From an uncultured delta proteobacterium (lineage in GTDB: Bacteria; Desulfobacterota; Desulfovibrionia; Desulfovibrionales; Desulfovibrionaceae): 64,000 nt of DNA. A program made the position numbers and the translations under genes. The notes beneath the pieces are model-generated. The model was given only the letters and a program-made list of their open reading frames with translations. It was not told the DNA's origin and made no database searches. Location: positions 62,001-126,000 of the forward strand of contig CAIMRY010000019.1 of assembly GCA_903843965.1 (NCBI GenBank). The letters run 5' to 3'. Positions 1 to 64,000 of this stretch are shown piece by piece (positions within the stretch are counted from its first letter, which is position 1; every line of letters starts with the position of its first letter).

Positions 1-11
1 TTTCTCTACAG

Positions 12-66
12 GAATGTACACCCCTTGCACAAGAATGCACAAAATTGAAAATCCGACAACGTGCAC
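12..66. promoter_or_regulatory. Possible operator: phased TG(T/C)ACA repeats upstream of the aromatic operon
   Basis: TGTACA (15-20), TGCACA (26-31) and TGCACA (36-41) are spaced 11 and 10 bases apart, about one helical turn, and a palindromic GTGCAC follows at 61-66. All lie just upstream of the TTGACA -35 box at 85-90. Helically phased half-sites next to a promoter are typical of a repressor or activator array. The regulator is unknown; a TrpR- or TyrR-like protein would be a guess. Confidence 0.35.
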
Positions 67-84
67 GGATTCCCAAAAAAACCG

Positions 85-113
85 TTGACAGACGCCACGG
101 GCGCGGGTAGATG
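85..113 (+). promoter_or_regulatory. Sigma-70-type promoter of the aromatic operon
   Basis: A perfect -35 box TTGACA (85-90) is separated by 17 bases from TAGATG (108-113), a 4/6 match to the -10 consensus. Transcription would start near 119-121, that is at or just before the leader-peptide ATG at 122. No better promoter was seen between here and the first structural gene. Confidence 0.65.
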
Positions 114-121
114 CTCACGTC

Positions 122-211
122 ATGAACCTCTTCGCCGCCAACAATACCTCCTTTTGCCAGTATTGGTATTATTGGTTTAGCTGCGCTTGCGGCCGGGGAG
201 AGGTTTGTTGA
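122..211 (+). CDS. Aromatic-amino-acid leader peptide (29 aa)
   Basis: This short reading frame runs ATG to TGA and encodes 29 residues. Residues 11-19 read FCQYWYYWF, seven aromatics out of nine (Phe11, Tyr14, Trp15, Tyr16, Tyr17, Trp18, Phe19), with a further Phe4. Such clustering of the amino acids made by the downstream operon is the hallmark of a ribosome-stalling attenuator leader. No clear Shine-Dalgarno is present and the predicted transcription start nearly coincides with the ATG, so it may be translated as a leaderless mRNA. It is followed by an antiterminator/terminator pair, which supports the role strongly. Confidence 0.8.
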   Translation: MNLFAANNTSFCQYWYYWFSCACGRGEVC

Positions 212-251
212 CGACCAGACGTTAACCAAAGCCTCTTCAGGAAGGGCCGCA
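188..251 (+). promoter_or_regulatory. Antiterminator helix of the operon-leader attenuator
   Basis: TGCGGCC (188-194), within the end of the leader reading frame, is perfectly complementary to GGCCGCA (245-251), the 5' arm of the terminator. The helix can extend: AGAGG (199-203) pairs with CCTCT (232-236), and TTTG (204-207) with CAAA (227-230). A ribosome that stalls in the Tyr/Trp codons (161-178) leaves 191 onward free, so this helix can form. A ribosome that reaches the stop at 209-211 covers it and allows the terminator. Confidence 0.7.
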
Positions 252-280
252 GGCGAAAGCCGGCGGCCCTTCTTTAGTTT
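241..280 (+). terminator. Attenuator terminator before the aromatic operon
   Basis: GAAGGGCCGC (241-250) pairs with GCGGCCCTTC (263-272). Inside that, GGC (252-254) pairs with GCC (259-261) around a GAAA tetraloop, leaving one A/G mismatch. A T-rich stretch TTTAGTTT follows. The hairpin lies between the leader peptide and the first gene, so it acts as an attenuator and not as the end of an upstream gene. Confidence 0.75.
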
Positions 281-346
281 CAACCGCCGGAAGACAGCCT
301 GAAAGCCGCCCAACGAGGCGCAACAGCGACCACGCAGGAGGACGCC

Positions 347-1150
347 ATGCATCTTGGAAAAGCCATCCGGCTCGAACGCATCTTCAACCGCAACACCAAA
401 CGCACCATCATCGTGCCCATGGACCACGGCACCACCGTCGGCCCCATCCCGGGCATCGTGGACATGCGCGAGGCCGTGGGCGCGGTGGTCGAGGGCGGGG
501 CCAACGCCGTCTTGATGCACAAGGGCCTGGTCCGCTGCGGCCACCGCACCCAGGGCAAAGACATCGGGCTTATCGTCCACCTCTCCGCCAGCACCACCCT
601 CTCCCCCTTCCCCAACGCCAAGACCCTCGTGGGAACTGTTGAAGACGCCATCCGACTCGGCGCGGACGCGGTGAGCGTGCACGTGAACCTGGGCGACGAG
701 AGCGAGGCCAAGATGCTCACCGACTTCGGCCAGGTGACGAGCATCGCCCAGAGCTGGGGCATCCCTGTGCTGGCCATGGTCTACGCGCGCGGGCCCAAGG
801 TCAAAAGCGAGTTCGACGCCGAGATCGTGGCCCACTGCGCCCGCGTGGGCGTGGAGCTGGGCGCGGACGTGGTCAAGGTGCCCTACACCGGCGACATCGA
901 CTCCTTCGGCCACGTGGTCGACTCCTGCTGCGTGCCCGTGGTCATCGCCGGCGGGCCCAAGCTCGACAGCACCAAGGCCTTTTTGCAGATGGTGCACGAC
1001 TCCATCGCCGCCGGGGGCTCGGGCCTGTCGGTTGGGCGCAACATCTTCCAGCACAAGAACCCGGCCCTGCTCTGCCAGGCCCTGTCCAAGGTCGTGCACG
1101 AGGACGAGAACGTCGACGTGGTCATGGAAATGCTCAAAGGCAAGGAATAG
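347..1150 (+). CDS. 2-amino-3,7-dideoxy-D-threo-hept-6-ulosonate (ADH) synthase, aroA'-type class I aldolase
   Basis: This enzyme catalyses the first step of the alternative 3-dehydroquinate route. It condenses an aspartate-semialdehyde partner with a 6-deoxy-ketohexose phosphate and bypasses DAHP synthase. The 267-residue protein is a Schiff-base TIM barrel. Asp26 (in MDHG), Tyr146 and Lys177 (in VVKVPYTG) are each offset by seven from the catalytic Asp33, Tyr153 and Lys184 known for Methanocaldococcus MJ0400, which supports ADH synthase over ordinary fructose-bisphosphate aldolase. The start has a clear AGGAGG. The partner 3-dehydroquinate synthase II follows within a few bases, confirming the pathway. 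Confidence 0.88.
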
Positions 1151-1161
1151 GCGCTTTGATC

Positions 1162-2148
1162 ATGAAACAGATCATCTTCAAGGCCATTCCCTTCCAGAAA
1201 AAGCTGGTCACCCTGGCCCTGGAGTCCGGGGTGGACGCCATCCTGACGGAAAGCGCCAGGGCCGACGACGTGCGCGCGCTGGGCCGCGTCACCGTGCTGA
1301 CCGAGGCCGAGCTGCCCACGCTGCCCCTTGACTCCAAGGCCGACGAGGAGGCCGCCACGGCCAAACTTCTGGCCGGGCAGCAGGTTTCCCTGGCCAAGGG
1401 CTGGGAGATCATCCCGGTGGAGAACATCCTGGCCCAGGCCACGGGCCTGGGGCTGGAGTGCGAGTCCCTTGACCGGGCCGTGCTGGCCGCAGGCATCCTG
1501 GAGCGCGGGGCGGACATGATCGTGGTTTTGCCCGAGGCTGCGGGCGACCTGAAAGCCATCGTGGCCGAGCTCAAGCTCTCCCAGGGCACGGTCGACCTCT
1601 CCCGCGCCGTGGTCACGGCCATTGAGCCTGCTGGCCTGGGCCACCGCGTCTGCGTGGACACCATCTCCATGCTGCGGCGCGGCCAGGGCATGCTGGTGGG
1701 CAACTCCAGCGCCTTCACCTTCCTGGTCCACGCCGAAACGGAATCCAACCCCTATGTGGCGGCGCGGCCCTTCCGCGTCAATGCCGGGGCCGTGCACGCC
1801 TACGCGGTGCTGCCCGGAGACAAGACCTGCTACCTGGAGGAGCTCTCCGCCGGGCGCGAGGTGCTCATCGTCGGGGCCGACGGCAAGACCAGCCTGGCCA
1901 CTGTGGGCCGGGTCAAGGTCGAGGTGCGGCCCATGCTCAAGATCACCGCCGTTGTCACTGCGCCTGATGGGTGCAGGGTCTCCGGCCAGGTGTTTCTGCA
2001 AAACGCGGAGACCATCCGCGTCACCGGGGCCGACGGCGCGCCCATCAGCGTGGTCAACCTGAAGCCCGGCGACGAGATCCTGTGCCGCACGGATGTGGCG
2101 GGCCGGCACTTCGGCATGCGCATCTGCGAGGACATCAAGGAGGGATGA
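1162..2148 (+). CDS. 3-dehydroquinate synthase II (aroB'-type)
   Basis: This NAD-dependent enzyme converts the ADH synthase product to 3-dehydroquinate and feeds the shikimate pathway. The protein is about 328 residues, the family length, and ends in the family beta domain (DGAPISVVNLKPGDEIL). I chose ATG 1162. An in-frame TTG at 1156 lies 9 bases after an AAGGA and is a real alternative that adds two residues. It sits between ADH synthase and pheA in one transcription unit. Its stop overlaps an upstream ATG of pheA. Confidence 0.88.
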   Translation: MKQIIFKAIPFQKKLVTLALESGVDAILTESARADDVRALGRVTVLTEAELPTLPLDSKADEEAATAKLLAGQQVSLAKGWEIIPVENILAQATGLGLECESLDRAVLAAGILERGADMIVVLPEAAGDLKAIVAELKLSQGTVDLSRAVVTAIEPAGLGHRVCVDTISMLRRGQGMLVGNSSAFTFLVHAETESNPYVAARPFRVNAGAVHAYAVLPGDKTCYLEELSAGREVLIVGADGKTSLATVGRVKVEVRPMLKITAVVTAPDGCRVSGQVFLQNAETIRVTGADGAPISVVNLKPGDEILCRTDVAGRHFGMRICEDIKEG

Positions 2149-2150
2149 GC

Positions 2151-3293
2151 ATGGACGACAGCAACAAAACCGACGACACGAAGGGCATGGCCGAGGCCAA
2201 GCTCGACCTGGCGGCGCTGCGCTCCGAGATCGACGCCCTGGACGACGGCATCGTGGACCTCTTGAACCGCCGCGCGGCCATCAGCATCGGCGTGGGCCGC
2301 ACCAAGGAGGGCTCGCCGGACACGGTGTTCAAGCCCTTCCGCGAGAAGGAGGTCATGGAGCGCCTGGCCAAACAAAACCCCGGCCCCCTGCCGGAGAGCC
2401 ACCTCCAGGCCATCTACCGGGAGATCATGAGCTCCTCGCGCCGGTTGCAGCGCCCGGAGCGCGTGGTCTACCTGGGGCCGGAGGGCACCTTCAGCTACTT
2501 CGCCGGGCTGGAGTACATGGGCCGCAGCGCGGAGCTGACGCCCAAGGCCAACTTCGAGGAGATCTTCCGCGCCGTGGCCGACGGCGAGGCCGAACTCGGC
2601 GTCATCCCGCTGGAGAACTCGCTCCAGGGCACGGTTGGCCAAGTGGTGGACCTGTTCATGCTCTTCCCGGTGCACATCCACGCCGAACTCTACAGCCGCA
2701 TCACGCACTTCCTCATGGGCAAGGCCGACTTCCCGGCGGACGTGCGCGAGATACACTCCCACCCGCAGCCGCTGGACCAGTGCTCCGGCTGGTTGCGGAA
2801 CAACATGCCCGGCCGCGTCCTGGTGCCGGAGAGCAGCACGGCGGCGGCGGCGGAAATGGCGGCCAAGAGCGGCCCCGGCGTGGCCACCGTAGGGCACATC
2901 CGCCTGGCCGACCGCTACGGGCTGAACATCCTGGCCGCGCACATCGAGGATTTGCCCGACAACTGGACGCGCTTTCTGGTCATCGGCCCCCGGCCCGGCA
3001 CAGAGGGCGCGCGCGACAAGACCTCCATCCTGTTCACCGTGCCGGACAAGCCCGGCGCCCTGGCCGAGGTGCTCGACTCCTTCGCGGGCCGGGCCATCAA
3101 CCTGACCAAGCTGGAGAGCCGCCCCATGCGCGGCGAAAAGTGGAAGTACGTGTTCTTCGCCGACCTGGAGTGCGACCTCTCGCGCATGGAGTACGACAGC
3201 TTCCTGGCCAGCTTGCGCGAGCGCTGCCACACCCTGCGCATCCTGGGCTCGTACCCCACGGGCCCGCACCTGGACGCCGGGGGCCGCTCATGA
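2151..3293 (+). CDS. pheA: Bifunctional chorismate mutase / prephenate dehydratase
   Basis: This enzyme makes phenylpyruvate for Phe from chorismate. Three domains are visible in about 380 residues. An AroQ chorismate mutase (about 15-95) contains LRSEIDALDDGIVDLLNRR. Prephenate dehydratase (about 100-275) has YLGPEGTFS and the NWTRF motif. A C-terminal ACT regulatory domain contains DKPGAL and ESRP, the Phe-binding signature, so feedback inhibition by Phe is expected. ATG 2151 is 7 bases after AGGAGG. The ATG at 2145 touches that ribosome site and is less likely. The stop overlaps the aroA start (ATGA). Confidence 0.93.
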   Translation: MDDSNKTDDTKGMAEAKLDLAALRSEIDALDDGIVDLLNRRAAISIGVGRTKEGSPDTVFKPFREKEVMERLAKQNPGPLPESHLQAIYREIMSSSRRLQRPERVVYLGPEGTFSYFAGLEYMGRSAELTPKANFEEIFRAVADGEAELGVIPLENSLQGTVGQVVDLFMLFPVHIHAELYSRITHFLMGKADFPADVREIHSHPQPLDQCSGWLRNNMPGRVLVPESSTAAAAEMAAKSGPGVATVGHIRLADRYGLNILAAHIEDLPDNWTRFLVIGPRPGTEGARDKTSILFTVPDKPGALAEVLDSFAGRAINLTKLESRPMRGEKWKYVFFADLECDLSRMEYDSFLASLRERCHTLRILGSYPTGPHLDAGGRS

Positions 3294-4714
3294 GCGCCAC
3301 CTCCACCCAGATCCTGATCCAGGCCCCGGCCTCCAAGTCCATGTCGCACCGGGCGCTCATCGGCGCGGCCCTGGCGCCGGGCGAAAGCCGCCTGTCCGGC
3401 GTGCTGGAAAGCCAGGACACACAGCGCACCATGGCCTGCCTCACGGCCTGCGGCGCGCGCTTCGCGCGTCTTGGCGGGGGCGAGTATCTGGTCCAGGGGA
3501 TGCGCCACGGCCCCATAAGCGGCGAAGCCGACGTGGCCGACCTGAACGTTGGCGAGTCCGGCACCACCTGCCGCCTTTTGGCCGGGGTCGTGGCCGCCGG
3601 GCGCGGGCGCTTCCGCCTCCACGGCGAGGGCCGCATGCACGACCGGCCCCTGGGCGAGCCCGCGCGGGCGCTGGCGTCGCAGGGCGTGGTCTTTTGCTGG
3701 GAGGGCAAACCCGGCTACCCGCCGGTGACCATCGAGCCGCCGACGCAGAATGAGGGCCAGAATGAGGGCCAGAGCGGCGGCCTGCCCGGCGGCGAAATCG
3801 ACGTGCGCCTGGAGGAGAGCAGCCAGTACCTGTCCGGCATCCTTTTGGCCGCGCCCCTGGCCAAAAGCGCCCTGACCATCAGCATCAGCGGCGAAAAGGC
3901 CGTGAGCTGGCCGTACGTCTCGCTCACCCTCCAGACCATGCGCGACTTCGGCGTGCCCGTGGTGGTGGAGGTGCTGACCGGAGGCCGGTTCACGCCCGTG
4001 GAGCAGGACAGCGTGACCCGCGCCGAACCCGGCATGCTGCGCTTCATCATCCAGCCCGGCACGTACCAGGCCCGCAGCCTGTGCGTGGAGGGCGACTGGA
4101 GCAACGCCTCCTACTTTCTGGCCGCCGGGGCCGTGGGCAAACGCCCGGTCACCGTGCGCGGCCTCACCCGCGCGTCCCTCCAGGGCGACCGCGCCATCCT
4201 GGACATCCTGGCGGCCATGGGCGCGCGCATCGCCTGGGCCAGCGGGTCCCATGACCATGCGGGCGGCGACCAGGGCGGAGACGAAATCACCGTGCTCGCG
4301 CCCCAGGGCGGCCAGCTCCACGGCGTGGATGTGGACATGGGCGCCTGCCCGGACCTGGTGCCCACCGTGGCCGTGGCCGCCTGCTTCGCGCATGGGCCCA
4401 CCACCATCCGCAACGTGGCCCACCTGCGCATCAAGGAATGCGACCGCCTGGAGACCCTGGCCACCGAGATCGCCAAAACCGGCTGCTTTGCTTCCATGAC
4501 CGCAGACACCCTGACCATCACCCCCGCGCCCCTGCCCGCTGGCAGGCGCATCGAGTTCTGCTCGCAGGGCGACCACCGCATGGTCATGGGTCCGGCCCTG
4601 TTCGCCCTGGGCTGCGTAAACGCGCAGTTCGACAACCCCGGCTGCGTGGCCAAGAGCTTTCCGGAATTCTGGGAGCGCTGGGCCGACGTGCTCGCGGGCG
4701 CGCAGCAGGCCTAG
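3290..4714 (+). CDS. aroA: 3-phosphoshikimate 1-carboxyvinyltransferase (EPSP synthase)
   Basis: This enzyme transfers the enolpyruvyl group of PEP to shikimate 3-phosphate. The 474-residue protein shows the substrate-binding PASKSMSHR near the start, the GESGTTCR loop equivalent to the NAGTAxR motif, HDRPLGEP, and KECDRLE plus DHRMVMG near the C-terminus. It starts in a 4-base ATGA overlap with pheA. A short 12-bp in-frame repeat (3746-3769, residues QNEG twice) inserts a flexible loop not usual for the family. Confidence 0.93.
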   Translation: MSATSTQILIQAPASKSMSHRALIGAALAPGESRLSGVLESQDTQRTMACLTACGARFARLGGGEYLVQGMRHGPISGEADVADLNVGESGTTCRLLAGVVAAGRGRFRLHGEGRMHDRPLGEPARALASQGVVFCWEGKPGYPPVTIEPPTQNEGQNEGQSGGLPGGEIDVRLEESSQYLSGILLAAPLAKSALTISISGEKAVSWPYVSLTLQTMRDFGVPVVVEVLTGGRFTPVEQDSVTRAEPGMLRFIIQPGTYQARSLCVEGDWSNASYFLAAGAVGKRPVTVRGLTRASLQGDRAILDILAAMGARIAWASGSHDHAGGDQGGDEITVLAPQGGQLHGVDVDMGACPDLVPTVAVAACFAHGPTTIRNVAHLRIKECDRLETLATEIAKTGCFASMTADTLTITPAPLPAGRRIEFCSQGDHRMVMGPALFALGCVNAQFDNPGCVAKSFPEFWERWADVLAGAQQA

Positions 4715-4722
4715 GAGCGGGC

Positions 4723-5538
4723 ATGCAGGCAGGCCAGGACACGGCGCGGGACAGCGCGCGGGACATTCAGCGGGTCGCCATCGTGGGCGCGCGCGGGCAG
4801 ATGGGGGCGCTTTTCGTGCGCGCCCTGCACAAGGCCGGGCTCAGCGTGGCCAGCCTGGACCGGCCCTACGACCCGGACGGCACAGGCGCGGCCATCAAGG
4901 CGGCGCTCGCCGGGGCCGGGCTGGTGGTGCTGTCCGTGCCGGTGACGGCCATGCGCGCCGTGGCCGGGGCCGTGGCCCCGTTCATGGACGCCGGGGCCAT
5001 CCTCTGCGATGTCTGCTCCGTGAAGGTGAACCCCGTGTGCGCAATGCTGGAGGCCTACCCTGGGCCGGTGGTGGGCACGCATCCCCTGTTCGGGCCGGTG
5101 ATTCCCGAGGGCTTTGAGCCGCGCGTGGCCGTGACCCCCGGTCGAGAAACCGCTGAATGGGACGGCGCCGCCGCCGGGGCCGTTTCGCGCCTGTTCGCCC
5201 GGGCCGGGTTTTCGCCCTTTTCCAGCACGGCGGAGGAGCACGACAAGGCCATGTCCGTGGTGCAGGGGCTCAATTTCATCACCACCGTGGCCTACCTGGC
5301 CGCCGCGCGCCAAACGCCGGGCATCGAGAAGTTCCTCACCCCGTCCTTTGGCCGCAGGCTGGAGGCCGCGCGCAAGATGCTGACAAAGGACCGCGAGCTG
5401 TTCCAGATCATCAGTGAGGACAACCCCTTCATGCAGGAGACCGTGCGCCAGTTCACGGCCTACCTGGACATCGCCGCCGGGGGCGATCTCGACCTGCTCT
5501 CCGCCAGGGCCTCCTGGTGGTGGCGCGACACGGCATAG
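4723..5538 (+). CDS. tyrA: Prephenate dehydrogenase; 3' end doubles as a likely Trp-sensing leader
   Basis: This enzyme oxidatively decarboxylates prephenate to 4-hydroxyphenylpyruvate for Tyr. It has 271 residues, with a Rossmann motif GARGQMG near residue 20 and the family sequences GTHPLFGP and EEHDKAMS. The start is ATG 4723 after AGGAG. The last residues are ASWWWRDTA, with three consecutive TGG codons (5515-5523) five codons before the stop. The stop codon at 5536-5538 is immediately followed by mutually exclusive hairpins before trpE. The E. coli enzyme also has an aromatic HWF near its end, so one Trp may be structural; three in a row is unusual. Confidence 0.9.
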   Translation: MQAGQDTARDSARDIQRVAIVGARGQMGALFVRALHKAGLSVASLDRPYDPDGTGAAIKAALAGAGLVVLSVPVTAMRAVAGAVAPFMDAGAILCDVCSVKVNPVCAMLEAYPGPVVGTHPLFGPVIPEGFEPRVAVTPGRETAEWDGAAAGAVSRLFARAGFSPFSSTAEEHDKAMSVVQGLNFITTVAYLAAARQTPGIEKFLTPSFGRRLEAARKMLTKDRELFQIISEDNPFMQETVRQFTAYLDIAAGGDLDLLSARASWWWRDTA

Positions 5539-5591
5539 GGACGCGGCTTTCGCCCTTGGGCGAAGATGTGACGAAGTGTGTGCCGCGTCCC
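5538..5591 (+). promoter_or_regulatory. Antiterminator helix between tyrA and trpE
   Basis: GGGACGCGGC (5538-5547), starting on the last base of the tyrA stop codon, is perfectly complementary to GCCGCGTCCC (5582-5591). A smaller hairpin TTCGCCC/GGGCGAA (5549-5564) nests between. The downstream arm is also the 5' arm of the terminator, so the two structures exclude each other. A ribosome stalled on the Trp codons 5515-5523 would leave 5538-5547 free. A ribosome at the tyrA stop would cover it. Confidence 0.65.
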
Positions 5592-5616
5592 GCCCTGGGT
5601 CGCGGCATTGTATTTT
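5581..5616 (+). terminator. Intergenic attenuator terminator ahead of trpE
   Basis: TGCCGCG (5581-5587) pairs with CGCGGCA (5601-5607). After one T-T mismatch, CCC (5589-5591) pairs with GGG (5597-5599) across a five-base loop. TTGTATTTT follows at 5608-5616. This is a convincing Rho-independent terminator inside the operon, between tyrA and trpE. It makes sense only as a conditional stop. Confidence 0.65.
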
Positions 5617-5651
5617 GCAACGGCAGCTTTTTTCACGAACCGGAGGACCCC

Positions 5652-7059
<1,408 letters not shown>

Positions 7060-7079
<20 letters not shown>

Positions 7080-7650
7080 CTTCGACTCCTTCACCTTCAA
7101 TCTGGTGCAGGCCTTCCAGCAGCTCGGGGCCGATCCCGTGGTCTTTCGCAACGACCGCCCGGAACTGCTGGACCCGGAATTTGTGGCGGGCCTGACCCGT
7201 GTGTGCCTCTCGCCCGGACCCAGCAGGCCGGAGAACGCGGGCAATTGCCTGAAGTTCCTGGCCCTGCTGGAGCAGACCGGCATGAATGTGCCCACCCTCG
7301 GCGTATGCCTGGGGCACCAGACCCTGGGCCACTTCGCCGGGGCCAGCGTGGTCCGGGCCGAGCGCATCATGCACGGCAAGACAAGCCCCGTGCTGCACGA
7401 CGGCACGGACGTGTTCGCCGGGTTGGAGAGCCCGTTTGAGGTCTGCCGCTACCATTCGCTGCTGGTGCTGGCCGAGGAAGCGCCGGACAAGCTGCGCGTG
7501 ACCGCCAAGACCGCCGAGGGCGAGGTCATGGGCATGTGCTACACCGACCGCCCCTGGAGCGGGGTGCAGTTCCACCCCGAGTCCATCCTGACCCCGGACG
7601 GGCCGAAACTTCTGGCCAACTTCCTCAACCACAAAACGCAGGCCGCCTAG
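7060..7650 (+). CDS. trpG: Anthranilate synthase component II (glutamine amidotransferase)
   Basis: This subunit supplies ammonia from glutamine to TrpE. The protein has 196 residues. It begins with the family signature LLIDNFDSFT and carries the nucleophile Cys83 in GVCLGHQ and the His/Glu pair in QFHPES near the C-terminus. It starts inside the trpE 3' end after an AAGGGGG site, so the two subunits are probably translationally coupled. It is not fused to trpD, unlike in enteric bacteria. Confidence 0.95.
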
Positions 7651-7664
7651 GCCGGGAGGATGAA

Positions 7665-8714
7665 ATGAGCAACTCCATGCGCGACATCCTGGACACCCTG
7701 GGCAACAGCCTGGACCTCTCGGCCGAGCAGGCGGCCTTCGCCTTCCGCGAGCTCTTCGAGGGAGACTTAAGCCAGGCCCAGGCCGGGGCCTTGCTCATGG
7801 GCCTGCGGGCCAAGGGCGAGACCCCGCTGGAGCTGGCCGCCGCCGCCCGCGCGGGCCTGGAGCGTGCCCACCTGGTCACCAATCTGCCGACAGACCGGCC
7901 CATCCTGGACATCGTGGGCACCGGCGGCGATCTCTCCAACAGCTTCAACTGCTCCACGGCGGTGAGCCTGTACCTGGCGGCCCTGGGCCACCGGGTGGTC
8001 AAGCACGGCAACCGCGCCGTGTCGTCCTCCAGCGGCAGCGCCGACGCGCTGGAGGGCCTGGGCATCCGGCTCGACACCGGCCCGGACGAGGTGGCGGCGG
8101 AGCTGGCGCGCCAGGGCTTCGTGTTCCTCTTCGCCCCGCACTACCACCCGTCCTTTGCGCACATCGCGCCCGTGCGCCGGGAGCTGGGCGTGCGCACCCT
8201 GTTCAACCTCATGGGCCCGCTCTTGAACCCGGCCCGGCCCTCGCACCAGCTGCTCGGCGTGGGGCAGGCGCGCGCGCTGGGGCTCATGGCCGAGACCCTG
8301 GCCCTCACCGCGCCGGGCCTCACCGCCTTTGTCATCCACGGGACGGTCGGCTTTGGCGATGGCGGCGACGACAAGGCCGGGGGCTTTGACGAACTGACGC
8401 CCTTTGGCCAGAACATGGGCTTCGTGCTGGACCGGGGCGCGGTCACCCCGCTGGACCTGGACGCGCGCGCGTACGGCTTCCCCAGCCACGACCCGGACGA
8501 GGTGCGCGTGGCCGACAAACCCGCCGCGCTCAAAGCCATCCAGGACGTGCTCACCGGCAAGGCCAATGCCGCCATGCAGGACATGACCGCGCTCAACCTG
8601 GGCGCGGCCCTGCACTTGGCCACGGGCAAACCCCTGGCCGAGTGCATGCGCGAGGCCAGGCAGGCCGTGGCCGACGGCGCGGCGCGGAGGTTCGTCCATG
8701 TCGCCGGGGAGTAA
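7665..8714 (+). CDS. trpD: Anthranilate phosphoribosyltransferase
   Basis: This enzyme transfers phosphoribose from PRPP to anthranilate. The 349-residue protein shows the PRPP-binding VGTGGD and NCSTAVSLYLA near residues 80-105, the KHGNRAVSS loop and the NLMGPLLNPA motif. ATG 7665 follows GGGAGGA. The 3' end overlaps trpC by 17 bases. Confidence 0.94.
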   Translation: MSNSMRDILDTLGNSLDLSAEQAAFAFRELFEGDLSQAQAGALLMGLRAKGETPLELAAAARAGLERAHLVTNLPTDRPILDIVGTGGDLSNSFNCSTAVSLYLAALGHRVVKHGNRAVSSSSGSADALEGLGIRLDTGPDEVAAELARQGFVFLFAPHYHPSFAHIAPVRRELGVRTLFNLMGPLLNPARPSHQLLGVGQARALGLMAETLALTAPGLTAFVIHGTVGFGDGGDDKAGGFDELTPFGQNMGFVLDRGAVTPLDLDARAYGFPSHDPDEVRVADKPAALKAIQDVLTGKANAAMQDMTALNLGAALHLATGKPLAECMREARQAVADGAARRFVHVAGE

Positions 8715-9522
8715 GGCCAGCATGCTGGAGCGCTTCCGGGACGCGCAAGCCGGGTCCATCGCCCTGTTGCGCAGGCAGGCCGAGGAAGGCCAACTGCCCA
8801 CGCCGTGGAACTACTCGGAGATCAACGCGCGGCCGGGCTTCAGCCAGGCTTTGCGCCGGGCCGGGTCTCCCGCTGTCATCGCCGAGTACAAGCGCGCCTC
8901 GCCCTCGCGCGGGGTCATCAACCTGGACCGGACCCCTGCGGACGTGGCCCGCATTTATGCCGACAACGGGGCCGCCTGCTTCTCGGTGCTGACCGAGCGC
9001 GCCCACTTCCAGGGCGACCTGCGCTTCTTGGCCGACATGGCCTTTGCGGGCAGGCCCATGCTGCGCAAGGACTTCCTGCTGGACCCGCTGCAGGTGGTGG
9101 AGACCGCAGCCACGCCTGCCTCGGCCCTGCTCGTCATCATACGCCTGTTCGCGGGCGCGGCCCAGGTGAGGGAGATGCTCGACGCCTGCCGCCAGTACGG
9201 GCTGGAGGCCGTGTGCGAGGTCTTTGACGAGGCCGACCTGGACCTCGCGCGCGAGGCCGGGGCTTCAATCATCCAGGTCAACAACCGCGACCTGGACCGG
9301 CTGACCACGGACCTTGGCGTCTCGCGCCGCCTGGCCCCGCACAAGCAGGACAAGGAGCTGTGGATCAGCGCCTCGGGCCTGTCCGAGCCGGGGCAGCTGG
9401 CCGAGATGGCCGACCGGGGCTACGACGCGGTGCTCATCGGCACCTCGCTCATGTCCCAGGCCGACCCCGGCGCGGCATTGAAGAAACTGACCGACGTGGC
9501 CAAAACAAGGAAGGCGAAATGA
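8698..9522 (+). CDS. trpC: Indole-3-glycerol-phosphate synthase
   Basis: This enzyme closes the indole ring from carboxyphenylamino-deoxyribulose phosphate. It is a monofunctional 274-residue TIM barrel. Visible elements are EYKRASPSRG (the catalytic Lys), LTERAHFQGD, RKDFLLD and QVNNRDL. ATG 8698 lies inside trpD about 8 bases after GGAGG. ATG 8722 is a weaker alternative. It ends in an ATGA overlap with trpF. Confidence 0.94.
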   Translation: MSPGSKASMLERFRDAQAGSIALLRRQAEEGQLPTPWNYSEINARPGFSQALRRAGSPAVIAEYKRASPSRGVINLDRTPADVARIYADNGAACFSVLTERAHFQGDLRFLADMAFAGRPMLRKDFLLDPLQVVETAATPASALLVIIRLFAGAAQVREMLDACRQYGLEAVCEVFDEADLDLAREAGASIIQVNNRDLDRLTTDLGVSRRLAPHKQDKELWISASGLSEPGQLAEMADRGYDAVLIGTSLMSQADPGAALKKLTDVAKTRKAK

Positions 9523-10274
9523 CCATTGAGACGGGCGGACTGCTGGTCAAGGTCTGCGGCATGACCCGGGAGGAGGACGCGCTGCTCTGCGCCGAGCTGG
9601 GGGCCGACCTGCTGGGCTTCATCTTCCACCCGGGCAGCCCGCGCAACACCACGCCGGAATTCCCGGCGGGCCTCGACTTCCCGCGCATGGGCCTGCCGGG
9701 CGTGCGCAAGGTCGGCCTGTTCGTGGACCAGAAGCCCATGGAGGCCCTGAGCCTCATGGCCGCCGGGCGGCTGGACCTGGCCCAGCTCCATGGCGGCCAG
9801 ACCGAGTCCTTTTGCCAGGTCCTGGCGGAGCGCATGGGGCCGGGCCGCATCATCAAGGTCTTCTGGCCTGAAAAAGCCGCCAGCCTCGAAGCCTTCCAGG
9901 CCGAGCTGGACCGCTACGCGCCATACTGCGGGATGATGCTCGTGGACGCGGGCGCGGGCGGCGGCGGGCATGGCCGGGCCATCGGGTCTGAAGGAGGCTC
10001 CGGCGACAACGGCAAGGCCGCAGAGATCCTGGCGAACGCGAAATTCCCGCGGCCATGGCTCTTGGCCGGGGGGCTGAATCCGGCGAACCTCCCCGGCCTG
10101 ATTTCCCGGTTCCGCTCCCCCGGCTCCCCAGCTCAAGGCCAGGGGCTGGTCGGCGTGGACCTCAACTCCGGCGTGGAAAAAACGCCCGGCATCAAGGACG
10201 AAACACTGCTGCGCGCGGCCTTTGCCGCACTCAAGACGGTCCGCGCGGCCCAAACCCAAGGGGTGACCCCGTGA
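9519..10274 (+). CDS. trpF: Phosphoribosylanthranilate isomerase
   Basis: This enzyme catalyses the Amadori rearrangement between the TrpD and TrpC steps. At 251 residues it is longer than the usual roughly 200-220. A Gly-rich insertion (about residues 147-165) and an Ala/Pro-rich loop account for the excess. KVCGMTREEDA (catalytic Cys), GFIFHPGSPR, LLAGGLNPAN and GVDLNSGVE are present. It starts in an ATGA overlap with trpC and ends overlapping the trpB GTG. Confidence 0.92.
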   Translation: MTIETGGLLVKVCGMTREEDALLCAELGADLLGFIFHPGSPRNTTPEFPAGLDFPRMGLPGVRKVGLFVDQKPMEALSLMAAGRLDLAQLHGGQTESFCQVLAERMGPGRIIKVFWPEKAASLEAFQAELDRYAPYCGMMLVDAGAGGGGHGRAIGSEGGSGDNGKAAEILANAKFPRPWLLAGGLNPANLPGLISRFRSPGSPAQGQGLVGVDLNSGVEKTPGIKDETLLRAAFAALKTVRAAQTQGVTP

Positions 10275-11449
10275 AGAAAGGCTATTTCGGCATATTCGGC
10301 GGGCAATACGTGCCCGAGCTGCTCATGCCCCCGCTGCTGGAGTTGGAGGAGGCCATGGAGCGCATCCTGCCCTCCAAGGAGTTTCAGGACGAGCTCCAAA
10401 GCGAGCTGACCCACTTTGTGGGCCGACCCACGGCGCTCACCTTCTGCCCGAACCTTTCGGCCAAGCTGGGCGTGAAGCTGTGGCTCAAGCGCGAGGACCT
10501 GGCCCACGGCGGCGCGCACAAGGTCAACAACACCATCGGCCAGGCCCTCTTGACCAAGAAGCTCGGCAAGACGCGGCTTTTGGCCGAGACCGGCGCAGGC
10601 CAGCACGGCGTGGCCACGGCACTGGCCGCCGCGCGCTTTGGGCTTGAGTGCGTCATCTACATGGGCGCGCTCGACGTCGAGCGCCAGAGCCTCAACGTGC
10701 GCCGCATGAAGCTCTTCGGGGCCACGGTGGTGCCCGTGGAGTCCGGCACCAAGACCCTGAAGGACGCCATCAACGCAGCCCTGCGCGCCTGGATTGTCGA
10801 GCAGCAGACCACCCACTACTGCTTCGGCACCGCCGCCGGGCCGCACCCCTTCCCGCTCTTGGTGCGGGAGCTGCAGTCCGTCATCAGCCGGGAGGCGCGC
10901 GGCCAGATGCTCGACCAGGCGGGCTGCCTGCCGGACTACGTTGTGGCCTGCGTGGGCGGCGGCTCAAACGCCATCGGGTCCTTCCACGAGTTCGTGCCCG
11001 ACGCTCGCGTCAAGCTCATCGGCGTGGAGGCCGCAGGCAGCGGCAAGCCCGGAGACTACCACTCCGCGCCCCTGTCCAAGCAGGGCTCGCCCGGCGTTCT
11101 GCACGGCATGCACACCCAGCTCATCCAGACGCCCGAGGGCCAGATACTGCCCTCCCACTCCATCGCGCCCGGGCTGGACTATCCCGGCGTGGGGCCGGAG
11201 CATGCGGCCTACCAGGCCAGCGGCCGGGCGCAGTACGTGTCCGTCACCGACGACGTGGCGCTGGACGCCTTTGTGACCCTGAGCCGCAACGAGGGCATCA
11301 TGCCCGCGCTGGAGAGCTCCCACGCCCTGGGCTGGGCCTTGGCCAACGCGCACGGCATGAAGCCGGGCAGCCACGTGGTGGTCTGCCTCTCGGGCCGGGG
11401 CGACAAGGACCTGGACATCGTCAACGACTACCTGGCCAATAAGGCGTAG
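10271..11449 (+). CDS. trpB: Tryptophan synthase beta chain
   Basis: This PLP enzyme condenses indole with serine. It has 392 residues. The PLP lysine lies in GGAHKVNN, the substrate loop is ETGAGQHGVA and the phosphate cradle is GGGSNAIG. It belongs to the ordinary trpB1 class, paired with trpA. The start is GTG 10271, about 8 bases after AAGGGG and overlapping the trpF stop. Confidence 0.95.
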   Translation: MKKGYFGIFGGQYVPELLMPPLLELEEAMERILPSKEFQDELQSELTHFVGRPTALTFCPNLSAKLGVKLWLKREDLAHGGAHKVNNTIGQALLTKKLGKTRLLAETGAGQHGVATALAAARFGLECVIYMGALDVERQSLNVRRMKLFGATVVPVESGTKTLKDAINAALRAWIVEQQTTHYCFGTAAGPHPFPLLVRELQSVISREARGQMLDQAGCLPDYVVACVGGGSNAIGSFHEFVPDARVKLIGVEAAGSGKPGDYHSAPLSKQGSPGVLHGMHTQLIQTPEGQILPSHSIAPGLDYPGVGPEHAAYQASGRAQYVSVTDDVALDAFVTLSRNEGIMPALESSHALGWALANAHGMKPGSHVVVCLSGRGDKDLDIVNDYLANKA

Positions 11450-11458
11450 GGGGCCAAC

Positions 11459-12238
11459 GTGAGCAACGACATCCTGACCAAACGCATCAATGCCGCCAGG
11501 GCCAAGGGCCGCCTGGGCCTGATTCCCTTCCTGCCCGCAGGCTACCCGGACAAATCCCGCTTCTGGGACGAAATCGACCAGCTGGACGCCGCCGGGGCCG
11601 ACATCATCGAGATCGGCATGCCCTTCTCCGACCCCGTGGCCGACGGGCCCGTGGTCGAGCACGCCTCGCTCAAGTGCCTGGACGCGGGCGTGAACCTGGC
11701 CTGGATTCTCCGCGAGCTGGCCGTGCGCAAGGGCCGCTTCAAGGCCGGCCTGGTGCTCATGGGCTACCTGAACCCGGTGCTGCAGTACGGTCTGGAGCGC
11801 TTCGCGCGCGATGCGTCGTCCGCCGGGGTGCACGGCATCATCCTGGCCGACGTGCCGCATGAGGAGTCCGGGCCAGTCCGCGCGGCCTTCGACCCCGCAG
11901 GCCTGGTGCTGATCCCTCTCGTGGGCCTGAACACCACGCCGGAGCGCATGGCGCTCTACGCCAAAGAGGGCAAAGGCTTCGTGTACTTCGTGTCCGTGCT
12001 GGGCACCACGGGCGTGCAGGCGGGCTTTGACTCAGGCCTGCCGGAGACCATCCGCACGGGCCTGGCCGCAGCCAAGGCCGCCTTTGACATCCCGGTGGCG
12101 CTCGGCTTCGGCCTCAAGCACCCGGACCAGCTCAAGGCCCTCGACGGACTTGTGGACGCCGCCGTGTTCGGCAGCGCGCTCATCCGGCACATCGACAACG
12201 GCGGGGACAGCACGGGGTTCATGCAGGTATGGAAATAG
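11459..12238 (+). CDS. trpA: Tryptophan synthase alpha chain
   Basis: This subunit cleaves indole-3-glycerol phosphate and passes indole to TrpB. The 259-residue TIM barrel has the catalytic Glu in IEIGMPFSDPVADGP and the catalytic Asp region ILADVP. The start is GTG 11459 after AGGGGG. It is the last gene of the operon; two large hairpins follow at once. Confidence 0.94.
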   Translation: MSNDILTKRINAARAKGRLGLIPFLPAGYPDKSRFWDEIDQLDAAGADIIEIGMPFSDPVADGPVVEHASLKCLDAGVNLAWILRELAVRKGRFKAGLVLMGYLNPVLQYGLERFARDASSAGVHGIILADVPHEESGPVRAAFDPAGLVLIPLVGLNTTPERMALYAKEGKGFVYFVSVLGTTGVQAGFDSGLPETIRTGLAAAKAAFDIPVALGFGLKHPDQLKALDGLVDAAVFGSALIRHIDNGGDSTGFMQVWK

Positions 12239-12248
12239 GGGAGTTTCT

Positions 12249-12536
12249 CTGGGGGGCCTGAGGCCCCCCAGACCCCCCCATTGCGCCGAAAGGGCTGTTT
12301 CAGGAGGAACCTGAGACAGCCCTTTCGGCTTTGGGTGAACCACGGGAGATCGCCTTTCTCTTTGCCGCTTCGCCTACCCTCTCAAAGGGGGCCAACCGTG
12401 CGCGGAATATTCGGGGGAACCCCGGATATTCCGCGCACATTGCCGACGCCCGCCCAGCCAAGGCAACGGCCTTTGCCGCCCTGCCCCGCCCCCGTTGGGG
12501 GGTCCGGGGGCCTCAGGCCCCAGGCCGCCGGAGGCA
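12249..12536. repeat. Palindromic intergenic element, copy 1
   Basis: This fills the space between convergent trpA and the MFS gene. From left to right it holds a GGCC-TGA-GGCC hairpin (12249-12271), a 20-bp terminator stem (12285-12329), a conserved GGGCCAACC block near 12388, a palindrome (12400-12440) and an inverted GGGGCCTCAGGCCCC/CCGCCGGAGGCA end (12497-12536). The outer ends are inverted repeats of one another. The same block order is found at 21519-21969 and, in reverse, at 24980-25260. Confidence 0.7.
12285..12332 (+). terminator. Terminator of the trp operon (probably bidirectional)
   Basis: A 20-base arm (12285-12304) pairs with 12310-12329 across an AGGAA loop, with a single G-U wobble, and is followed by TTT. 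It is part of the repeated intergenic element. It is suited to stopping both the trp operon and the convergent MFS gene. Confidence 0.75.
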
Positions 12537-12544
12537 ATTACTCC

Positions 12545-13903
12545 CTACCGCCTGCGCGTGACCCACAAGATCGCGCAGCCGCCCAGCACCATGATGGCGG
12601 CGATGGACAGAAAGCCCATGACGTGGCTGCCCGTGGCGTCGCGCACGTAGCCCACCAGCGTCGGCCCGACGAACCCGCCGGAATTGCCCACGGAGTTGAT
12701 GAGCGCCACCCCGCCCGCCGTCGCCGCGCCGGACAAAAAGCCCGTGGGGATGGTCCAGAACGGCCCGAGCATGCCCCACAGCCCGATGGTGGCGAGGGTG
12801 AAACAGCCCAGGCTCCACCACGGCCCCGACAGACCGATCAGGGCCGCGCCCCCGGGCCAGAGCGCCAGCACGAATCCCGCCGCGCTGACGAACAGCGGCC
12901 CGGCCGTGTGCCAGCGCCGCTCGCCGGTGCGGTCGGAGTGCCGTCCGATCAGCACCATGCCCACGACCCCGCCCAGGTACGGAATGGCCGAGAGCAGCCC
13001 CACGCGCTCCGGCCCGGCCCCAGGCCCCAAAATCTCGCCGATGAGCGTGGGCATCCACATGACCAGCCCGTACATGCCCACGCACAGGCTGAAATAGCCG
13101 AGGCTGAGCAGCCAGACCCGCCCGTCGCGCGCAAGGGTGCCCAGCACGGTCCACAGGCCGTGGGCCTCGCTGTGCGCCCCCGCGTCGGCGGCATGTTCGA
13201 CCGCCAGTTCGCCTGCCAGCGCCTCCCGTTCGGCAGGGTTGAGCCAGGGGGCGTGCTCCGGGCCGTCCGCCAGATACCGCAGCACGGAGAAGCCCAAAAG
13301 CACCGCCGGAACGCCCTCCAGCAGGAACAGCCAGCGCCAGCCGGACAGGCCCATTGCGCCGTGCATCTCCAGCAGCAGGCCGGAGAGCGGCCCGCCCACG
13401 ATGCCCGCCACCGGGGTTGCGGCCATGAACAGGGCCACGGCCCGGGCGCGGAGCTTTGCTGGGTACCACAGGGTCAGGTAGTAGATGATGCCGGGCAGAA
13501 AGCCCGCCTCGGCCACGCCGAGCAGGAAGCGCAGCACATGAAACGACCAGTCCGTGTGCACGAGCGCCATGGCGCAGGCGCAGATCCCCCAGGTGACCAT
13601 GATCCGGGCGATCCACAGCCGCGCGCCCACCCGGCGCAGGATGAGGTTGCTCGGCACCTCGCACAGCACGTAGCCCGCGAAGAACATGCCCGCGCCCAGG
13701 CCGAACACGGAGCTGGAGAACCCAAGCTCGCGGCTTAAGCTCGGCGCGGCGAAGCTCACGTTGACGCGGTCCAGGTAGGCCACCACGTAGAGCAGAAACA
13801 GGTAGGGCAAGAGGCGCAAATCGACCTTGCGGTACAGGGCGACGAGGGCGGCGGAGGAAGGCGCAGCGTTGGGGCTGCCGGAAGGCGTGTCGGTTGCGGT
13901 CAT
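12545..13903 (-). CDS. MFS transporter, anion:cation symporter (ACS) family
   Basis: This is a proton-coupled uptake permease for an organic anion (sugar acid, phthalate or similar); the substrate cannot be told. The 452-residue protein has about twelve hydrophobic segments. It carries the ACS signature YLDRVNVSFAAPSL in the first helix region and the RxGARLW loop. A central hydrophilic loop lies around residues 195-245. The start is ATG 13903 with only a weak ribosome site. It is convergent with trpA and has no operon partner. A degraded piece of a similar gene lies just upstream. Confidence 0.85.
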   Translation of the reverse strand: MTATDTPSGSPNAAPSSAALVALYRKVDLRLLPYLFLLYVVAYLDRVNVSFAAPSLSRELGFSSSVFGLGAGMFFAGYVLCEVPSNLILRRVGARLWIARIMVTWGICACAMALVHTDWSFHVLRFLLGVAEAGFLPGIIYYLTLWYPAKLRARAVALFMAATPVAGIVGGPLSGLLLEMHGAMGLSGWRWLFLLEGVPAVLLGFSVLRYLADGPEHAPWLNPAEREALAGELAVEHAADAGAHSEAHGLWTVLGTLARDGRVWLLSLGYFSLCVGMYGLVMWMPTLIGEILGPGAGPERVGLLSAIPYLGGVVGMVLIGRHSDRTGERRWHTAGPLFVSAAGFVLALWPGGAALIGLSGPWWSLGCFTLATIGLWGMLGPFWTIPTGFLSGAATAGGVALINSVGNSGGFVGPTLVGYVRDATGSHVMGFLSIAAIMVLGGCAILWVTRRR

Positions 13904-14035
13904 GGGGCTGGTGTAGCCCAGGCGGGGGGCAAAGAAAAGAGACGACCCGCCATTCCCACGCCCGGCATCGGGCTCTCCGGGCAGGCATCGCCGCGCCCGG
14001 CGCTTCCTCGGCCCAAAAGCGGGCGGGCCGCTGCG

Positions 14036-14112
14036 GCGTTCCCACTGCCACGCCGGGCAGAAAACCCGTGGGAATGGTCCAGAACGGCCAGCACAGCCAG
14101 GCCCCATGGCCG
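14036..14112 (-). pseudogene. Remnant of a second ACS-family MFS transporter
   Basis: Read on the minus strand, this stretch gives WPFWTIPTGFLPGVA. That closely matches GPFWTIPTGFLSGAA of the adjacent intact transporter (coded near 12715-12785), and the DNA match is obvious by eye. No open frame continues on either side. The rest of 13904-14313 holds no gene I can recognise. Confidence 0.6.
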
Positions 14113-14313
14113 GTTGTCTTTGCCCCACTCCCCGAGCACGCTTGAACCCTGGCGCTGTCCGATCCTGCCCCGAGCCTTAAGCACGGCGCCCGCCAACGCC
14201 TAGATCAAATCCTGCACGGGCATGTTGTCGGCCCTGCCCGCTCCCCTCCTTTGATCATGCGCTTGGCCGCAGGCCTTGATCCAAACAGCAAAGCCCACGG
14301 CACGGAGCCGAAC

Positions 14314-14751
14314 CTACTTTCCGGAGCGCCGCAGCATTCCCTTGTCCAGCGACTTGCCGTCCACGCTCTGCGCTTCAAAGGTCAAACTATTGCCGTCGCT
14401 GCCAAGCTGCAAAAGCACCTTGCCGGATTCCATTTTCGTGCAGAACCCGCCGTTCGCCATCGAGATTCCGTAATTTCTGCTCTTGGCATCGATGTCGACA
14501 GGAGCACCAAGGGTCACTGCGCAATTTCTCGGAGATCCGTATCGCAGCGAACTCGTTTTTGGCTGAAGAGTAAGAGCCACCGTGGAACCGGAAGTCGTCG
14601 CCCCGTTCCAAACCCCGTCAAATGTTGCCGGACTGGCTGCAGAGGCGACGGTGCTGCTTGCGTGAACAAAGATGCACAGTGACAAAGTAAAAAGAAGCGC
14701 CAGGAACAACGACGTGTTGACGGATTTCTTGCCGAACAGGCTCTTTCTCAT
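14314..14751 (-). CDS. Small exported protein of unknown function
   Basis: This 145-residue protein has a long signal peptide: basic MRKSLFGKK, a hydrophobic core to about residue 30, and likely cleavage at the ASA of residues 36-38. The mature part of about 107 residues has two Cys that could form a disulfide, and a pattern of short beta strands (FDGVWNGATTSGS, VALTLQP) like small lipocalin-fold or DUF proteins. The start is ATG 14751 after AAGGAGAG. I do not recognise the family; the periplasm or outside is its likely place. Confidence 0.65.
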   Translation of the reverse strand: MRKSLFGKKSVNTSLFLALLFTLSLCIFVHASSTVASAASPATFDGVWNGATTSGSTVALTLQPKTSSLRYGSPRNCAVTLGAPVDIDAKSRNYGISMANGGFCTKMESGKVLLQLGSDGNSLTFEAQSVDGKSLDKGMLRRSGK

Positions 14752-15274
14752 GACCCTCTCCTTGGCGTTACAGTTTCAAGCCAGCAAAGACACGGCAGCA
14801 CCACCGCTGCGCAAAGTCGCCTCAGACTGTATCTACGCAAGAACACGCCTGACCATCTCCGGCTGCTCCGCCGTCATCACGACGTTTCGCGGCCGCCAGA
14901 GGTTGCGCAGCAGCTCAAATAAACCTTGAAAGATAAGGTTACTTGGTTTCTGCGCAGTGGGGGGTCTCCCCTGCTTCCGCGTGCAAGGGGATTTCCAGAA
15001 GCAACTGGCCGCCAATCAGGACTCCCCCGGAAGACTGATCAGGCCACTGAAACACACGCCGCATCCGCCGCCGCTTCTTGCCCCCTGATCTTCCGAAGCG
15101 CGACGCGAAAACTGCGGGCGAGAATTGTGATAATTGATCTTCCCGCAATATTTCACCTGTCGCAACGAAATGTCAAACTCAAGGACGCGCGGGTGGGATG
15201 CCGTTGCTCATGCGCACCTCCCACGCCTCGCGGTGAGCCGTCTTCGCGCAGGAGCGCCCGCGTACTGAGGGGGT
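14752..15274. other. Non-coding or decayed stretch, no recognisable feature
   Basis: Over 500 bases between the exported protein and metK, with lower GC than the neighbours in parts. Short frames exist on both strands but none has a ribosome site, family motif or convincing length. Confidence 0.5.
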
Positions 15275-15297
15275 CCGGGGGGAATCATTCCCCCCGG
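15275..15297 (-). terminator. Hairpin downstream of metK
   Basis: CCGGGGGGAA (15275-15284) pairs perfectly with TTCCCCCCGG (15288-15297) around a 3-base loop. GGAGCGCC (15251-15258) and GGCGCTCC (15296-15303) offer an alternative larger stem. It lies 14 bases after the metK stop. There is no U-tract on the minus strand, so its efficiency is uncertain. Confidence 0.5.
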
Positions 15298-15310
15298 CGC
15301 TCCATTCCTT

Positions 15311-16480
15311 CTAGACCTTGCAGGCGGTCTTGAGATCCGCTGCGGCGTCGGTCTTCTCCCAGGTGAATTCCGGCAGCTCCCGGCCAAAGTGGCCGTAGTT
15401 GGTGGTCAGGCGGTAGATGGGGCGGCGCAGGTCAAGCCGCTTCAGGATGAAGTAGGGGCGCAGGTCGAACACCTCGCGCACGGCCTTGGTCAGCACGTCG
15501 TCGGCCACCTGGCCGGTGCCGTGGGTGGTGCAGACCACGCTGACGGGCTCGGCCACGCCGATGGCGTAGGCGATCTGGACCTCGGCCACGTCGCCCAGGC
15601 CTGCGGCCACGATGTTCTTGGCCACATAGCGCGCCATGTACGCGCCGGAGCGGTCCACCTTGGAGGGGTCCTTGCCGGAGAACGCGCCGCCGCCGTGGGC
15701 GCCCGCGCCGCCGTAGGTGTCCTGGATGATCTTGCGGCCGGTGAGGCCGCAGTCGCCCACGGGCCCGCCGATGACGAAGCGGCCGGTGGGGTTCACGTAG
15801 ATCTTCAGCTTGTCGTCGAGGAGGTTCTGCGGCAGCGTGTGGAAGATGACTTCCTTCTTGATGGCCTCGACCAGGTCGGCGTGCTTGATGCTCTCGTCGT
15901 GCTGGGCGGAGACGACCACGTTGTCGATGCGGATGGGCTTGCCGGCCTCGTACTCGATGGCCACCTGGGTCTTGCCGTCGGGGCGCAGGAACTTCAGGAT
16001 GCCCTGCTTGCGGACAAAGGTCAGCCGCTGGGAAAGCTGGTGCGCGTAGTAGATGGGCGCGGGCATCAGGGTGGGGGTTTCGTTGCTGGCGAACCCGAAC
16101 ATCATGCCCTGGTCGCCTGCGCCCTGGTCCTCGGGCTTCACGCGGTCCACGCCCTGGGCGATGTCCGCGCTCTGCTTGTCGATGGAGGACATGACCGCGC
16201 AGGTGGCGTAGTCGTAGCCCATCTCGGAGCTGTTGTAGCCGATTTCCTTCACGGTCTCGCGCACGATGGTCGGCAGGTCGGCGTAGGCCTTGGTGGTGAT
16301 CTCGCCGGCGATGAAGGCCATGCCGGTGGTCACGAGGGTTTCGCAGGCCACGCGCGAGCTGGGGTCCGGGCCGATGAGGGCGTCGAGCACGGCGTCGGAG
16401 ATGGCGTCGGCGACCTTGTCCGGGTGTCCCTCGGTGACGGACTCGGACGTGAACATGTAGCGGCTTTTCGGTGAAATCAT
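15311..16480 (-). CDS. metK: S-adenosylmethionine synthetase
   Basis: This enzyme makes SAM from methionine and ATP, and so feeds the many methyltransferases and radical SAM enzymes in this window. The 389-residue protein has TEGHPDKV (ATP site), [10 protein letters not shown] and the phosphate loop [19 protein letters not shown]. It starts at ATG 16480 after GGAGG. It follows panD by 33 bases on the same strand. No SAM riboswitch-like fold is visible in that gap. Confidence 0.96.
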
Positions 16481-16513
16481 GCAAGTCCTCCAGTATATCA
16501 GGTAAGATTTGAA

Positions 16514-16867
16514 TCAGTGGGCCGCCTCGGGCCTGTTGGCGGCATCCACACGAATCACCCTGGGCCTGTGCGCGGCGATCTCGCCTTCCTCAAGCTCCAA
16601 GTATGTCGCTAATATGACCTTCTGGCCCACCGCGCCCTTGTGGGCGGCCGCGCCGTTCAGGCAGATCTCGCCTGGGCCGCCGGGGATGGCGTAGGTGGTC
16701 AGCCGCTCCCCGTTGGTCAGGTTGTACACGTCGATGCGCTCGAACGGGAGTATCCCCACCGCTTCGAGCAGGGCCGTGTCCACGGAGATGCTGCCCTCGT
16801 AGTCCAGGTTCACCATGGTGAGGGTGGCGCCGTGGATCTTGGCGCTCAAAAACGTCCGTCTGGGCAC
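16514..16867 (-). CDS. panD: Aspartate 1-decarboxylase
   Basis: This pyruvoyl enzyme makes beta-alanine for pantothenate. The 117-residue proenzyme has the self-cleavage site Gly-Ser in YEGSISVD (cleavage before about Ser25). NGAAAH and the tail GEIAAHRPRV are typical. It starts with GTG 16867, seven bases after panC ends, so it is co-transcribed with panC and metK. Confidence 0.94.
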   Translation of the reverse strand: MPRRTFLSAKIHGATLTMVNLDYEGSISVDTALLEAVGILPFERIDVYNLTNGERLTTYAIPGGPGEICLNGAAAHKGAVGQKVILATYLELEEGEIAAHRPRVIRVDAANRPEAAH

Positions 16868-16873
16868 GTGCTT

Positions 16874-17722
16874 TTATACCTCCAAGAGGATGTTGTCTAT
16901 AAGCCGCACACGTCCGACAAACACGGCCACGGCCAGAAGCGTGGGCGCTTCAACCCTGGCCACGGGGCTTAAGGCCTCGGGGTGCACCAGCTCGGCGTAG
17001 TCCACGCGCGCCATGGCAAGCTTTTCGCCCAGGTGCGCGCGGAACATGAGGCCGAGTTTGGCCGCGTCGCGCTCGCCCGCCTGCACGGCCTGCTGGACAA
17101 GCAGCAGCCCCTGGCGGATGGCCGAGGCCTTGTCGCGTTCCTCGGGCGTCAGAAAAACATTGCGCGAGCTCATGGCCAGGCCGTCGGCCTCGCGGAAGAT
17201 GGGCCGGCCGATGACCGCCACGCCCAGCTCCAGGTCCCGCGCCATGCGCCGGATGATGGCCAGCTGCTGCCAGTCCTTCTGGCCGAACACGGCGAAATCG
17301 GGCCGGACCAGGCCGAAGAGCTTGGTCACCACCGTGCACACGCCCCGGAAATGGCCGGGACGTGAGGCCCCGCACAGCACCTGGCCCAGCTCCGGCACGT
17401 CGACCCAGGCGGCGTGGTCGGGCTGGTACATGGCCCCGGCCTCGGGCGCGAAGACGAGGTCCACGCCGTGGGCGCGGGCCAGCTTCAGGTCGTGGGGCAG
17501 GTCGCGTGGGTAGCGGTCCAGGTCTTCATTGGGGCCGAACTGGGTGGGGTTGACGAATATGCTCACCACCAGGCGGTCGGCGCACGTGCGCGCATGGTCC
17601 ATGAGCGAGAGGTGCCCGGCGTGCAGAAAGCCCATGGTCGGCACCAGGGCCACGGTCAGGCCTTGGGTGCGCCACTTCTGGCAATGCTGGCGAAGGAATG
17701 TGGGGTCGGCGAGGTGGTCCAT
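16874..17722 (-). CDS. panC: Pantoate--beta-alanine ligase
   Basis: This enzyme joins pantoate to beta-alanine with ATP. It has the nucleotidyltransferase motif HAGH in VPTMGFLHAGH, SIFVNPTQF, GHFRGVCTVV and SSRN. I chose ATG 17722 because the distance to PTMG then equals that of the 283-residue E. coli protein and a GGGA lies 5 bases before. ATG 17728 and GTG 17761 are in-frame alternatives. It is the first gene of panC-panD-metK. Confidence 0.94.
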   Translation of the reverse strand: MDHLADPTFLRQHCQKWRTQGLTVALVPTMGFLHAGHLSLMDHARTCADRLVVSIFVNPTQFGPNEDLDRYPRDLPHDLKLARAHGVDLVFAPEAGAMYQPDHAAWVDVPELGQVLCGASRPGHFRGVCTVVTKLFGLVRPDFAVFGQKDWQQLAIIRRMARDLELGVAVIGRPIFREADGLAMSSRNVFLTPEERDKASAIRQGLLLVQQAVQAGERDAAKLGLMFRAHLGEKLAMARVDYAELVHPEALSPVARVEAPTLLAVAVFVGRVRLIDNILLEV

Positions 17723-17847
17723 ATGCATCCCGGTCTCGTTTCGGAAAGGCTGGCATGGCACGAAGCAGAAGCGCTGTCCACAGATATTTCCGGGCCCGGG
17801 CGGCCGGGCCCTTGTGCTCCAACCCGGCTCGGGGTAGACAGACGCCC

Positions 17848-20406
17848 ATGCGTTCCCCAGCCGACATCTTCGCCACCGCCAGAGCCGACAGGCCCGTGAA
17901 CCTGACCAGACAGGACCTGATCGAGCTGGAGCACGCCCTCAAGGACGGGATTTACAAGTTCCTGCCCTTTGTGTCGTACTCGCTCTTTTTCCCGCGCCAG
18001 GGCGAAAGCTGCCCGGCGCTCCAGTACGACCACCCGGCCCAGGAGCTGGTCCTGCCGCTGGTGCTCCACGGCGAGACCCTGGGCGTCTTCGTGGCGCGCG
18101 GGGTGCGCCTGGCCGCGCCAAAGGCCCTGCCGCCCCTGCTCCAGCACCTGGCCGCCTGCGTGCTGGAAAAGCTCTTGCTCTACAAGCGCAGCGTCACCGA
18201 CGCCCTGACCGGTCTTTCCAGCCGCGACCACTTCCTGGGCTGCCTGGCCCAGGAGATCGACCTCATCCAGCACAGCCTGGCGGCCACCACCGGGGGCCGC
18301 TCCGACCCGGAGCTGCAAGGCTTCAGCGCGTCGCTCGGGGTCATCGGGCTGGAGCTGGACGCCTTCCAGCGCATCAACGAGCGCTACGGCTACCTCGTGG
18401 GCGACAGCATCAACGCCCTGGCCGGCCAGGCCATCGCCAGCGTGTGCCCGCGCCATGTCTGCGCCGCGCGCCTGCACGACGACACCTTCGCCCTGCTCGT
18501 GCCCGACGCCAGCCCCAAGACCTGCCAGGCCCTGGCCGAACAGGCGCGGGCGGCCATCGACGCGCTGCGCTTCCAGGACGAGGTCACGGGCGACTCCATC
18601 AGCGTCTCGGCCAGCCTGGGCTACGCCAACTATCCCCAGAGCCTGCGCGGACGCCAGTTCCAAGCCGCCCCGCGCGAGCAGGCGCGCATCCTGCTGCGCG
18701 CGGCGGACAAGGCCGTGGGCACGGCCAAGGACCAGGGCCGCGACCGGGTCTTCCATTTCAACGACATCGTCAAGACCGGCGGCCGCGTGCTGGAGACCCT
18801 GCCCATGCAGCGCCTGGCCGTGAGCCTGGGCCGCTGCGTGGGCGCACAGGAGGGCCTGCGCTTCCTGGTCTGGTCGCCCCGGCGGGAGCGCGCAGGCGGG
18901 GCCCGCCGGTCCGGGGGCGAGGATCTGCTCGACCGCTCGCCCACCCTGTACAAAGGCGAGATCGTGCTGACCGAGGTGCGGGAGGACCTGTCCATCGCCG
19001 AGGTGCTCCACGCGGGCGACCCGGCCTGGGCCCCGAACCCCGGCGACAGGCTGACCCTGATCCCGGAGCGCGAGAGCCTCTTCGCCGTCGAGAACACCGC
19101 CGGAGCCGCAGCCGGGGCCGCAGGCGAGAGCTCCATCGCCGCCCGGCGCGACCCGCTCACCGGACTCTATGGCTACCGCGACTTCCTGGCCGTGTTCGGC
19201 CGGGCGCGCGGCAACGCGGAGCACTTCTGCGTGGCGCTGACGCGCATACTCTCCACGTCCACGCACGAACAACCGCAGACCGAGCCGAACGCCGGGGGCG
19301 CGGACGATGCCCCGGGCGGACTTCCCGGCGGTCTCCCCGGCGGACAGGCGCAGGACCTGGACACAGCCGTGGCCCAGGTGGCGGCCCTGGCCGAGCGCCT
19401 GCTCTGCGCCGATCCGGCCAGCGACGCCGCCTGCCCGGACACGACGCCCGCGCTGGCCGCTGGCGGGCGCTTCGGCCTGGGCGGGCTGGTGCATTTTCTG
19501 CCCGCTGCCGACCCGAAGGAGCTGGAGCGCCGCGCGCGCGCGCTGTGCCGCCTGGCCCAGGCGGAGTACGGGCTGGACCTGGCCGTGGGCCTGGCCCGGC
19601 ACCCCTTCCTGCACTTGGCCAAGGGCGCTGTGCTGGACTGCGCGGCCAAGGCCCTGGAGCACGCCCTGCTTTTGCCCGCCCCGCGCGTGGCCATGTTCGG
19701 CAGCCTGTCGCTCAATGTCGCGGCCGACCGGTTGTTCGTGGAGGGCGACCTCTACGCCGCCGTGGAGGAGTTCCAGCTGGCGCTGCTGGCCGACCCGGCC
19801 AACATGCTGGCGCGCAATTCGCTGGGCATTTGCTACGCCCAGATGGGCAAGGCCGACCTGGCCCGGCGCGAGTTCGAGCAGGTGGCGGCGGCGGAAGAGG
19901 ACAACGTCATGGCCCACTACAACCTGGGCTGGGCCTGCCAGCGCCTGGGCGAACTCGCCTGCGCCCGCACATCCTACGAGCGCTGCCTGGAGCTCGACCC
20001 CGGCCACGGCTTCAGCCTGGTGCGCCTGGGCTCCCTGGCCGAAGCCGAGGGCGACCTGGCCGCTGCTGCGGAGCTCTACCAGAAGGCCCTTGAAACCCCC
20101 GGCACCGAGGCCGCAGCCCTGCGGCCCCTGGCCCGCGTGGCCCTGGCCCAGGGCGACCCGGCCCGCGCGCGGGAGTGCCTGCACCTGGCGCTTTCGGCCA
20201 ATCCCAACGACCCGTTTTCCATGCACATGCTGGCGCGGCTGTACCTGGACGGCGGCGAGGACCCGCAGATCGCCGAGGTGCTGGCCCGGCAAAGCGCCGC
20301 GCTCATGCCCGAGCGCCAGGAGTTCTGGGACACCCTGGTCCTGGCCCTCAACCACCAGGGCCGTCACGAAGACGCCCTCAAGGCCGCGGCCCGCAGCCGC
20401 GCCTAA
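17848..20406 (+). CDS. Tandem degenerate GGDEF protein with C-terminal TPR repeats
   Basis: An 852-residue cytoplasmic protein. Residues 1-110 form an unrecognised N-terminal domain. A GGDEF-fold domain starts at DALTGLSSRDHF (about 118), but its signature is replaced by RLHDDTF (about 208-214). A second one starts at RRDPLTGLYG (about 433), with RFGLGG in place of the signature. From about 625 to the end are TPR-like helical repeats (AVEEFQLALLADP, ARNSLGICYAQMGK, AHYNLGWACQRLGE). Diguanylate cyclase activity is unlikely; c-di-GMP or protein binding is a possibility. It is divergent from panC, and its start has only a weak ribosome site. Confidence 0.75.
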   Translation: MRSPADIFATARADRPVNLTRQDLIELEHALKDGIYKFLPFVSYSLFFPRQGESCPALQYDHPAQELVLPLVLHGETLGVFVARGVRLAAPKALPPLLQHLAACVLEKLLLYKRSVTDALTGLSSRDHFLGCLAQEIDLIQHSLAATTGGRSDPELQGFSASLGVIGLELDAFQRINERYGYLVGDSINALAGQAIASVCPRHVCAARLHDDTFALLVPDASPKTCQALAEQARAAIDALRFQDEVTGDSISVSASLGYANYPQSLRGRQFQAAPREQARILLRAADKAVGTAKDQGRDRVFHFNDIVKTGGRVLETLPMQRLAVSLGRCVGAQEGLRFLVWSPRRERAGGARRSGGEDLLDRSPTLYKGEIVLTEVREDLSIAEVLHAGDPAWAPNPGDRLTLIPERESLFAVENTAGAAAGAAGESSIAARRDPLTGLYGYRDFLAVFGRARGNAEHFCVALTRILSTSTHEQPQTEPNAGGADDAPGGLPGGLPGGQAQDLDTAVAQVAALAERLLCADPASDAACPDTTPALAAGGRFGLGGLVHFLPAADPKELERRARALCRLAQAEYGLDLAVGLARHPFLHLAKGAVLDCAAKALEHALLLPAPRVAMFGSLSLNVAADRLFVEGDLYAAVEEFQLALLADPANMLARNSLGICYAQMGKADLARREFEQVAAAEEDNVMAHYNLGWACQRLGELACARTSYERCLELDPGHGFSLVRLGSLAEAEGDLAAAAELYQKALETPGTEAAALRPLARVALAQGDPARARECLHLALSANPNDPFSMHMLARLYLDGGEDPQIAEVLARQSAALMPERQEFWDTLVLALNHQGRHEDALKAAARSRA

Positions 20407-20442
20407 CGCCGGGGCCAGCCCCCCGCCGCCAAGGAGTCCCTC

Positions 20443-20814
20443 ATGCCCGCAACCGTGCTTGTGCCGCTGCCCACGCAGCTCATCGCCTTCGCCGTGCTCA
20501 TGCAGATCGTGGCCGTGCTGGCCGTGCTCTGGCGCGGGTTGCTGAACCTGCCGCAACTGAGCACGCGCCGTCCACGCTGGCCGTTCATCCCGTTGCTTTT
20601 GGGCACGGGCGCGGGCGTGTGGTACGCGTGGCTCCAGCAGGACCTGGTCTTTGGCGTGGCCCAAGGCCTGGCCCTGTTCCTGGGCTTTTGCCTGATCACC
20701 AGCACCCGCGGCGAACCGTCCGGCTCATCTGACGCGTCCGAGACAGGGCTGAGTCGGCGAGAGCGACGCGCGGCCAAACGTGCAGCCAAACGCGGAGACG
20801 CAGGCCGTGGCTAA
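20443..20814 (+). CDS. Small membrane protein, unknown function
   Basis: The 123-residue protein has about three hydrophobic segments (residues 8-32, 46-64, 68-86) and a strongly basic tail (RRERRAAKRAAKR). The start is ATG 20443 after AAGGAG. It overlaps the next gene and lies 36 bases after the TPR protein, so all three may be one unit. No family recognised. Confidence 0.6.
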   Translation: MPATVLVPLPTQLIAFAVLMQIVAVLAVLWRGLLNLPQLSTRRPRWPFIPLLLGTGAGVWYAWLQQDLVFGVAQGLALFLGFCLITSTRGEPSGSSDASETGLSRRERRAAKRAAKRGDAGRG

Positions 20815-21514
20815 TCCCAGCGGGCTCATACCCGTGCTGAAGGGCCTGGCCATGCTGGCCGTGTTCGGCGGGCTCATCCTGCTGGGGCGCAGCCTGGGCC
20901 TGGAGAACCACATCACCGACCGCCAGTGGATCCTGGCCCAGGTGCAGGGCAACGGCCCCACAGGGGTGCTGATCTTCGTCGGCCTCACCACCCTGGTCTC
21001 GGCCCTGGGCATGCCCAGGCAGTTGCCATCCTTCCTCGGCGGGTACGCCTTCGGCTGGTTCTGGGGCACGCTCCTGGCCACCCTGGGCATATCCGCCGCC
21101 TGCGCCATCGACTTCACCGTGGCCCGGTACCTGGGCCGCGACTTCGTGCTGGCGCGCTTCGGCAAGCGCGCGGCCAAGCTTGACGCCTTCCTGCGCACCG
21201 GGCCCTTCCGCACCTCGCTGGCCATCCGGCTTTTGCCCGTGGGCCACAACCTCTTGACCAGCATGGCCGCCGGGGTCACCAGCATCCCGGCGCGCTACTT
21301 CGTCCTGGGCTCCGCCGTGGGCTACATCCCGCAGAACCTCGTGTTCGCCATCTTCGGCGGCGGCGTGGGCGCGGAGTCGGCCATGGGCCGGGCCCTGTCC
21401 ATCGGCGTCAGCCTGGCGCTGCTGGGGGCCTCGGCCTGGCTCGGGCTGTCCGTGTACCGGGCCTACAAGCGCGCGGGCATGGATTTGGAGGAGGCGGAGG
21501 AGGCGGAAGGCTAG
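20807..21514 (+). CDS. VTT-domain (TVP38/DedA-like) membrane protein
   Basis: An integral membrane protein of the SNARE-associated/VTT family, some members of which are phospholipid scramblases or needed for membrane homeostasis. The core is seen as GGYAFGWFWGTLLATLG, a re-entrant helix, then RLLPVGHNLLTSMAAGV and YIPQNLVFAIFGGG. I chose GTG 20807, 9 bases after GGAG and overlapping the preceding stop; GTG 20780 would add nine residues. The tail is acidic (EEAEEAEG). Confidence 0.8.
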   Translation: MANPSGLIPVLKGLAMLAVFGGLILLGRSLGLENHITDRQWILAQVQGNGPTGVLIFVGLTTLVSALGMPRQLPSFLGGYAFGWFWGTLLATLGISAACAIDFTVARYLGRDFVLARFGKRAAKLDAFLRTGPFRTSLAIRLLPVGHNLLTSMAAGVTSIPARYFVLGSAVGYIPQNLVFAIFGGGVGAESAMGRALSIGVSLALLGASAWLGLSVYRAYKRAGMDLEEAEEAEG

Positions 21515-21518
21515 CCGA

Positions 21519-21969
21519 CCTCCTGCCAGGGGCGCTGCCCCTGAACCCCGCCAAAGGACCTGAGGCCCTTTGGAATCCCCGGTACGCCGAACGGGCTGCT
21601 TCAGGAGGAACCTGAAACAGCCCGTTCGGCTTTGGTGGGGCATGAGAAGCCGGGGGTATTATTCATTATTTTTGAGGCGGCAAATCGTAACAGGGGGGAG
21701 CTGAAGCAGCGAAAGACCTCCAGCCATCCGGTCGGCGCAGGCCAGAAATCTTCGCCAGCCGCCCCGCCCCTCTTCAAAGGGGCCAACCACACGCGGGGCT
21801 TTTCGGAGTCTGCGACGAAAAACCTGCGCGCCTTGCTGCAGGCCAGCCAATCCAATCCCATCCCAACCCAGGCATCGGCCCGCGCCGCCCCGGCCAAGGC
21901 CGATGGGGAGTCCGGGGGCCTCAGGCCCACGGCGGGGTTCAGGGGCAGCGCCCCTGGCCGCCGGAGGCA
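21519..21969. repeat. Palindromic intergenic element, copy 2
   Basis: Between the convergent VTT and PAP2 genes. The ends are inverted repeats of about 54 bases: CCAGGGGCGCTGCCCCTGAA at 21526 and its complement ending near 21956. Each end is followed inward by a GGCC-TGA-GGCC hairpin. Inside are the terminator stem (21586-21630) and the GGGCCAACC..CGCGGGGCTTTTCGG block (21779-21805), shared with the other copies. The right end runs into the PAP2 coding region and supplies its last codons. Confidence 0.7.
21586..21634 (+). terminator. Terminator inside element copy 2
   Basis: The 20-base arm 21586-21605 pairs with 21611-21630 around AGGAA (one wobble), then TTTGG. It is nearly identical to the stem after trpA (12285-12329). 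A second hairpin (21551-21573) precedes it. Confidence 0.7.
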
Positions 21970-22586
21970 TATTCCGCCTTCTCTTCCGCCGGCTCCGCAC
22001 GCAGTTGCAGGCACCAGCGACGCGCCGCCGCCCGCCACAGCAGCCAGACCAGCCAGCCCACGCACAGGCCCAGCAGCCAGCCGCCGAGCACATCCGTGGG
22101 ATAGTGCTTGCCCAGGTACACCCGCGACCAGCCGACCAGCAGCGGCAGGGCCCAGAGGCCCCTGCGCAGGCGTGGCCAAAAGCACATGGCCAACAGGGCC
22201 AGGGCGGCGGAATTGGCGGCGTGGGCCGAGGGGAAGGATGTGCCGCGCTCGCGGTCCGGGGCCAGGTCCACAGGCAGGCGCTGCCACTGGCCGGATTGCT
22301 GGTGGAAGGTGCCGCCCACGGCGTTTTCCGGGCGCAGGCGGCCCACGGCGCGCTTGACCTGGGTGCACGCCAGGTCGGAAACGCCCATGGCCAGCACCAG
22401 CAGGATGAAGTACAGGGCCTGGCTTTTGCCGCGCTTCTGGCAGCGCCAGACCAAGAGCCCGGACAGGATGACGAACAGCAGGGAACGCAGCGAGAACAGC
22501 GGCAGGACCAGGTCGAGCACGGGCGCGCGCCAATCCTGGTTCAGCAAAAGGAGCAGGGCCTGGTCTGCCGGGAGGGTGGGAAACAT
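21939..22586 (-). CDS. PAP2-family phosphatase (undecaprenyl-PP or lipid phosphatase-like)
   Basis: A membrane phosphatase with the full PAP2 signature: KRAVGRLRP, then PSAHA, then SRVYLGKHYPTDV. About five or six membrane helices are packed in 215 residues. The likely role is dephosphorylating a lipid pyrophosphate such as undecaprenyl-PP, or remodelling lipid A. It starts at ATG 22586 after AAGGAG. The C-terminal residues EYASGGQGRCP are encoded by the repeated intergenic element and match the end of the GT4 gene at 23931-25004. Confidence 0.85.
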   Translation of the reverse strand: MFPTLPADQALLLLLNQDWRAPVLDLVLPLFSLRSLLFVILSGLLVWRCQKRGKSQALYFILLVLAMGVSDLACTQVKRAVGRLRPENAVGGTFHQQSGQWQRLPVDLAPDRERGTSFPSAHAANSAALALLAMCFWPRLRRGLWALPLLVGWSRVYLGKHYPTDVLGGWLLGLCVGWLVWLLWRAAARRWCLQLRAEPAEEKAEYASGGQGRCP

Positions 22587-22776
22587 GGGGGGACTCCTTG
22601 GGTCTGCGCTCGCACGACCGGGTTTTCATGCACGACCGGGCAATCGTGCTGGACAAGACAGGCATGCAGGACAATCGCGCGCAGTCTCCCGTGCTATGCC
22701 CCAGGCCTGCGCGGCTTGTCAAAGGCGGCGATTTCGTTCAAGACTGCGGCCACCCCGCTTCCTGGAGAACAACGCA

Positions 22777-23934
22777 ATGCCGCAGGCCCGAATCGCCTTG
22801 ACCATGCCCCGCCTGGGCCTCTACGGAGGCGCGGAGGGCTTTGGCTGGCGCCTGGCCCAGATCCTGGCCGCCCAGGGCCACGGCGTGGATTTCCTCTGCG
22901 GCCGGGCCGAGGGGACTCCCCCGGCCGGGGTGCGCCCGGTGGTGCTGGGCCGTCCGCCCCTGGGCCGCGCGCTGAAAAACCTCTGGTTCGCCCACGCGGT
23001 GGAGCAACACCTGCAACGCGAGGGCTACGACGTGGTCATCGGCCTGGGCCGCACCTGGAGCCAGGACATCCTGCGCGTGGGCGGCGGCCCGCAGACCGTG
23101 TTCAACCGCCTGACCGAGGCGGCCCACGGCGCTGGCCCGGCCCTGCTGTGGAAGCGCCTGCGCCGCGCGCTGTCGCCCTCCTCGGCGGTCATCGCCTGGC
23201 TGGAGGCCCGGCAGTTCGACGCGCCGGAAAGCGCGCGCCAGCACATCGTCTGCGTGTCCGACCTGGTGCGCGACTGGCTGCTGGCGGCCCACCCGGCCCT
23301 TGATCCGGCGCGGGTCAGCGTGGTCTACAACCGGCCTGATTTGGACCGCTTCGCCCCGCTGCCGCCCACGCGCCGGGCCGAGCTGCGCGCGGCGCTGGGC
23401 CTTGCTGACAGCAACGTGGTGGTCTGCACCGCAGGCACGAACTTCGCGCTCAAGGGCGTGGGCACGCTCATCCGCGCGCTGGCGCTGCTGCCCCCACGCT
23501 TTTGCCTGGCCGTGGCCGGGGGGCGCGGGCCGGGCCGCTGGCTCAAGCTGGCGCGGGAGCTCGGCGTGGAAGGCCGCGTGCGCTTCGCGGGAAGGGTGGC
23601 GGACATGCCGGGCTTTTACGGCGCGGCGGATGTCTTCGCCCTGCCGACCTATTACGACGCCTGCTCCAACGCCGTGCTGGAGGCCCTGGCCTGCGGCCTG
23701 CCGTCCATATCGAGCAGCCGCAACGGCAGCGCGGTCTTTGTGCCGCAGCGCCACATTTTGTCCGACCCGGAGGACGCGCCCGGCCTGGCGCGACTCATCG
23801 AGGCCGCAGCCGCCGAACCGACCCAGGCGCAGGGCCGCCCCGCGTTCGTCTGGCCCGACGACCGGCCCTGCGGCCTTGCGCCCTACCTGCGCATGGTCGA
23901 AGACCTGCTGACCGCCAAGGGGGTGCGCGCATGA
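22777..23934 (+). CDS. GT4-family glycosyltransferase (WaaG-like)
   Basis: A cytoplasmic GT-B glycosyltransferase, probably for LPS core or another glycan. In 385 residues it has the N-terminal GLYGGAEGF acceptor loop, GTNFALKGVGTLI in the middle, and the nucleotide-sugar motif LPTYYDACSNAVLEALACGLPSI. This arrangement resembles WaaG/RfaG. The start is ATG 22777 after GGAG. It ends in an ATGA overlap with a second glycosyltransferase. It is divergent from PAP2. Confidence 0.85.
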   Translation: MPQARIALTMPRLGLYGGAEGFGWRLAQILAAQGHGVDFLCGRAEGTPPAGVRPVVLGRPPLGRALKNLWFAHAVEQHLQREGYDVVIGLGRTWSQDILRVGGGPQTVFNRLTEAAHGAGPALLWKRLRRALSPSSAVIAWLEARQFDAPESARQHIVCVSDLVRDWLLAAHPALDPARVSVVYNRPDLDRFAPLPPTRRAELRAALGLADSNVVVCTAGTNFALKGVGTLIRALALLPPRFCLAVAGGRGPGRWLKLARELGVEGRVRFAGRVADMPGFYGAADVFALPTYYDACSNAVLEALACGLPSISSSRNGSAVFVPQRHILSDPEDAPGLARLIEAAAAEPTQAQGRPAFVWPDDRPCGLAPYLRMVEDLLTAKGVRA

Positions 23935-25004
23935 ACGAACCCGGTGCTGTCCCCGCTGTCCTCGACATCCTCGATGTTTTCTTTCTGACGCCCTCGGGCG
24001 AGACTTTGCCCAGCGTGCGCTTCCGGGTGCTGCCCTTTGTGGCGGCGGGCCGGGCGGTCGGCCTTGCGGTGGACTGGCGGCGCGCGCCCAAGGCCTTCCA
24101 CAAACGCCTGGCCTTCCTGTTCACCCTGCCGCGCGCACGGGTCATGGTCATCCAGCAGAAGCTCTTCGCGCCGTTCGAGCTGGCGCTCATCCGCCGCCGC
24201 TGCCAGCGCCTGGTCTACGACGTGGACGACGCCCTCTGGGCCTTGCACCCGGCGGAGGTGGGCCAGCCGGGCAGCGCCGAGAAATCGGCCAGGATCGCCC
24301 GGCGCTTTGCCGAGACCTGCGCCCGCGTGGATCTTGTCATCGCCGGGAACAGCTACCTGGCTAAGCACGCCAGAGCGCACCAGCAGAACATCTTCGTGCT
24401 GCCCACGCTCATCGACACCGCAAAATACACCCCGGCCCCGCCCGACGCCGCCGCCGTGCCGCCCTTCCGCGTGGGCTGGATGGGCACCTCCGGCAACCTC
24501 TGGTTTTTGCCGGAGGTTCTGCGCGAGCTGGCCCCGTACAGGGAGCGCCTGGACATCCGCGTGGTGGCGGACAAGCCCTACCAGGGCGAGCTGGAGGAGC
24601 TGGTGCGCTTCGAGCGCTGGAGCCCCTTCCTGGAGCCCGACCAGCTGCGCGGCTTCCAGTGCGGGCTCATGCCGCTGACTGACGACGAATACACGCGCGG
24701 CAAGTGCGGCTTCAAGATTTTGCAGTACATGGCCTCGGGCGTGGTGCCCATCGCATCAAGCGTGGGCTTCAACCGCGAGATCGTCAGCCACGGGAAGGAC
24801 GGCTTCCTCGTGGAGGAGCCCGGCGACTGGGCCAAGTACGTGCTGCTCCTGGCGGGCGACGCGGACCTGCTGGAGCGCATGGCCCAGGCCGCGCGCCGGA
24901 CAGCCGAGCAGCGCTTCAGCCTGGCCGCGCAGACCCCGAAGCTCTGGGCCGCGCTGGGAGTGGGGCAACAGGCGGACTATGCCTCCGGCGGCCAAAGGGC
25001 CTGA
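23931..25004 (+). CDS. Glycosyltransferase, GT-B fold
   Basis: The 357-residue protein shows VGWMGTSGNLWFL in the middle and a C-terminal donor site KCGFKILQYMASGVVPIAS. It is coupled to the preceding GT4 gene by a 4-base overlap, so both probably act on the same glycan. The last residues YASGGQRA come from the left end of intergenic element copy 3. The stop codon lies exactly in the loop of the hairpin 24992-25014. Confidence 0.82.
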   Translation: MNEPGAVPAVLDILDVFFLTPSGETLPSVRFRVLPFVAAGRAVGLAVDWRRAPKAFHKRLAFLFTLPRARVMVIQQKLFAPFELALIRRRCQRLVYDVDDALWALHPAEVGQPGSAEKSARIARRFAETCARVDLVIAGNSYLAKHARAHQQNIFVLPTLIDTAKYTPAPPDAAAVPPFRVGWMGTSGNLWFLPEVLRELAPYRERLDIRVVADKPYQGELEELVRFERWSPFLEPDQLRGFQCGLMPLTDDEYTRGKCGFKILQYMASGVVPIASSVGFNREIVSHGKDGFLVEEPGDWAKYVLLLAGDADLLERMAQAARRTAEQRFSLAAQTPKLWAALGVGQQADYASGGQRA

Positions 25005-25014
25005 GGCCCTTTGG
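24992..25014 (+). terminator. Hairpin enclosing the stop codon of the glycosyltransferase
   Basis: CCAAAGGGCC (24992-25001) and GGCCCTTTGG (25005-25014) pair perfectly. The 3-base loop TGA (25002-25004) is the stop codon of the glycosyltransferase gene. No T-run follows. Confidence 0.5.
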
Positions 25015-25170
25015 AATCCCCAGCGGTCTTGAACAGGGTGGCGTGGGCCGATGCCTTGGCAGGGCTGGGCGCTGGCAAGGCGCACAGGTTCTCCGTCGCA
25101 GACCCCGAAAAGCCCCGCGCGCGGTTGGCCCAAAAATAACGATAACCCCAACTTCCCCCGCCCCGCACAA

Positions 25171-25215
25171 GCCGAACGGGCTGTTTCAGGTTCCTCCTGA
25201 AGCAGCCCGTTCGGC
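25171..25215. terminator. Terminator stem inside element copy 3
   Basis: The 20-base arm 25171-25190 pairs with 25196-25215 around TTCCT (one wobble). It is the reverse complement of the stems at 12285 and 21586. It lies between convergent genes, so it can serve both strands. Confidence 0.65.
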
Positions 25216-25275
25216 GTACTGGGGGGTCCGGGGGCCTCAGGCCCCAGGCCGCCGGAGGCATCTTCTCTTGCTCTC

Positions 25276-25962
25276 TTACTCCAGGTCCCAGTCCAGCCCG
25301 ACCACGTCCAGCGCGCCCGGCCCGTGCACCCCGCGCACCAGCACCAGTTCGATGTCCGCCGTGCTGGAGGGCCCGGTGATGAGGTTCAGGCAGGACGGCA
25401 ACAGGCCCTGGGGGAACGCGCCGGAAGCGGCGGCGTGGCGGCGCAGCAGCTCCGGCAGGGCCGAGACATCCGCCACTAGCCCTGCGCGCGGCACAAGGCA
25501 GACATGCGTGGGCGGCAGCAACGACACGCTGCGCGGGCGCTGCGGTCCGGCCACGAGCACCAGGCTGCCGGAATCCATGAGCGCGGCCTGGGCAAAGGTC
25601 AGGCCCAGGTCCGCCCGTGCCAGGGCCTGGCAACAGCCTGACGGGTTCGGCTCAAGCCGCGTGAGCCCGGCCAGGGCCGCGTCCATCTCGGCTGCGGCGG
25701 GCAGGTCGGCCCAGCGGGCGTAGGACGCCGCCCCGCGCTCCCGGGCGATGTCGGCCACGTGGCGTGCGGCCTCGGCAGGCGTGGCGGCCAGGCGCAGGCG
25801 CACCTCCAGGGGCTCCAGCACGGCGGCCAAAAGCGCCCAGGCATCTGGTCCAACAGAAAGGGACGCGGGCCGGGCCGGGGGCGCGGGCACGGAGAGCGGC
25901 GCGGCGGCCAGGCCTGCGCGCAGGGTGGCCAGGATGCCCTCGCGGGCGTTTGCGCTGCTCAT
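25276..25962 (-). CDS. lutC: LUD-domain protein, LutC-like
   Basis: The third component of an LutABC-type L-lactate oxidation system. The 228-residue protein has a single LUD domain with the family motifs ALMDSGSLVL and the C-terminal GPSSTADIELVLVRGVHGP. It starts at ATG 25962 after AAGGGGG, with a 4-base overlap with the LutB-like gene. The symbol is by family likeness; other two-electron substrates are possible. Confidence 0.8.
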   Translation of the reverse strand: MSSANAREGILATLRAGLAAAPLSVPAPPARPASLSVGPDAWALLAAVLEPLEVRLRLAATPAEAARHVADIARERGAASYARWADLPAAAEMDAALAGLTRLEPNPSGCCQALARADLGLTFAQAALMDSGSLVLVAGPQRPRSVSLLPPTHVCLVPRAGLVADVSALPELLRRHAAASGAFPQGLLPSCLNLITGPSSTADIELVLVRGVHGPGALDVVGLDWDLE

Positions 25963-27437
25963 GCGTCCCCCTTGTTCGTATGGGGCTTCTTCGTGCGGGC
26001 CTGCTTTTTGCGAAGTCTTAGCAATTGCGCGGAAAAGGGCTTTTTGAGCTCCGGCGGCTGGCGCGTATCCACGAAGTTGGCCAGGCCGGGGAAGCCCGGC
26101 AGGCGCGGCAAAAGGTCCAGGTTCGGGTCCACGGCCCGGGCCGCGCCCACGGCCAGGCGGTAGAACAGCGGATGCAGGGCCAGAAACGAGTGCGCCGCTC
26201 CCGCCAGCCCCGTTCCACTCGATTGGCAGACCCGCTCGCGCAGGCGCAGCATCAGCCTCGGGTGGTCGATGCCGAGCGGGCAGGTGCGCTTGCAGGCCCC
26301 GCAGAGCGTGCAGCCGAAGGGCAGGTCGCGGGTGTCCTGCGCTGGCAGCAAAAGGCTGGACAAGAGCGCGCCGATGGGGCCGGAATACACGGAGCCGTAG
26401 GCGTGGCCGCCGATGGTCTGGTACACCGGGCAGGAGTTCAGGCAGGCCCCGCAGCGGAAGCACAACAGCGCCTCGCGCAGGATGGGCTCGGCCAGCACCT
26501 CGGAACGGCCATTGTCCAGGATGACGAGGTGCGTCTCGCGCGCGCCGTCCTGTTCATTCGGACGTCTCGGCCCGGTGAGCACGGACACGTACGAGGACAT
26601 CTTCTGCCCCGTGGCGCTGCGCGGCAGCACGCGCAGGATGTCCGCCGCGTCCTCAAGGGTGGCCGCCACCTTCTCCAGGCTCATGACCGCCACGTGCACC
26701 GGCGGGCAGGTGGTGGACATGCGGATGTTGCCCTCGTTCTCCACCAGAATGACGCTGCCGGTTTCGGCCACGGCGATGTTGACCCCGGTGACGCCCAGGT
26801 CTGCGGCCAAAAACTTCTCGCGCAGGGCTTTGCGCGCCAGGAGCGTCAGCTCCGGGATGCTCGCGGCGTCGCTCAGGTTCTCCTGGCCGGGCAGGCCGTC
26901 CAGACCGGACAGGCCGAGCAGGCCCAGCTTCGCGCGGAACAGCGCGGCCACATCGGCGCGGGACTTGTGGATGCAGGGCGCGATGATGTGCGAGGGCGGC
27001 TCCCCGGCCAGCTGCACGATGAACTCTCCCAGGTCGGTCTCCCAAACCTCCATCCCGGCAGCCTCCAGCGCGGGGTTGAGCGCGATCTCCTCAGTGACCA
27101 TGCTCTTGCCCTTGACCACGACCTTGGCCCCGCAGTCCTGGGCGATGCCGGTGATGATCTCGCGCGCCTGGGCCGCGTCCGCCGCCCAGTGGACCCGTGT
27201 TCCGGCGGCTGTGGCGGTTTGCTCCAGCTGCTCCAGCAGCTCCGGCAGGCGGGACAGGGCCGCCAGCCGCGCGGCCCGGGCCCGGGCGAAATGCGTTTCG
27301 CGGTCGGCAAAGGTCTCCAGCGCGGCCCCGCGCTTGGCCTGAAAGTAGCGGGTGGCATGGTCCAGCACGGCACGCAGGGTGGCGTCGTGGCAGGCCTTTT
27401 CGCTCTGTTCGCGAAAATCGCGCGGGTTTATCTCCAT
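25959..27437 (-). CDS. lutB: LUD-domain / 4Fe-4S protein, LutB-like
   Basis: An iron-sulfur subunit of an LutABC-like lactate dehydrogenase. The 492-residue protein has an N-terminal LUD domain (VVKGKSMVTEEI, ETDLGEFIVQLA, THVAV-like region) and two ferredoxin clusters, CFRCGACLNSCP and CTLCGACKRTCP. A basic Lys/Arg tail follows. It overlaps lutA-like by 10 bases upstream and lutC-like by 4 bases downstream. Confidence 0.86.
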   Translation of the reverse strand: MEINPRDFREQSEKACHDATLRAVLDHATRYFQAKRGAALETFADRETHFARARAARLAALSRLPELLEQLEQTATAAGTRVHWAADAAQAREIITGIAQDCGAKVVVKGKSMVTEEIALNPALEAAGMEVWETDLGEFIVQLAGEPPSHIIAPCIHKSRADVAALFRAKLGLLGLSGLDGLPGQENLSDAASIPELTLLARKALREKFLAADLGVTGVNIAVAETGSVILVENEGNIRMSTTCPPVHVAVMSLEKVAATLEDAADILRVLPRSATGQKMSSYVSVLTGPRRPNEQDGARETHLVILDNGRSEVLAEPILREALLCFRCGACLNSCPVYQTIGGHAYGSVYSGPIGALLSSLLLPAQDTRDLPFGCTLCGACKRTCPLGIDHPRLMLRLRERVCQSSGTGLAGAAHSFLALHPLFYRLAVGAARAVDPNLDLLPRLPGFPGLANFVDTRQPPELKKPFSAQLLRLRKKQARTKKPHTNKGDA

Positions 27438-28192
27438 GTCGGGCCTCCAGTCAGGGCTCCGGTCAGGGCTCCTTGCAGCCCCAGGTCGAGCCCGTGGTCG
27501 AGCGCCTGGGCCGCGTGCAGCGGGCGCACCGGGCGGCCCAGGCGGGCCAGGTAGCCGCTGATGTTCATGAGGCAGCTGGGCTCGGCGCTGACCAGGATCT
27601 CCGGGTCCAGGGCCAGCAGCTCGTGGGCCTTGTCCTCCAGCAGGGACTCGGACACGGCGGGGAACTGCAGGCTGAACAGCCCGCCAAAGCCGCAGCAGCG
27701 CTCCGGCCGCTCCGGCTCCAGCAGGGTCAGGCCGCGCACGGCGGACAACAGCCGCTGCGGCGCGTCGGAGCCGTCCATCTGGCAGGAGCGGTGCAGGGCG
27801 GCGCGGACGTTCCACTCCGCCCCGATGTCCGGCGCTCCGGGCAGGGAAAGCACGAATTCGCAGAACTCGAACACCCGCCCGGCCAGGTCCAGGGCGCGGG
27901 CGTGGTCCGGCGTGCCGGGCGCAAAGAGTTCCGGGTAGGTGCGCAGCATTTTGGCGCAAGAGCCCGACGGGCAGACCACGGGCGCAGGCCCGGCGAACAG
28001 CTCCAGGCTGCGCAGGGCCAGGGCCCGGGCGCGGGCCACATCGCCGGTCTTCCAGGCCATCTGGCCGCAGCAGGTCTGCACCCTGGGGTGGTCCACACCC
28101 ACGCCCAGGCGCTCCAGCACGGAAACCACGGCCAAGCCGATCTCGGGCAGGCAGTCCTCCACCAAACAGGGGATCATCAGGGTGATGCGCAT
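27428..28192 (-). CDS. lutA: Cysteine-rich (CCG) domain protein, LutA-like
   Basis: A CCG-domain subunit like LutA/GlpC/HdrB. The two cysteine-rich motifs are visible: TCCGQMAWK and ERCCGFGG, each with an upstream single Cys (IPCLVE; HRSCQ). It has 254 residues from ATG 28192; the in-frame start 12 codons upstream has less support. It is the first gene of the lutABC-like unit. The C-terminus contains a 12-bp in-frame repeat (GALTGALTGG). Confidence 0.84.
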   Translation of the reverse strand: MRITLMIPCLVEDCLPEIGLAVVSVLERLGVGVDHPRVQTCCGQMAWKTGDVARARALALRSLELFAGPAPVVCPSGSCAKMLRTYPELFAPGTPDHARALDLAGRVFEFCEFVLSLPGAPDIGAEWNVRAALHRSCQMDGSDAPQRLLSAVRGLTLLEPERPERCCGFGGLFSLQFPAVSESLLEDKAHELLALDPEILVSAEPSCLMNISGYLARLGRPVRPLHAAQALDHGLDLGLQGALTGALTGGPTWR

Positions 28193-28328
28193 GGACGGGG
28201 AAGTACGCGGGAGCGCGGCAAGAGGCAAGGGCCGGGAGCGCGCGGGCGCTGTTTCGCCCCCTGTGTTGACGCCGCCCGGCGCACCGGGCTACATTGGTGG
28301 CACAACCCGAACCCCCGCGAGGTGGCCC

Positions 28329-29282
28329 ATGCGCGTCGCCGTCATCGGCCGCACCCAGATGCTCCACGACGCCGCCCTGGCCCTGGTCCGGGCCGGGCAC
28401 GAGGTCGGTTGCGTGCTCACCGCCCCGGCTGCGCCAGAGTACACCCGCACCGAGGCCGACTTTGAGCGCCTGGCGCGGCAGCTCGGCTGCCCGTTTCTCT
28501 GCGCGCGCAGCGCGTCCTCGTCCGAGGTTTTGACCCTCTTGTCCGGCTGCGACGTCGGGGTGAGCATGAACTGGGTCGGCGTGCTCGGGCCATTGGTGCT
28601 GGGACTGTTCCCGCTGGGCGTGCTCAACGCCCACCCCGGCGAGCTGCCGCGCTACCGGGGCAATGCCTGCCAGGCCTGGGCCATCCTGCGCGGGGAAGAG
28701 CGCCTGGCCCTGACCATCCACGTCATGCAGCCGGGGCAGCTGGACTGCGGGCGCGTGGTGCACCAGGAGTTCCTGCCCCTGTCGCCGGAGGTGGCCAACG
28801 CCCAGGTCTGGGCCTGGCTGGAGACCGCAGTGCCGCAAGGCTTCGTGGCGGCGCTGGAGGCGCTGGCCCGCGACCCCGGCTTCGCCCTGTACGAGGCCCG
28901 CGCCGACGACACGGCGGGCTTTCGGGGCTACCCGCGCCTGCCGGAGGACGGCTACATCGACTGGACCCGGCCCGCAGCAGACATCGTCCGGCTGGTGCGC
29001 GCCAGCGGGCCGCCGCTGCCCGGAGCCTACACCTATGCCAGCATTGGCGGGCAGGTGGACAAACTTGCCATCCTCGAAGCTTGCGCCCAGGCCGAGCCCT
29101 TCCGCGACCTGGCCGAGCCCGGCCACGTGCTGCACAATGATCCGGACAGCGGGGTTTCGCTTGTGGCCTGCGGCGCAGGCGTGCTGGAGCTTTTTCGCTG
29201 CTGCGACAGTGCGGGCCGGGCCGGGAGTGGCGGAGCATCCGGCTGCGGCTTGGGCTGCGGGCCGAGAACATGGTGTGGATGA
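28329..29282 (+). CDS. Formyltransferase-family protein (sugar N-formyltransferase-like)
   Basis: It transfers a formyl group from N10-formyl-THF. The core has the family signature NAHPGELPRYRG and the downstream LTIHVMQPGQLDCG. A linker domain like ArnA/sugar formyltransferases follows (LPEDGYIDWTRPAADIVRLVRA, PPLPGAYTY). The position beside a surface-sugar cluster favours a sugar-nucleotide substrate over methionyl-tRNA. The last 25 or so residues are Gly/Cys rich and unlike the family, which could reflect a late frameshift. It is divergent from lutA. Confidence 0.75.
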   Translation: MRVAVIGRTQMLHDAALALVRAGHEVGCVLTAPAAPEYTRTEADFERLARQLGCPFLCARSASSSEVLTLLSGCDVGVSMNWVGVLGPLVLGLFPLGVLNAHPGELPRYRGNACQAWAILRGEERLALTIHVMQPGQLDCGRVVHQEFLPLSPEVANAQVWAWLETAVPQGFVAALEALARDPGFALYEARADDTAGFRGYPRLPEDGYIDWTRPAADIVRLVRASGPPLPGAYTYASIGGQVDKLAILEACAQAEPFRDLAEPGHVLHNDPDSGVSLVACGAGVLELFRCCDSAGRAGSGGASGCGLGCGPRTWCG

Positions 29283-29330
29283 TGGGGGGCGGGAGGGGAT
29301 GAACAGAACACGATTCCGCGCATCCTGCTG

Positions 29331-29359
29331 TTGACGTTTGTCCTGTTTTTCTGTACGAA
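29331..29359 (+). promoter_or_regulatory. Possible promoter of the nonulosonate cluster
   Basis: TTGACG (29331-29336) lies 17 bases from TACGAA (29354-29359). The -10 match is weak. It is the only reasonable pair in the 83-base gap before the winged-helix gene that leads the pse operon. Confidence 0.3.
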
Positions 29360-29365
29360 CTACGC

Positions 29366-29890
29366 ATGCTCACGCAGTTGTTCACATCCAAAACACGCAT
29401 CAAGCTTCTCTTGAAGCTGTTCCTGAATCCGGGAGTGTCCTGCTATCTGCGGGAGCTGGCCAAGGAGTTCGCTCTCTCGCCCAATGCCCTCAAGGAGGAG
29501 CTCGACAGCCTGTCGAACGCCGGGTATCTCACCCGCACACAAAACGGCCGCTCGGCGTACTTTGGGGCCAACACGGAGCACCCATTCTTCCCGGAGATCC
29601 ATTCCATCGTGCGCAAGACCCTGGGCATCGACAAACTCCTGGACGAGGTGCTGGCCAGCTTGGGGAAGGTCGAGGCGGTCTACATACTGGACGACTATGC
29701 CCTGGGCAAGGACACGGGACTGATCGACCTTCTGGTGGTGGGCGAGGTGGACCGCACGCGCCTGGGGGAACTGGCCCGCATCACCGAGGACAGGATCAAT
29801 CGCAAGGTCCGCGTCATGCCCATTCTGGCCGAGGACTTTGCGAAAAGCCAAGACATCTTCCTTACTCGGCCCCACTGGAAACTCTTATAG
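29366..29890 (+). CDS. ArsR-type winged-helix regulator with nucleotidyltransferase-like C-terminal domain
   Basis: Residues 1-75 form a winged helix (CYLRELAKEFALSPNALKEELDSL, then YLTRTQNGRSAYFGAN). Residues 80-174 look like a degenerate MNT-type nucleotidyltransferase domain (VYILDDYALGKDTGLIDLLVVG). It lies 10 bases before pseB, so it is probably co-transcribed and may regulate the glycan operon. Its DNA target and any enzymatic activity are unknown. Confidence 0.75.
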   Translation: MLTQLFTSKTRIKLLLKLFLNPGVSCYLRELAKEFALSPNALKEELDSLSNAGYLTRTQNGRSAYFGANTEHPFFPEIHSIVRKTLGIDKLLDEVLASLGKVEAVYILDDYALGKDTGLIDLLVVGEVDRTRLGELARITEDRINRKVRVMPILAEDFAKSQDIFLTRPHWKLL

Positions 29891-29900
29891 AGGCGGCACC

Positions 29901-30875
29901 ATGTTCGAAGGCAAAGTCATCCTCATCACCGGCGGCACGGGCTCCTTTGGTCGAGCCTTCGCCCACACCCTGCTGACCCAGCACAACCCGGCCAAGGTCA
30001 TCATCCTGAGCCGCGACGAACTCAAACAGTACGAGATGGCCCAGGATTTCTCCGGGCACGAAAGCATCCGTTTCTTCCTGGGCGATGTGCGCGACAAGGA
30101 CCGCCTGTACCGCGCCTTCCGGGGCGTGGACGTGGTCATCCACGCGGCCGCGCTCAAGCAGGTTCCCGCTGCGGAGTACAACCCCTTCGAGGTCATCAAG
30201 ACCAACATCATGGGCGCGCAGAACATCATCGACGCGGCCATCGACACCCAGGTCTCGCATGTCCTGGCCCTCTCCACCGACAAGGCCGCCGCGCCCATCA
30301 ACCTCTATGGCGCCACAAAGCTCTGCTCGGACAAGCTGTTCATCGCGGCCAACGCATACGCGGGCACCGGCCGCACCCGGTTTTCCGTGGTGCGCTATGG
30401 CAATGTGCTGGGCAGCCGCGGCAGCGTCATCCCCTTCTTCCAGGAGCAGCGCAAGTTGGGCTTTCTCCCCGTCACGGACCCGCGCATGACGCGGTTCTGG
30501 ATCACCCTGCAGCAGGGCATGGACTTCGTCACCAAAAGCCTGTCGCGCATGGTCGGGGGCGAGCTTTTCGTGCCGAAGCTGCCCAGCATGAACATCATGG
30601 ACCTGGCCCGCGCCATGTGCCCCGAGTGCCGCATCGAGACTGTCGGCATACGCCCCGGCGAAAAGCTCCACGAGATCATGATACCGCGCGACGAGGCGCG
30701 GAACACCCTGGAGTATGAAGACCATTTCGTCATCACGCCCAACTTCCGCTTCTTTGAAGAACGCTATGACAAGAGCACGGCCACCCCGGTGTCCGAGGAC
30801 TTTGAGTACAATTCGCTGGACAACCCCTGGAAGCTTTCCATTGAATCGCTGCGGGAGCACCTTGAGGTCATATGA
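29901..30875 (+). CDS. pseB: UDP-N-acetylglucosamine 4,6-dehydratase (inverting)
   Basis: The first enzyme of pseudaminic acid synthesis: it dehydrates and C5-epimerises UDP-GlcNAc. The 324-residue SDR has GGTGSFGRAF (NAD loop), RDELKQYEM, HAAALKQVPAAEYNPFE and STDKAAAPINLYGATK, all hallmarks of PseB/FlaA1 and not of the retaining LegB enzymes. It ends in an ATGA overlap with pseC. Confidence 0.93.
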   Translation: MFEGKVILITGGTGSFGRAFAHTLLTQHNPAKVIILSRDELKQYEMAQDFSGHESIRFFLGDVRDKDRLYRAFRGVDVVIHAAALKQVPAAEYNPFEVIKTNIMGAQNIIDAAIDTQVSHVLALSTDKAAAPINLYGATKLCSDKLFIAANAYAGTGRTRFSVVRYGNVLGSRGSVIPFFQEQRKLGFLPVTDPRMTRFWITLQQGMDFVTKSLSRMVGGELFVPKLPSMNIMDLARAMCPECRIETVGIRPGEKLHEIMIPRDEARNTLEYEDHFVITPNFRFFEERYDKSTATPVSEDFEYNSLDNPWKLSIESLREHLEVI

Positions 30876-31987
30876 TCCCCTACGGACGCCAAAGCATTAG
30901 CGAGGACGACGTTACGGCCGTCTGCGAGGCCTTGCGCTCGGACTGGCTGACCACCGGCCCGCGTGTGGAGGCCTTTGAACGCGCGGTGGCCGGGTATTGC
31001 GGCGCGGACTTTGGCGTGGCCGTGTCCAACGGCACGGCGGGGCTGCACTGCGCCATGCACGCCCTGGGCATCGGCCCCGGCGACGAGGTCATCGTCCCCG
31101 CCATGACCTTTGCCGCCACGGCCAATTGCGTGCGCTACGTGGGGGCCACCCCCGTGTTCGCCGATGTGGACCCCGGCACCCTGCTGCTGCCCCCCTCCGA
31201 GGTCGAGCGGCTGATCTCCCCGCGCACGCGGGCGGTCATCGCCGTGGACTACGCGGGCCAGCCCTGCGACTACGACGCGCTGCGCCGCATTTGTGTTGCG
31301 CACAAGCTCTTTCTCGTGGCCGACGCCTGCCACTCCATCGGAGCGGAGGCGGCGGGCCGCAGAACAGGCGCCCTGGCCGACCTCACCGTCTTCAGCTTCC
31401 ATCCGGTGAAGCACATCACCACGGGCGAAGGCGGCATGGTCGTCGGGGCCGACCCGAAGCTGGAGCACCGGCTGCGCCGCTTCCGCAACCACGGCATAGA
31501 CTCCGAGTTCCGCCAGCGCAGCGAGCAGAACACCTGGCGCTACGAGATGATCGAACTGGGCATGAACTACCGCATCACGGACATCCAGTGCGCCCTGGGC
31601 GCCTCGCAGTTGACGAGGCTGCCGCATTTTCTGGAACGCCGCCGCGACATCGCCGCACGCTACGACCAGGCCTTTGCCGGGAGCCCCGTGCGGCCCCTGG
31701 CCACCGTCCCTGGCGTGCGGCACGCCTATCACCTCTATGTTGTACGCGTGGCGGACCGGGACCACGTCTTCAGCGCCTTGCGCGCTGCGGGCATCGGCGC
31801 GAACGTGCACTACATCCCCGTGCACCTGCACCCCTATTACCGCCGGACGCAAAACACCGGGCCAGGGCTGTGCCCCAACGCCGAGTCGGCGTACGCGGAG
31901 ATTCTGAGCCTGCCCCTGCATCCGGGCTTGTCCGACGGGGATGTGCAGACCGTCATCCGCGAAACCGTGCGGGCCGCAGGGGGCTAG
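30872..31987 (+). CDS. pseC: UDP-4-amino-4,6-dideoxy-N-acetyl-L-altrosamine transaminase
   Basis: A PLP aminotransferase of the DegT/PseC family acting on the PseB product. The 371-residue protein has PYGRQSI at the start, SNGTAGLH, DACHSIGA and the PLP lysine in FSFHPVKHITTGEGG. The next gene starts right after its stop. Confidence 0.93.
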   Translation: MIPYGRQSISEDDVTAVCEALRSDWLTTGPRVEAFERAVAGYCGADFGVAVSNGTAGLHCAMHALGIGPGDEVIVPAMTFAATANCVRYVGATPVFADVDPGTLLLPPSEVERLISPRTRAVIAVDYAGQPCDYDALRRICVAHKLFLVADACHSIGAEAAGRRTGALADLTVFSFHPVKHITTGEGGMVVGADPKLEHRLRRFRNHGIDSEFRQRSEQNTWRYEMIELGMNYRITDIQCALGASQLTRLPHFLERRRDIAARYDQAFAGSPVRPLATVPGVRHAYHLYVVRVADRDHVFSALRAAGIGANVHYIPVHLHPYYRRTQNTGPGLCPNAESAYAEILSLPLHPGLSDGDVQTVIRETVRAAGG

Positions 31988-33055
31988 ATGGCCGCGCAGC
32001 TCACCATCCGCGCCGACGCCAGCTCCACCGTGGGGACAGGACATGTCATGCGCATGCTTGCGCTCGGGCAGGAGTGGGCCGCACAGGGCGGGCAGGTGCA
32101 GTTCCTCGGGCGCATCGAGGCCGAACCGTTGCGGGCGCGCATCGCTGCGGAAGGTTTCGGGTTTGCTGGGCTCGGGGCCGTGCATCCGGACCCGTCTGAC
32201 CTCTCGACGCTGCTGGAGCACAGCGCCCAGGGAGGGTGGGTGGCGCTGGACGGCTACCATTTCGACACCGGTTACCAATGCGCCGTGCGCGCTGCCGGGC
32301 GCAATAGCCTCGTCATGGATGACATCTGCGACAGGCGCGCCTACGATGCGGACATCTACCTGAACCAAAACATGGGAGCGGAGACCCTGCGCCCTGTGCT
32401 CAATTCCGAGGCCCTGCGCCTGATCGGGCCGCGATACGCGCTGCTGCGCCGCGAGTTCCTGGAGGCGCGCCCTGCGGATACGCCGCACCCAAAGCGCGCC
32501 CGCAACATCCTGGTGACCTTTGGCGGCGCGGACCCGGACAATGTCTCCGGGCTTGTGCTGCAGGCCCTGGCCCTGCTGGCGGACCCGGGCATGAACGTCA
32601 CGGTGGTTGTCGGCGCAGCCAATCCGCATGCGGACGCCCTGCGCGCCCTGGCCGCCACCCTGCCAGGCAGGTGCACGTTGCTGCATGCCGTCAGCGACAT
32701 GCCGGGGCTCATGGCCTGGGCCGACCTCGCCGTGTCCGCCGCAGGCAGCACCTGCTGGGAGCTCATGTTCATGGGTGTGCCCTTCGCCTGCCTTGTCCTG
32801 GCGGACAACCAGGCGGGAATAGCCCGGCGGCTCCAGGAGGTCGGGTCGGCCTTGTCCTTTGGGCCGGCGGGAGAGCTGGACGCCCGGAGCCTGGCCGCGC
32901 TGTTGGAGCCCCTTGCCGCGGATGCGCATGCGCGGGCTGCGCTCGTCCGGTGCTGCGCAGCGCAGGTGGACGGGAGAGGGGCCTCCAGAGTGGTGGAGAG
33001 CATGCTCAGCCAATGCGGCGCTGTACAACCTGCACCCTTGGATCGTGGACTATGA
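31988..33055 (+). CDS. pseG: UDP-2,4-diacetamido-2,4,6-trideoxy-L-altropyranose hydrolase
   Basis: It removes UDP in pseudaminic acid synthesis. The GT-B-fold protein of 355 residues begins with IRADASSTVGTGHVMR and carries VTFGGADPDN and the AGSTCWELMFMGVP loop. It overlaps the following synthase by 4 bases. No PseH-type GNAT acetyltransferase is fused to it or adjacent, although PseH should act between PseC and PseG. Confidence 0.9.
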   Translation: MAAQLTIRADASSTVGTGHVMRMLALGQEWAAQGGQVQFLGRIEAEPLRARIAAEGFGFAGLGAVHPDPSDLSTLLEHSAQGGWVALDGYHFDTGYQCAVRAAGRNSLVMDDICDRRAYDADIYLNQNMGAETLRPVLNSEALRLIGPRYALLRREFLEARPADTPHPKRARNILVTFGGADPDNVSGLVLQALALLADPGMNVTVVVGAANPHADALRALAATLPGRCTLLHAVSDMPGLMAWADLAVSAAGSTCWELMFMGVPFACLVLADNQAGIARRLQEVGSALSFGPAGELDARSLAALLEPLAADAHARAALVRCCAAQVDGRGASRVVESMLSQCGAVQPAPLDRGL

Positions 33056-34101
33056 AAAGCCTCACCATCGGAAATCGGGAGATCGGCCCTGGTAGGCCCT
33101 GTTTCATCATTGCGGAGGTGGGCGTCAACCACAACGGCGACCCGGATCTGGCCCTCGAAATGATCGACGCCGTGGCCGCCGCCGGGGTCGATTGCGTGAA
33201 GTTCCAGACCTTCCATGCCGATGAATTCATGAACTCCCCGGACCAGTTCTATGAGTATCGTTCCCAAGGCAAGCTGGTGAAGGAATCCATGCTCGCCATG
33301 TTCAAGCGGTTGGAACTCAAGCAGGAGGCCTTCGCCGTCCTCTTTGAACATGCCCGCAAACGGGGAATCCTGGCCCTGTCCACGCCGACGGACCGGCAGG
33401 CCGTCGACCTTTTGGAGCGGATCGGCACTCCCGCATTCAAGATCGGTTCCGACGACATCGTCTATACCCCCTTCATCCAGCATGTGGCGGGGAAGAAGAA
33501 GCCGGTGATCATCTCCTGCGGCATGGCCAACGCCTCGGATGTGGACCGGGCCGTGGACGCCGTGCTCTCCCAGGGCAACGACCAGCTGGCCATTCTGCAT
33601 TGCGTCTCCCTCTACCCCACCCCGCCTGCGGAAGTGAATCTCCGGCGGATCAGCACGCTGCAAGCCATGTACGACTTCCCCATCGGATACTCGGACCACA
33701 CCGACGGGATTTCAGCCTGTCTGGGCGCCGTGGCCCTTGGGGCCTGCCTGCTGGAGAAGCATTTCACCCTGGACAAGAACCTGTCCGGCCCGGACCACTG
33801 GTTCTCGGCCGACCCGCACGAGCTGAAAGCACTGGTGGATCAGGTGCGCATCATGGAGGCCCAGCTCGGCCATGGCCGCATCTGGCCCTCGGCTGGCGAG
33901 CGGGAAATGGCCTCCGCCTGCCGCCGTTCCATCATCGTCGCCCGGGATCTCCCGTCGGGGCACATGCTGCGCGAGGAGGACCTGGCCTTCCAGCGGCCCG
34001 GCACGGGCATCATGCCCTATGACCTGGACAAGGTCCTGGGGCGCGCCACCCTGCGCCCACTCCTGCGCGGGGCGATGCTGACCCACGCCGACATGGAGTA
34101 G
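33052..34101 (+). CDS. pseI: Nonulosonic acid synthase (PseI/NeuB family)
   Basis: It condenses the 6-deoxy-diacetamido hexose with PEP to a nine-carbon sugar. The 349-residue protein has an N-terminal TIM barrel (IIAEVGVNHNGD, VDCVKFQTF, YPTPPAEVNL, GYSDHTDGI, EKHFTLDKNLSGPDH) and a C-terminal SAF/antifreeze domain (about 285-349). PseI is favoured by the PseB/C/G context. The sequence alone would also allow a legionaminate or sialate synthase. Confidence 0.88.
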   Translation: MKSLTIGNREIGPGRPCFIIAEVGVNHNGDPDLALEMIDAVAAAGVDCVKFQTFHADEFMNSPDQFYEYRSQGKLVKESMLAMFKRLELKQEAFAVLFEHARKRGILALSTPTDRQAVDLLERIGTPAFKIGSDDIVYTPFIQHVAGKKKPVIISCGMANASDVDRAVDAVLSQGNDQLAILHCVSLYPTPPAEVNLRRISTLQAMYDFPIGYSDHTDGISACLGAVALGACLLEKHFTLDKNLSGPDHWFSADPHELKALVDQVRIMEAQLGHGRIWPSAGEREMASACRRSIIVARDLPSGHMLREEDLAFQRPGTGIMPYDLDKVLGRATLRPLLRGAMLTHADME

Positions 34102-34104
34102 AAC

Positions 34105-34857
34105 ATGTCCCATTCCAGCCAGGACAAACACGGCGAGCAGCGCTTCTGGGACAAGATGGCCCGGGAGCGTATTTATGCGGCTTTCGACAAGCACGAATAT
34201 CTGGAAATGTTCGACAAGACCCTGGGAACAGACCTCACCGGGCAGCGCATCGTTGACATTGGCTGCGCTTCGGGGGTTTCGGCTGCGCTGCTGGCTTCGC
34301 GCGGGGCCGAGGTGGTCGGGCTCGACATTTCACCGGAACTCATCGAGCAGGCCAAGACCCTGTGGCCGGAATACGGCGGGCAGATACACTTCGCCACAGG
34401 AGACGCCGAAAGGCTGGAACTTGAGGACGGCTCGGTGGACGTCTGTTTTTTCGGCGGGGTCTTGCATCATTTCCCGGAAAGGGAAAGGGTCTACCAGGAA
34501 TGCCTGCGGGTGCTTAAACCTGGTGGCCGGTTCCTGGCTCTGGAGCCCAACCGCCTGGATTTCTTTGAACGCATTGAATGGGCCGTGGCCGATCTGCGAG
34601 GAAAACTCTCACCCAACGAATACCCCATCGACCCGAACACGATGAAGCAGGAGCTCAGGCAGGCCGGATTTCAGAATGCCCGCTTCTTCGTCACCCGGAG
34701 CGACATCCCGGTGCTGGCGCAGATCCCCTTTGTCCGGAGGTGGTTCAGCCGCCAGAAGGGCTTTGGCTTCAAGCGGCCAATATTGCGTTTTGCCAACGCT
34801 TTTCGCGCCCCGGACAGCAGGGGAACGTTTTTTGTCATCGAAGGGACCAGGCCATGA
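34105..34857 (+). CDS. Class I SAM-dependent methyltransferase
   Basis: The 250-residue protein has motif I VDIGCASGVSA, then GLDISPELI and GGVLHHFPER. It lies 3 bases after the synthase and overlaps the next methyltransferase. It probably O- or N-methylates the nonulosonate or a precursor; the acceptor is unknown. Confidence 0.8.
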   Translation: MSHSSQDKHGEQRFWDKMARERIYAAFDKHEYLEMFDKTLGTDLTGQRIVDIGCASGVSAALLASRGAEVVGLDISPELIEQAKTLWPEYGGQIHFATGDAERLELEDGSVDVCFFGGVLHHFPERERVYQECLRVLKPGGRFLALEPNRLDFFERIEWAVADLRGKLSPNEYPIDPNTMKQELRQAGFQNARFFVTRSDIPVLAQIPFVRRWFSRQKGFGFKRPILRFANAFRAPDSRGTFFVIEGTRP

Positions 34858-35543
34858 CCGACATTCCTTTTAGCTGGGCGGCATTCTGGGACGAGAAGGC
34901 GCTCGCCCCCACCGATTTCCAGGCCACTGGCCGCAGCATCATGGACATCCCCGGCTTTTTGGTTACCGTGCGAGAAATCGTGAGGATTCTGCAGCCCAAG
35001 AAGCGCGGCACGCTGCTGGACCTCGGCTGTGGAACCGGCATCATTTCCCTTGCGTTGAGCCCCTGGGTTCGGCGCATCCACGGGGTCGACATCAGCCCGG
35101 CCATGGTTGACCGGGCCAAGGTCAATTGCGCCCTGGCGCCAAATGTTGAGTTTTCCTTGGGCACGGTGACAGATCCTGGCGTCGCTGGCCCCTTCGACCG
35201 CGTGCTGGCCTACAGCATCCTCCAGTACCTGGCCACTGAGGATGAACTTTCAACGGCTTTTGTCGCACTTAGGCGCCTGCTGCCGAAATCGGGACGGGCT
35301 CTTTATGCCGCCAACCCGGACCCTGCCCGCAAGGAGGCTTATTTCCAGGCCGCCATCCAGCCGGGCACCCCGGAGGATGTAAAGCAGAAGATCGTCGAGG
35401 TCACGGCCAAGACCCTGTGGGTCGGGCCGGACAGAATGGTCGCGCTGGCCCGCGAGCAGGGGCTGGAGGCCAAGGCCCTGCCGATCTCCAAGGGCATCTG
35501 GCAGCATTTCTACATGTATGACCTGGTGGTGTGGCATGGATAG
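34854..35543 (+). CDS. Class I SAM-dependent methyltransferase
   Basis: The 229-residue protein has motif I LLDLGCGTGIISLAL and HGVDISPAMV. It is a second methyltransferase in the operon, not closely similar to the one before, so the sugar may carry two methyl groups or one acts on another substrate. It starts in an ATGA overlap; its stop overlaps the acyltransferase start. Confidence 0.8.
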   Translation: MTDIPFSWAAFWDEKALAPTDFQATGRSIMDIPGFLVTVREIVRILQPKKRGTLLDLGCGTGIISLALSPWVRRIHGVDISPAMVDRAKVNCALAPNVEFSLGTVTDPGVAGPFDRVLAYSILQYLATEDELSTAFVALRRLLPKSGRALYAANPDPARKEAYFQAAIQPGTPEDVKQKIVEVTAKTLWVGPDRMVALAREQGLEAKALPISKGIWQHFYMYDLVVWHG

Positions 35544-36000
35544 CGCGCGCTTCCGGCAGATGTTCCTGGAGATGATGCACAACCAGGACAACCCGTTCCA
35601 CCCCCTGGTGTGGATCAACGGCGAGCCTGAGTTTGGGCGCAACATCTACATCGGCGGCTTTTCGGAGATCAACGCCAAGGGCGCGCGGGTAGTCATCGGC
35701 GACGATTGCGACATCGCCTCCTTCACCGCCATCAACGTGGCCGATTCCCATCTGCTGGCCATCGGCCTTGCCGAAACCCCGACCTGCCGCGACATCATTC
35801 TTGAGCATAACGTCTTCGTGGGCTCGCATTCGGCCATTTTGGGCGGGGCGCACATCGGCCACCACAGCGTCATCGGGGCGGGAAGCATTGTCCGCGCCGT
35901 GCGCATCCCCCCGTATTCCTTGGCCGTTGGCAACCCACTGGTGGTCAAGGAGGGCTACTACCTGAAGCACCCCTCGCCCACACCAAAGGCTGGGTCATGA
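35536..36000 (+). CDS. Left-handed beta-helix acyltransferase
   Basis: The 154-residue hexapeptide-repeat protein (INAKGARVVIGDDCDIASFTAI, ILEHNVFVGSHSAIL, IGHHSVIGAGS) resembles sugar O- or N-acetyltransferases. Given the absence of PseH it may acylate the 4-amino group, or act on the product of the following aminotransferase. ATG 35536 overlaps the previous stop; ATG 35518 would add six residues. Confidence 0.75.
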   Translation: MDSARFRQMFLEMMHNQDNPFHPLVWINGEPEFGRNIYIGGFSEINAKGARVVIGDDCDIASFTAINVADSHLLAIGLAETPTCRDIILEHNVFVGSHSAILGGAHIGHHSVIGAGSIVRAVRIPPYSLAVGNPLVVKEGYYLKHPSPTPKAGS

Positions 36001-37052
36001 TCGCGCATAATCGACCGCTGATCGCCGAGGAGGACCTTGCCGCCGCAGAGGCGGTCCTGCGCTCCGGCTGGATCGCGCCTGGCCCCCAGGTATCGGGATT
36101 GGAAGAGGATTTTGTCCGCTTCTTTGGCGGCGGCGGGGCCTGCGCCTGTTCCTCCGGGACGGCGGCCCTGTACCTAGCGCTCAGGGGGCTTGGCCTGGGC
36201 CCGGGGGCCAGGGTGGCCGTGCCGACCTATTCCTGTTCGGCCCTGCTCAACGCCGTGCATTTCTGCGGCGCACAGCCTGTGCCGGTGGATGTCCGGCTCG
36301 ACGATTTCACCATGGACGACGCGGCCTTGGCCCAGCTCTCCAGGCCCGTGGCGGCGGCCATCGCCGTGCATGCCTTCGGGGCCCCAGCTAACATCCCGGC
36401 GTTGAAGGGGACCGCACCCCTGGTCATTGAGGACTGCTGCCAGTCTCCGGGCGGGAGGCGGCAGGGGCAGCCCCTGGGTGCGCAGGGGGATGCGGCCGTG
36501 TTCTCGTTCTACGCCACCAAGATCATCACCTGCGGGAGCGGCGGGCTGGTCTGGGACAGGTCCGGGAAGGCGGCGGCCTGGGCCCGCGACTTCCGGGAAT
36601 TCGATTGCCGGGAGGAGTACACGCCGCGTTTCAATTTCCACAGCACGGACTTCCAGGCGGCCATGGTCCGCTCCCAGTTCGCCAGGCTGGAGGCGATCAT
36701 GGCCAGGCGGCAGTCCATTGTCCGCCGCTATCTTGAGGCCCTGCCAAGGGGGATCGGCCTGCAGGCTGGCCTGGACGACGCGGGGCGCATGCCGCATCGA
36801 TTCGTCCTGGTGCTGGCAAGCCGGGAGCACAGGGACGCCTTGCTGTCATATTTCGCCGCAGGCGGGGTGAAGGCCGTTATACCCCTTGAGCCATATGAGC
36901 TCCTCCACCGCTACCTGCACCTGGACGCTTCGGCTTTTCCCAATGCCGAAAGGTTGGTGGACACGACCCTGTCGCTTCCCCTCTATCCCGCCCTGTCCGA
37001 CCAGGAAATCGAGCAGGTGGCGGAACTGCTCGCCAAGGCGGATGCGCCATGA
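35997..37052 (+). CDS. DegT/DnrJ-family sugar aminotransferase
   Basis: A second PLP sugar aminotransferase in the operon, besides PseC. The 351-residue protein has SSGTAALYLALR, IEDCCQSPGG and the PLP lysine in FSFYATKIITCGSGG. With the acyltransferase before it, it suggests an extra acylamino group on the sugar, or a separate amino sugar. It is coupled by ATGA overlaps on both sides. Confidence 0.85.
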   Translation: MIAHNRPLIAEEDLAAAEAVLRSGWIAPGPQVSGLEEDFVRFFGGGGACACSSGTAALYLALRGLGLGPGARVAVPTYSCSALLNAVHFCGAQPVPVDVRLDDFTMDDAALAQLSRPVAAAIAVHAFGAPANIPALKGTAPLVIEDCCQSPGGRRQGQPLGAQGDAAVFSFYATKIITCGSGGLVWDRSGKAAAWARDFREFDCREEYTPRFNFHSTDFQAAMVRSQFARLEAIMARRQSIVRRYLEALPRGIGLQAGLDDAGRMPHRFVLVLASREHRDALLSYFAAGGVKAVIPLEPYELLHRYLHLDASAFPNAERLVDTTLSLPLYPALSDQEIEQVAELLAKADAP

Positions 37053-37774
37053 TCCTCACCGCCCACCAACCCGTCTACCTGCCCTGGCTCGGTCTGTTCC
37101 ACAAGATCGCCCTGGCCGACGTGTTCGTCTCCTTCAACCAGGTGCAGTACCTGACCAAGGACTGGAACAACCGCAACAAGATCATGACCGCGCAGGGGCC
37201 CATTTGGCTGACTGTTCCGGTCCTTTCTTCTGGGCACAGGGAAAAGCTCCTCACTGAAATCGAGATCAACAACGATGTGCCCTGGCAGCGCAAACACTGG
37301 AAGTCCCTGTATCTCAATTACCAGAACACGGCGCACTTCAAACGCTACGCTGACTTTTTCGAAGACATCTACCTGAAACGGACATGGAAATTCCTGACGG
37401 AGCTCAACGACACCATGCTGCTGTGGTTTTTGAACACGCTCGGAATAGACACTATTTTTCGGGATGCCAGGGACTATGCTTTCCAGGGGGCGAAGAACAC
37501 ACTGGTATTGGACATGTGCGTCCAGTTGCAGGCCGATGCGTACATGTTCGGCTCCCTTGGCAGGGAGTATGCGGACGAGGAGTCCTTTTCCAGGCGCAAC
37601 ATCAAGCCCTGTTTCCAGGACTATGTCCATCCGGTCTATCCTCAGCAGTCCAAGACGTTCGTCTCGCATCTTTCCGTGATCGATTTGCTTTTCAACTGCG
37701 GCCCGAACAGTCTGGACATTCTCATGTCCGGCAATGTCAGCAAGATGCAACTTCAAGCAGGACTCGCAGCATGA
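37049..37774 (+). CDS. WbqC-family protein
   Basis: The 241-residue protein begins with the typical ILTAHQPVYLPWLGLFHKI and carries VSFNQVQYLTKDWNNRNKI. The family is found in O-antigen and capsule clusters and is thought to take part in sugar or amino-acid side-chain attachment; the reaction is unproven. Overlaps both neighbours by ATGA. Confidence 0.85.
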   Translation: MILTAHQPVYLPWLGLFHKIALADVFVSFNQVQYLTKDWNNRNKIMTAQGPIWLTVPVLSSGHREKLLTEIEINNDVPWQRKHWKSLYLNYQNTAHFKRYADFFEDIYLKRTWKFLTELNDTMLLWFLNTLGIDTIFRDARDYAFQGAKNTLVLDMCVQLQADAYMFGSLGREYADEESFSRRNIKPCFQDYVHPVYPQQSKTFVSHLSVIDLLFNCGPNSLDILMSGNVSKMQLQAGLAA

Positions 37775-38472
37775 ACAGACGCAAGCCTTTTTGCATCATC
37801 CCGGCTCGCGGTGGCTCCAAGCGGTTCCCGCGGAAAAATATCACCCCCCTGCAGGGCAAGCCGCTATTGGCCTGGACCATCGGCCCGGCCATGGAGTCCG
37901 GCCTGTTTGACGCGATATGGGTTTCTTCAGAGGATGAGGAGATCCTGGCTGTGGCTGAAAGCTGCGGGGCCAGCCCGCTACGGCGCGCTCCGGCCCTGGG
38001 CGGGGACAAGGTCGCCCTGGAGCCTGTCTGCCGCGAGGCCGTCGACCTGGTGCGGAGCCAAGACCCGGACCTGACCGATCTCTATCTTATGCTGCCGACC
38101 AGCCCCTTCCGAACAGTCGCCAACATCCGGGCCAGTTGGCGCGCGTTCATCGAGTCCGGGGCGGATGCCCTCATGAGCATCATCCCTTACCCCCATCCGC
38201 CCCAGTGGGCCATGACCTTGCGGGAGGACCGGCGGCTCGCCCCCCACGACTGGGATGGCTACTACACCGAAAGACAAGACCTGCGCCCGCTCTACCGGCA
38301 TGATGGGGCGTATTTCATCAGCAACATCGACCGCTTTCTGGAAACCGGCCTGCTTATGGGTCCAGAAACCGTGGCTTTTCCCACCGGAGGCATGGAATCC
38401 GTGGACATCGACGAGCCCATGGACCTGGCCTGGGCCGAATTTCTGCTCAGCCGAAAGGAGGGTCAGGCATGA
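37771..38472 (+). CDS. pseF: CMP-nonulosonate (pseudaminate) cytidylyltransferase
   Basis: It activates the nine-carbon acid with CTP. The 233-residue protein has the family signature IPARGGSKRFPRKN and TSPFRTVANI. The position in a pse operon makes PseF the best call. A second related gene lies at 47786-48547. Confidence 0.86.
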   Translation: MNRRKPFCIIPARGGSKRFPRKNITPLQGKPLLAWTIGPAMESGLFDAIWVSSEDEEILAVAESCGASPLRRAPALGGDKVALEPVCREAVDLVRSQDPDLTDLYLMLPTSPFRTVANIRASWRAFIESGADALMSIIPYPHPPQWAMTLREDRRLAPHDWDGYYTERQDLRPLYRHDGAYFISNIDRFLETGLLMGPETVAFPTGGMESVDIDEPMDLAWAEFLLSRKEGQA

Positions 38473-39146
38473 ACGTCCTGGTCATTGCGGCGCATCCTGA
38501 CGACGAGGTCCTTGGTTGCGGCGGGACTGTCGCCCGTCTCGTCGAAGAAGGCAATCAGGTCTTCATGGCCATACTTGGCGAAGGGCAGACCTCCCGGGAC
38601 TGCGCCGATCAGGGGCAATCGAAGCTGGACGCCCTGCGCCAAGCGTCATGTGAAGCGGCATCAATATTGGGCGCGCACGGAGTCGAGCACTTCAGCCTGC
38701 CGGACAACCGGCTGGACACGCTGCCCCTGCTCTCGCTGGTGAAGATTGTGGAGAAGCTCATCCAAAAGCGCCAACCCGACTTGATCCTGACACACTTCCA
38801 CGGCGACCTGAACATCGACCACCAGCTGGTGTCAAAGGCAGTGATCACGGCCACACGCCCCGTGCCCGGCAGCAGGGTGCGAGAGGTTCTGCTCTTTTCC
38901 GTCGCGTCGTCAACCGAGTGGGCTTTTGGCCTGTACGCTCCTGGCGCTTACTCGCCCAATGTTTATTATGATGTCTCCGGCCAGTGGGAGAAGAAGCTCA
39001 AGGCCCTTGCGGCCTATGACTCAGAGATGCGCGCTTTCCCGCACCCCCGGTCGGCAGAGGCCATCAGCGCCGATGCGACGCGCTGGGGGGCATGCATAGG
39101 CGCACCATATGCCGAAGCGTTCCTGCTGGTTCGTTCAGTGCGCTAG
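38469..39146 (+). CDS. PIG-L/LmbE-family deacetylase
   Basis: A zinc-dependent N-deacetylase acting on an acetamido sugar. The 225-residue protein has AHPDDEVLGCGG (metal site) and THFHGDLNIDHQLVS. As the last gene of the pse operon it could free an amino group that is then re-acylated or formylated. Its end is the last high-GC gene before the AT-rich pair. Confidence 0.85.
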   Translation: MNVLVIAAHPDDEVLGCGGTVARLVEEGNQVFMAILGEGQTSRDCADQGQSKLDALRQASCEAASILGAHGVEHFSLPDNRLDTLPLLSLVKIVEKLIQKRQPDLILTHFHGDLNIDHQLVSKAVITATRPVPGSRVREVLLFSVASSTEWAFGLYAPGAYSPNVYYDVSGQWEKKLKALAAYDSEMRAFPHPRSAEAISADATRWGACIGAPYAEAFLLVRSVR

Positions 39147-39206
39147 TGCACTGAGGCAGGACGTGCATCGAAGAATGCTCAAGTAGACATGAGGAAGGGA
39201 TTGCAA

Positions 39207-41249
39207 ATGGAAAAGGCACTGACAATATACTTCGCGGACTTGGCGTATCTGCATGAGGAAGATTACATTCACCCCTTTCCGCTCAACGTTGGCTATGTGG
39301 CGGCCTATTTACTAAAACAACATCCAGAGACTAATATAAAAATCGTCAAAGATCCCGACAAGCTGTTGGAACTCGCGATGCGTCCCGATTTTGCAAATGT
39401 CAACATACTTGCAATCTCCAATTACGAGTGGAATTTCAACTTGAACAAGACAATTGTAACGCTCATCAAAGAGCGTAACAAGAACATCTTGGTTATTGGC
39501 GGTGGTCCAAATATTGATGTCATGTCTGAAGAAGAAACCATTACTTGCCTTGAACGTATGGACTTCATTGATATCTATGTCACCGGCGAAGGAGAGTACA
39601 AATTCGCTGACACAGTCAACGCCCTATTGGCACACGACATGGATCCTGATGCAATATTTCTGGATGTGCCTGAAGGCGTACTGCGTCTTGACCGAGAAAC
39701 GGAACAACTGAAGAAAGGCGGCAAAACGAACATACCCTGTGACTATAGTGATCTTCCATCGCCCTATCTGACAGGCTTGATGGATGAATTTTTTGAAGAT
39801 GAGCATCTTGTGCCAATGCTTGAAACTACACGAGGGTGTCCATATCATTGCGCTTATTGCTTCTGGGGGAATGCCACGAATGCAAAATTGCGCAAGTTTC
39901 CAATTAAGACTGTCTTGGCTGAAATTGACTATATCTCTAAGAAATGCATTAACCCGACAAAAGCACTTTACGTTACCGACGGAAATTTTGGCATTTTCAA
40001 AAGAGACATCGCCATTGCAAAGCGGCTGCTCGATAACAGCAACAACTACCTATACCCGCGCGAACTATACATCACGTTCCTCAAAGATCTGAGTGAGATC
40101 ATAATCAGCATCGCAAAAATGCTGAAACATCTTTCGTCAATCTCTATGTCCAGGCAGTCACTGAATAAAGACGTGCTTAAGATTATTGGGCGGAAGAACA
40201 TCGACGACGCTTTGTACACTGAATATCACTCTAGGTTGAGCCAGTTAGGTGCCAATACATACTGCGAGCTAATATACCCTCTACCGGGAGAGACTTACGA
40301 CACGTTCATTAAAGGATTCGAAAAAATGACTTCAACGGATATGCCAATACTTGCATATCAGCTGGTCATGATTAAAGGCTCAAAGTTGAACTCAAAGAAA
40401 TCAAGAAATCAGTACGACGTAAAGACAAAGTTCAGAATAATCCCAAGATGTGCCGGTGTATATGGCGGTGTCGCCAGCTTAGAATATGAAGAAATTGTAG
40501 TTTCAACAAATTTGTTCAGTTTTGCAGACAATATAGAGGTGCGTCTTACATTGTTCCTGTACTCGATATTTAAGGAAGAAATATTTGCACCAATTACACT
40601 GTATTTAAGCGAGCACAATCTAAATATCGTCAAGTTCATACGGCACATCATTGCCAATAAAGGACACCTACCCGCATCGATTTCCGAGATTTATGCTGAG
40701 TTCACCAAGGCGGCCAAAGATGAACTCCTTGAATATAGCGAAACCACGAGTACCGCATCCGTTGTGATGGTCAAAGAGATTCAGACAAAAGGTCTGGCTC
40801 TAAACATATACTATTTTTGCAAGCTGATCTCTTCAACCTCAAGCATTCACGAGTTTCACCAATACCTTACAACGGCCCTTCAGGACTACTTTAATACTCA
40901 GAATATTTCAGTAGAGCAAGCTGAACTGAAGGAAATGCTAAAGTTTTGCTTTGAAAGAATCATACGCTATGAATACACATTGTCGGAAAAACTCGTTCAT
41001 TGTAATTACGACTTTTCTTCTTGGATTAACGACAAGCATGAACACAAGTCTAACACTTCACAACTTGAAAAATACAAGTCGAGCTGCGATTATGTTTTTT
41101 ACGTTGACAACAGCATCGAGAATGTAACTCAATCCATCAAGCAACACAGTTCTGGTATTGTAGATCAAATCTATAAAACAAAAATGAGCTTTTATCGTTC
41201 CTCCAAGGCATATACTTATTGCATTCGTCAGGAGCAACCACACGAGTAG
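39207..41249 (+). CDS. B12-binding-type radical SAM protein (AT-rich, probably acquired)
   Basis: The 680-residue protein has an N-terminal cobalamin-binding-like domain (NVNILAIS, NILVIGGGPNID, YVTGEGEYKF). A radical SAM core follows, with CPYHCAYC near residue 213. A long C-terminal extension of about 250 residues has no clear family. ATG 39207 is 6 bases after AAGGGA; the upstream ATG 39189 is less likely. Base composition is far lower in GC than the neighbours, with many ATA and AAA codons, so transfer from another genome is likely. Substrate unknown. Confidence 0.8.
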   Translation: MEKALTIYFADLAYLHEEDYIHPFPLNVGYVAAYLLKQHPETNIKIVKDPDKLLELAMRPDFANVNILAISNYEWNFNLNKTIVTLIKERNKNILVIGGGPNIDVMSEEETITCLERMDFIDIYVTGEGEYKFADTVNALLAHDMDPDAIFLDVPEGVLRLDRETEQLKKGGKTNIPCDYSDLPSPYLTGLMDEFFEDEHLVPMLETTRGCPYHCAYCFWGNATNAKLRKFPIKTVLAEIDYISKKCINPTKALYVTDGNFGIFKRDIAIAKRLLDNSNNYLYPRELYITFLKDLSEIIISIAKMLKHLSSISMSRQSLNKDVLKIIGRKNIDDALYTEYHSRLSQLGANTYCELIYPLPGETYDTFIKGFEKMTSTDMPILAYQLVMIKGSKLNSKKSRNQYDVKTKFRIIPRCAGVYGGVASLEYEEIVVSTNLFSFADNIEVRLTLFLYSIFKEEIFAPITLYLSEHNLNIVKFIRHIIANKGHLPASISEIYAEFTKAAKDELLEYSETTSTASVVMVKEIQTKGLALNIYYFCKLISSTSSIHEFHQYLTTALQDYFNTQNISVEQAELKEMLKFCFERIIRYEYTLSEKLVHCNYDFSSWINDKHEHKSNTSQLEKYKSSCDYVFYVDNSIENVTQSIKQHSSGIVDQIYKTKMSFYRSSKAYTYCIRQEQPHE

Positions 41250-41376
41250 ACCTTTTCTTTGACTCCAACAGCGAAGTCAGGTCTAATACTTCATCATTTG
41301 TAGGGGCTTACTGGCGTGCAAACTTTCGGCAAAAATATCAACACATACGCATTAGATTATTCTTTTGTGTCAGCGC

Positions 41377-43221
41377 ATGAAAAGTATCTCTTCCTTATTA
41401 TCTAGCAATATCATCGCGAGTGCGACAGAAGGCGTTATGTCTAATACTCTCACTATTTTGTTTCAACGCATTGACAAGACCCTGCTACTGAGAAACATAG
41501 GCCGTACTGGGAACATACTCGCCTTGTCACCGTCTGCGATGGATATGTGCGAGGAAATGAACGTATTTTACGATACTCCTGATGACTACCTTGTCTTTTC
41601 GGATCATCGTAAACGGACAATGGAACTTGCAACTGATTTAAGCGAGCTGTGCTGTTCCCTTGATGCAAAGCTCAAGGTTCCATTTTCAGAAATTTCACCA
41701 TATGGTGTTGAGATGTATATTCTTTGGCTAAACCTTACTTCAGTACTGTATCTGCACGACCTTAGTTCTAAACTGTCCTCAAAATTCGAATCCATTGATC
41801 TCGTTGGTGCTCCACATTACCAAAAGATGGCGTCTCAAGCTAATTTTGATTTGTCATCACATGACTGCTTTTCCGTACTCGGTTATGGATTTCAGCTTGC
41901 CGAATCAGTTTTTGCTCAGATATTTGCGCCAAACCGATATGTCTATGACGATCTAAGAACAACAGAAAAACTTCATAAGTGCTGGGCCAATCACTTACGC
42001 CCATTGCTAGGAAGAATTAAGCGTTTTCTATTTATACGATACAAACCACTCGCTGCAACCGTCCAAACCAATTGTTCTGCTCTTTTTGCAAATCAGGGGT
42101 ATGGGCTCGAGTATGTACTCAACTCCCTTCCAGAACTCCGCTGTGATAGCATTCACGATTTGTGCATTCCTGTTCCTTCACCCACAACCATGATAGGAGA
42201 GGATGGATTCAAAACACAGATCGGTAAATTCTTGGATAAATGGTTTCCTTTGTACAAAGACACACTTTTGACGCTATTCGTGTCACACAGAGAACATATC
42301 ATTTCCAGTCTTCCTGACTATTCTCGGAGTATTTATAGCGCCTTGCAACGATTACGTCCGAAATTCTTGTGCTTTTCAAACGGTCTTTTCAATCATCAAT
42401 CTGCTACATTTGCTCGTGAAGCAAACCGGTTGGGTATACCTGTCTTCTCTTTGCAGCATGGTGGATTTCACTTACACCAAGAACCAGAATTATTCTATTC
42501 CGTTGAAGCACCTCTTTGGTCTGGTGCCGTTCTTGTATATCATGGAAAGCTGGATGATCAGCGCTTTCATGATTTGCACACGTGTCGCGGCGGCAACATC
42601 ACCGCATTCAAGTTAAGTCATAAAACACAAGATCTACCCTCTCAAGCAATTTTCATCCAGGGTGTTTGCACTTTCGTCAGCTACAGATCCGCGCCATGCT
42701 CTGACAAGGCAAGTTATCTGCACCACAAGGATATTTTGACCGCTTTTGAGCGTTGTGGCGCTCCTCTTTCCATCAAAGCGCACGTCATCTGTGAACTGTA
42801 CAACATGCGTTACTTTAAGAGCTTGATCTCGCGATTTGGGCGAAAACATACGCGCTTGTTGCCTTCCTGTACAGCTGAAGAAGTCTTGTTTCGCTACGGC
42901 CTTATTGTTTTAGAAAATATTGGCTCGCTGGTCAGTGTTCTGGCGCTCGGCCTTGATGTACCGATCATACTCCACGATCCTGTGGACGAGATGATTCGCC
43001 CTGATATTCGCGAAGCCTTGTTGAATCGCGTCTATCTTTCTCGTTCCTCACAAGAACTAGAACAATATGTCACCTTATTTAAATCAAAATTGCTTCCTGC
43101 AAAAGGCGTCGAACAGGCGAGAGAAGATTTTTTGTGGCCGCAACACGGCCCAGATCCCGTTACTCACCTTTTGACATTGTTCCGTGACCTCTGTCACGAC
43201 GGGGTTCAGACGGATTGTTGA
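41377..43221 (+). CDS. GT-B-like surface carbohydrate biosynthesis protein (AT-rich)
   Basis: About 614 residues. The C-terminal half has FSNGLFNHQSATFAREANRLGI followed by FSLQHGG, as in capsule or CDP-glycerol-type transferases of the GT-B fold. ENIGSLVSVLALGLDVPIIL resembles a donor-site loop. The N-terminal half is unrecognised. Start uncertain: ATG 41377 has no ribosome site, while ATG 41437 follows AGAAGG. It shares the low GC of the radical SAM gene before it, so both probably arrived together. Confidence 0.65.
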   Translation: MKSISSLLSSNIIASATEGVMSNTLTILFQRIDKTLLLRNIGRTGNILALSPSAMDMCEEMNVFYDTPDDYLVFSDHRKRTMELATDLSELCCSLDAKLKVPFSEISPYGVEMYILWLNLTSVLYLHDLSSKLSSKFESIDLVGAPHYQKMASQANFDLSSHDCFSVLGYGFQLAESVFAQIFAPNRYVYDDLRTTEKLHKCWANHLRPLLGRIKRFLFIRYKPLAATVQTNCSALFANQGYGLEYVLNSLPELRCDSIHDLCIPVPSPTTMIGEDGFKTQIGKFLDKWFPLYKDTLLTLFVSHREHIISSLPDYSRSIYSALQRLRPKFLCFSNGLFNHQSATFAREANRLGIPVFSLQHGGFHLHQEPELFYSVEAPLWSGAVLVYHGKLDDQRFHDLHTCRGGNITAFKLSHKTQDLPSQAIFIQGVCTFVSYRSAPCSDKASYLHHKDILTAFERCGAPLSIKAHVICELYNMRYFKSLISRFGRKHTRLLPSCTAEEVLFRYGLIVLENIGSLVSVLALGLDVPIILHDPVDEMIRPDIREALLNRVYLSRSSQELEQYVTLFKSKLLPAKGVEQAREDFLWPQHGPDPVTHLLTLFRDLCHDGVQTDC

Positions 43222-43244
43222 CTTACTGCCACGCACTTTTCAGA

Positions 43245-43250
43245 TATAAT
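43245..43250 (+). promoter_or_regulatory. Likely -10 box of the ABC exporter operon
   Basis: A perfect TATAAT lies 50 bases before the ATG at 43301. TTGACT (43218-43223) is 21 bases upstream, longer than the usual spacing, so the -35 partner is uncertain. It marks the restart of transcription after the AT-rich pair. Confidence 0.45.
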
Positions 43251-43300
43251 GCTTAGTAATTTCTCTGTTGATCAGTCCAATACGTAGGAATGAAGGTAAC

Positions 43301-45208
43301 ATGGCACAACAAGCCAAGGTCATCGAATCCATACGCAGACTTCTGCGCCTTTTGCCACAGGGCTATACCAGGCGCTTCGTCTTCCTGCTGGTCGCGGCCG
43401 TGGTGGTGGCCTTTGTCGAAACCGGGGCCGTGGGGCTCATCGCCCTGTTCGCCTCGGCCATCACCAATCCCCAGACCCTGCTGGGGTCGGAGTTGCTGGC
43501 CCGCTTCGTCAGGTTCACCGGTCATTTCGGCGGGTTGACCCCGCAGCGCCTGCTCATGATCCTTGGGCTGGCGGTGATCATCGCCGTGGTCTTTAAAAAT
43601 GGCCTACGCGCGGCCCTGCAATACGGGCAGTCAAACTTCGTCGCCTTTGTCTCCGGCTACCTGGGCGACCGCATGCTCACAGGCGTCATGCGCATGCCCT
43701 ACCAGTGGATCCTGCGCGAGAACTCCGCAGACCTCATGAGCACGGTCTCCTGGTCCGGCAACAGCGGGGCCTTCCTCAGCTACGCCTTCATGGCCTCGAC
43801 GGAGATCGTGCTGCTTGTGTGCCTGACCCTTGCGCTCGTTGCGGCCAATCCCGTGGTGGTGCTTTCAAGCGTCCTGATGTTGGGCGCTCCAGCCGCGCTC
43901 ATCCTGCGGGTTTTGCGCAGGCGCATCGACACAACGGCCAAGGCCCTGGCCGAGCACCGCCACGCGACCAACCGCCACCTTGTTACGGCCTTGCAGGGCA
44001 TCAAGGACGTCAAGGCCTATGGCCAGGAGGAGGCCTTTTGCCGGGCCTTCCGCGCCGAGTCCTATGCCGCGACCTCCATGCAGGCGCGCATGGACATCTA
44101 CGCCTGCGTGCCCAACTGGCTGCTGGAAACCGTCGGCTTCATGCTCCTGTTTCTGGCCACCTTCCTCATGTACACCCTGGCGGGCGATTCGCCCCTGCGC
44201 GTCACCGGCACCATCGCGCTGCTGGCCGTCACCGCCTGGCGCGGTCTGCCCGCCGCCATCCGCGTGGTCACCAGCGTGAACAACTTCCGGGGCTATCTGC
44301 CCTATGTGCACCATACCCTGACGCACATGGAGATGATCGGGGAATGGGCCGTCGGCGGGCACGGCGATGAAGCAAAACGCATACGCCCAGCGTTTGAACG
44401 GGACTTGCGGGCCGAAGGCCTGGGCTTCCGCTACGAGGGCTCTGACGCGGCGGTGCTTGAAGCCGTGAGCTTTTGCGTGAGCAAGGGCGAAACCGTGGGC
44501 ATCGTGGGCGAGTCCGGCGCGGGCAAGAGCACGCTCATGGACCTGCTCATGGGCCTTTTGGCCCCCACCAGCGGGGCGCTGTGCCTGGACGGGAAGCCCC
44601 TGGACGAGCCCGGACGCCGGGGCCTGGCCGAGATCATCGGCTACGTGCCGCAGTTCCCCTACATCTACGACGCCACCCTGGCCGAGAACGTGGCCTTTGG
44701 CGTGCTGCGTGCGGAGATCGACCTGGCCCGCGTGGAGGCCGCCTGCCGCCAGGCCGCAGTGCACGAGTTCCTGGTCCAGCTGCCCGAGGGCTACCAGACG
44801 GTGCTCGGCGAGCGCGGGGTGCGGCTCTCCGGCGGGCAGCAGCAGCGCGTGTGCATCGCCCGCGCCCTGTACCGCAGGCCCGAGGTGCTCATCTTCGACG
44901 AGGCCACCAGCTCGCTGGACACCAAGAGCGAGAAGCAGATCCAGCAGACCATCATGCGCCTCAAGGGCTCGGTGACCATGATCCTGGTGGCCCATCGCCT
45001 GAGCACGGTGGAGGGCTGCGACAGGCTGGTCTGGGTCGAGGACGGCCGCGTGCGCCAGGTCGGCTCCCCGGTCGAGGTGCTGCCCGGCTACCGCGCCGTG
45101 TTGGCCCGGCACGGCCAGACGGACGGCCAGACGGACGGCCAGACGGACGGCCAGATGGATGACCAGATGGATGACCAGCCGGATGCGGCAGAGGCCGCGC
45201 AGCCATGA
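43301..45208 (+). CDS. ABC exporter, fused membrane and ATPase domains (MsbA-like)
   Basis: It probably flips a lipid-linked glycan or other lipid. The 635-residue protein has six membrane helices in the first 330 residues and an ATPase domain with Walker A GESGAGKST (about 403), signature LSGGQQQR (about 510), Walker B LIFDEATSSLD and the H-loop AHR. It starts at ATG 43301 after GAAGG. The last residues consist of six 12-bp units (GQTD/GQMD/DQMD), not part of the family fold. Overlaps the GT2 by 4 bases. Confidence 0.9.
   Translation: MAQQAKVIESIRRLLRLLPQGYTRRFVFLLVAAVVVAFVETGAVGLIALFASAITNPQTLLGSELLARFVRFTGHFGGLTPQRLLMILGLAVIIAVVFKNGLRAALQYGQSNFVAFVSGYLGDRMLTGVMRMPYQWILRENSADLMSTVSWSGNSGAFLSYAFMASTEIVLLVCLTLALVAANPVVVLSSVLMLGAPAALILRVLRRRIDTTAKALAEHRHATNRHLVTALQGIKDVKAYGQEEAFCRAFRAESYAATSMQARMDIYACVPNWLLETVGFMLLFLATFLMYTLAGDSPLRVTGTIALLAVTAWRGLPAAIRVVTSVNNFRGYLPYVHHTLTHMEMIGEWAVGGHGDEAKRIRPAFERDLRAEGLGFRYEGSDAAVLEAVSFCVSKGETVGIVGESGAGKSTLMDLLMGLLAPTSGALCLDGKPLDEPGRRGLAEIIGYVPQFPYIYDATLAENVAFGVLRAEIDLARVEAACRQAAVHEFLVQLPEGYQTVLGERGVRLSGGQQQRVCIARALYRRPEVLIFDEATSSLDTKSEKQIQQTIMRLKGSVTMILVAHRLSTVEGCDRLVWVEDGRVRQVGSPVEVLPGYRAVLARHGQTDGQTDGQTDGQMDDQMDDQPDAAEAAQP
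45113..45184 (+). repeat. Six-unit 12-bp tandem repeat in the 3' end of the ABC exporter gene
   Basis: Three identical GGCCAGACGGAC units are followed by three diverged ones (45149-45184). They encode a GQTD-type acidic tail. The repeat is in frame and could change length by slippage. Confidence 0.9.
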
Positions 45209-46161
45209 ACGCCCCGGCCGTCAGCGTCATCATCCCCACTTACAACCGGGCCGACCTGCTGCCGGAGACGCTGACCAGCGTTCTCGGCCAAACCCTGGCC
45301 GACATCGAGGTCATCGTGGTGGACGACGGCTCCACCGACGACACCGCCGGGGTCGTGGCGGGCATGGCCGACAGCCGCCTGCGCCACATCAAGAACGAGC
45401 GCACCGGCCTGCCCGCCGCCGGGCGCAATGTCGGCATCAGCGCCGCCCGCGCCGACCTGCTGGCCTTTGTGGACTCCGACGACCTCTGGCTGCCGGAGAA
45501 GCTGGCCGTGCAAACGCGCCACCTGGACGAGCATCCCGAGGTCCAGTGGTGCTTCACGCACTACAATTTTCTCGACCACGCCAGCGGCGCGGTGGAGCCC
45601 CGCCCGCGTCCGATGATTCCGCCCCCCGGCCCGCAGCGCCTCGCCCAGCTCTTGGGGTACAACTTCGTCGGCTCGCCCACGGTGCTGGTCCGCCGCGAGC
45701 TGCTCGAGCGCACCGGTCCCTTTGACGAGGCCTGGGAGCTGCGCTTCGTGGAGGACTGGGAGCTGTGGCTGCGGCTGGAGGCGGCCAGCCCCGGCGCGGA
45801 GCTGGCCGAGCCCCTGGCCCTGTACCGCAGGCACCCGGCCAACGCCACGGCCTGCCCGGACCTGCACGCCGCCGGACTGCGCTACCATGCGGGCGCGCTG
45901 CGCGCGGTGGCGGCCAATCCGCAGGCCTATGCCGCGCACCTGCCCGCCGCCCTCACCTCCCTGCTCACCAGGGTCATCAAGGTGCTCCTGGTCCAGGGGC
46001 ACAACGACCAGGCCCGCGACCTGTGCCGCCGCGCGCTCATCGCCCCGGTGCGCCAGCCGGGGCTGGTGCTGCTCTCGGCCCTGGCCGCCCTGCCCGTGGC
46101 CGGCAGCGGCGCGCTGCTTAGCCTCAACCGTCGCCTCAAGTCCCTTGCCGGACGGGTCTGA
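45205..46161 (+). CDS. GT2-family glycosyltransferase
   Basis: A GT-A inverting enzyme of 318 residues: SVIIPTYNRADLLPETL, VVDDGSTDDT, the DxD-type VDSDD, and FVEDWELWLRL (catalytic base region). Coupled to the ABC exporter by ATGA overlap, so it probably builds the exported glycan. The C-terminal third is Ala/Leu rich without a clear motif. Confidence 0.88.
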   Translation: MNAPAVSVIIPTYNRADLLPETLTSVLGQTLADIEVIVVDDGSTDDTAGVVAGMADSRLRHIKNERTGLPAAGRNVGISAARADLLAFVDSDDLWLPEKLAVQTRHLDEHPEVQWCFTHYNFLDHASGAVEPRPRPMIPPPGPQRLAQLLGYNFVGSPTVLVRRELLERTGPFDEAWELRFVEDWELWLRLEAASPGAELAEPLALYRRHPANATACPDLHAAGLRYHAGALRAVAANPQAYAAHLPAALTSLLTRVIKVLLVQGHNDQARDLCRRALIAPVRQPGLVLLSALAALPVAGSGALLSLNRRLKSLAGRV

Positions 46162-46171
46162 AGGAGCCGCC

Positions 46172-47110
46172 ATGCAGACAATCATGCAGACAACCATGCC
46201 GACCATTTTGGCCACCACCTCATCCTTTGGCCGGTCCTGCCCCGAGGTTGCGGAGCTGCTGCGCGCCGCCGGATTCGCCCTTGTGGTCAACCCGCACGGC
46301 CGCAAGCTCACCAGCGCCGAACTCATGGAGCTTTTGGCCGAGCACCGGCCCGTGGGCCTCTTGGCGGGCACCGAGCCCGTCACCGCCGAGGCCATCAACG
46401 GAGCGCGAGAGCATCTGCGCGTGATCTCCCGCGTGGGCGTAGGCTGGGACAACGTGGACCACGAGGCGGCAGGCGGGGCGGGCATCCCGGTGCGCCGCAC
46501 CGAGGGCGTGCTCAACGACGCCGTGGCCGAACTGACCCTGGGCTTCATGCTCGACGCCCTGCGGCACATCTCCCGCCACGACCGCGAACTGCGCCAGGGC
46601 GCCTGGACAAAGCGCCTGGGCGGCCTGCTGCGCGGGCGCTGCGTGGGCATCGTGGGCTTCGGGGCCATTGGCCGGCGCGTGGCCGAGCTGGTTCTGGCCT
46701 TTGGCGCGCGGGTTGTCTATTCCGACGTGCGGCAGGTCGCCTCGTCTCTGGGTCAGCAGCGTGAGCTGGCCGACCTGCTGCGCGAGGCGGACCTCGTGAC
46801 CCTGCACGCCAGCGGCTCGGGCTGCCTCATCGGCCCGGCGGAGCTGGCCCTGGTCAAGCCGCAGGTCATCCTGGTCAACACCGCGCGCGGCGGCATGATC
46901 GACGAGGCCGCCCTGGCGACCGCCCTGGCCGAGGGCCGCGTGGGCTGCGCCTGCCTGGACGTGTTCGAGGCCGAGCCGTACAAGGGGCCCCTTGTTGATG
47001 CGCCGAACACGGTGCTCACCGCGCACATCGGCTCCTACGCCGCAGAGGCGCGTGAGCGCATGGAGCGCATGGCTGTGGAGAATCTATTGACGGAACTGGG
47101 CAAGGGCTGA
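46172..47110 (+). CDS. D-2-hydroxyacid dehydrogenase (phosphoglycerate dehydrogenase-like)
   Basis: An NAD-dependent enzyme of 312 residues with GIVGFGAIGRRVAEL, the catalytic Arg in NTARGGMID, Glu in DVFEAEP and His in TAHIGSYA. It lacks the ACT domain of biosynthetic SerA. Placed between a GT2 and a HAD phosphatase, it is more likely to oxidise a special hydroxyacid building block than to make serine. Start after AAGGAG; the N-terminus contains a short repeat (MQTIMQTTM). Confidence 0.82.
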   Translation: MQTIMQTTMPTILATTSSFGRSCPEVAELLRAAGFALVVNPHGRKLTSAELMELLAEHRPVGLLAGTEPVTAEAINGAREHLRVISRVGVGWDNVDHEAAGGAGIPVRRTEGVLNDAVAELTLGFMLDALRHISRHDRELRQGAWTKRLGGLLRGRCVGIVGFGAIGRRVAELVLAFGARVVYSDVRQVASSLGQQRELADLLREADLVTLHASGSGCLIGPAELALVKPQVILVNTARGGMIDEAALATALAEGRVGCACLDVFEAEPYKGPLVDAPNTVLTAHIGSYAAEARERMERMAVENLLTELGKG

Positions 47111-47114
47111 TCGC

Positions 47115-47789
47115 ATGGACCCTTACCACGCCTTCATCTTCGACTTCGACGGGGTCCTGGCCGACTCGGTGGAGGTCAAGACCAGCGCCTTCGAGGCCCT
47201 GTACCTGCCCCACGGCCCGGAGGTTGCGGCGGCGGTGGTGCGCCATCACCGCGAGCACGGCGGCATGCCCCGGCGCGAGAAGTTTCGTCACTACGAGGCC
47301 GCGCTTTTGGGCCGCCCGGCGGACCAGGCCGAACTGGACCGGCTGTGCACGGCCTTTTCAGCCCTGGTGCTTGAGGGGGTGGTGGCCGCGCCGGAGGTGC
47401 CCGGCGCCTTGGCCTTTCTGCGCCGCTGGCACGGGCGGGTGCCGCTCTTTGTGGACTCGGCCACGCCCGATGCCGAGCTGGCCGTGATCCTGCGCCGCCG
47501 TGGACTGGAAAAATACTTCGAGGCGGCCCTCGGTTCGGACCGGACCAAGGCCGAAAACCTGGCGGCCATCGTGGTCCAGGGCGGCTTTGCGCCGGAAAAA
47601 ATCCTTTTCTTTGGCGACGCGCTGAGCGACTATTCGGCGGCCCAAAGCTGCGGCGCGCGGTTTCTGGGCATCGCGCCCGGGCCGGACTCGCCCCTTATGC
47701 GGCTCGACCCGCCGCCGCCCTGCTGCCGGGACTTTTTGGAGGCCAGCGTCTACGTCGACGCACTACGCAGCAATGGAGAGGACAAATGA
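47115..47789 (+). CDS. HAD-superfamily phosphatase
   Basis: The 224-residue protein has FDFDGVLADS (nucleophile Asp), VDSATPD and FFGDALSDYSAA. It probably dephosphorylates an intermediate between the dehydrogenase and the cytidylyltransferase. Overlaps the latter by 4 bases. Confidence 0.85.
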   Translation: MDPYHAFIFDFDGVLADSVEVKTSAFEALYLPHGPEVAAAVVRHHREHGGMPRREKFRHYEAALLGRPADQAELDRLCTAFSALVLEGVVAAPEVPGALAFLRRWHGRVPLFVDSATPDAELAVILRRRGLEKYFEAALGSDRTKAENLAAIVVQGGFAPEKILFFGDALSDYSAAQSCGARFLGIAPGPDSPLMRLDPPPPCCRDFLEASVYVDALRSNGEDK

Positions 47790-48547
47790 TCGCAGCACTG
47801 CTCATGGGCCGCAAGGGCAGCACCGGCCTGCCCGGCAAGAACACCATGCCCCTCCTGGGCCGCCCGCTGGCCGCGTACCCCTTCCTGGCCGCGCGGCACG
47901 CCGCCAGCGTGGACCGGGTGTACATCACCACCGACGACCCCGCGCTCATGGACATCGGCCGGGCCCACGGCGCGCGCATCATAAAGCGGCCCGCGCACCT
48001 GTGCACCAAGGAGGCCCTGGGCGAACACGTGTACCAGCACGGCCTGTCCGTGGTCCGCGCGGACGCGGCCAAGGACGGCCTGGAGGTGGAGCAGCTGGCC
48101 CTGCTGATGTGCAACGCCGCAACCGTGCTGGCCGCGCAGATCGACGAGGCTGCGGCCCTGCTGCGCGCGGACGCGACCCTCGACTCCGTGGTCACGGTGT
48201 CCTGCCTGAACATGTGGTCGCCGTTGCGCGCCCGCAGGCTCACGCCCGAGGGCGTGCTCGTGCCCTTTGTGCCCTTTGAGACCTTTGGCGACCCGGCCAC
48301 GCTCAATTGCGACCGGGACTCCCAGGGCGATGTCTGGTTCGCGGACATGGGCCTGTCCATGATCCGCCCGGTGAATCTGGACCGCCTGGAGGAGGGCCTG
48401 CTGCCCCAGAAGTGGATGGGCCGGCGCATCGCCCCGCTCAAACAGTGGGGCGGCTGCGACATCGACTACCTCTGGCAGGTGCCGGGCGTGGAGTACTGGC
48501 TTAAGGAACACGGCTTCAGCGAAATGGAGACGCCGTATGGGCGTTGA
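47786..48547 (+). CDS. NeuA/CMP-sugar-type cytidylyltransferase
   Basis: The 253-residue protein starts AALLMGRKGSTGLPGKN, a variant of the GxxGSKxxPxKN motif, and carries YITTDDPALMDI. It is the second cytidylyltransferase in the window and distant from pseF. The variant motif and lack of a nonulosonate synthase next to it suggest a different activated compound. Confidence 0.8.
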   Translation: MIAALLMGRKGSTGLPGKNTMPLLGRPLAAYPFLAARHAASVDRVYITTDDPALMDIGRAHGARIIKRPAHLCTKEALGEHVYQHGLSVVRADAAKDGLEVEQLALLMCNAATVLAAQIDEAAALLRADATLDSVVTVSCLNMWSPLRARRLTPEGVLVPFVPFETFGDPATLNCDRDSQGDVWFADMGLSMIRPVNLDRLEEGLLPQKWMGRRIAPLKQWGGCDIDYLWQVPGVEYWLKEHGFSEMETPYGR

Positions 48548-49514
48548 GGCCAAGGCTAACAGCAATTTTTCCGCCCTGGGCGGGGCCAACCCGCACGACG
48601 TGGACGACGCGCGCTATCGGCAGTACCGCGCCGAATGGGAGGGCCGCCCAAAACGCTTCGAGGCCGGGGAGTTCCCGGTTCATCTGGACCTGGAGGCCAC
48701 CAGCCGCTGCAACCTCAAGTGCACATTTTGCGACAAGCTGCCCTTTCTCCCGCGCGAGAAGCTGGGCGACATGGACTTCGGCCTGTTTTCACGCATCCTG
48801 GATGAGTGCCGGGAGCACGGCCTGAGCGGGCTCAAGCTGAGCTACCGGGGCGAGCCCCTGCTGCACCCGCGCATCGCCGACATGGTGCGCAAGGCCAAGG
48901 ACTGCGGGGTCATCGACGTGTACTTCAACACCAACGGCATGCTGCTCACCGAGTCCATGGCCAATGCGCTCATGGATGCTGGGCTGGACCGCATCTCCAT
49001 TTCTGTGGAGGGCACGGACACCCAGGCTTTCGAGGCCGCGCGGGTCGGGGCGAAGCTGGAGCGCATCAAGGCCAATGTGGCGCGGCTGCTGGAACTGCGC
49101 CACGCTCGCGGGCTGGACTACCCCAAGGTGCGTCTACAAACTGTGGCCCTGCCGGGTCTGGACCTGGAAATGTACGCTGCCCACTGGGCCGACTACTGCG
49201 ACCAGACCGCCGCCGTGGATTACAAGGATCCGGCCACGCACCCGGAGCAGGCGCAAACTGCACCGGGCTGGGCCTGCCCACAGCCCTGGCAACGCCTAAC
49301 CGTGGAATGGGACGGCAGCGTGCACCCATGCAACAACGACGACCAGGATCTGGCCCAGGTGGCCAACGCGCGGGACCTGAGCATCCGCGCCTGCTGGCAG
49401 GCCGACTCCGTGCGCGAGCTGCGCCGGCTGCACCAGGCAGGGCTCTCGCACCTGGTCCCGGCCTGCGCCACCTGCCCGTGGCGCGCGGCCCAGGTGAAGA
49501 AGACGTTCGAGTAA
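48537..49514 (+). CDS. Radical SAM protein with SPASM-like C-terminus
   Basis: The 325-residue protein has the cluster motif CNLKCTFC (about residues 58-65). A C-terminal set of cysteines (CPQPW, HPCNND, CATCPW) could bind an auxiliary 4Fe-4S cluster. It overlaps the cytidylyltransferase by 11 bases, so it belongs to the same unit. Substrate unknown; modification of the activated sugar or acid is an inference. Confidence 0.82.
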   Translation: MGVEAKANSNFSALGGANPHDVDDARYRQYRAEWEGRPKRFEAGEFPVHLDLEATSRCNLKCTFCDKLPFLPREKLGDMDFGLFSRILDECREHGLSGLKLSYRGEPLLHPRIADMVRKAKDCGVIDVYFNTNGMLLTESMANALMDAGLDRISISVEGTDTQAFEAARVGAKLERIKANVARLLELRHARGLDYPKVRLQTVALPGLDLEMYAAHWADYCDQTAAVDYKDPATHPEQAQTAPGWACPQPWQRLTVEWDGSVHPCNNDDQDLAQVANARDLSIRACWQADSVRELRRLHQAGLSHLVPACATCPWRAAQVKKTFE

Positions 49515-49616
49515 ATCCACGAATAGCTCCGTATTGCAGCACCAAACAGATATTGATACGATTCTCAAGTGTCACACGACACCCGGCGCTACAAACCCCA
49601 ACAGGGATGTGAACCA

Positions 49617-51131
49617 ATGCTTTTCAAGGTATTGCTGGTATATGCGAATCTTCCCATGGAGCCGCTCATGCCCCTTGGTATCGCCATGCTCGCAACGGTT
49701 CTCGAAGACGCTGGTTTTGAGGTGCGCCTCTTTGACACGACCTTATATAGCGACCCCACGACCGACAACCAGGCCGAACGCGAGATGACCGGCCAGATTA
49801 AGGGCTGCGATTATTCCACTGTTGGGGTTTTCCCCAAACTGTGCGACATGGGCCAGGAATTCATCGACATGGTCAATGAGTTTGATCCCGGCCTCATCGG
49901 CGTATCCTGTGTGGAAAGCACCTACCGCATGGCTGAGGGTCTGCTGAACAGCGTCAAGGACAGCCGTATCCCTACTATTATGGGGGGGGTGTTCGCCTCG
50001 TTCTCGCCGGAGATACCCTTGTGTGCCGGCGTGGTTGATATGGTCTGTGTCGGTGAGGGCGAGGAGGCCATGGTCGAAGTTGCCCGGCAGGTGGCCAAGG
50101 GCGAGCGGGCCCCACGCATACCCAACATATGGACACGTGACGGTGCCCGCCCCATCCCTCCGCCGGAGCACCGCCTCTGCGATTTACAGAACCTGCCTAT
50201 CCCCCGTTTCGATGTATTCGACAGCAAACGAATATACCGTTCGATGTCCGGGGTACTCTACCGCATGCTGCCCCTGGAAATTTCTCGCGGCTGCCCGTAC
50301 CACTGCACGTACTGTTCGGCCCCCAGCTACCAAAGGCTATTCTCTCGGCAAGGCAAATGGCTTCGGTTCAAGCCGGTCTCAAGGCTCATCGAGGAGGCCA
50401 AAGCCTACATCAAACATTATGATGTGGAATATCTTTACCTTGTTTCCGAGACGTTTCTGGCCATGCCGGAAGCGGACCGCAAGGATTTCTACAAACAATA
50501 CGCTCGATTGGGCGTCCCGTTCTGGTTTAACACAAGGCCAGAGACCGTCACAGAAAAAGACATGCTGGAGTTGGCCGCAGTGGGGTGCCACAGGGTCAGC
50601 ATCGGGCTGGAAAGCGGAAACGAAGTGTTCCGAAAGACAGTACTGCGCCGGAACTACTCAAACGAAACAGTGTTGCGAGCCGTCGAGTGGACGCAAAATG
50701 CAGGCATTCAACTCTCGGTCAACAACATGCTCGGCTTTCCGGATGAGACACGCGAGTTCGTTTTTGACACCATTCGCCTGAACCGTCAATTCACTTGCGA
50801 CAACCACTCGTTGTCCATCTTCCACCCCTTCCGCGGCACGGCTCTGCACGAGAGTTGCGTGGCCAAGGGGTATTGGGATCCCGACACGATCTGCGACGGT
50901 TCCTTCTCCGAGCCCAGGCTGCGGATGCCCACGCTCACCACAGAGGAGGTGAAGGGTCTGTACCGCACCTTCAACCTCTACCGCTCCTTGGACGAGTCGC
51001 ACTGGGGCGAGATTCGCAAGGCGGAGCGCATGACCCCCGAGGGCGACGCCGCGTTCGAGCGGCTGTGGGCCCAGGCCAACGCAGCCCAGCCCTCGTCGAC
51101 CAGTAGTGCCGCACCCAGGAGTCAAGGATGA
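49617..51131 (+). CDS. B12-binding radical SAM protein
   Basis: The 504-residue protein has an N-terminal cobalamin-binding domain (PLGIAMLATVLEDAGFEV, IMGGVFASFSPEI, VCVGEGEEAM) and a radical SAM core with GCPYHCTYC (about residue 225). It is a close paralogue of the protein at 61382-62875, with shared FRK-VLRRN-SNE and SVNN-LGFP strings. I chose ATG 49617 after AGGGA; GTG 49569 is an alternative. The family includes methylases and ring-rearranging enzymes. Confidence 0.85.
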   Translation: MLFKVLLVYANLPMEPLMPLGIAMLATVLEDAGFEVRLFDTTLYSDPTTDNQAEREMTGQIKGCDYSTVGVFPKLCDMGQEFIDMVNEFDPGLIGVSCVESTYRMAEGLLNSVKDSRIPTIMGGVFASFSPEIPLCAGVVDMVCVGEGEEAMVEVARQVAKGERAPRIPNIWTRDGARPIPPPEHRLCDLQNLPIPRFDVFDSKRIYRSMSGVLYRMLPLEISRGCPYHCTYCSAPSYQRLFSRQGKWLRFKPVSRLIEEAKAYIKHYDVEYLYLVSETFLAMPEADRKDFYKQYARLGVPFWFNTRPETVTEKDMLELAAVGCHRVSIGLESGNEVFRKTVLRRNYSNETVLRAVEWTQNAGIQLSVNNMLGFPDETREFVFDTIRLNRQFTCDNHSLSIFHPFRGTALHESCVAKGYWDPDTICDGSFSEPRLRMPTLTTEEVKGLYRTFNLYRSLDESHWGEIRKAERMTPEGDAAFERLWAQANAAQPSSTSSAAPRSQG

Positions 51132-52198
51132 TCGAACCCAAGCCTCACCTCAAGGACATCCGACGCACCCCGTGGGGCGACGAAGCGCCGCGCTTGGGCA
51201 AGGTCCGACTCGACCGCAACGAGCGCAACCAGCCCTTCAGCAGCGCCTTCATGGCCCGGCTGCGCGAGCGTTTGACGGACGAGCTGATCATGGCCTACCC
51301 GGAGTGCTGGCCCACCTTCGAGAAAGTGGCCGCGCACATCGGTGTGCCTGTGGAAAACATCCTGCTGCACATGGGCTCGGAGCAGGCCATCAGGCTGGTG
51401 TTTGAGACCTACGTCCGGCCGGGTGACCGGGTGCTGCTGCATCTGCCGGGATACGCCATGTACCCGGTCTTCGCCAAACTCTACCAGGCCGAGGTTGAGA
51501 CCCAGGATTACGACAGCAACCTTGAGTTCGACTGGGAGGCATTCCTGGGGCGCATCACTCCAGGACTGCGCCTGGTGGTGGTGGAAAATCCCAACGGGTT
51601 TCTCGGCAACCCTGCGGACCTGGGCATGCTTGAGCGCATCGTGGCCAGGGCGGGGGAATGCGGCGCCCTGACCCTGGTGGACGAAGCCTACTACCTGTTC
51701 CACCGCGAGACTGCCGTCCCGCTGCTCATGGACCACGACAACCTCGTGATCACGCGCTCCTTTTCCAAGGCCTTTGGCCTCGCCGGCCTGCGGGCCGGGT
51801 GCCTGGTCTCCCGGCGGGAGAACATCGAGAACCTCACGAAGCTCAAGCCCGCCTACGAACTGACCTCGGTGACGGCCATGATCCTGGAGGAACTGCTGGG
51901 CAACCCGCAGGAATACGAGAGCTATGCAGAGGAGACGCGGCAATGCCTGGCCGCCTTCAAGGCCGGGCTTGAAGCACTGGGCTTCGCGACCTCAAACAGC
52001 GTGGCCAACTTCCTGACCATCCGGCTGGGGCCGGACCTGGCCGAGGCTTGGCGCATCGAACTGGCCAAACAGGACATGCTCATCCGCCGCCCCTTCCGCG
52101 AAGAGCACCTGCGCGACTGGGTGCGGATATCCACGGCCGCCCCGGCGGTTCAGGAGCAGGCGCTCCAGGTGCTGCGCAATACCATGAACGCTCGCTGA
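51128..52198 (+). CDS. HisC-like class I/II aminotransferase
   Basis: A PLP fold-type I enzyme of 356 residues. It has VRLDRNERNQPF at the start and the PLP lysine in SFSKAFGLAGLRAG. It resembles histidinol-phosphate aminotransferase and threonine-phosphate decarboxylase. The position in a glycan cluster and the absence of other his genes argue for a special amino compound. Overlaps the B12 radical SAM gene by 4 bases. Confidence 0.82.
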   Translation: MIEPKPHLKDIRRTPWGDEAPRLGKVRLDRNERNQPFSSAFMARLRERLTDELIMAYPECWPTFEKVAAHIGVPVENILLHMGSEQAIRLVFETYVRPGDRVLLHLPGYAMYPVFAKLYQAEVETQDYDSNLEFDWEAFLGRITPGLRLVVVENPNGFLGNPADLGMLERIVARAGECGALTLVDEAYYLFHRETAVPLLMDHDNLVITRSFSKAFGLAGLRAGCLVSRRENIENLTKLKPAYELTSVTAMILEELLGNPQEYESYAEETRQCLAAFKAGLEALGFATSNSVANFLTIRLGPDLAEAWRIELAKQDMLIRRPFREEHLRDWVRISTAAPAVQEQALQVLRNTMNAR

Positions 52199-52239
52199 GG
52201 CCTGGAGCTTCTTCGAAGCGAACAATCGAGGGGAAGTGC

Positions 52240-53127
52240 ATGAAAGACAAGGTTGTGGTCATAGGCGGCGCAGGTTTTCTTGGCAGCCACTTGGCGGACG
52301 AACTGAGCGATGCCGGGCACCATGTCGTCATCTATGACCGGCAGCAATCCCGCTGGGCCAGACCGGACCAGGAAATGCTGCTGGGCGAGATCACGGACGC
52401 CAGCCGTCTCTCCACCGCCCTGGACGGCGCCCGCTATGTCTACCACCTGGCAGGCATCGCGGAGATCGCCGAGGCGAGCGAGCATCCGGCTGCGGCCATC
52501 GAGACCAACATCATCGGCAGCACACGCGTCATCGAAGCCTGCATCAAGGCCAAAGTCGAACGCTTCCTTTTTGCCTCCACAGTGTACGTGTACAGCAACA
52601 AGGGCTCGTTCTACCGTGTCACCAAGCAGGCCACGGAACTCATTGTTGAGGCGTATGCAGAGCAATACGGGCTGGCCTACACGATCCTCCGCTACGGATC
52701 ACTGTATGGGCCGCGGGCCCAACCATGGAACAGCCTGCGCGACTTCGTGGAGCAGGGCATACGCGAGGGGCGCATCAACTACCCCGGCACCGGGCACGAG
52801 CGCCGCGAATACATCCACGTCAAGGATGCCGCGCGTCTCAGCGTTGAAGCCTTGGCCAGCGCCCAGGGCAACGACTGCCTCACCATTACCGGGGCGCAGA
52901 TCATGACCACGGCGGAGATGCTCTCCATGATCGGTGAGATACTCGGCGTGCAGTTGGACATCCGCTTCGAGCTTGACGAGACGGCCACACGTTGTCAGCA
53001 TTACACGTATACGCCGTATCGCTACACTCCCCGGCAGGGGCGCAAGGTGGTGCCGCAGCATTTCATGGACATCGGTCAGGGCATTCTGGAACTCATCGAG
53101 GCAGCCCACATGGACGGCGGGAAGTAA
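52240..53127 (+). CDS. NAD-dependent epimerase/dehydratase (extended SDR)
   Basis: The 295-residue protein has the nucleotide loop VIGGAGFLGSHLADEL, the catalytic Ser/Tyr/Lys in ASTVYVYS and YRVTK, and RYGSLYGPRA. It acts on a nucleotide sugar; C4-epimerase or dehydratase cannot be told. Start ATG 52240 after GAGGGGAAG. The last 88 codons are duplicated in degraded form at 54873-55117. Confidence 0.85.
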   Translation: MKDKVVVIGGAGFLGSHLADELSDAGHHVVIYDRQQSRWARPDQEMLLGEITDASRLSTALDGARYVYHLAGIAEIAEASEHPAAAIETNIIGSTRVIEACIKAKVERFLFASTVYVYSNKGSFYRVTKQATELIVEAYAEQYGLAYTILRYGSLYGPRAQPWNSLRDFVEQGIREGRINYPGTGHERREYIHVKDAARLSVEALASAQGNDCLTITGAQIMTTAEMLSMIGEILGVQLDIRFELDETATRCQHYTYTPYRYTPRQGRKVVPQHFMDIGQGILELIEAAHMDGGK

Positions 53128-53321
53128 CGAGCACGGCTCAAACACAGCGCCCGGCATCCTGTGCCATAACTGACCGGATGCCCTCTGGTTGATGCCAAGC
53201 CGGACTTGTCTGGGGAACTCCTTTGCCAGCCGCCGCCTTGCTTGTTCAATAATCAACGAACTTCCACGTTCCTAAGCCGGACAAGAATGATGCCAGTGCG
53301 TTGGAATGATCTGGGGGTACA

Positions 53322-54541
53322 ATGAAAAAAAACATCCTACTCATTCTTGTTTCCATTACCCTGACCCTCGGGGTGCTGGAACTCTTGTGCAGGACCATAT
53401 ATTTCTTTCAGACTCACACATGGCAGGCCGCAGATGCGACATATAAAAGTGATCCGCACCCAATGCTGCTCTATACCTCGAAGCGGAATTTCAACGGACT
53501 CCTCCCTGCCGGAGATCCTGGAAGCACCTTCCGGGTGCGCATCAACGCCCACGGCTTCCGGACACACGAACTCTACCCAAAAATTCCGGGGGTTTACCGT
53601 GTTCTCCTTTTGGGCGACAGCTTTGTCTGGGGCTATAACGCCAACCAAGAAGACACCTTAGGGGTCCGCATCGAAGCCCTGCTGCATCAACGCGGAAAAA
53701 CGAATGCAGAAGTGATCGCCCTCGCGGCTCCCTCATATTCGTGCTTGCGGTATGCCGTCCTGGCTAGAAGCTACTTCGCTTTTCTGCAGCCGGACCTGGT
53801 GATCGTCTGTGTTGATCAAAGCGATATCAAGGAAGATGAAGACCGGGTAAAGGACTACCTTTTTGACGCCCAGGGTGCTCCGACCGTGCTGAAGGACGCT
53901 GAGAAGATCATGTCCGGGCACGTTGCGGTCGGTTTTGCGTTTGACGTGAACAGGACCTTGTGCGGCCCAATCTGAACTGGAAAGGCAAAGTTGTGGCCGC
54001 CAGTTCTCTGCTTACTACAGTGTTCCGCCTGCGAGACAGGTTTTCAGAGGCAAGGCTCGAGGCAGGAACAAACCTGGAGAAACTTCCCCGGCTCACATCT
54101 CAAGACATTGCAACCGGCCAGTTTCCCGGTCACCCAGAGGTTGTCGTCCCTGCCTGGGTTCTGCTGAACAAACGGGACCATGACGGCGCAGCCTCAAAAA
54201 ATGCCCTGGCGCATGTTGTTACCATGAGCCGCAAAGTAGGCAGCAAGATCGCATTTTCTGTGTACCCCTACCCACTTTTCGTTAGTCCGAAGGAATCAAT
54301 ACTTGGACATGCGCTTTGGTTTCACGCTGTGCTGGATTTACGGGACAACCGCGTGTTTCCTGAGTTGATGCAGAAAATTTCCGCTGAACTGAAAGTGCCG
54401 TTGTGGAACGCGTATCCGATTTTTGAACGTGACCCTGACGGCATGTACGGAAAGGTTGACATGCATTTCAACGCGCGAGGATACGAAAAGTACGCCCAAT
54501 TCCTGACGGACAGGATTCTTGAAACACAGTCGGCTAGGTGA
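53322..54541 (+). pseudogene. SGNH/GDSL hydrolase-like gene split by a frameshift
   Basis: The first frame (53322-53975) has a membrane anchor MKKNILLILVSITLTLGVLEL and the catalytic block I LLGDSFVWGYN. It ends shortly after DVNRTL. The second frame (53960-54541) continues RPNLNWKGK and carries the block V catalytic pair DMHFNARGYEKY. Together they make one SGNH hydrolase, perhaps an O-acetylesterase or acetyltransferase partner of the AlgX/AlgJ type. The frame breaks near 53958-53963. It may be a true pseudogene, a sequencing error or a programmed shift. Composition is lower in GC than the neighbours. Confidence 0.75.
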
Positions 54542-54872
54542 TCACGCATTATGAATGTCAACGTCTGCGAGTTCAGGCTGTAATGGCACAGTGCACTCGG
54601 TGCTGCAATGCGCATGGAGCAAGTTTTCAGAACAGCACCACAAGCAAAGCGCCATGGAGACAATGTATCAACAAGGCTTAGACAGTGTTGCGGTGGCGCT
54701 GCCACAAACTTCGACATGCCGTGATTTTATCTGACGGCGAAGGTCGTAACGGAAATCTGGAGCGTGTTCGTCTGAAAATCTTAGGGGTACCCTTTCTGCT
54801 CCGGCGAGCGATGCGGAATATTGGCACTTGGATGGACTGCCCTTGGCTAACCACCTTTCGGAATTGACGGAT
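54542..54872. other. Intergenic stretch without recognisable gene
   Basis: Between the broken SGNH gene and the epimerase remnant. A 60-codon frame at 54685-54867 has no family motif or ribosome site; it could be the relic of a larger gene or mobile element but I cannot support either. Confidence 0.4.
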
Positions 54873-55117
54873 GTCCAGGCAACGACCGCCCCACCATGAC
54901 CGCAGCGGAGATGCTCGCCAGGATCTGCGGAACGCTCGGCGTGCAGTTGGACATGGGGTTTCTGCTTGACGAGACAGGCGCACGTTGTCAGCATTACACA
55001 TACACGCCGTATAGCTACACTCCGCGACAGGGACGCACGGTGGTGCCGCAGCATTTCATGGACATTGAGGGCATTCGGGAACCCATCGCAAAAGCCCGCT
55101 CGGACGGCGGCATGTAG
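54873..55117 (+). pseudogene. Partial duplicate of the epimerase 3' end
   Basis: The sequence matches 52864-53127 over its whole length with scattered changes and one deletion of about 24 bases. The protein string RCQHYTYTPY-YTPRQGR is preserved, as is PQHFMDI. No 5' part exists, so it is a fragment. With the intact epimerase end it forms direct repeats around the SGNH gene, pointing to a duplication event. Confidence 0.85.
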
Positions 55118-55149
55118 CGCAGGCACTGGCCAGCCACAGGAGTCACAAC

Positions 55150-56025
55150 GTGGAAGCGTGGCATAAATATCCCCTTCAGGTCGGCGACGGCTCCATCATA
55201 CGCAACGCATTTCTACCCGACTTCGAGGCGCAAGCCGACTTCATGGGCGGCTATGCAGCGGATGACTCGGCCTATGCTGACCGCGAGTCCTTTTGGCACA
55301 CCTACTTCCAGGCGCGCTACCCGATCTGGGACGAATTCATCCGCAGGCACGTCGACAGGGACGCGCGCATTCTGTCCATCGCCAGCGGGCGCTGCATCAA
55401 CGAATTGCGTCTGCTATGCGACGGGTACAGCGTCACGTCCTCCGACCTGGAGGTGCCCGCCTGCCACCACGCCAACGCAGAGCTCTTCGGTCCGCACGAA
55501 TACCTCGCCCTGGACATCACGAAGCAGACGCCGCCCGGCCAGTACGACGCCGTCATGTGCCTCAGCCTGATCTATCTGTTTGACGAGCGGACCTTGGACG
55601 CGTTCTTCCGCAATGTCTCCACCACGCTCCGGTCCGGCGGCAGGCTCATCCTTGACGCTGCGGGCTCCGAGCAGTCCCTGCTGGGCACGCTGTACCACCG
55701 GGGGTTTCTCAAGGGGGAGGCCTGGGCGCACTACCTGCTGCGCAAGATCGCCTCGGCCACGCCCCTTTCGCGGTTCCGATACTCCCTGCTCATCCGGAAC
55801 TACGGCTTCCGCTGGAAGAGCCGCGAGATCATCCAGATGGCGGCGCGGCATGGCCTGAAACTCGCCGCCAGGGAGGAGCACGATCCGCTGACCGAGCTTT
55901 CGCGCAGCCCGCTGCTGGGCAGGGCTCTTGCTCGGCCGGAGGGTCTTCTGGCGCGGCTTTTAGTCAAGCTGATCGGAAACAGGCTGAAGTACTTGCGCCT
56001 CTTCGTCTTTGAGAAACAGGGATAG
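55150..56025 (+). CDS. SAM-dependent methyltransferase
   Basis: The 291-residue protein has a divergent motif I (ILSIASGRCINEL), acidic TSSDLEV and YDAVMCLSLIYLFDE, with a C-terminal basic hydrophobic region (LARLLVKLIGNRLKYLRLFVF) that may touch the membrane. GTG start 55150 after AGGAG. Probably methylates a glycan or lipid-linked substrate. Confidence 0.72.
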   Translation: MEAWHKYPLQVGDGSIIRNAFLPDFEAQADFMGGYAADDSAYADRESFWHTYFQARYPIWDEFIRRHVDRDARILSIASGRCINELRLLCDGYSVTSSDLEVPACHHANAELFGPHEYLALDITKQTPPGQYDAVMCLSLIYLFDERTLDAFFRNVSTTLRSGGRLILDAAGSEQSLLGTLYHRGFLKGEAWAHYLLRKIASATPLSRFRYSLLIRNYGFRWKSREIIQMAARHGLKLAAREEHDPLTELSRSPLLGRALARPEGLLARLLVKLIGNRLKYLRLFVFEKQG

Positions 56026-56035
56026 ACGAACGTTC

Positions 56036-57238
56036 ATGAGTTACCTCTCTCAGCCAAGCAAGTGCGACAATCTCCTTATCTGCCGAGGCTTGTGCTCGTT
56101 GGGGGTGCTCTCCGCGCATATCCTGACCACCAATTTCAACGTGATCCCCGACCTGCGCAGCACCATGAGCGGAAGCGGCGTCGCGCTTTTTTCGGCCCTG
56201 GCCCGCATCTGGCCCACAACGGGCGGCAACTTCGTTCAGGTCTTCTTCATCCTCTCCGGCTACCTCATGGGCAAAATCTTCTGGGAGGGCAGATACACCG
56301 CCCAGCGCCAGGACGTGCTGCGCTTCTACCGCAACCGGCTGCTGCGCATCGCCCCGCTCTTGTACTTCTCGCTTCTGATCCTCATCTGCTTTGGAGGGCG
56401 TTTCTACCAGGCTCTGGGAAACCCCCTGGCCCTTTTGGGCGACCTGTTTTTCGTAAACAATCTGACCGGAATCGCCATCAACTCGGTGACTTGGTCCCTG
56501 TCCTATGAGATGCAGTACTACCTGGTTTGCCCCTTTGTCTTTTATGCCCTGGCCAAGGCCACAACGCGCTCCACAACCCTGGCCCTCGCCTCGGCTGCGG
56601 CGCTGTTCGGGGTGAGCCTTCTGCATACAGCCATCGGCCGCACCCTTATTCTCGTGCCCTTTGATTTCGCCTGGCTGTTTGTCGGGGGCTATTCCATCAA
56701 CCTCGCCGTGCGCCTTTTGCACGAGGGGTTGGGCCTGACCAAGAACCGCCTGGCCACGGTGATGGGCTACCTCCTTTTCGCTTTCGCCCACGGGGTTTAC
56801 TATGCCCTGTATAACGGCTCCTGGTCAGAAGCCGTGCGCCCCTTCGCCAACCATCTCGCTTCGCTGGCCCTCTTCGCCTGCGTCTACGTGAGCTTTGTGC
56901 TTTTCGAACTGCCGCGCGCTCCCGGAAGCAGCCGCCACCAACCCGGCCCAGTGTCCATGGCCTTCACCTGGGCCGGGCGCATCTCGTATGGCGTGTATCT
57001 GTGGCACTTGCCCCTGGTGGCCTCCATTACCGGCGGGGAGGAATTCCCCCTCGTGTCACGCAAGATTCTGGGCCTGCTCTCGGTCATTGGCGACAGGCCT
57101 GTGGAGCACCTGCTGTTCGCCTTGTTCTGGCTGGTGGTCTGCCTGGCGCTTACCGCAGTCCTCTCAGTCACAACGTTCTTCCTCGTGGAGGCGGGGTTCC
57201 GCCCCAACCTCTACGCCGTCGGAAAAGCCAGGATGTAA
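56036..57238 (+). CDS. Acyltransferase 3 family membrane protein
   Basis: The 400-residue polytopic protein has about ten helices. It starts with the family region ICRGLCSLGVLSAHI, then FFILSGYLMGKIF and RFYRNRLLRIAPLLYFS. Such proteins O-acetylate surface polysaccharides from the cytoplasmic acyl donor. ATG 56036 is chosen; it lies 10 bases after the preceding stop. Confidence 0.85.
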   Translation: MSYLSQPSKCDNLLICRGLCSLGVLSAHILTTNFNVIPDLRSTMSGSGVALFSALARIWPTTGGNFVQVFFILSGYLMGKIFWEGRYTAQRQDVLRFYRNRLLRIAPLLYFSLLILICFGGRFYQALGNPLALLGDLFFVNNLTGIAINSVTWSLSYEMQYYLVCPFVFYALAKATTRSTTLALASAAALFGVSLLHTAIGRTLILVPFDFAWLFVGGYSINLAVRLLHEGLGLTKNRLATVMGYLLFAFAHGVYYALYNGSWSEAVRPFANHLASLALFACVYVSFVLFELPRAPGSSRHQPGPVSMAFTWAGRISYGVYLWHLPLVASITGGEEFPLVSRKILGLLSVIGDRPVEHLLFALFWLVVCLALTAVLSVTTFFLVEAGFRPNLYAVGKARM

Positions 57239-57274
57239 TCCTGCAACTCCAAAACAGCCCTTGAAGGAGCCTGC

Positions 57275-58222
57275 ATGCTCATCTGCCAACTCTGCTCCGG
57301 TCAGGATCTCACCCTGCTGGCCACCCACATCCGCGAAGGCGAGGGCCGCATCGTCCAGTGCGCGGGATGCGGCCTCATCATGCAAGATCTCGACTGGGAC
57401 AGCGAACGCCTCAAGCTGTACTACGAAGAGGAATACCAGGGCACCAACTCGCTGGTCACCGGCCAGTTGCAGACACCGCTGAAGCACTTTGCCGACCGGC
57501 TGCTTACCCTGGACCCCATCCTGGAGAATCTGTCCCCGCTGCTGCGCCCGGGCCAAGACATCCTGGAGCTGGGCTGCGGCTGCGGCGCCCTGCTGCACCG
57601 CCTGGGCGGCAAGGCCGGGCGCCTTGTCGGTCTGGAGATGCACAGCCCCTTTGTGGACTTCATGCGTCAGGACCTGGGCATCGAGGCCTACACCGAGGGG
57701 CTGGACGCCCTTGGCTTTCATGAGGCCTTTGATCTCGCCATCTGCATAGCCAGCCTGGACCACACGCCCGACCCGCTCGCGCAGTTGCGCAGCCTTTGGG
57801 CTGCCCTGCGGCCCGGCGGTGTGCTGTATCTGGAGGTTCCCAACGAGGAGGACGCTCTGGGGCAGCATCTCCCCCCGGCAACCCGCGAGGCCTACAAGAC
57901 GTTCTTTTGGCACAGGGCGCACCTCTTCTACTTCTCGCGCAAAACCATCACGGCCATGCTTGCGGCTGCGGGCTTCAGCAGCGAAGTCACCTGCCGCCAC
58001 GACTACACCCTCAAGAACCACCTCAACTGGTATTTTCTGGGCCGTCCCCAGGCGTCCTTCCTCAGTGGAACGGTCGAGATCGGACTCTATCCCGGCAACG
58101 GCCCCTTTGAGCAGGGCATGAATGCCCTGTTCCGCGAGATGGAGCCCAGATTCAAGGCCCTGCTGGCCGGGACCATGAGCGGCGACGCGTTGTGCTGCGT
58201 GGCCCGCAAACCGGAGATGTAG
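57275..58222 (+). CDS. Zinc-ribbon class I methyltransferase
   Basis: The 315-residue protein has an N-terminal CQLC...CAGC zinc-binding module (Cys4, 7, 29, 32), as in C-methyltransferases for deoxysugars. The methyltransferase core has ILELGCGCGALLHRL and CIASLDHTPDP. It may C-methylate a sugar of the cluster. Start after AAGGAG. Confidence 0.82.
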   Translation: MLICQLCSGQDLTLLATHIREGEGRIVQCAGCGLIMQDLDWDSERLKLYYEEEYQGTNSLVTGQLQTPLKHFADRLLTLDPILENLSPLLRPGQDILELGCGCGALLHRLGGKAGRLVGLEMHSPFVDFMRQDLGIEAYTEGLDALGFHEAFDLAICIASLDHTPDPLAQLRSLWAALRPGGVLYLEVPNEEDALGQHLPPATREAYKTFFWHRAHLFYFSRKTITAMLAAAGFSSEVTCRHDYTLKNHLNWYFLGRPQASFLSGTVEIGLYPGNGPFEQGMNALFREMEPRFKALLAGTMSGDALCCVARKPEM

Positions 58223-58224
58223 GC

Positions 58225-58998
58225 ATGTATACTTCGCTTAAACGCGCAGTTCGAAAACTTGCCGTGCGCTGCGGCGTGCTTGACGTGCCGTTGTTCGAGA
58301 ACCTTGAGGTCGAGATCAACTCGCAGTGCAATCTGCGCTGCTCCACCTGCCCGAACAAGGAGCATTCCAGGCCCAACAGCACCCTGCCCACGGAGGTTCT
58401 CTGGCGCATTGTCGCCGAGCTCAAATCCATCGGCTACGCGGGGAGCTTCTCCCCGCATTTTTACAATGAGCCCCTCATGGACTCCAGGCTGGCAGACATC
58501 CTGGAGCACGTGCGCCGGGAGTTGCCAAAGGTCACCATCACCCTGTTCACCAACTTCACCCTCATGACCCCGGAACTGTACCGCCGCCTCGCCAAAAGCG
58601 CAGACGCCTTCGTGGTCACGGTGGACGAGCCCGCTGTCAAACGCAAAGTCGACGCCGTGAGCGCGCACCTCACACCAGAGGAGTTGAGCAAACTGCACAC
58701 CCGCAGCCTGAACGACACAGGGATGAGCAACCGCGCCGGGGCAGTGGACCTGGCCGGGAAGACGGTTCAGCCCCTGGCGCAGTGCGGCATCCCCGAGCAC
58801 TACATGGTCGTGGATGCCGTCGGCGACGTCCACTTGTGCTGCAACGACTATTTCGGCAAGGCCTTGTTCGGCAATGTGTCTGAACGCTCGCTGCTGAGCA
58901 TTTGGAACGATCCGCTCTATGTCCGGGCCAGGGCCCAGGCCAAGGCGCTCGCCCACCCCATGTGCCGCACATGCTTTTGGTCGGGGGCGGCGCAATGA
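58225..58998 (+). CDS. Radical SAM protein with C-terminal cysteines
   Basis: The 257-residue protein has CNLRCSTC (about residues 35-42) and a C-terminal set CG...HLCCNDYFG and CRTCFW, like the protein at 48537. It is coupled to the next gene by ATGA overlap. Substrate unknown. Confidence 0.82.
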   Translation: MYTSLKRAVRKLAVRCGVLDVPLFENLEVEINSQCNLRCSTCPNKEHSRPNSTLPTEVLWRIVAELKSIGYAGSFSPHFYNEPLMDSRLADILEHVRRELPKVTITLFTNFTLMTPELYRRLAKSADAFVVTVDEPAVKRKVDAVSAHLTPEELSKLHTRSLNDTGMSNRAGAVDLAGKTVQPLAQCGIPEHYMVVDAVGDVHLCCNDYFGKALFGNVSERSLLSIWNDPLYVRARAQAKALAHPMCRTCFWSGAAQ

Positions 58999-60515
58999 AC
59001 CGCATCCAGGGGCAGCCCTTCCGGGAGCTGCTCCGTCTCCTGTCGGGACTCTCCCTGCGCGCCTACCGCAGGCCCTGGCTCATGGCCACCCCGGTGCTGG
59101 CGCGCTTCCTGCGGCCGGAGTTCCTGCGCCGACATTTCTCCGCCGCGCCCGCACCGCGCCAAGGCCCCTGGACCATCCTCAAGCGGACGCTGCAGTACCT
59201 GCGGACCAACCTGAACCTGGCCTTCTCCTTTCTCCTGCAGCGCAGGGCCTTCCGCAAGGCCGCAGCCAGCCGCCCCCTCCCGGCGGGACCCGTGGTCATG
59301 CTGGATACAGTTGTCTATGCCCAGACGGCCCTGGCCAAAGGCACACTGGAGCTGGTGGAATTTCCCGGGCTGGCGGAGGAGGCCCAGGCCTCGGGCGTCC
59401 CCGTCGTTCTTGCCCCTGCTCTCTATGGCCCCCTGGATCAGGGCGAAACGCAACGGCTGTCCGCCCTGCTCGCCAAGTCATCCACCCCCGTGGCCACCAT
59501 TTTCGACGTTGTCTCCGGCGTCGACCTCCTGCGGCTTTTCTGTTTTGCGCTCTTCTATCCGCTGGTGCTCCTGCGCTTTCTGGCTGGACTGCAAAGAAAC
59601 GGTCCCGAAGCCCTGGTGCGCTTCGAGTGCATCAACGACCTCCCGTGCCCGGTGGTGCCGACGTATTTGAGGTATCTCTACGGGCGGGGCCTTGCGCGGG
59701 CGTTCCCCCGTGGACTCACTGTGGTGAGCTGGTGGGAAAACCGTGCCGGGGACAAAATGTTCCTGCGGGGACTGCGCAGCACAGGCGCCCCGGTCACTGT
59801 CATCGGCGCGCAGCTGTATGTCTTCCCGGACAATTACCTCGGGGCCTACCTGACCGAAGCCGAGACCACGCACAGGATCGCTCCAGACCGCCTCCTGGTC
59901 AACGGCCCCTACTACCTTCCCGCCGAGGGTCTGATTCCCGCCAGCGTGGGGCCCTCATTGCGCTATGCCAAAATCTTCCGGATACCCCTGGAACCGGCGT
60001 CGACTGGAAAAGGGATTCTGGTGTTGCTCGGCTATAATACCGAAGGCATGCGCCAGTGCCTGGACGTGCTGGCCAAGGTGCCCTGGCCGGAGGACGAGCC
60101 GCTTGCCGTGCGGCTGCACCCGGCGCACCCCGCCACGGACTGGAAGGCCCTGCTCCCTGCCCGCGCCGTGCTTGCCGATGGCGACCTGTACGAGCACCTG
60201 GCGCAGGCCCGCCTTGTCATTGGTTCAGAGACAGGCACAATGCTTGAGGCCGTGGCCTGCGGGCTGCCGGTCATCAATCTGGATGCCCTGGGCGAGATGA
60301 GCCTGCGGGACATGCCGGGATTGGGGCGCGACGTGATCTGGCTGCCTGCCAGGACCCCGGAGGATGTGGCGCGGCAAATCGAGACGGCGCAGCGCATACC
60401 GCCGGAGACGAGAATCGAATATGCCCGGAGCTACCGGCGGGAATTCTTCTCGGAGCCCGTGCCTGGACGCCTTCTGGAGTCCTTTGGCTTGAACCCGCAG
60501 GAGAAGGCGCCATGA
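58995..60515 (+). CDS. Putative GT-B-type transferase, unknown specificity
   Basis: The 506-residue protein has a basic N-terminus and an aromatic stretch at about 175-210 (LLRLFCFALFYPLVLLRFL) that may associate with the membrane. A C-terminal half with RLHPAHP and GSETGTMLEAVACGLPVI is typical of GT-B donor sites. Start and end both overlap neighbours by 4 bases. Confidence 0.65.
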   Translation: MNRIQGQPFRELLRLLSGLSLRAYRRPWLMATPVLARFLRPEFLRRHFSAAPAPRQGPWTILKRTLQYLRTNLNLAFSFLLQRRAFRKAAASRPLPAGPVVMLDTVVYAQTALAKGTLELVEFPGLAEEAQASGVPVVLAPALYGPLDQGETQRLSALLAKSSTPVATIFDVVSGVDLLRLFCFALFYPLVLLRFLAGLQRNGPEALVRFECINDLPCPVVPTYLRYLYGRGLARAFPRGLTVVSWWENRAGDKMFLRGLRSTGAPVTVIGAQLYVFPDNYLGAYLTEAETTHRIAPDRLLVNGPYYLPAEGLIPASVGPSLRYAKIFRIPLEPASTGKGILVLLGYNTEGMRQCLDVLAKVPWPEDEPLAVRLHPAHPATDWKALLPARAVLADGDLYEHLAQARLVIGSETGTMLEAVACGLPVINLDALGEMSLRDMPGLGRDVIWLPARTPEDVARQIETAQRIPPETRIEYARSYRREFFSEPVPGRLLESFGLNPQEKAP

Positions 60516-61333
60516 CTCTGTGCATCTCGAACATCGCCTGGACCAGGGAACAGGAGGACGGGTTCCTTGCCCAGCTGCCAGGCCTGGAGTGCCAGCTCCT
60601 GGAGGTTGCGCCAAGCAAGATCTGGCCCGAGCCAGTGGCTGCTCCGCCCGCCGAACGCCAGGCCTACCGCGCCCATGTGGAGTCCTTTGGCCTGCGCATC
60701 GTCAGCATCCAGGCGCTGCTGTATTCCCGGCCGGACCTGCGGATGTTTGTGTCACCGGAGGGCGACCGGGCCTTGGGCCGGTATCTGGTGGAGCTGTGCC
60801 GCGTCGCAGGTGACCTGGGAGCAAAGGTCATGATCCTGGGTTCGCCGAAGAACCGGCGCAGAGGTCTACTCACGGAACAGGAGGCTGCCGCACGCGCGGC
60901 GGAGATCCTTGCGCCCGTGGCAGCCGCAGCCGCAGACTCAGGCACACAATTGTGCATCGAGCCCCTGGGGCCGTCCGAAGCGGACTTCATCACCACCGCG
61001 AGCGAAGGTCTTGAGCTGGTGCGGCTGGTGAACCACCCCGGCTTCGGGCTGCATCTGGACGCCAAGGCTCTTTCCGAGGAGCCGGGCGACCTTGACGTGA
61101 TCTTGCGTCAGGCGGTAGCGTCAATCCGCCATTTTCACATCAGTGAGCCGAGCCTGGGCATGCCCGGAGCCTCCGGACTGGTGGACCACGCCAGGCTTGG
61201 TCGGCTGCTGGCGCAATACGGCTACGTCGGCGCCACCAGCATCGAAATGAGCTGCCAGGACGATCCGCGCTCCGCAGTGCCCCTTGCCCTGGCCCGTGCC
61301 AGGCAATGGTACGTGGGAATGCGAAAGTCCTAA
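60512..61333 (+). CDS. Sugar isomerase/epimerase-like TIM barrel (AP endonuclease 2 family)
   Basis: The 273-residue protein has metal-ligand motifs CIEPLGP, GLHLDAK, FHISEP and IEMSC, as in xylose isomerase-like sugar (phosphate) epimerases. It probably converts a sugar or sugar acid in the glycan pathway. Confidence 0.82.
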   Translation: MTLCISNIAWTREQEDGFLAQLPGLECQLLEVAPSKIWPEPVAAPPAERQAYRAHVESFGLRIVSIQALLYSRPDLRMFVSPEGDRALGRYLVELCRVAGDLGAKVMILGSPKNRRRGLLTEQEAAARAAEILAPVAAAAADSGTQLCIEPLGPSEADFITTASEGLELVRLVNHPGFGLHLDAKALSEEPGDLDVILRQAVASIRHFHISEPSLGMPGASGLVDHARLGRLLAQYGYVGATSIEMSCQDDPRSAVPLALARARQWYVGMRKS

Positions 61334-61381
61334 CGTTTCGGCAACCTTGCCCAACCATTCTGCTTCAACAGGGAAGGCCAC

Positions 61382-62875
61382 ATGCGAGTTCTCTTCGTCT
61401 ATCCGAATATCCACGGCATGAACATGCTGCCCCCGGCCATTGGGCTGTTCACCTCGCTGCTGCGCAGCCAGGGGCATATTGTGGATCTCTTCGACTCCAC
61501 CAACTGGATCATCCCGGAGGAGGAGTTTGACAGCGACAAGGAGAAGGAAAAAATCCTCACGGTCCGACCTTTCAACGACGCCAAGCTCTGGACCGAGGTG
61601 AGGCGCTCCGATGTGGGCGTTGACTTCCGGGCCAAGGTCAATGCGTTCAGCCCCGACCTTCTGGCCTTCTCCATCACCGAGGACATCTTCCCCGTGGCCC
61701 AGCTGCTGCTCAAAAACCTGGCAGGACTGAACATCCCGGTCATCATGGGCGGCGTTTTCGCCACCTTCGCCCCGGAGATCTGCCTGCGCCAGCCAGAGGT
61801 GGACATGGTCTGCGTCGGCGAGGGCGAGGCCGTGATGAGCGAATTGTGCCGCCGCCTTGACCTGGGCCAGAAATATGACGACATCCCCGGCCTGTGGACC
61901 AAGGGCCCCCTCGGCATCCGGACCAACCCCCTCGGCCCGCCGGTGGAGTTCAGCGACAACCCGCGCATCGACCTGAGCCTGTTCGAAGAATCGCGCCTGT
62001 ACCGGCCCATGCAGGGCCGCATCTGGCGCATGCTGCCTGTGGAGACGCACCGGGGTTGCCCCTACCAGTGCACCTATTGCAACTCCCCTGCCCAGCAGCG
62101 CCTGTACCACGGCGAAACACGCAAAAGCTTCTTCCGCCAGAAGCGCTTCGACGCCATCCACGAGGAGCTACTGTACTACAAGAACGACCTCAAGGCCGAG
62201 GCCTTCTATTTCTGGGCCGACACCTTCCTCGCCTACACCGACCGCGATTTCGACGCTTTTTGCGAAATCTACCAGGACATCCGGCTGCCCTTCTGGTGCC
62301 AAAGCCGCCCGGAAACGCTGCGCCGCGACCGGGTGCAAAGGCTCATGGACCTGGGCATGTTCCGCATGGCCTTCGGCATTGAGCACGGCAACGAGGAGTT
62401 CCGCAAGAGGGTGCTGCGCCGCAACGTCAGCAACGAGGTGATGGTCCGCAATTTCGCCATGTTGAACGAGCTGGACCTCAAGTTCAGCGTCAACAACATC
62501 ATGGGCTTCCCCACGGAGACCCGTGAATTGGCCTTTGACACCATCGAACTCAACCGCCACGTCCACGCCGACAGCGCCAACGCTTACAGCTTCTCGCCCT
62601 TCCACGGCACGGTGCTGCGCAAGATGTCGGAAGATTTGGGGCTCTGCGACAAGGACCTCATCGCCCGCTCGGTGATGAAGCCGACCCTGCTCAACATGCC
62701 GCAGTTTCCGCCCCAGGCCATTGAGGGGCTGCGGCGCTGCTTCACCCTATACGTGCGCATGCCCAAGGACCGCTGGCCGGAGATCAAGCGGGCCGAGGCC
62801 CTGACCCCGGAAGGCGACCTCATCTGGCAGGCCCTGCGGGACGAATGCCTGGCGAAGTATGTCAACTTCGACTAG
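61382..62875 (+). CDS. B12-binding radical SAM protein
   Basis: The 497-residue protein has an N-terminal cobalamin-type domain (LPPAIGLFTSLLRSQGHIV, IMGGVFATFAPEI, VCVGEGEAVM) and a radical SAM core with GCPYQCTYC (about 225). It is a paralogue of 49617-51131 at collinear positions. Start after GGGAAGG. Unknown substrate; it closes the radical SAM-rich cluster. Confidence 0.86.
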   Translation: MRVLFVYPNIHGMNMLPPAIGLFTSLLRSQGHIVDLFDSTNWIIPEEEFDSDKEKEKILTVRPFNDAKLWTEVRRSDVGVDFRAKVNAFSPDLLAFSITEDIFPVAQLLLKNLAGLNIPVIMGGVFATFAPEICLRQPEVDMVCVGEGEAVMSELCRRLDLGQKYDDIPGLWTKGPLGIRTNPLGPPVEFSDNPRIDLSLFEESRLYRPMQGRIWRMLPVETHRGCPYQCTYCNSPAQQRLYHGETRKSFFRQKRFDAIHEELLYYKNDLKAEAFYFWADTFLAYTDRDFDAFCEIYQDIRLPFWCQSRPETLRRDRVQRLMDLGMFRMAFGIEHGNEEFRKRVLRRNVSNEVMVRNFAMLNELDLKFSVNNIMGFPTETRELAFDTIELNRHVHADSANAYSFSPFHGTVLRKMSEDLGLCDKDLIARSVMKPTLLNMPQFPPQAIEGLRRCFTLYVRMPKDRWPEIKRAEALTPEGDLIWQALRDECLAKYVNFD

Positions 62876-63180
62876 CTGCCGGAGTCGCTCCAGACCGGCG
62901 TTAGTCGCTGCCGGTGCCTTCGCCGCCTGGATTTTGGCGGCGCACGTGGGACTGCCGGGAGGAAGGTCCCGCGCGAGGGCTGTCAAGACCCTGGCAGGGG
63001 ATCAAGCACCAGAAGCCAGGGCCTTGGGCTGAACCGGGTAGAATGGCCCGCGAATAGCCTCTTGATTTGCAGAGCTGTTTTGGTTGCGCTATCTGGCACG
63101 TACCTGCAAGGCATTGAGGACTTCCGCAATAGTACATATTGCGCCCGATGTTGCAAATCACAGAGGATAGGTTCGGCCAC
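62876..63180. other. Intergenic region with one hairpin
   Basis: CGCCGCC (62921-62927) and GGCGGCG (62936-62942) form a perfect hairpin that may end the upstream operon. No T-run and no gene are visible. An in-frame ATG at 63148 could be an earlier start of the next gene. Confidence 0.45.
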
Positions 63181-64000
63181 GTGATCCCCGCAGCACTCCC
63201 AAATTCCGCCGCACTTGGCCAAAACGAGGCAACGCCCGGGCCGGAGGCACTCCTGACCGTTGTCTTCGTTATCGCCCATCTGGGATTCGGAGGCGCACAG
63301 CGGACGCTGACGAACATGGTCAACCGCTGGGCCGCGCGGGGCGCCCTGCGGCCTGTTGTTCTCGTCCTTGAGGGTGAACGCGCCCCGGCCTACCCCATGG
63401 GCCAAGGCGTCACGGTGCTCTGGCTCAACCTTGCCAAAAATTCTTCCTGGGCTCTGGACAAAATCGCCAACAATCTTCGGCGCATCCAGGACATCCGCAC
63501 AGCACTCCAAGAGACTCGTCCGGACATTGTGGTGGCCTTCCAGGACAGCACCAACGTGTTGACGATACTGTCCTGCCTGGGCGCTGGCCTCCCGGTGGTC
63601 GTAAGCGAGCGGACAGACCCTGCTCGCCATCGCATCGGCGCGGCCTGGTCCGCCCTGCGCGCCCTCACGTACCCCCTGGCCGCCGTTGTCGTCGCCCAGA
63701 CCGAGGCCGCCCGCAAGGCGCTGCCCTGGCCCGCCAGGCGAAAGGCCCTGGCCATACCCAATGCAATCCTGACGCCCAACGCAGACAAGGGCTGCGCCTC
63801 TCCCCTGCCACGCCCTCTGGTCTTGGGCCTGGGCAGGCTCTCACCAGAAAAGGGCTTCAGCGAACTGTTGCGGGCCTTTGCCTTGGCTGCCGCCACCCGC
63901 CCGGCCTGGCGCCTGGCCATTGCGGGCGATGGCCCGCAAGGAGCAGAGCTTTCCGCCCTGGCCCATTCGCTTGGCTGTGCCGAGCGAGTGCTCTTTGTCG
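63181..64000 (+). CDS. GT4-family glycosyltransferase, truncated by the window edge
   Basis: The frame is open from GTG 63181 (or ATG 63148) to the end. It begins TVVFVIAHLGFGGAQRTL, the acceptor loop of GT4 enzymes, then VVVSERTDP, LGRLSPEKGFSELL and AIAGDGPQ. About 273 codons are present and the donor-site C-terminus is missing. Start not certain: GAGGATAGG lies some distance before GTG. Confidence 0.8.
   Translation, partial: MIPAALPNSAALGQNEATPGPEALLTVVFVIAHLGFGGAQRTLTNMVNRWAARGALRPVVLVLEGERAPAYPMGQGVTVLWLNLAKNSSWALDKIANNLRRIQDIRTALQETRPDIVVAFQDSTNVLTILSCLGAGLPVVVSERTDPARHRIGAAWSALRALTYPLAAVVVAQTEAARKALPWPARRKALAIPNAILTPNADKGCASPLPRPLVLGLGRLSPEKGFSELLRAFALAAATRPAWRLAIAGDGPQGAELSALAHSLGCAERVLFV

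Follow-up and report, generated by a model that had tools for sequence, protein, structure and literature searches.

Comparative sequence evidence for a probable tryptophan-sensing transcription attenuator at the tyrA-trpE junction in the order of Desulfovibrio, with the complete tyrA gene as its proposed leader

Classical leader peptides exist in amino-acid operons such as pheA and ilv; in the intercistronic attenuator of Escherichia coli rph-pyrE a full structural gene acts as the translated leader for the next gene, UTP being sensed via the speed of RNA polymerase without cognate codons or amino-acid specificity. The leader of E. coli trpL is a 14-aa peptide at the start of the operon. Higher ribosome occupancy at its stop codon is reported to accompany more termination (PMC5373646). 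In Chlamydia trachomatis, WWW-dependent attenuation of YtgCR feeds into trpRBA (PMC7755916): a WWW motif in a full-length protein gene senses Trp by ribosome stalling and affects trp expression, the stall leading to Rho-independent termination of ytgR itself and acting in trans, via a repressor, on another operon. Amino-acid attenuators in PMC3766115 are restricted to Rfam motifs. No report of an attenuator at a tyrA-trpE junction was found in open-access full text (subscription journals and regulon databases lay outside the search), and an earlier report remains possible; similarly, a search of open-access full text found no report of a trp attenuator for the order of Desulfovibrio, and PMC545781, which deals with regulation in metal-reducing delta-proteobacteria, makes no mention, in the text searched, of tryptophan, the trp operon, trpE, tyrA or a leader peptide.

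The stretch of DNA analysed here (64 kb, hereafter the window) carries an aromatic cluster on a single strand, in the order 2-amino-3,7-dideoxy-D-threo-hept-6-ulosonate synthase (347-1150), 3-dehydroquinate synthase II, chorismate mutase/prephenate dehydratase, aroA and tyrA, after which come trpE, G, D, C, F, B and A, ending at 12238 (the identities of trpC and trpF rest on NCBIfam matches under cut-off). That the cluster forms one transcript is inferred from spacing and strand. The window tyrA matches Pfam PF02153 with 46.5 bits (cut-off 26.5), NCBIfam prephenate dehydrogenase models match it with scores under their cut-offs, and its product ends in ARASWWWRDTA. The features of the junction and of the operon start are listed in Table 1. 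Like E. coli trpL, the junction has tandem Trp codons just before a stop codon and competing antiterminator and terminator helices before trpE, with the same arm spacing of 14 nt; unlike trpL, its leader ORF is an enzyme gene of 271 aa lying within the operon. With rph-pyrE it shares a full gene as translated leader, the difference being the Trp codons. It resembles YtgCR in the inferred sensing of Trp through WWW in a full-length protein gene, but is proposed to act in cis, through defined competing helices, and with a stall that prevents termination.

Table 1. Features of the tyrA-trpE junction and of the operon start (window coordinates)
Feature	Position	Strand	Basis or remark
5' leader peptide MNLFAANNTSFCQYWYYWFSCACGRGEVC, Phe/Tyr/Trp codon cluster (FCQYWYYWF), proposed first attenuator of the whole operon	122..211	+	
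5'-leader terminator, stem 241-272, -27.4 kcal/mol, T-rich tail	241..281	+	precedes first cluster gene
tyrA (prephenate dehydrogenase, 271 aa), proposed full-length leader ORF	4723..5538	+	translation; Pfam PF02153
Three consecutive Trp codons TGGTGGTGG, in frame in tyrA, proposed sensing codons	5515..5523	+	
tyrA stop codon TAG, proposed site where a non-stalled ribosome covers the antiterminator arm	5536..5538	+	footprint arithmetic
Antiterminator arm GGGACGCGGC, 14 nt past the last Trp codon	5538..5547	+	complementarity, shuffles, covariation
Small hairpin TTTCGCC/GGCGAAG within the antiterminator loop	5548..5565	+	fold
Intrinsic terminator, stem 5581-5587/5601-5607, -19.5 kcal/mol, T-rich tail 5608-5616	5581..5616	+	
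Shared segment GCCGCGTCCC, partner of 5538-5547 (antiterminator) or of the terminator 3' arm	5582..5591	+	
trpE, ATG at 5652, first gene under the proposed internal Trp attenuator	5652..7079	+	

We consider it very probable, in the absence of expression data and of any bench test, that in these sulfate-reducing relatives of Desulfovibrio the junction is a ribosome-mediated, Trp-specific transcription attenuator for which the complete enzyme gene tyrA serves as leader ORF. Under a shortage of charged tRNA-Trp, a ribosome translating tyrA would stall at the WWW codons with its footprint ending just short of the arm at 5538-5547; the free arm would pair with 5582-5591 as the latter is transcribed, the terminator would be blocked and RNA polymerase would go on into trpEGDCFBA. 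With sufficient Trp, the ribosome would reach the tyrA stop and cover the arm, whereupon 5581-5587 would be expected to pair with 5601-5607, the terminator to form and transcription to end after tyrA, with tyrA and the preceding genes still being made. The stalling, the switch itself and the effect on trp expression are inferred.

The preliminary description of this DNA had placed three Trp codons five codons before the tyrA stop and a 10-bp arm directly after it. Both elements are present, but four sense codons (RDTA) separate the triplet from TAG, and the arm already begins with the last base of this stop codon. Its further statement that arm and terminator compete for 5582-5591 is borne out, in that GGGACGCGGC is the exact reverse complement of GCCGCGTCCC over 10 nt and the latter overlaps the 5' part of the terminator, the stem strands of which (TGCCGCG, 5581-5587, and CGCGGCA, 5601-5607) are followed by TTGTATTTT. 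The fold of the window junction has a z of -3.16, with 1 of 200 dinucleotide shuffles equally good, and the duplex between arm and terminator reaches p = 0.010 (300 dinucleotide shuffles). A script scan of the window returned 21 terminator-like hairpins, among which only those of the junction and of the operon 5' leader attain p = 0.005, the lowest value reachable with 200 mononucleotide shuffles (one further hairpin has p = 0.040). The Trp triplet alone proves nothing, because TGGTGGTGG is common in the genome (171 and 139 sites on the two strands in any frame, 310 in total); its frequency was rejected as stand-alone evidence, and it is conservation that constitutes the evidence.

The operon would begin with a further attenuator, of the classical kind and with an aromatic leader peptide, whose terminator likewise has a competing upstream arm (p = 0.005). 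With its Phe, Tyr and Trp codons, the leader at 122-211 resembles classical leader peptides such as those of pheA and ilv; what distinguishes it is that it would be a separate, upstream attenuator of the same operon as the tyrA-trpE junction. A leader with an aromatic cluster (e.g. FYFWYFYF, YFFYFFYFW) and a strong terminator were present in all 20 relatives examined (families f1 to f5), 19 of the leaders (all but that of L313) having been chosen as the most aromatic short upstream ORF, without a shuffle control, and the aromatic 5' leader is present also in genera without the internal attenuator (L319, L320). The genes trpE-A would be under two attenuators, an aromatic one at the operon start and a Trp-only one before trpE. 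The earlier proposal of Trp-only control of trpEGDCFBA would accordingly apply to the internal attenuator only.

For the comparison across the order, tyrA was found in 313 of 348 genomes and 190 loci were examined, consisting of the 30 best, 100 more of the same listing and 60 of 74 further loci, picked for breadth. Sampling was heavier in g37 (Pseudodesulfovibrio, 25 loci), f3g46 (Desulfomicrobium, L219; 15), g1 (14) and g18 (12); g1 is the genus of the window and includes records named Humidesulfovibrio (e.g. L195) and one named Desulfocurvus (L203), and further genera are g12 (Nitratidesulfovibrio, L242), g24 (Halodesulfovibrio, L238), g39 (Solidesulfovibrio, L236) and g23 (Fundidesulfovibrio, L243). 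trpE lies downstream of tyrA in 148 of the 190 loci (147 seen, plus L133, where the contig stops 137 nt past tyrA and which was counted as linked), absence meaning that none was found within the flank looked at (about 1.4-2.6 kb, shorter at contig ends). A terminator-like hairpin (<= -12 kcal/mol, T-rich tail) between the Trp codons and trpE was detected in 115 linked loci, and loci in which the best hairpin was weaker than -12 kcal/mol, or which had none, were classed as being without the attenuator. After removal of two g23 loci (L081, L082; WW only), a terminator with a competing arm remains in 113 of the 148 trpE-linked loci, spanning 25 genera and families f1-f6. At least three consecutive Trp codons are present in 112 of these 113, the exception being L091 (WWF), and five loci from two genera have four, as against at least WWW in 11 of the 35 trpE-linked loci without an attenuator. 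On a FastTree tree of TyrA without its C-terminus, the attenuator label changes at least eight times, with five changes forced by starred branches; the association between WWW and attenuator is represented by two supported pairs among linked loci and five among all loci, such that the independent events are few and the sign test is not significant.

Several genera depart from this arrangement. In g17, g3 and g39 (L098-L109, L183), trpE starts no more than 3 nt from the tyrA stop, there is no terminator and the Trp run is WW only. In g36 (L042-L044), WWW and trpE linkage occur together with a GC-rich inverted repeat 3' of the tyrA stop, no strong intrinsic terminator having been found at these loci. 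TyrA of g18 has WWW in all 12 sampled loci (e.g. L150, L159, L190) with no trpE found in the flank, and here WWW may either serve the protein itself or be left over from an attenuator since lost. It is from such loci that a first rival explanation draws its support, namely that WWW belongs to the protein structure in this branch of TyrA, with a plain partial terminator lowering trp relative to tyrA and the pairing arm being incidental: WWW occurs in 32 of the 77 loci without an attenuator (11 of 35 linked to trpE, 21 of 42 not linked), those of g18 included, and WW is kept in g39, g17 and g3, where trpE begins at the tyrA stop. Part of the Trp conservation may indeed be protein constraint, because WWW persists where the attenuator is absent. 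Against a purely structural role, no run of two or more W was seen in the 12 readable TyrA loci from outside the order, out of 13 looked at (13 of 30 listed loci, the other 17 being inside the order; a small part of the matches in the phylum); the position of the arm, its pairing specificity and its covariation speak against it as well, as set out below.

For each of the 115 loci, the best upstream partner of the terminator 5' arm and loop was determined, and the resulting duplex is better than dinucleotide shuffles at p <= 0.05 in 103 and at p <= 0.01 in 61 of them, 12 missing the 0.05 level. Measured from the last Trp codon, the arm core starts at 11-22 nt (mean 16.8, sd 2.6, or 1.8 for genus medians; n = 113), whereas measured from the stop codon its start lies anywhere between -29 and +8 (sd 9.0, n = 113); the arm register follows the Trp codons rather than the stop codon, with the proviso that the search segment started at the last Trp codon, which sets a floor to the spacing range. 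The arm starts at or just around the stop in g1, g33 and 21 of the 25 g37 loci, and inside the tyrA coding region in most other genera. An arm inside the coding region goes with a TyrA tail of 8-14 residues past the Trp run, and 57 of 69 such loci have Gly-Gly or Gly-Glu in the tail; with an arm at or after the stop, the tail measures 2-6 residues and Gly-Gly occurs in 0 of 44. There are 74 distinct arm cores, which pair on average at -22.4 kcal/mol with their own terminator versus -16.6 kcal/mol with those of foreign genera. Own pairing beats at least 90% of foreign pairings in 83 of 113 loci and at least 75% in 100, while in the remaining 13 more than a quarter of foreign terminators pair no worse than the own one. 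Both the fixed distance from arm to Trp codons, maintained while the stop shifts, and this preference of arms for their own terminators are at odds with an incidental arm.

Covariation was counted in two alignments only: A2, of 35 rows (34 distinct) from g1 and g37, comprising the 35 of the 39 attenuator loci there whose arm lies at the stop; and A3, with all seven g24 loci. Alignments A1, A4 (14 of 15 family f5 loci) and A5 were made and not counted, and f3g46 and f4g50 were left unaligned. In A2, 98.0% of the antiterminator cells are paired and both sides have changed in four of nine pairs (30 cells), as compared with a mean of 11.5 such cells in shuffles, none of 500 of which reach 30; pairing drops to 33-51% when the helix is slid. 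The A2 terminator has 95.7% of its cells paired and both-side changes in three of nine pairs (22 cells); 55 of 500 shuffles reach the three changed pairs and none reach 22 cells. Columns 36/91/107 read C/G/C in g1 and U/A/U in g37 in most rows, that is to say, all three strands change together, and the same is seen at columns 37/90/108 in one genome (L019). The terminator pairs 91/107 and 90/108 are each broken in 4 of the 34 distinct rows, and much of the A2 covariation is one change between two genera, counted over many rows. Sequence resembling the small hairpin at 5548-5565 is seen in most g1 rows of A2, and this hairpin was left out of the counts. In A3, pairs changed on both sides number 1 of 11 in the antiterminator and 3 of 10 in the terminator, the antiterminator being only weakly above shuffles (20 of 500 reach its score).

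The covariation of the antiterminator helix, with these controls, is the last of the points that count against a merely structural WWW, and we regard that explanation as very unlikely. What sequence and comparison establish for this junction is the presence of the Trp codons and of competing helices that covary and keep a set register to those codons. The preliminary description had made an alignment of relatives the test of its proposal, and the test came out in its favour, the Trp triplet and the competing stems being conserved with covariation (25 genera); its central suggestion, that the 3' end of tyrA is a Trp-sensing leader, is supported by the 113 of 148 trpE-linked loci, the covariation and the Trp-codon register, while its function remains an inference. 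A reading of the junction by a trans-acting RNA-binding protein, a tRNA (T-box) or a metabolite riboswitch is barely conceivable: competing terminator and antiterminator helices are generally typical of such systems as well, but the stem sequences vary between genera while the pairing and the Trp-codon distance are kept, and no Rfam family matched at the junction at E <= 1. Specifically, neither the Rfam Trp leader (RF00513) nor the T-box (RF00230) gave a match at E <= 1 in window positions 1-14500. Three Rfam matches in that same interval (a microRNA family twice, a CRISPR repeat once) were dismissed, as they scored under the gathering scores and lay away from the junction.

The Trp-specific attenuator that we favour was further assessed by folding the 113 loci with the ribosome placed at defined positions. 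For a ribosome positioned on the last Trp codon, its 3' edge set at +10 nt, and a transcript extending to the terminator loop, the antiterminator (at least five pairs) is predicted in 113 of 113 loci, irrespective of assumed ribosome edges from +6 to +14; with the ribosome at the stop and the full transcript, the terminator folds in 113 of 113. At equilibrium, however, the terminator is the preferred fold of the full transcript with a stalled ribosome in 93 of 113 loci, which implies that the switch must be kinetic. Equilibrium folding was rejected as proof of a switch for this reason, the E. coli control behaving likewise, and was substituted by the transcript cut at the terminator loop, for which the result at the stop is not clean: at least five pairs with other upstream sequence form in 67 of 113 loci, including 14 of 14 in g1. 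In 112 of 113 loci (exception L018), half or more of the arm core falls within a footprint of -25 to +10 assumed at the stop. The same scripts applied to E. coli trpL returned an arm spacing of 14 nt, 2:3 pairing for a stalled ribosome but not for one at the stop, the terminator at equilibrium, and 1:2 pairing without a ribosome.

When ribosome-free transcripts cut at the loop are folded together with the 60 nt that precede the last Trp codon, forward pairing of the arm (2:3) is predicted in 100 of 113 loci, backward pairing (1:2) in 5 and some other pairing in 8. This differs from E. coli trpL, in that a protector hairpin is usually absent; because of this absence a ribosome-free transcript should read through, and the model predicts antitermination as the default, with termination requiring a ribosome at the tyrA stop. 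Among the criteria for an attenuator, the junction meets those of in-frame tandem Trp codons, mutually exclusive antiterminator and terminator, and suitable stall and stop spacing; it does not meet those of a short dedicated leader peptide without other function, the ORF being tyrA, or of a protector hairpin for termination without translation. These two departures are also what a more general coupling of transcription and translation, in the manner of rph-pyrE, would have in its favour: any slow-down of ribosome or polymerase near the end of tyrA would alter readthrough, Trp not being the specific signal, and with the leader ORF a full gene and a protector predicted so rarely, an absent ribosome should give readthrough too. 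Nevertheless, 112 of 113 loci have a run of three or four Trp codons whose distance from the arm is fixed; this points to Trp as the signal, and we judge unspecific coupling to be highly improbable.

If the Trp-specific attenuator is accepted, a self-limiting branch-point switch may be envisaged, which we put forward only tentatively and think somewhat more apt to be wrong than right. Since only a few codons separate the sensing site from the end of the competing enzyme, one stall would both switch trp on and hold back TyrA: Trp starvation would turn on trpEGDCFBA and impede completion of TyrA via a single stall site, diverting chorismate from tyrosine to tryptophan, with the aromatic leader setting the level of the whole operon and the TyrA C-terminus shaped by the RNA switch (the drop in TyrA is an inference without data). 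Should the attenuator be confirmed, it would mean that a cis-acting amino-acid attenuator needs no dedicated leader peptide and that a mid-operon housekeeping enzyme gene can hold the sensor, and a cell could drop one branch of a multi-branch operon according to the end product of that branch. It would also provide a testable account of Trp control over much of the order of Desulfovibrio, and gives reason to search the 3' ends of ordinary genes for other hidden attenuators, which scans for short leader ORFs would miss.

A separate observation concerns Pseudodesulfovibrio (g37, L323-L345), in which an ORF of 24-25 codons, M-x-x-T-(TGA)-[KR]..EN..KK.KGW.VIP.P, is found just 3' of tyrA; in loci with trpE in view, it is positioned between the attenuator terminator and trpE. 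The in-frame TGA is present in 23 of 23 genomes with a match, and the other 325 genomes of the order gave no match (E <= 0.01). Across 22 copies (21 distinct), 86% of the single-base codon differences after the TGA are synonymous versus 20% expected (pairwise, uncorrected for relatedness), and selB is above its family cut-off in all 23 genomes. This ORF is a candidate for a micro-selenoprotein or other recoding; no typical SECIS hairpin was recognised in eight folds of it. In four g37 loci (L015, L017, L025 and L128), only the start of the small ORF, M-R-D-T-(TGA)-K, is kept and the part after the TGA differs.
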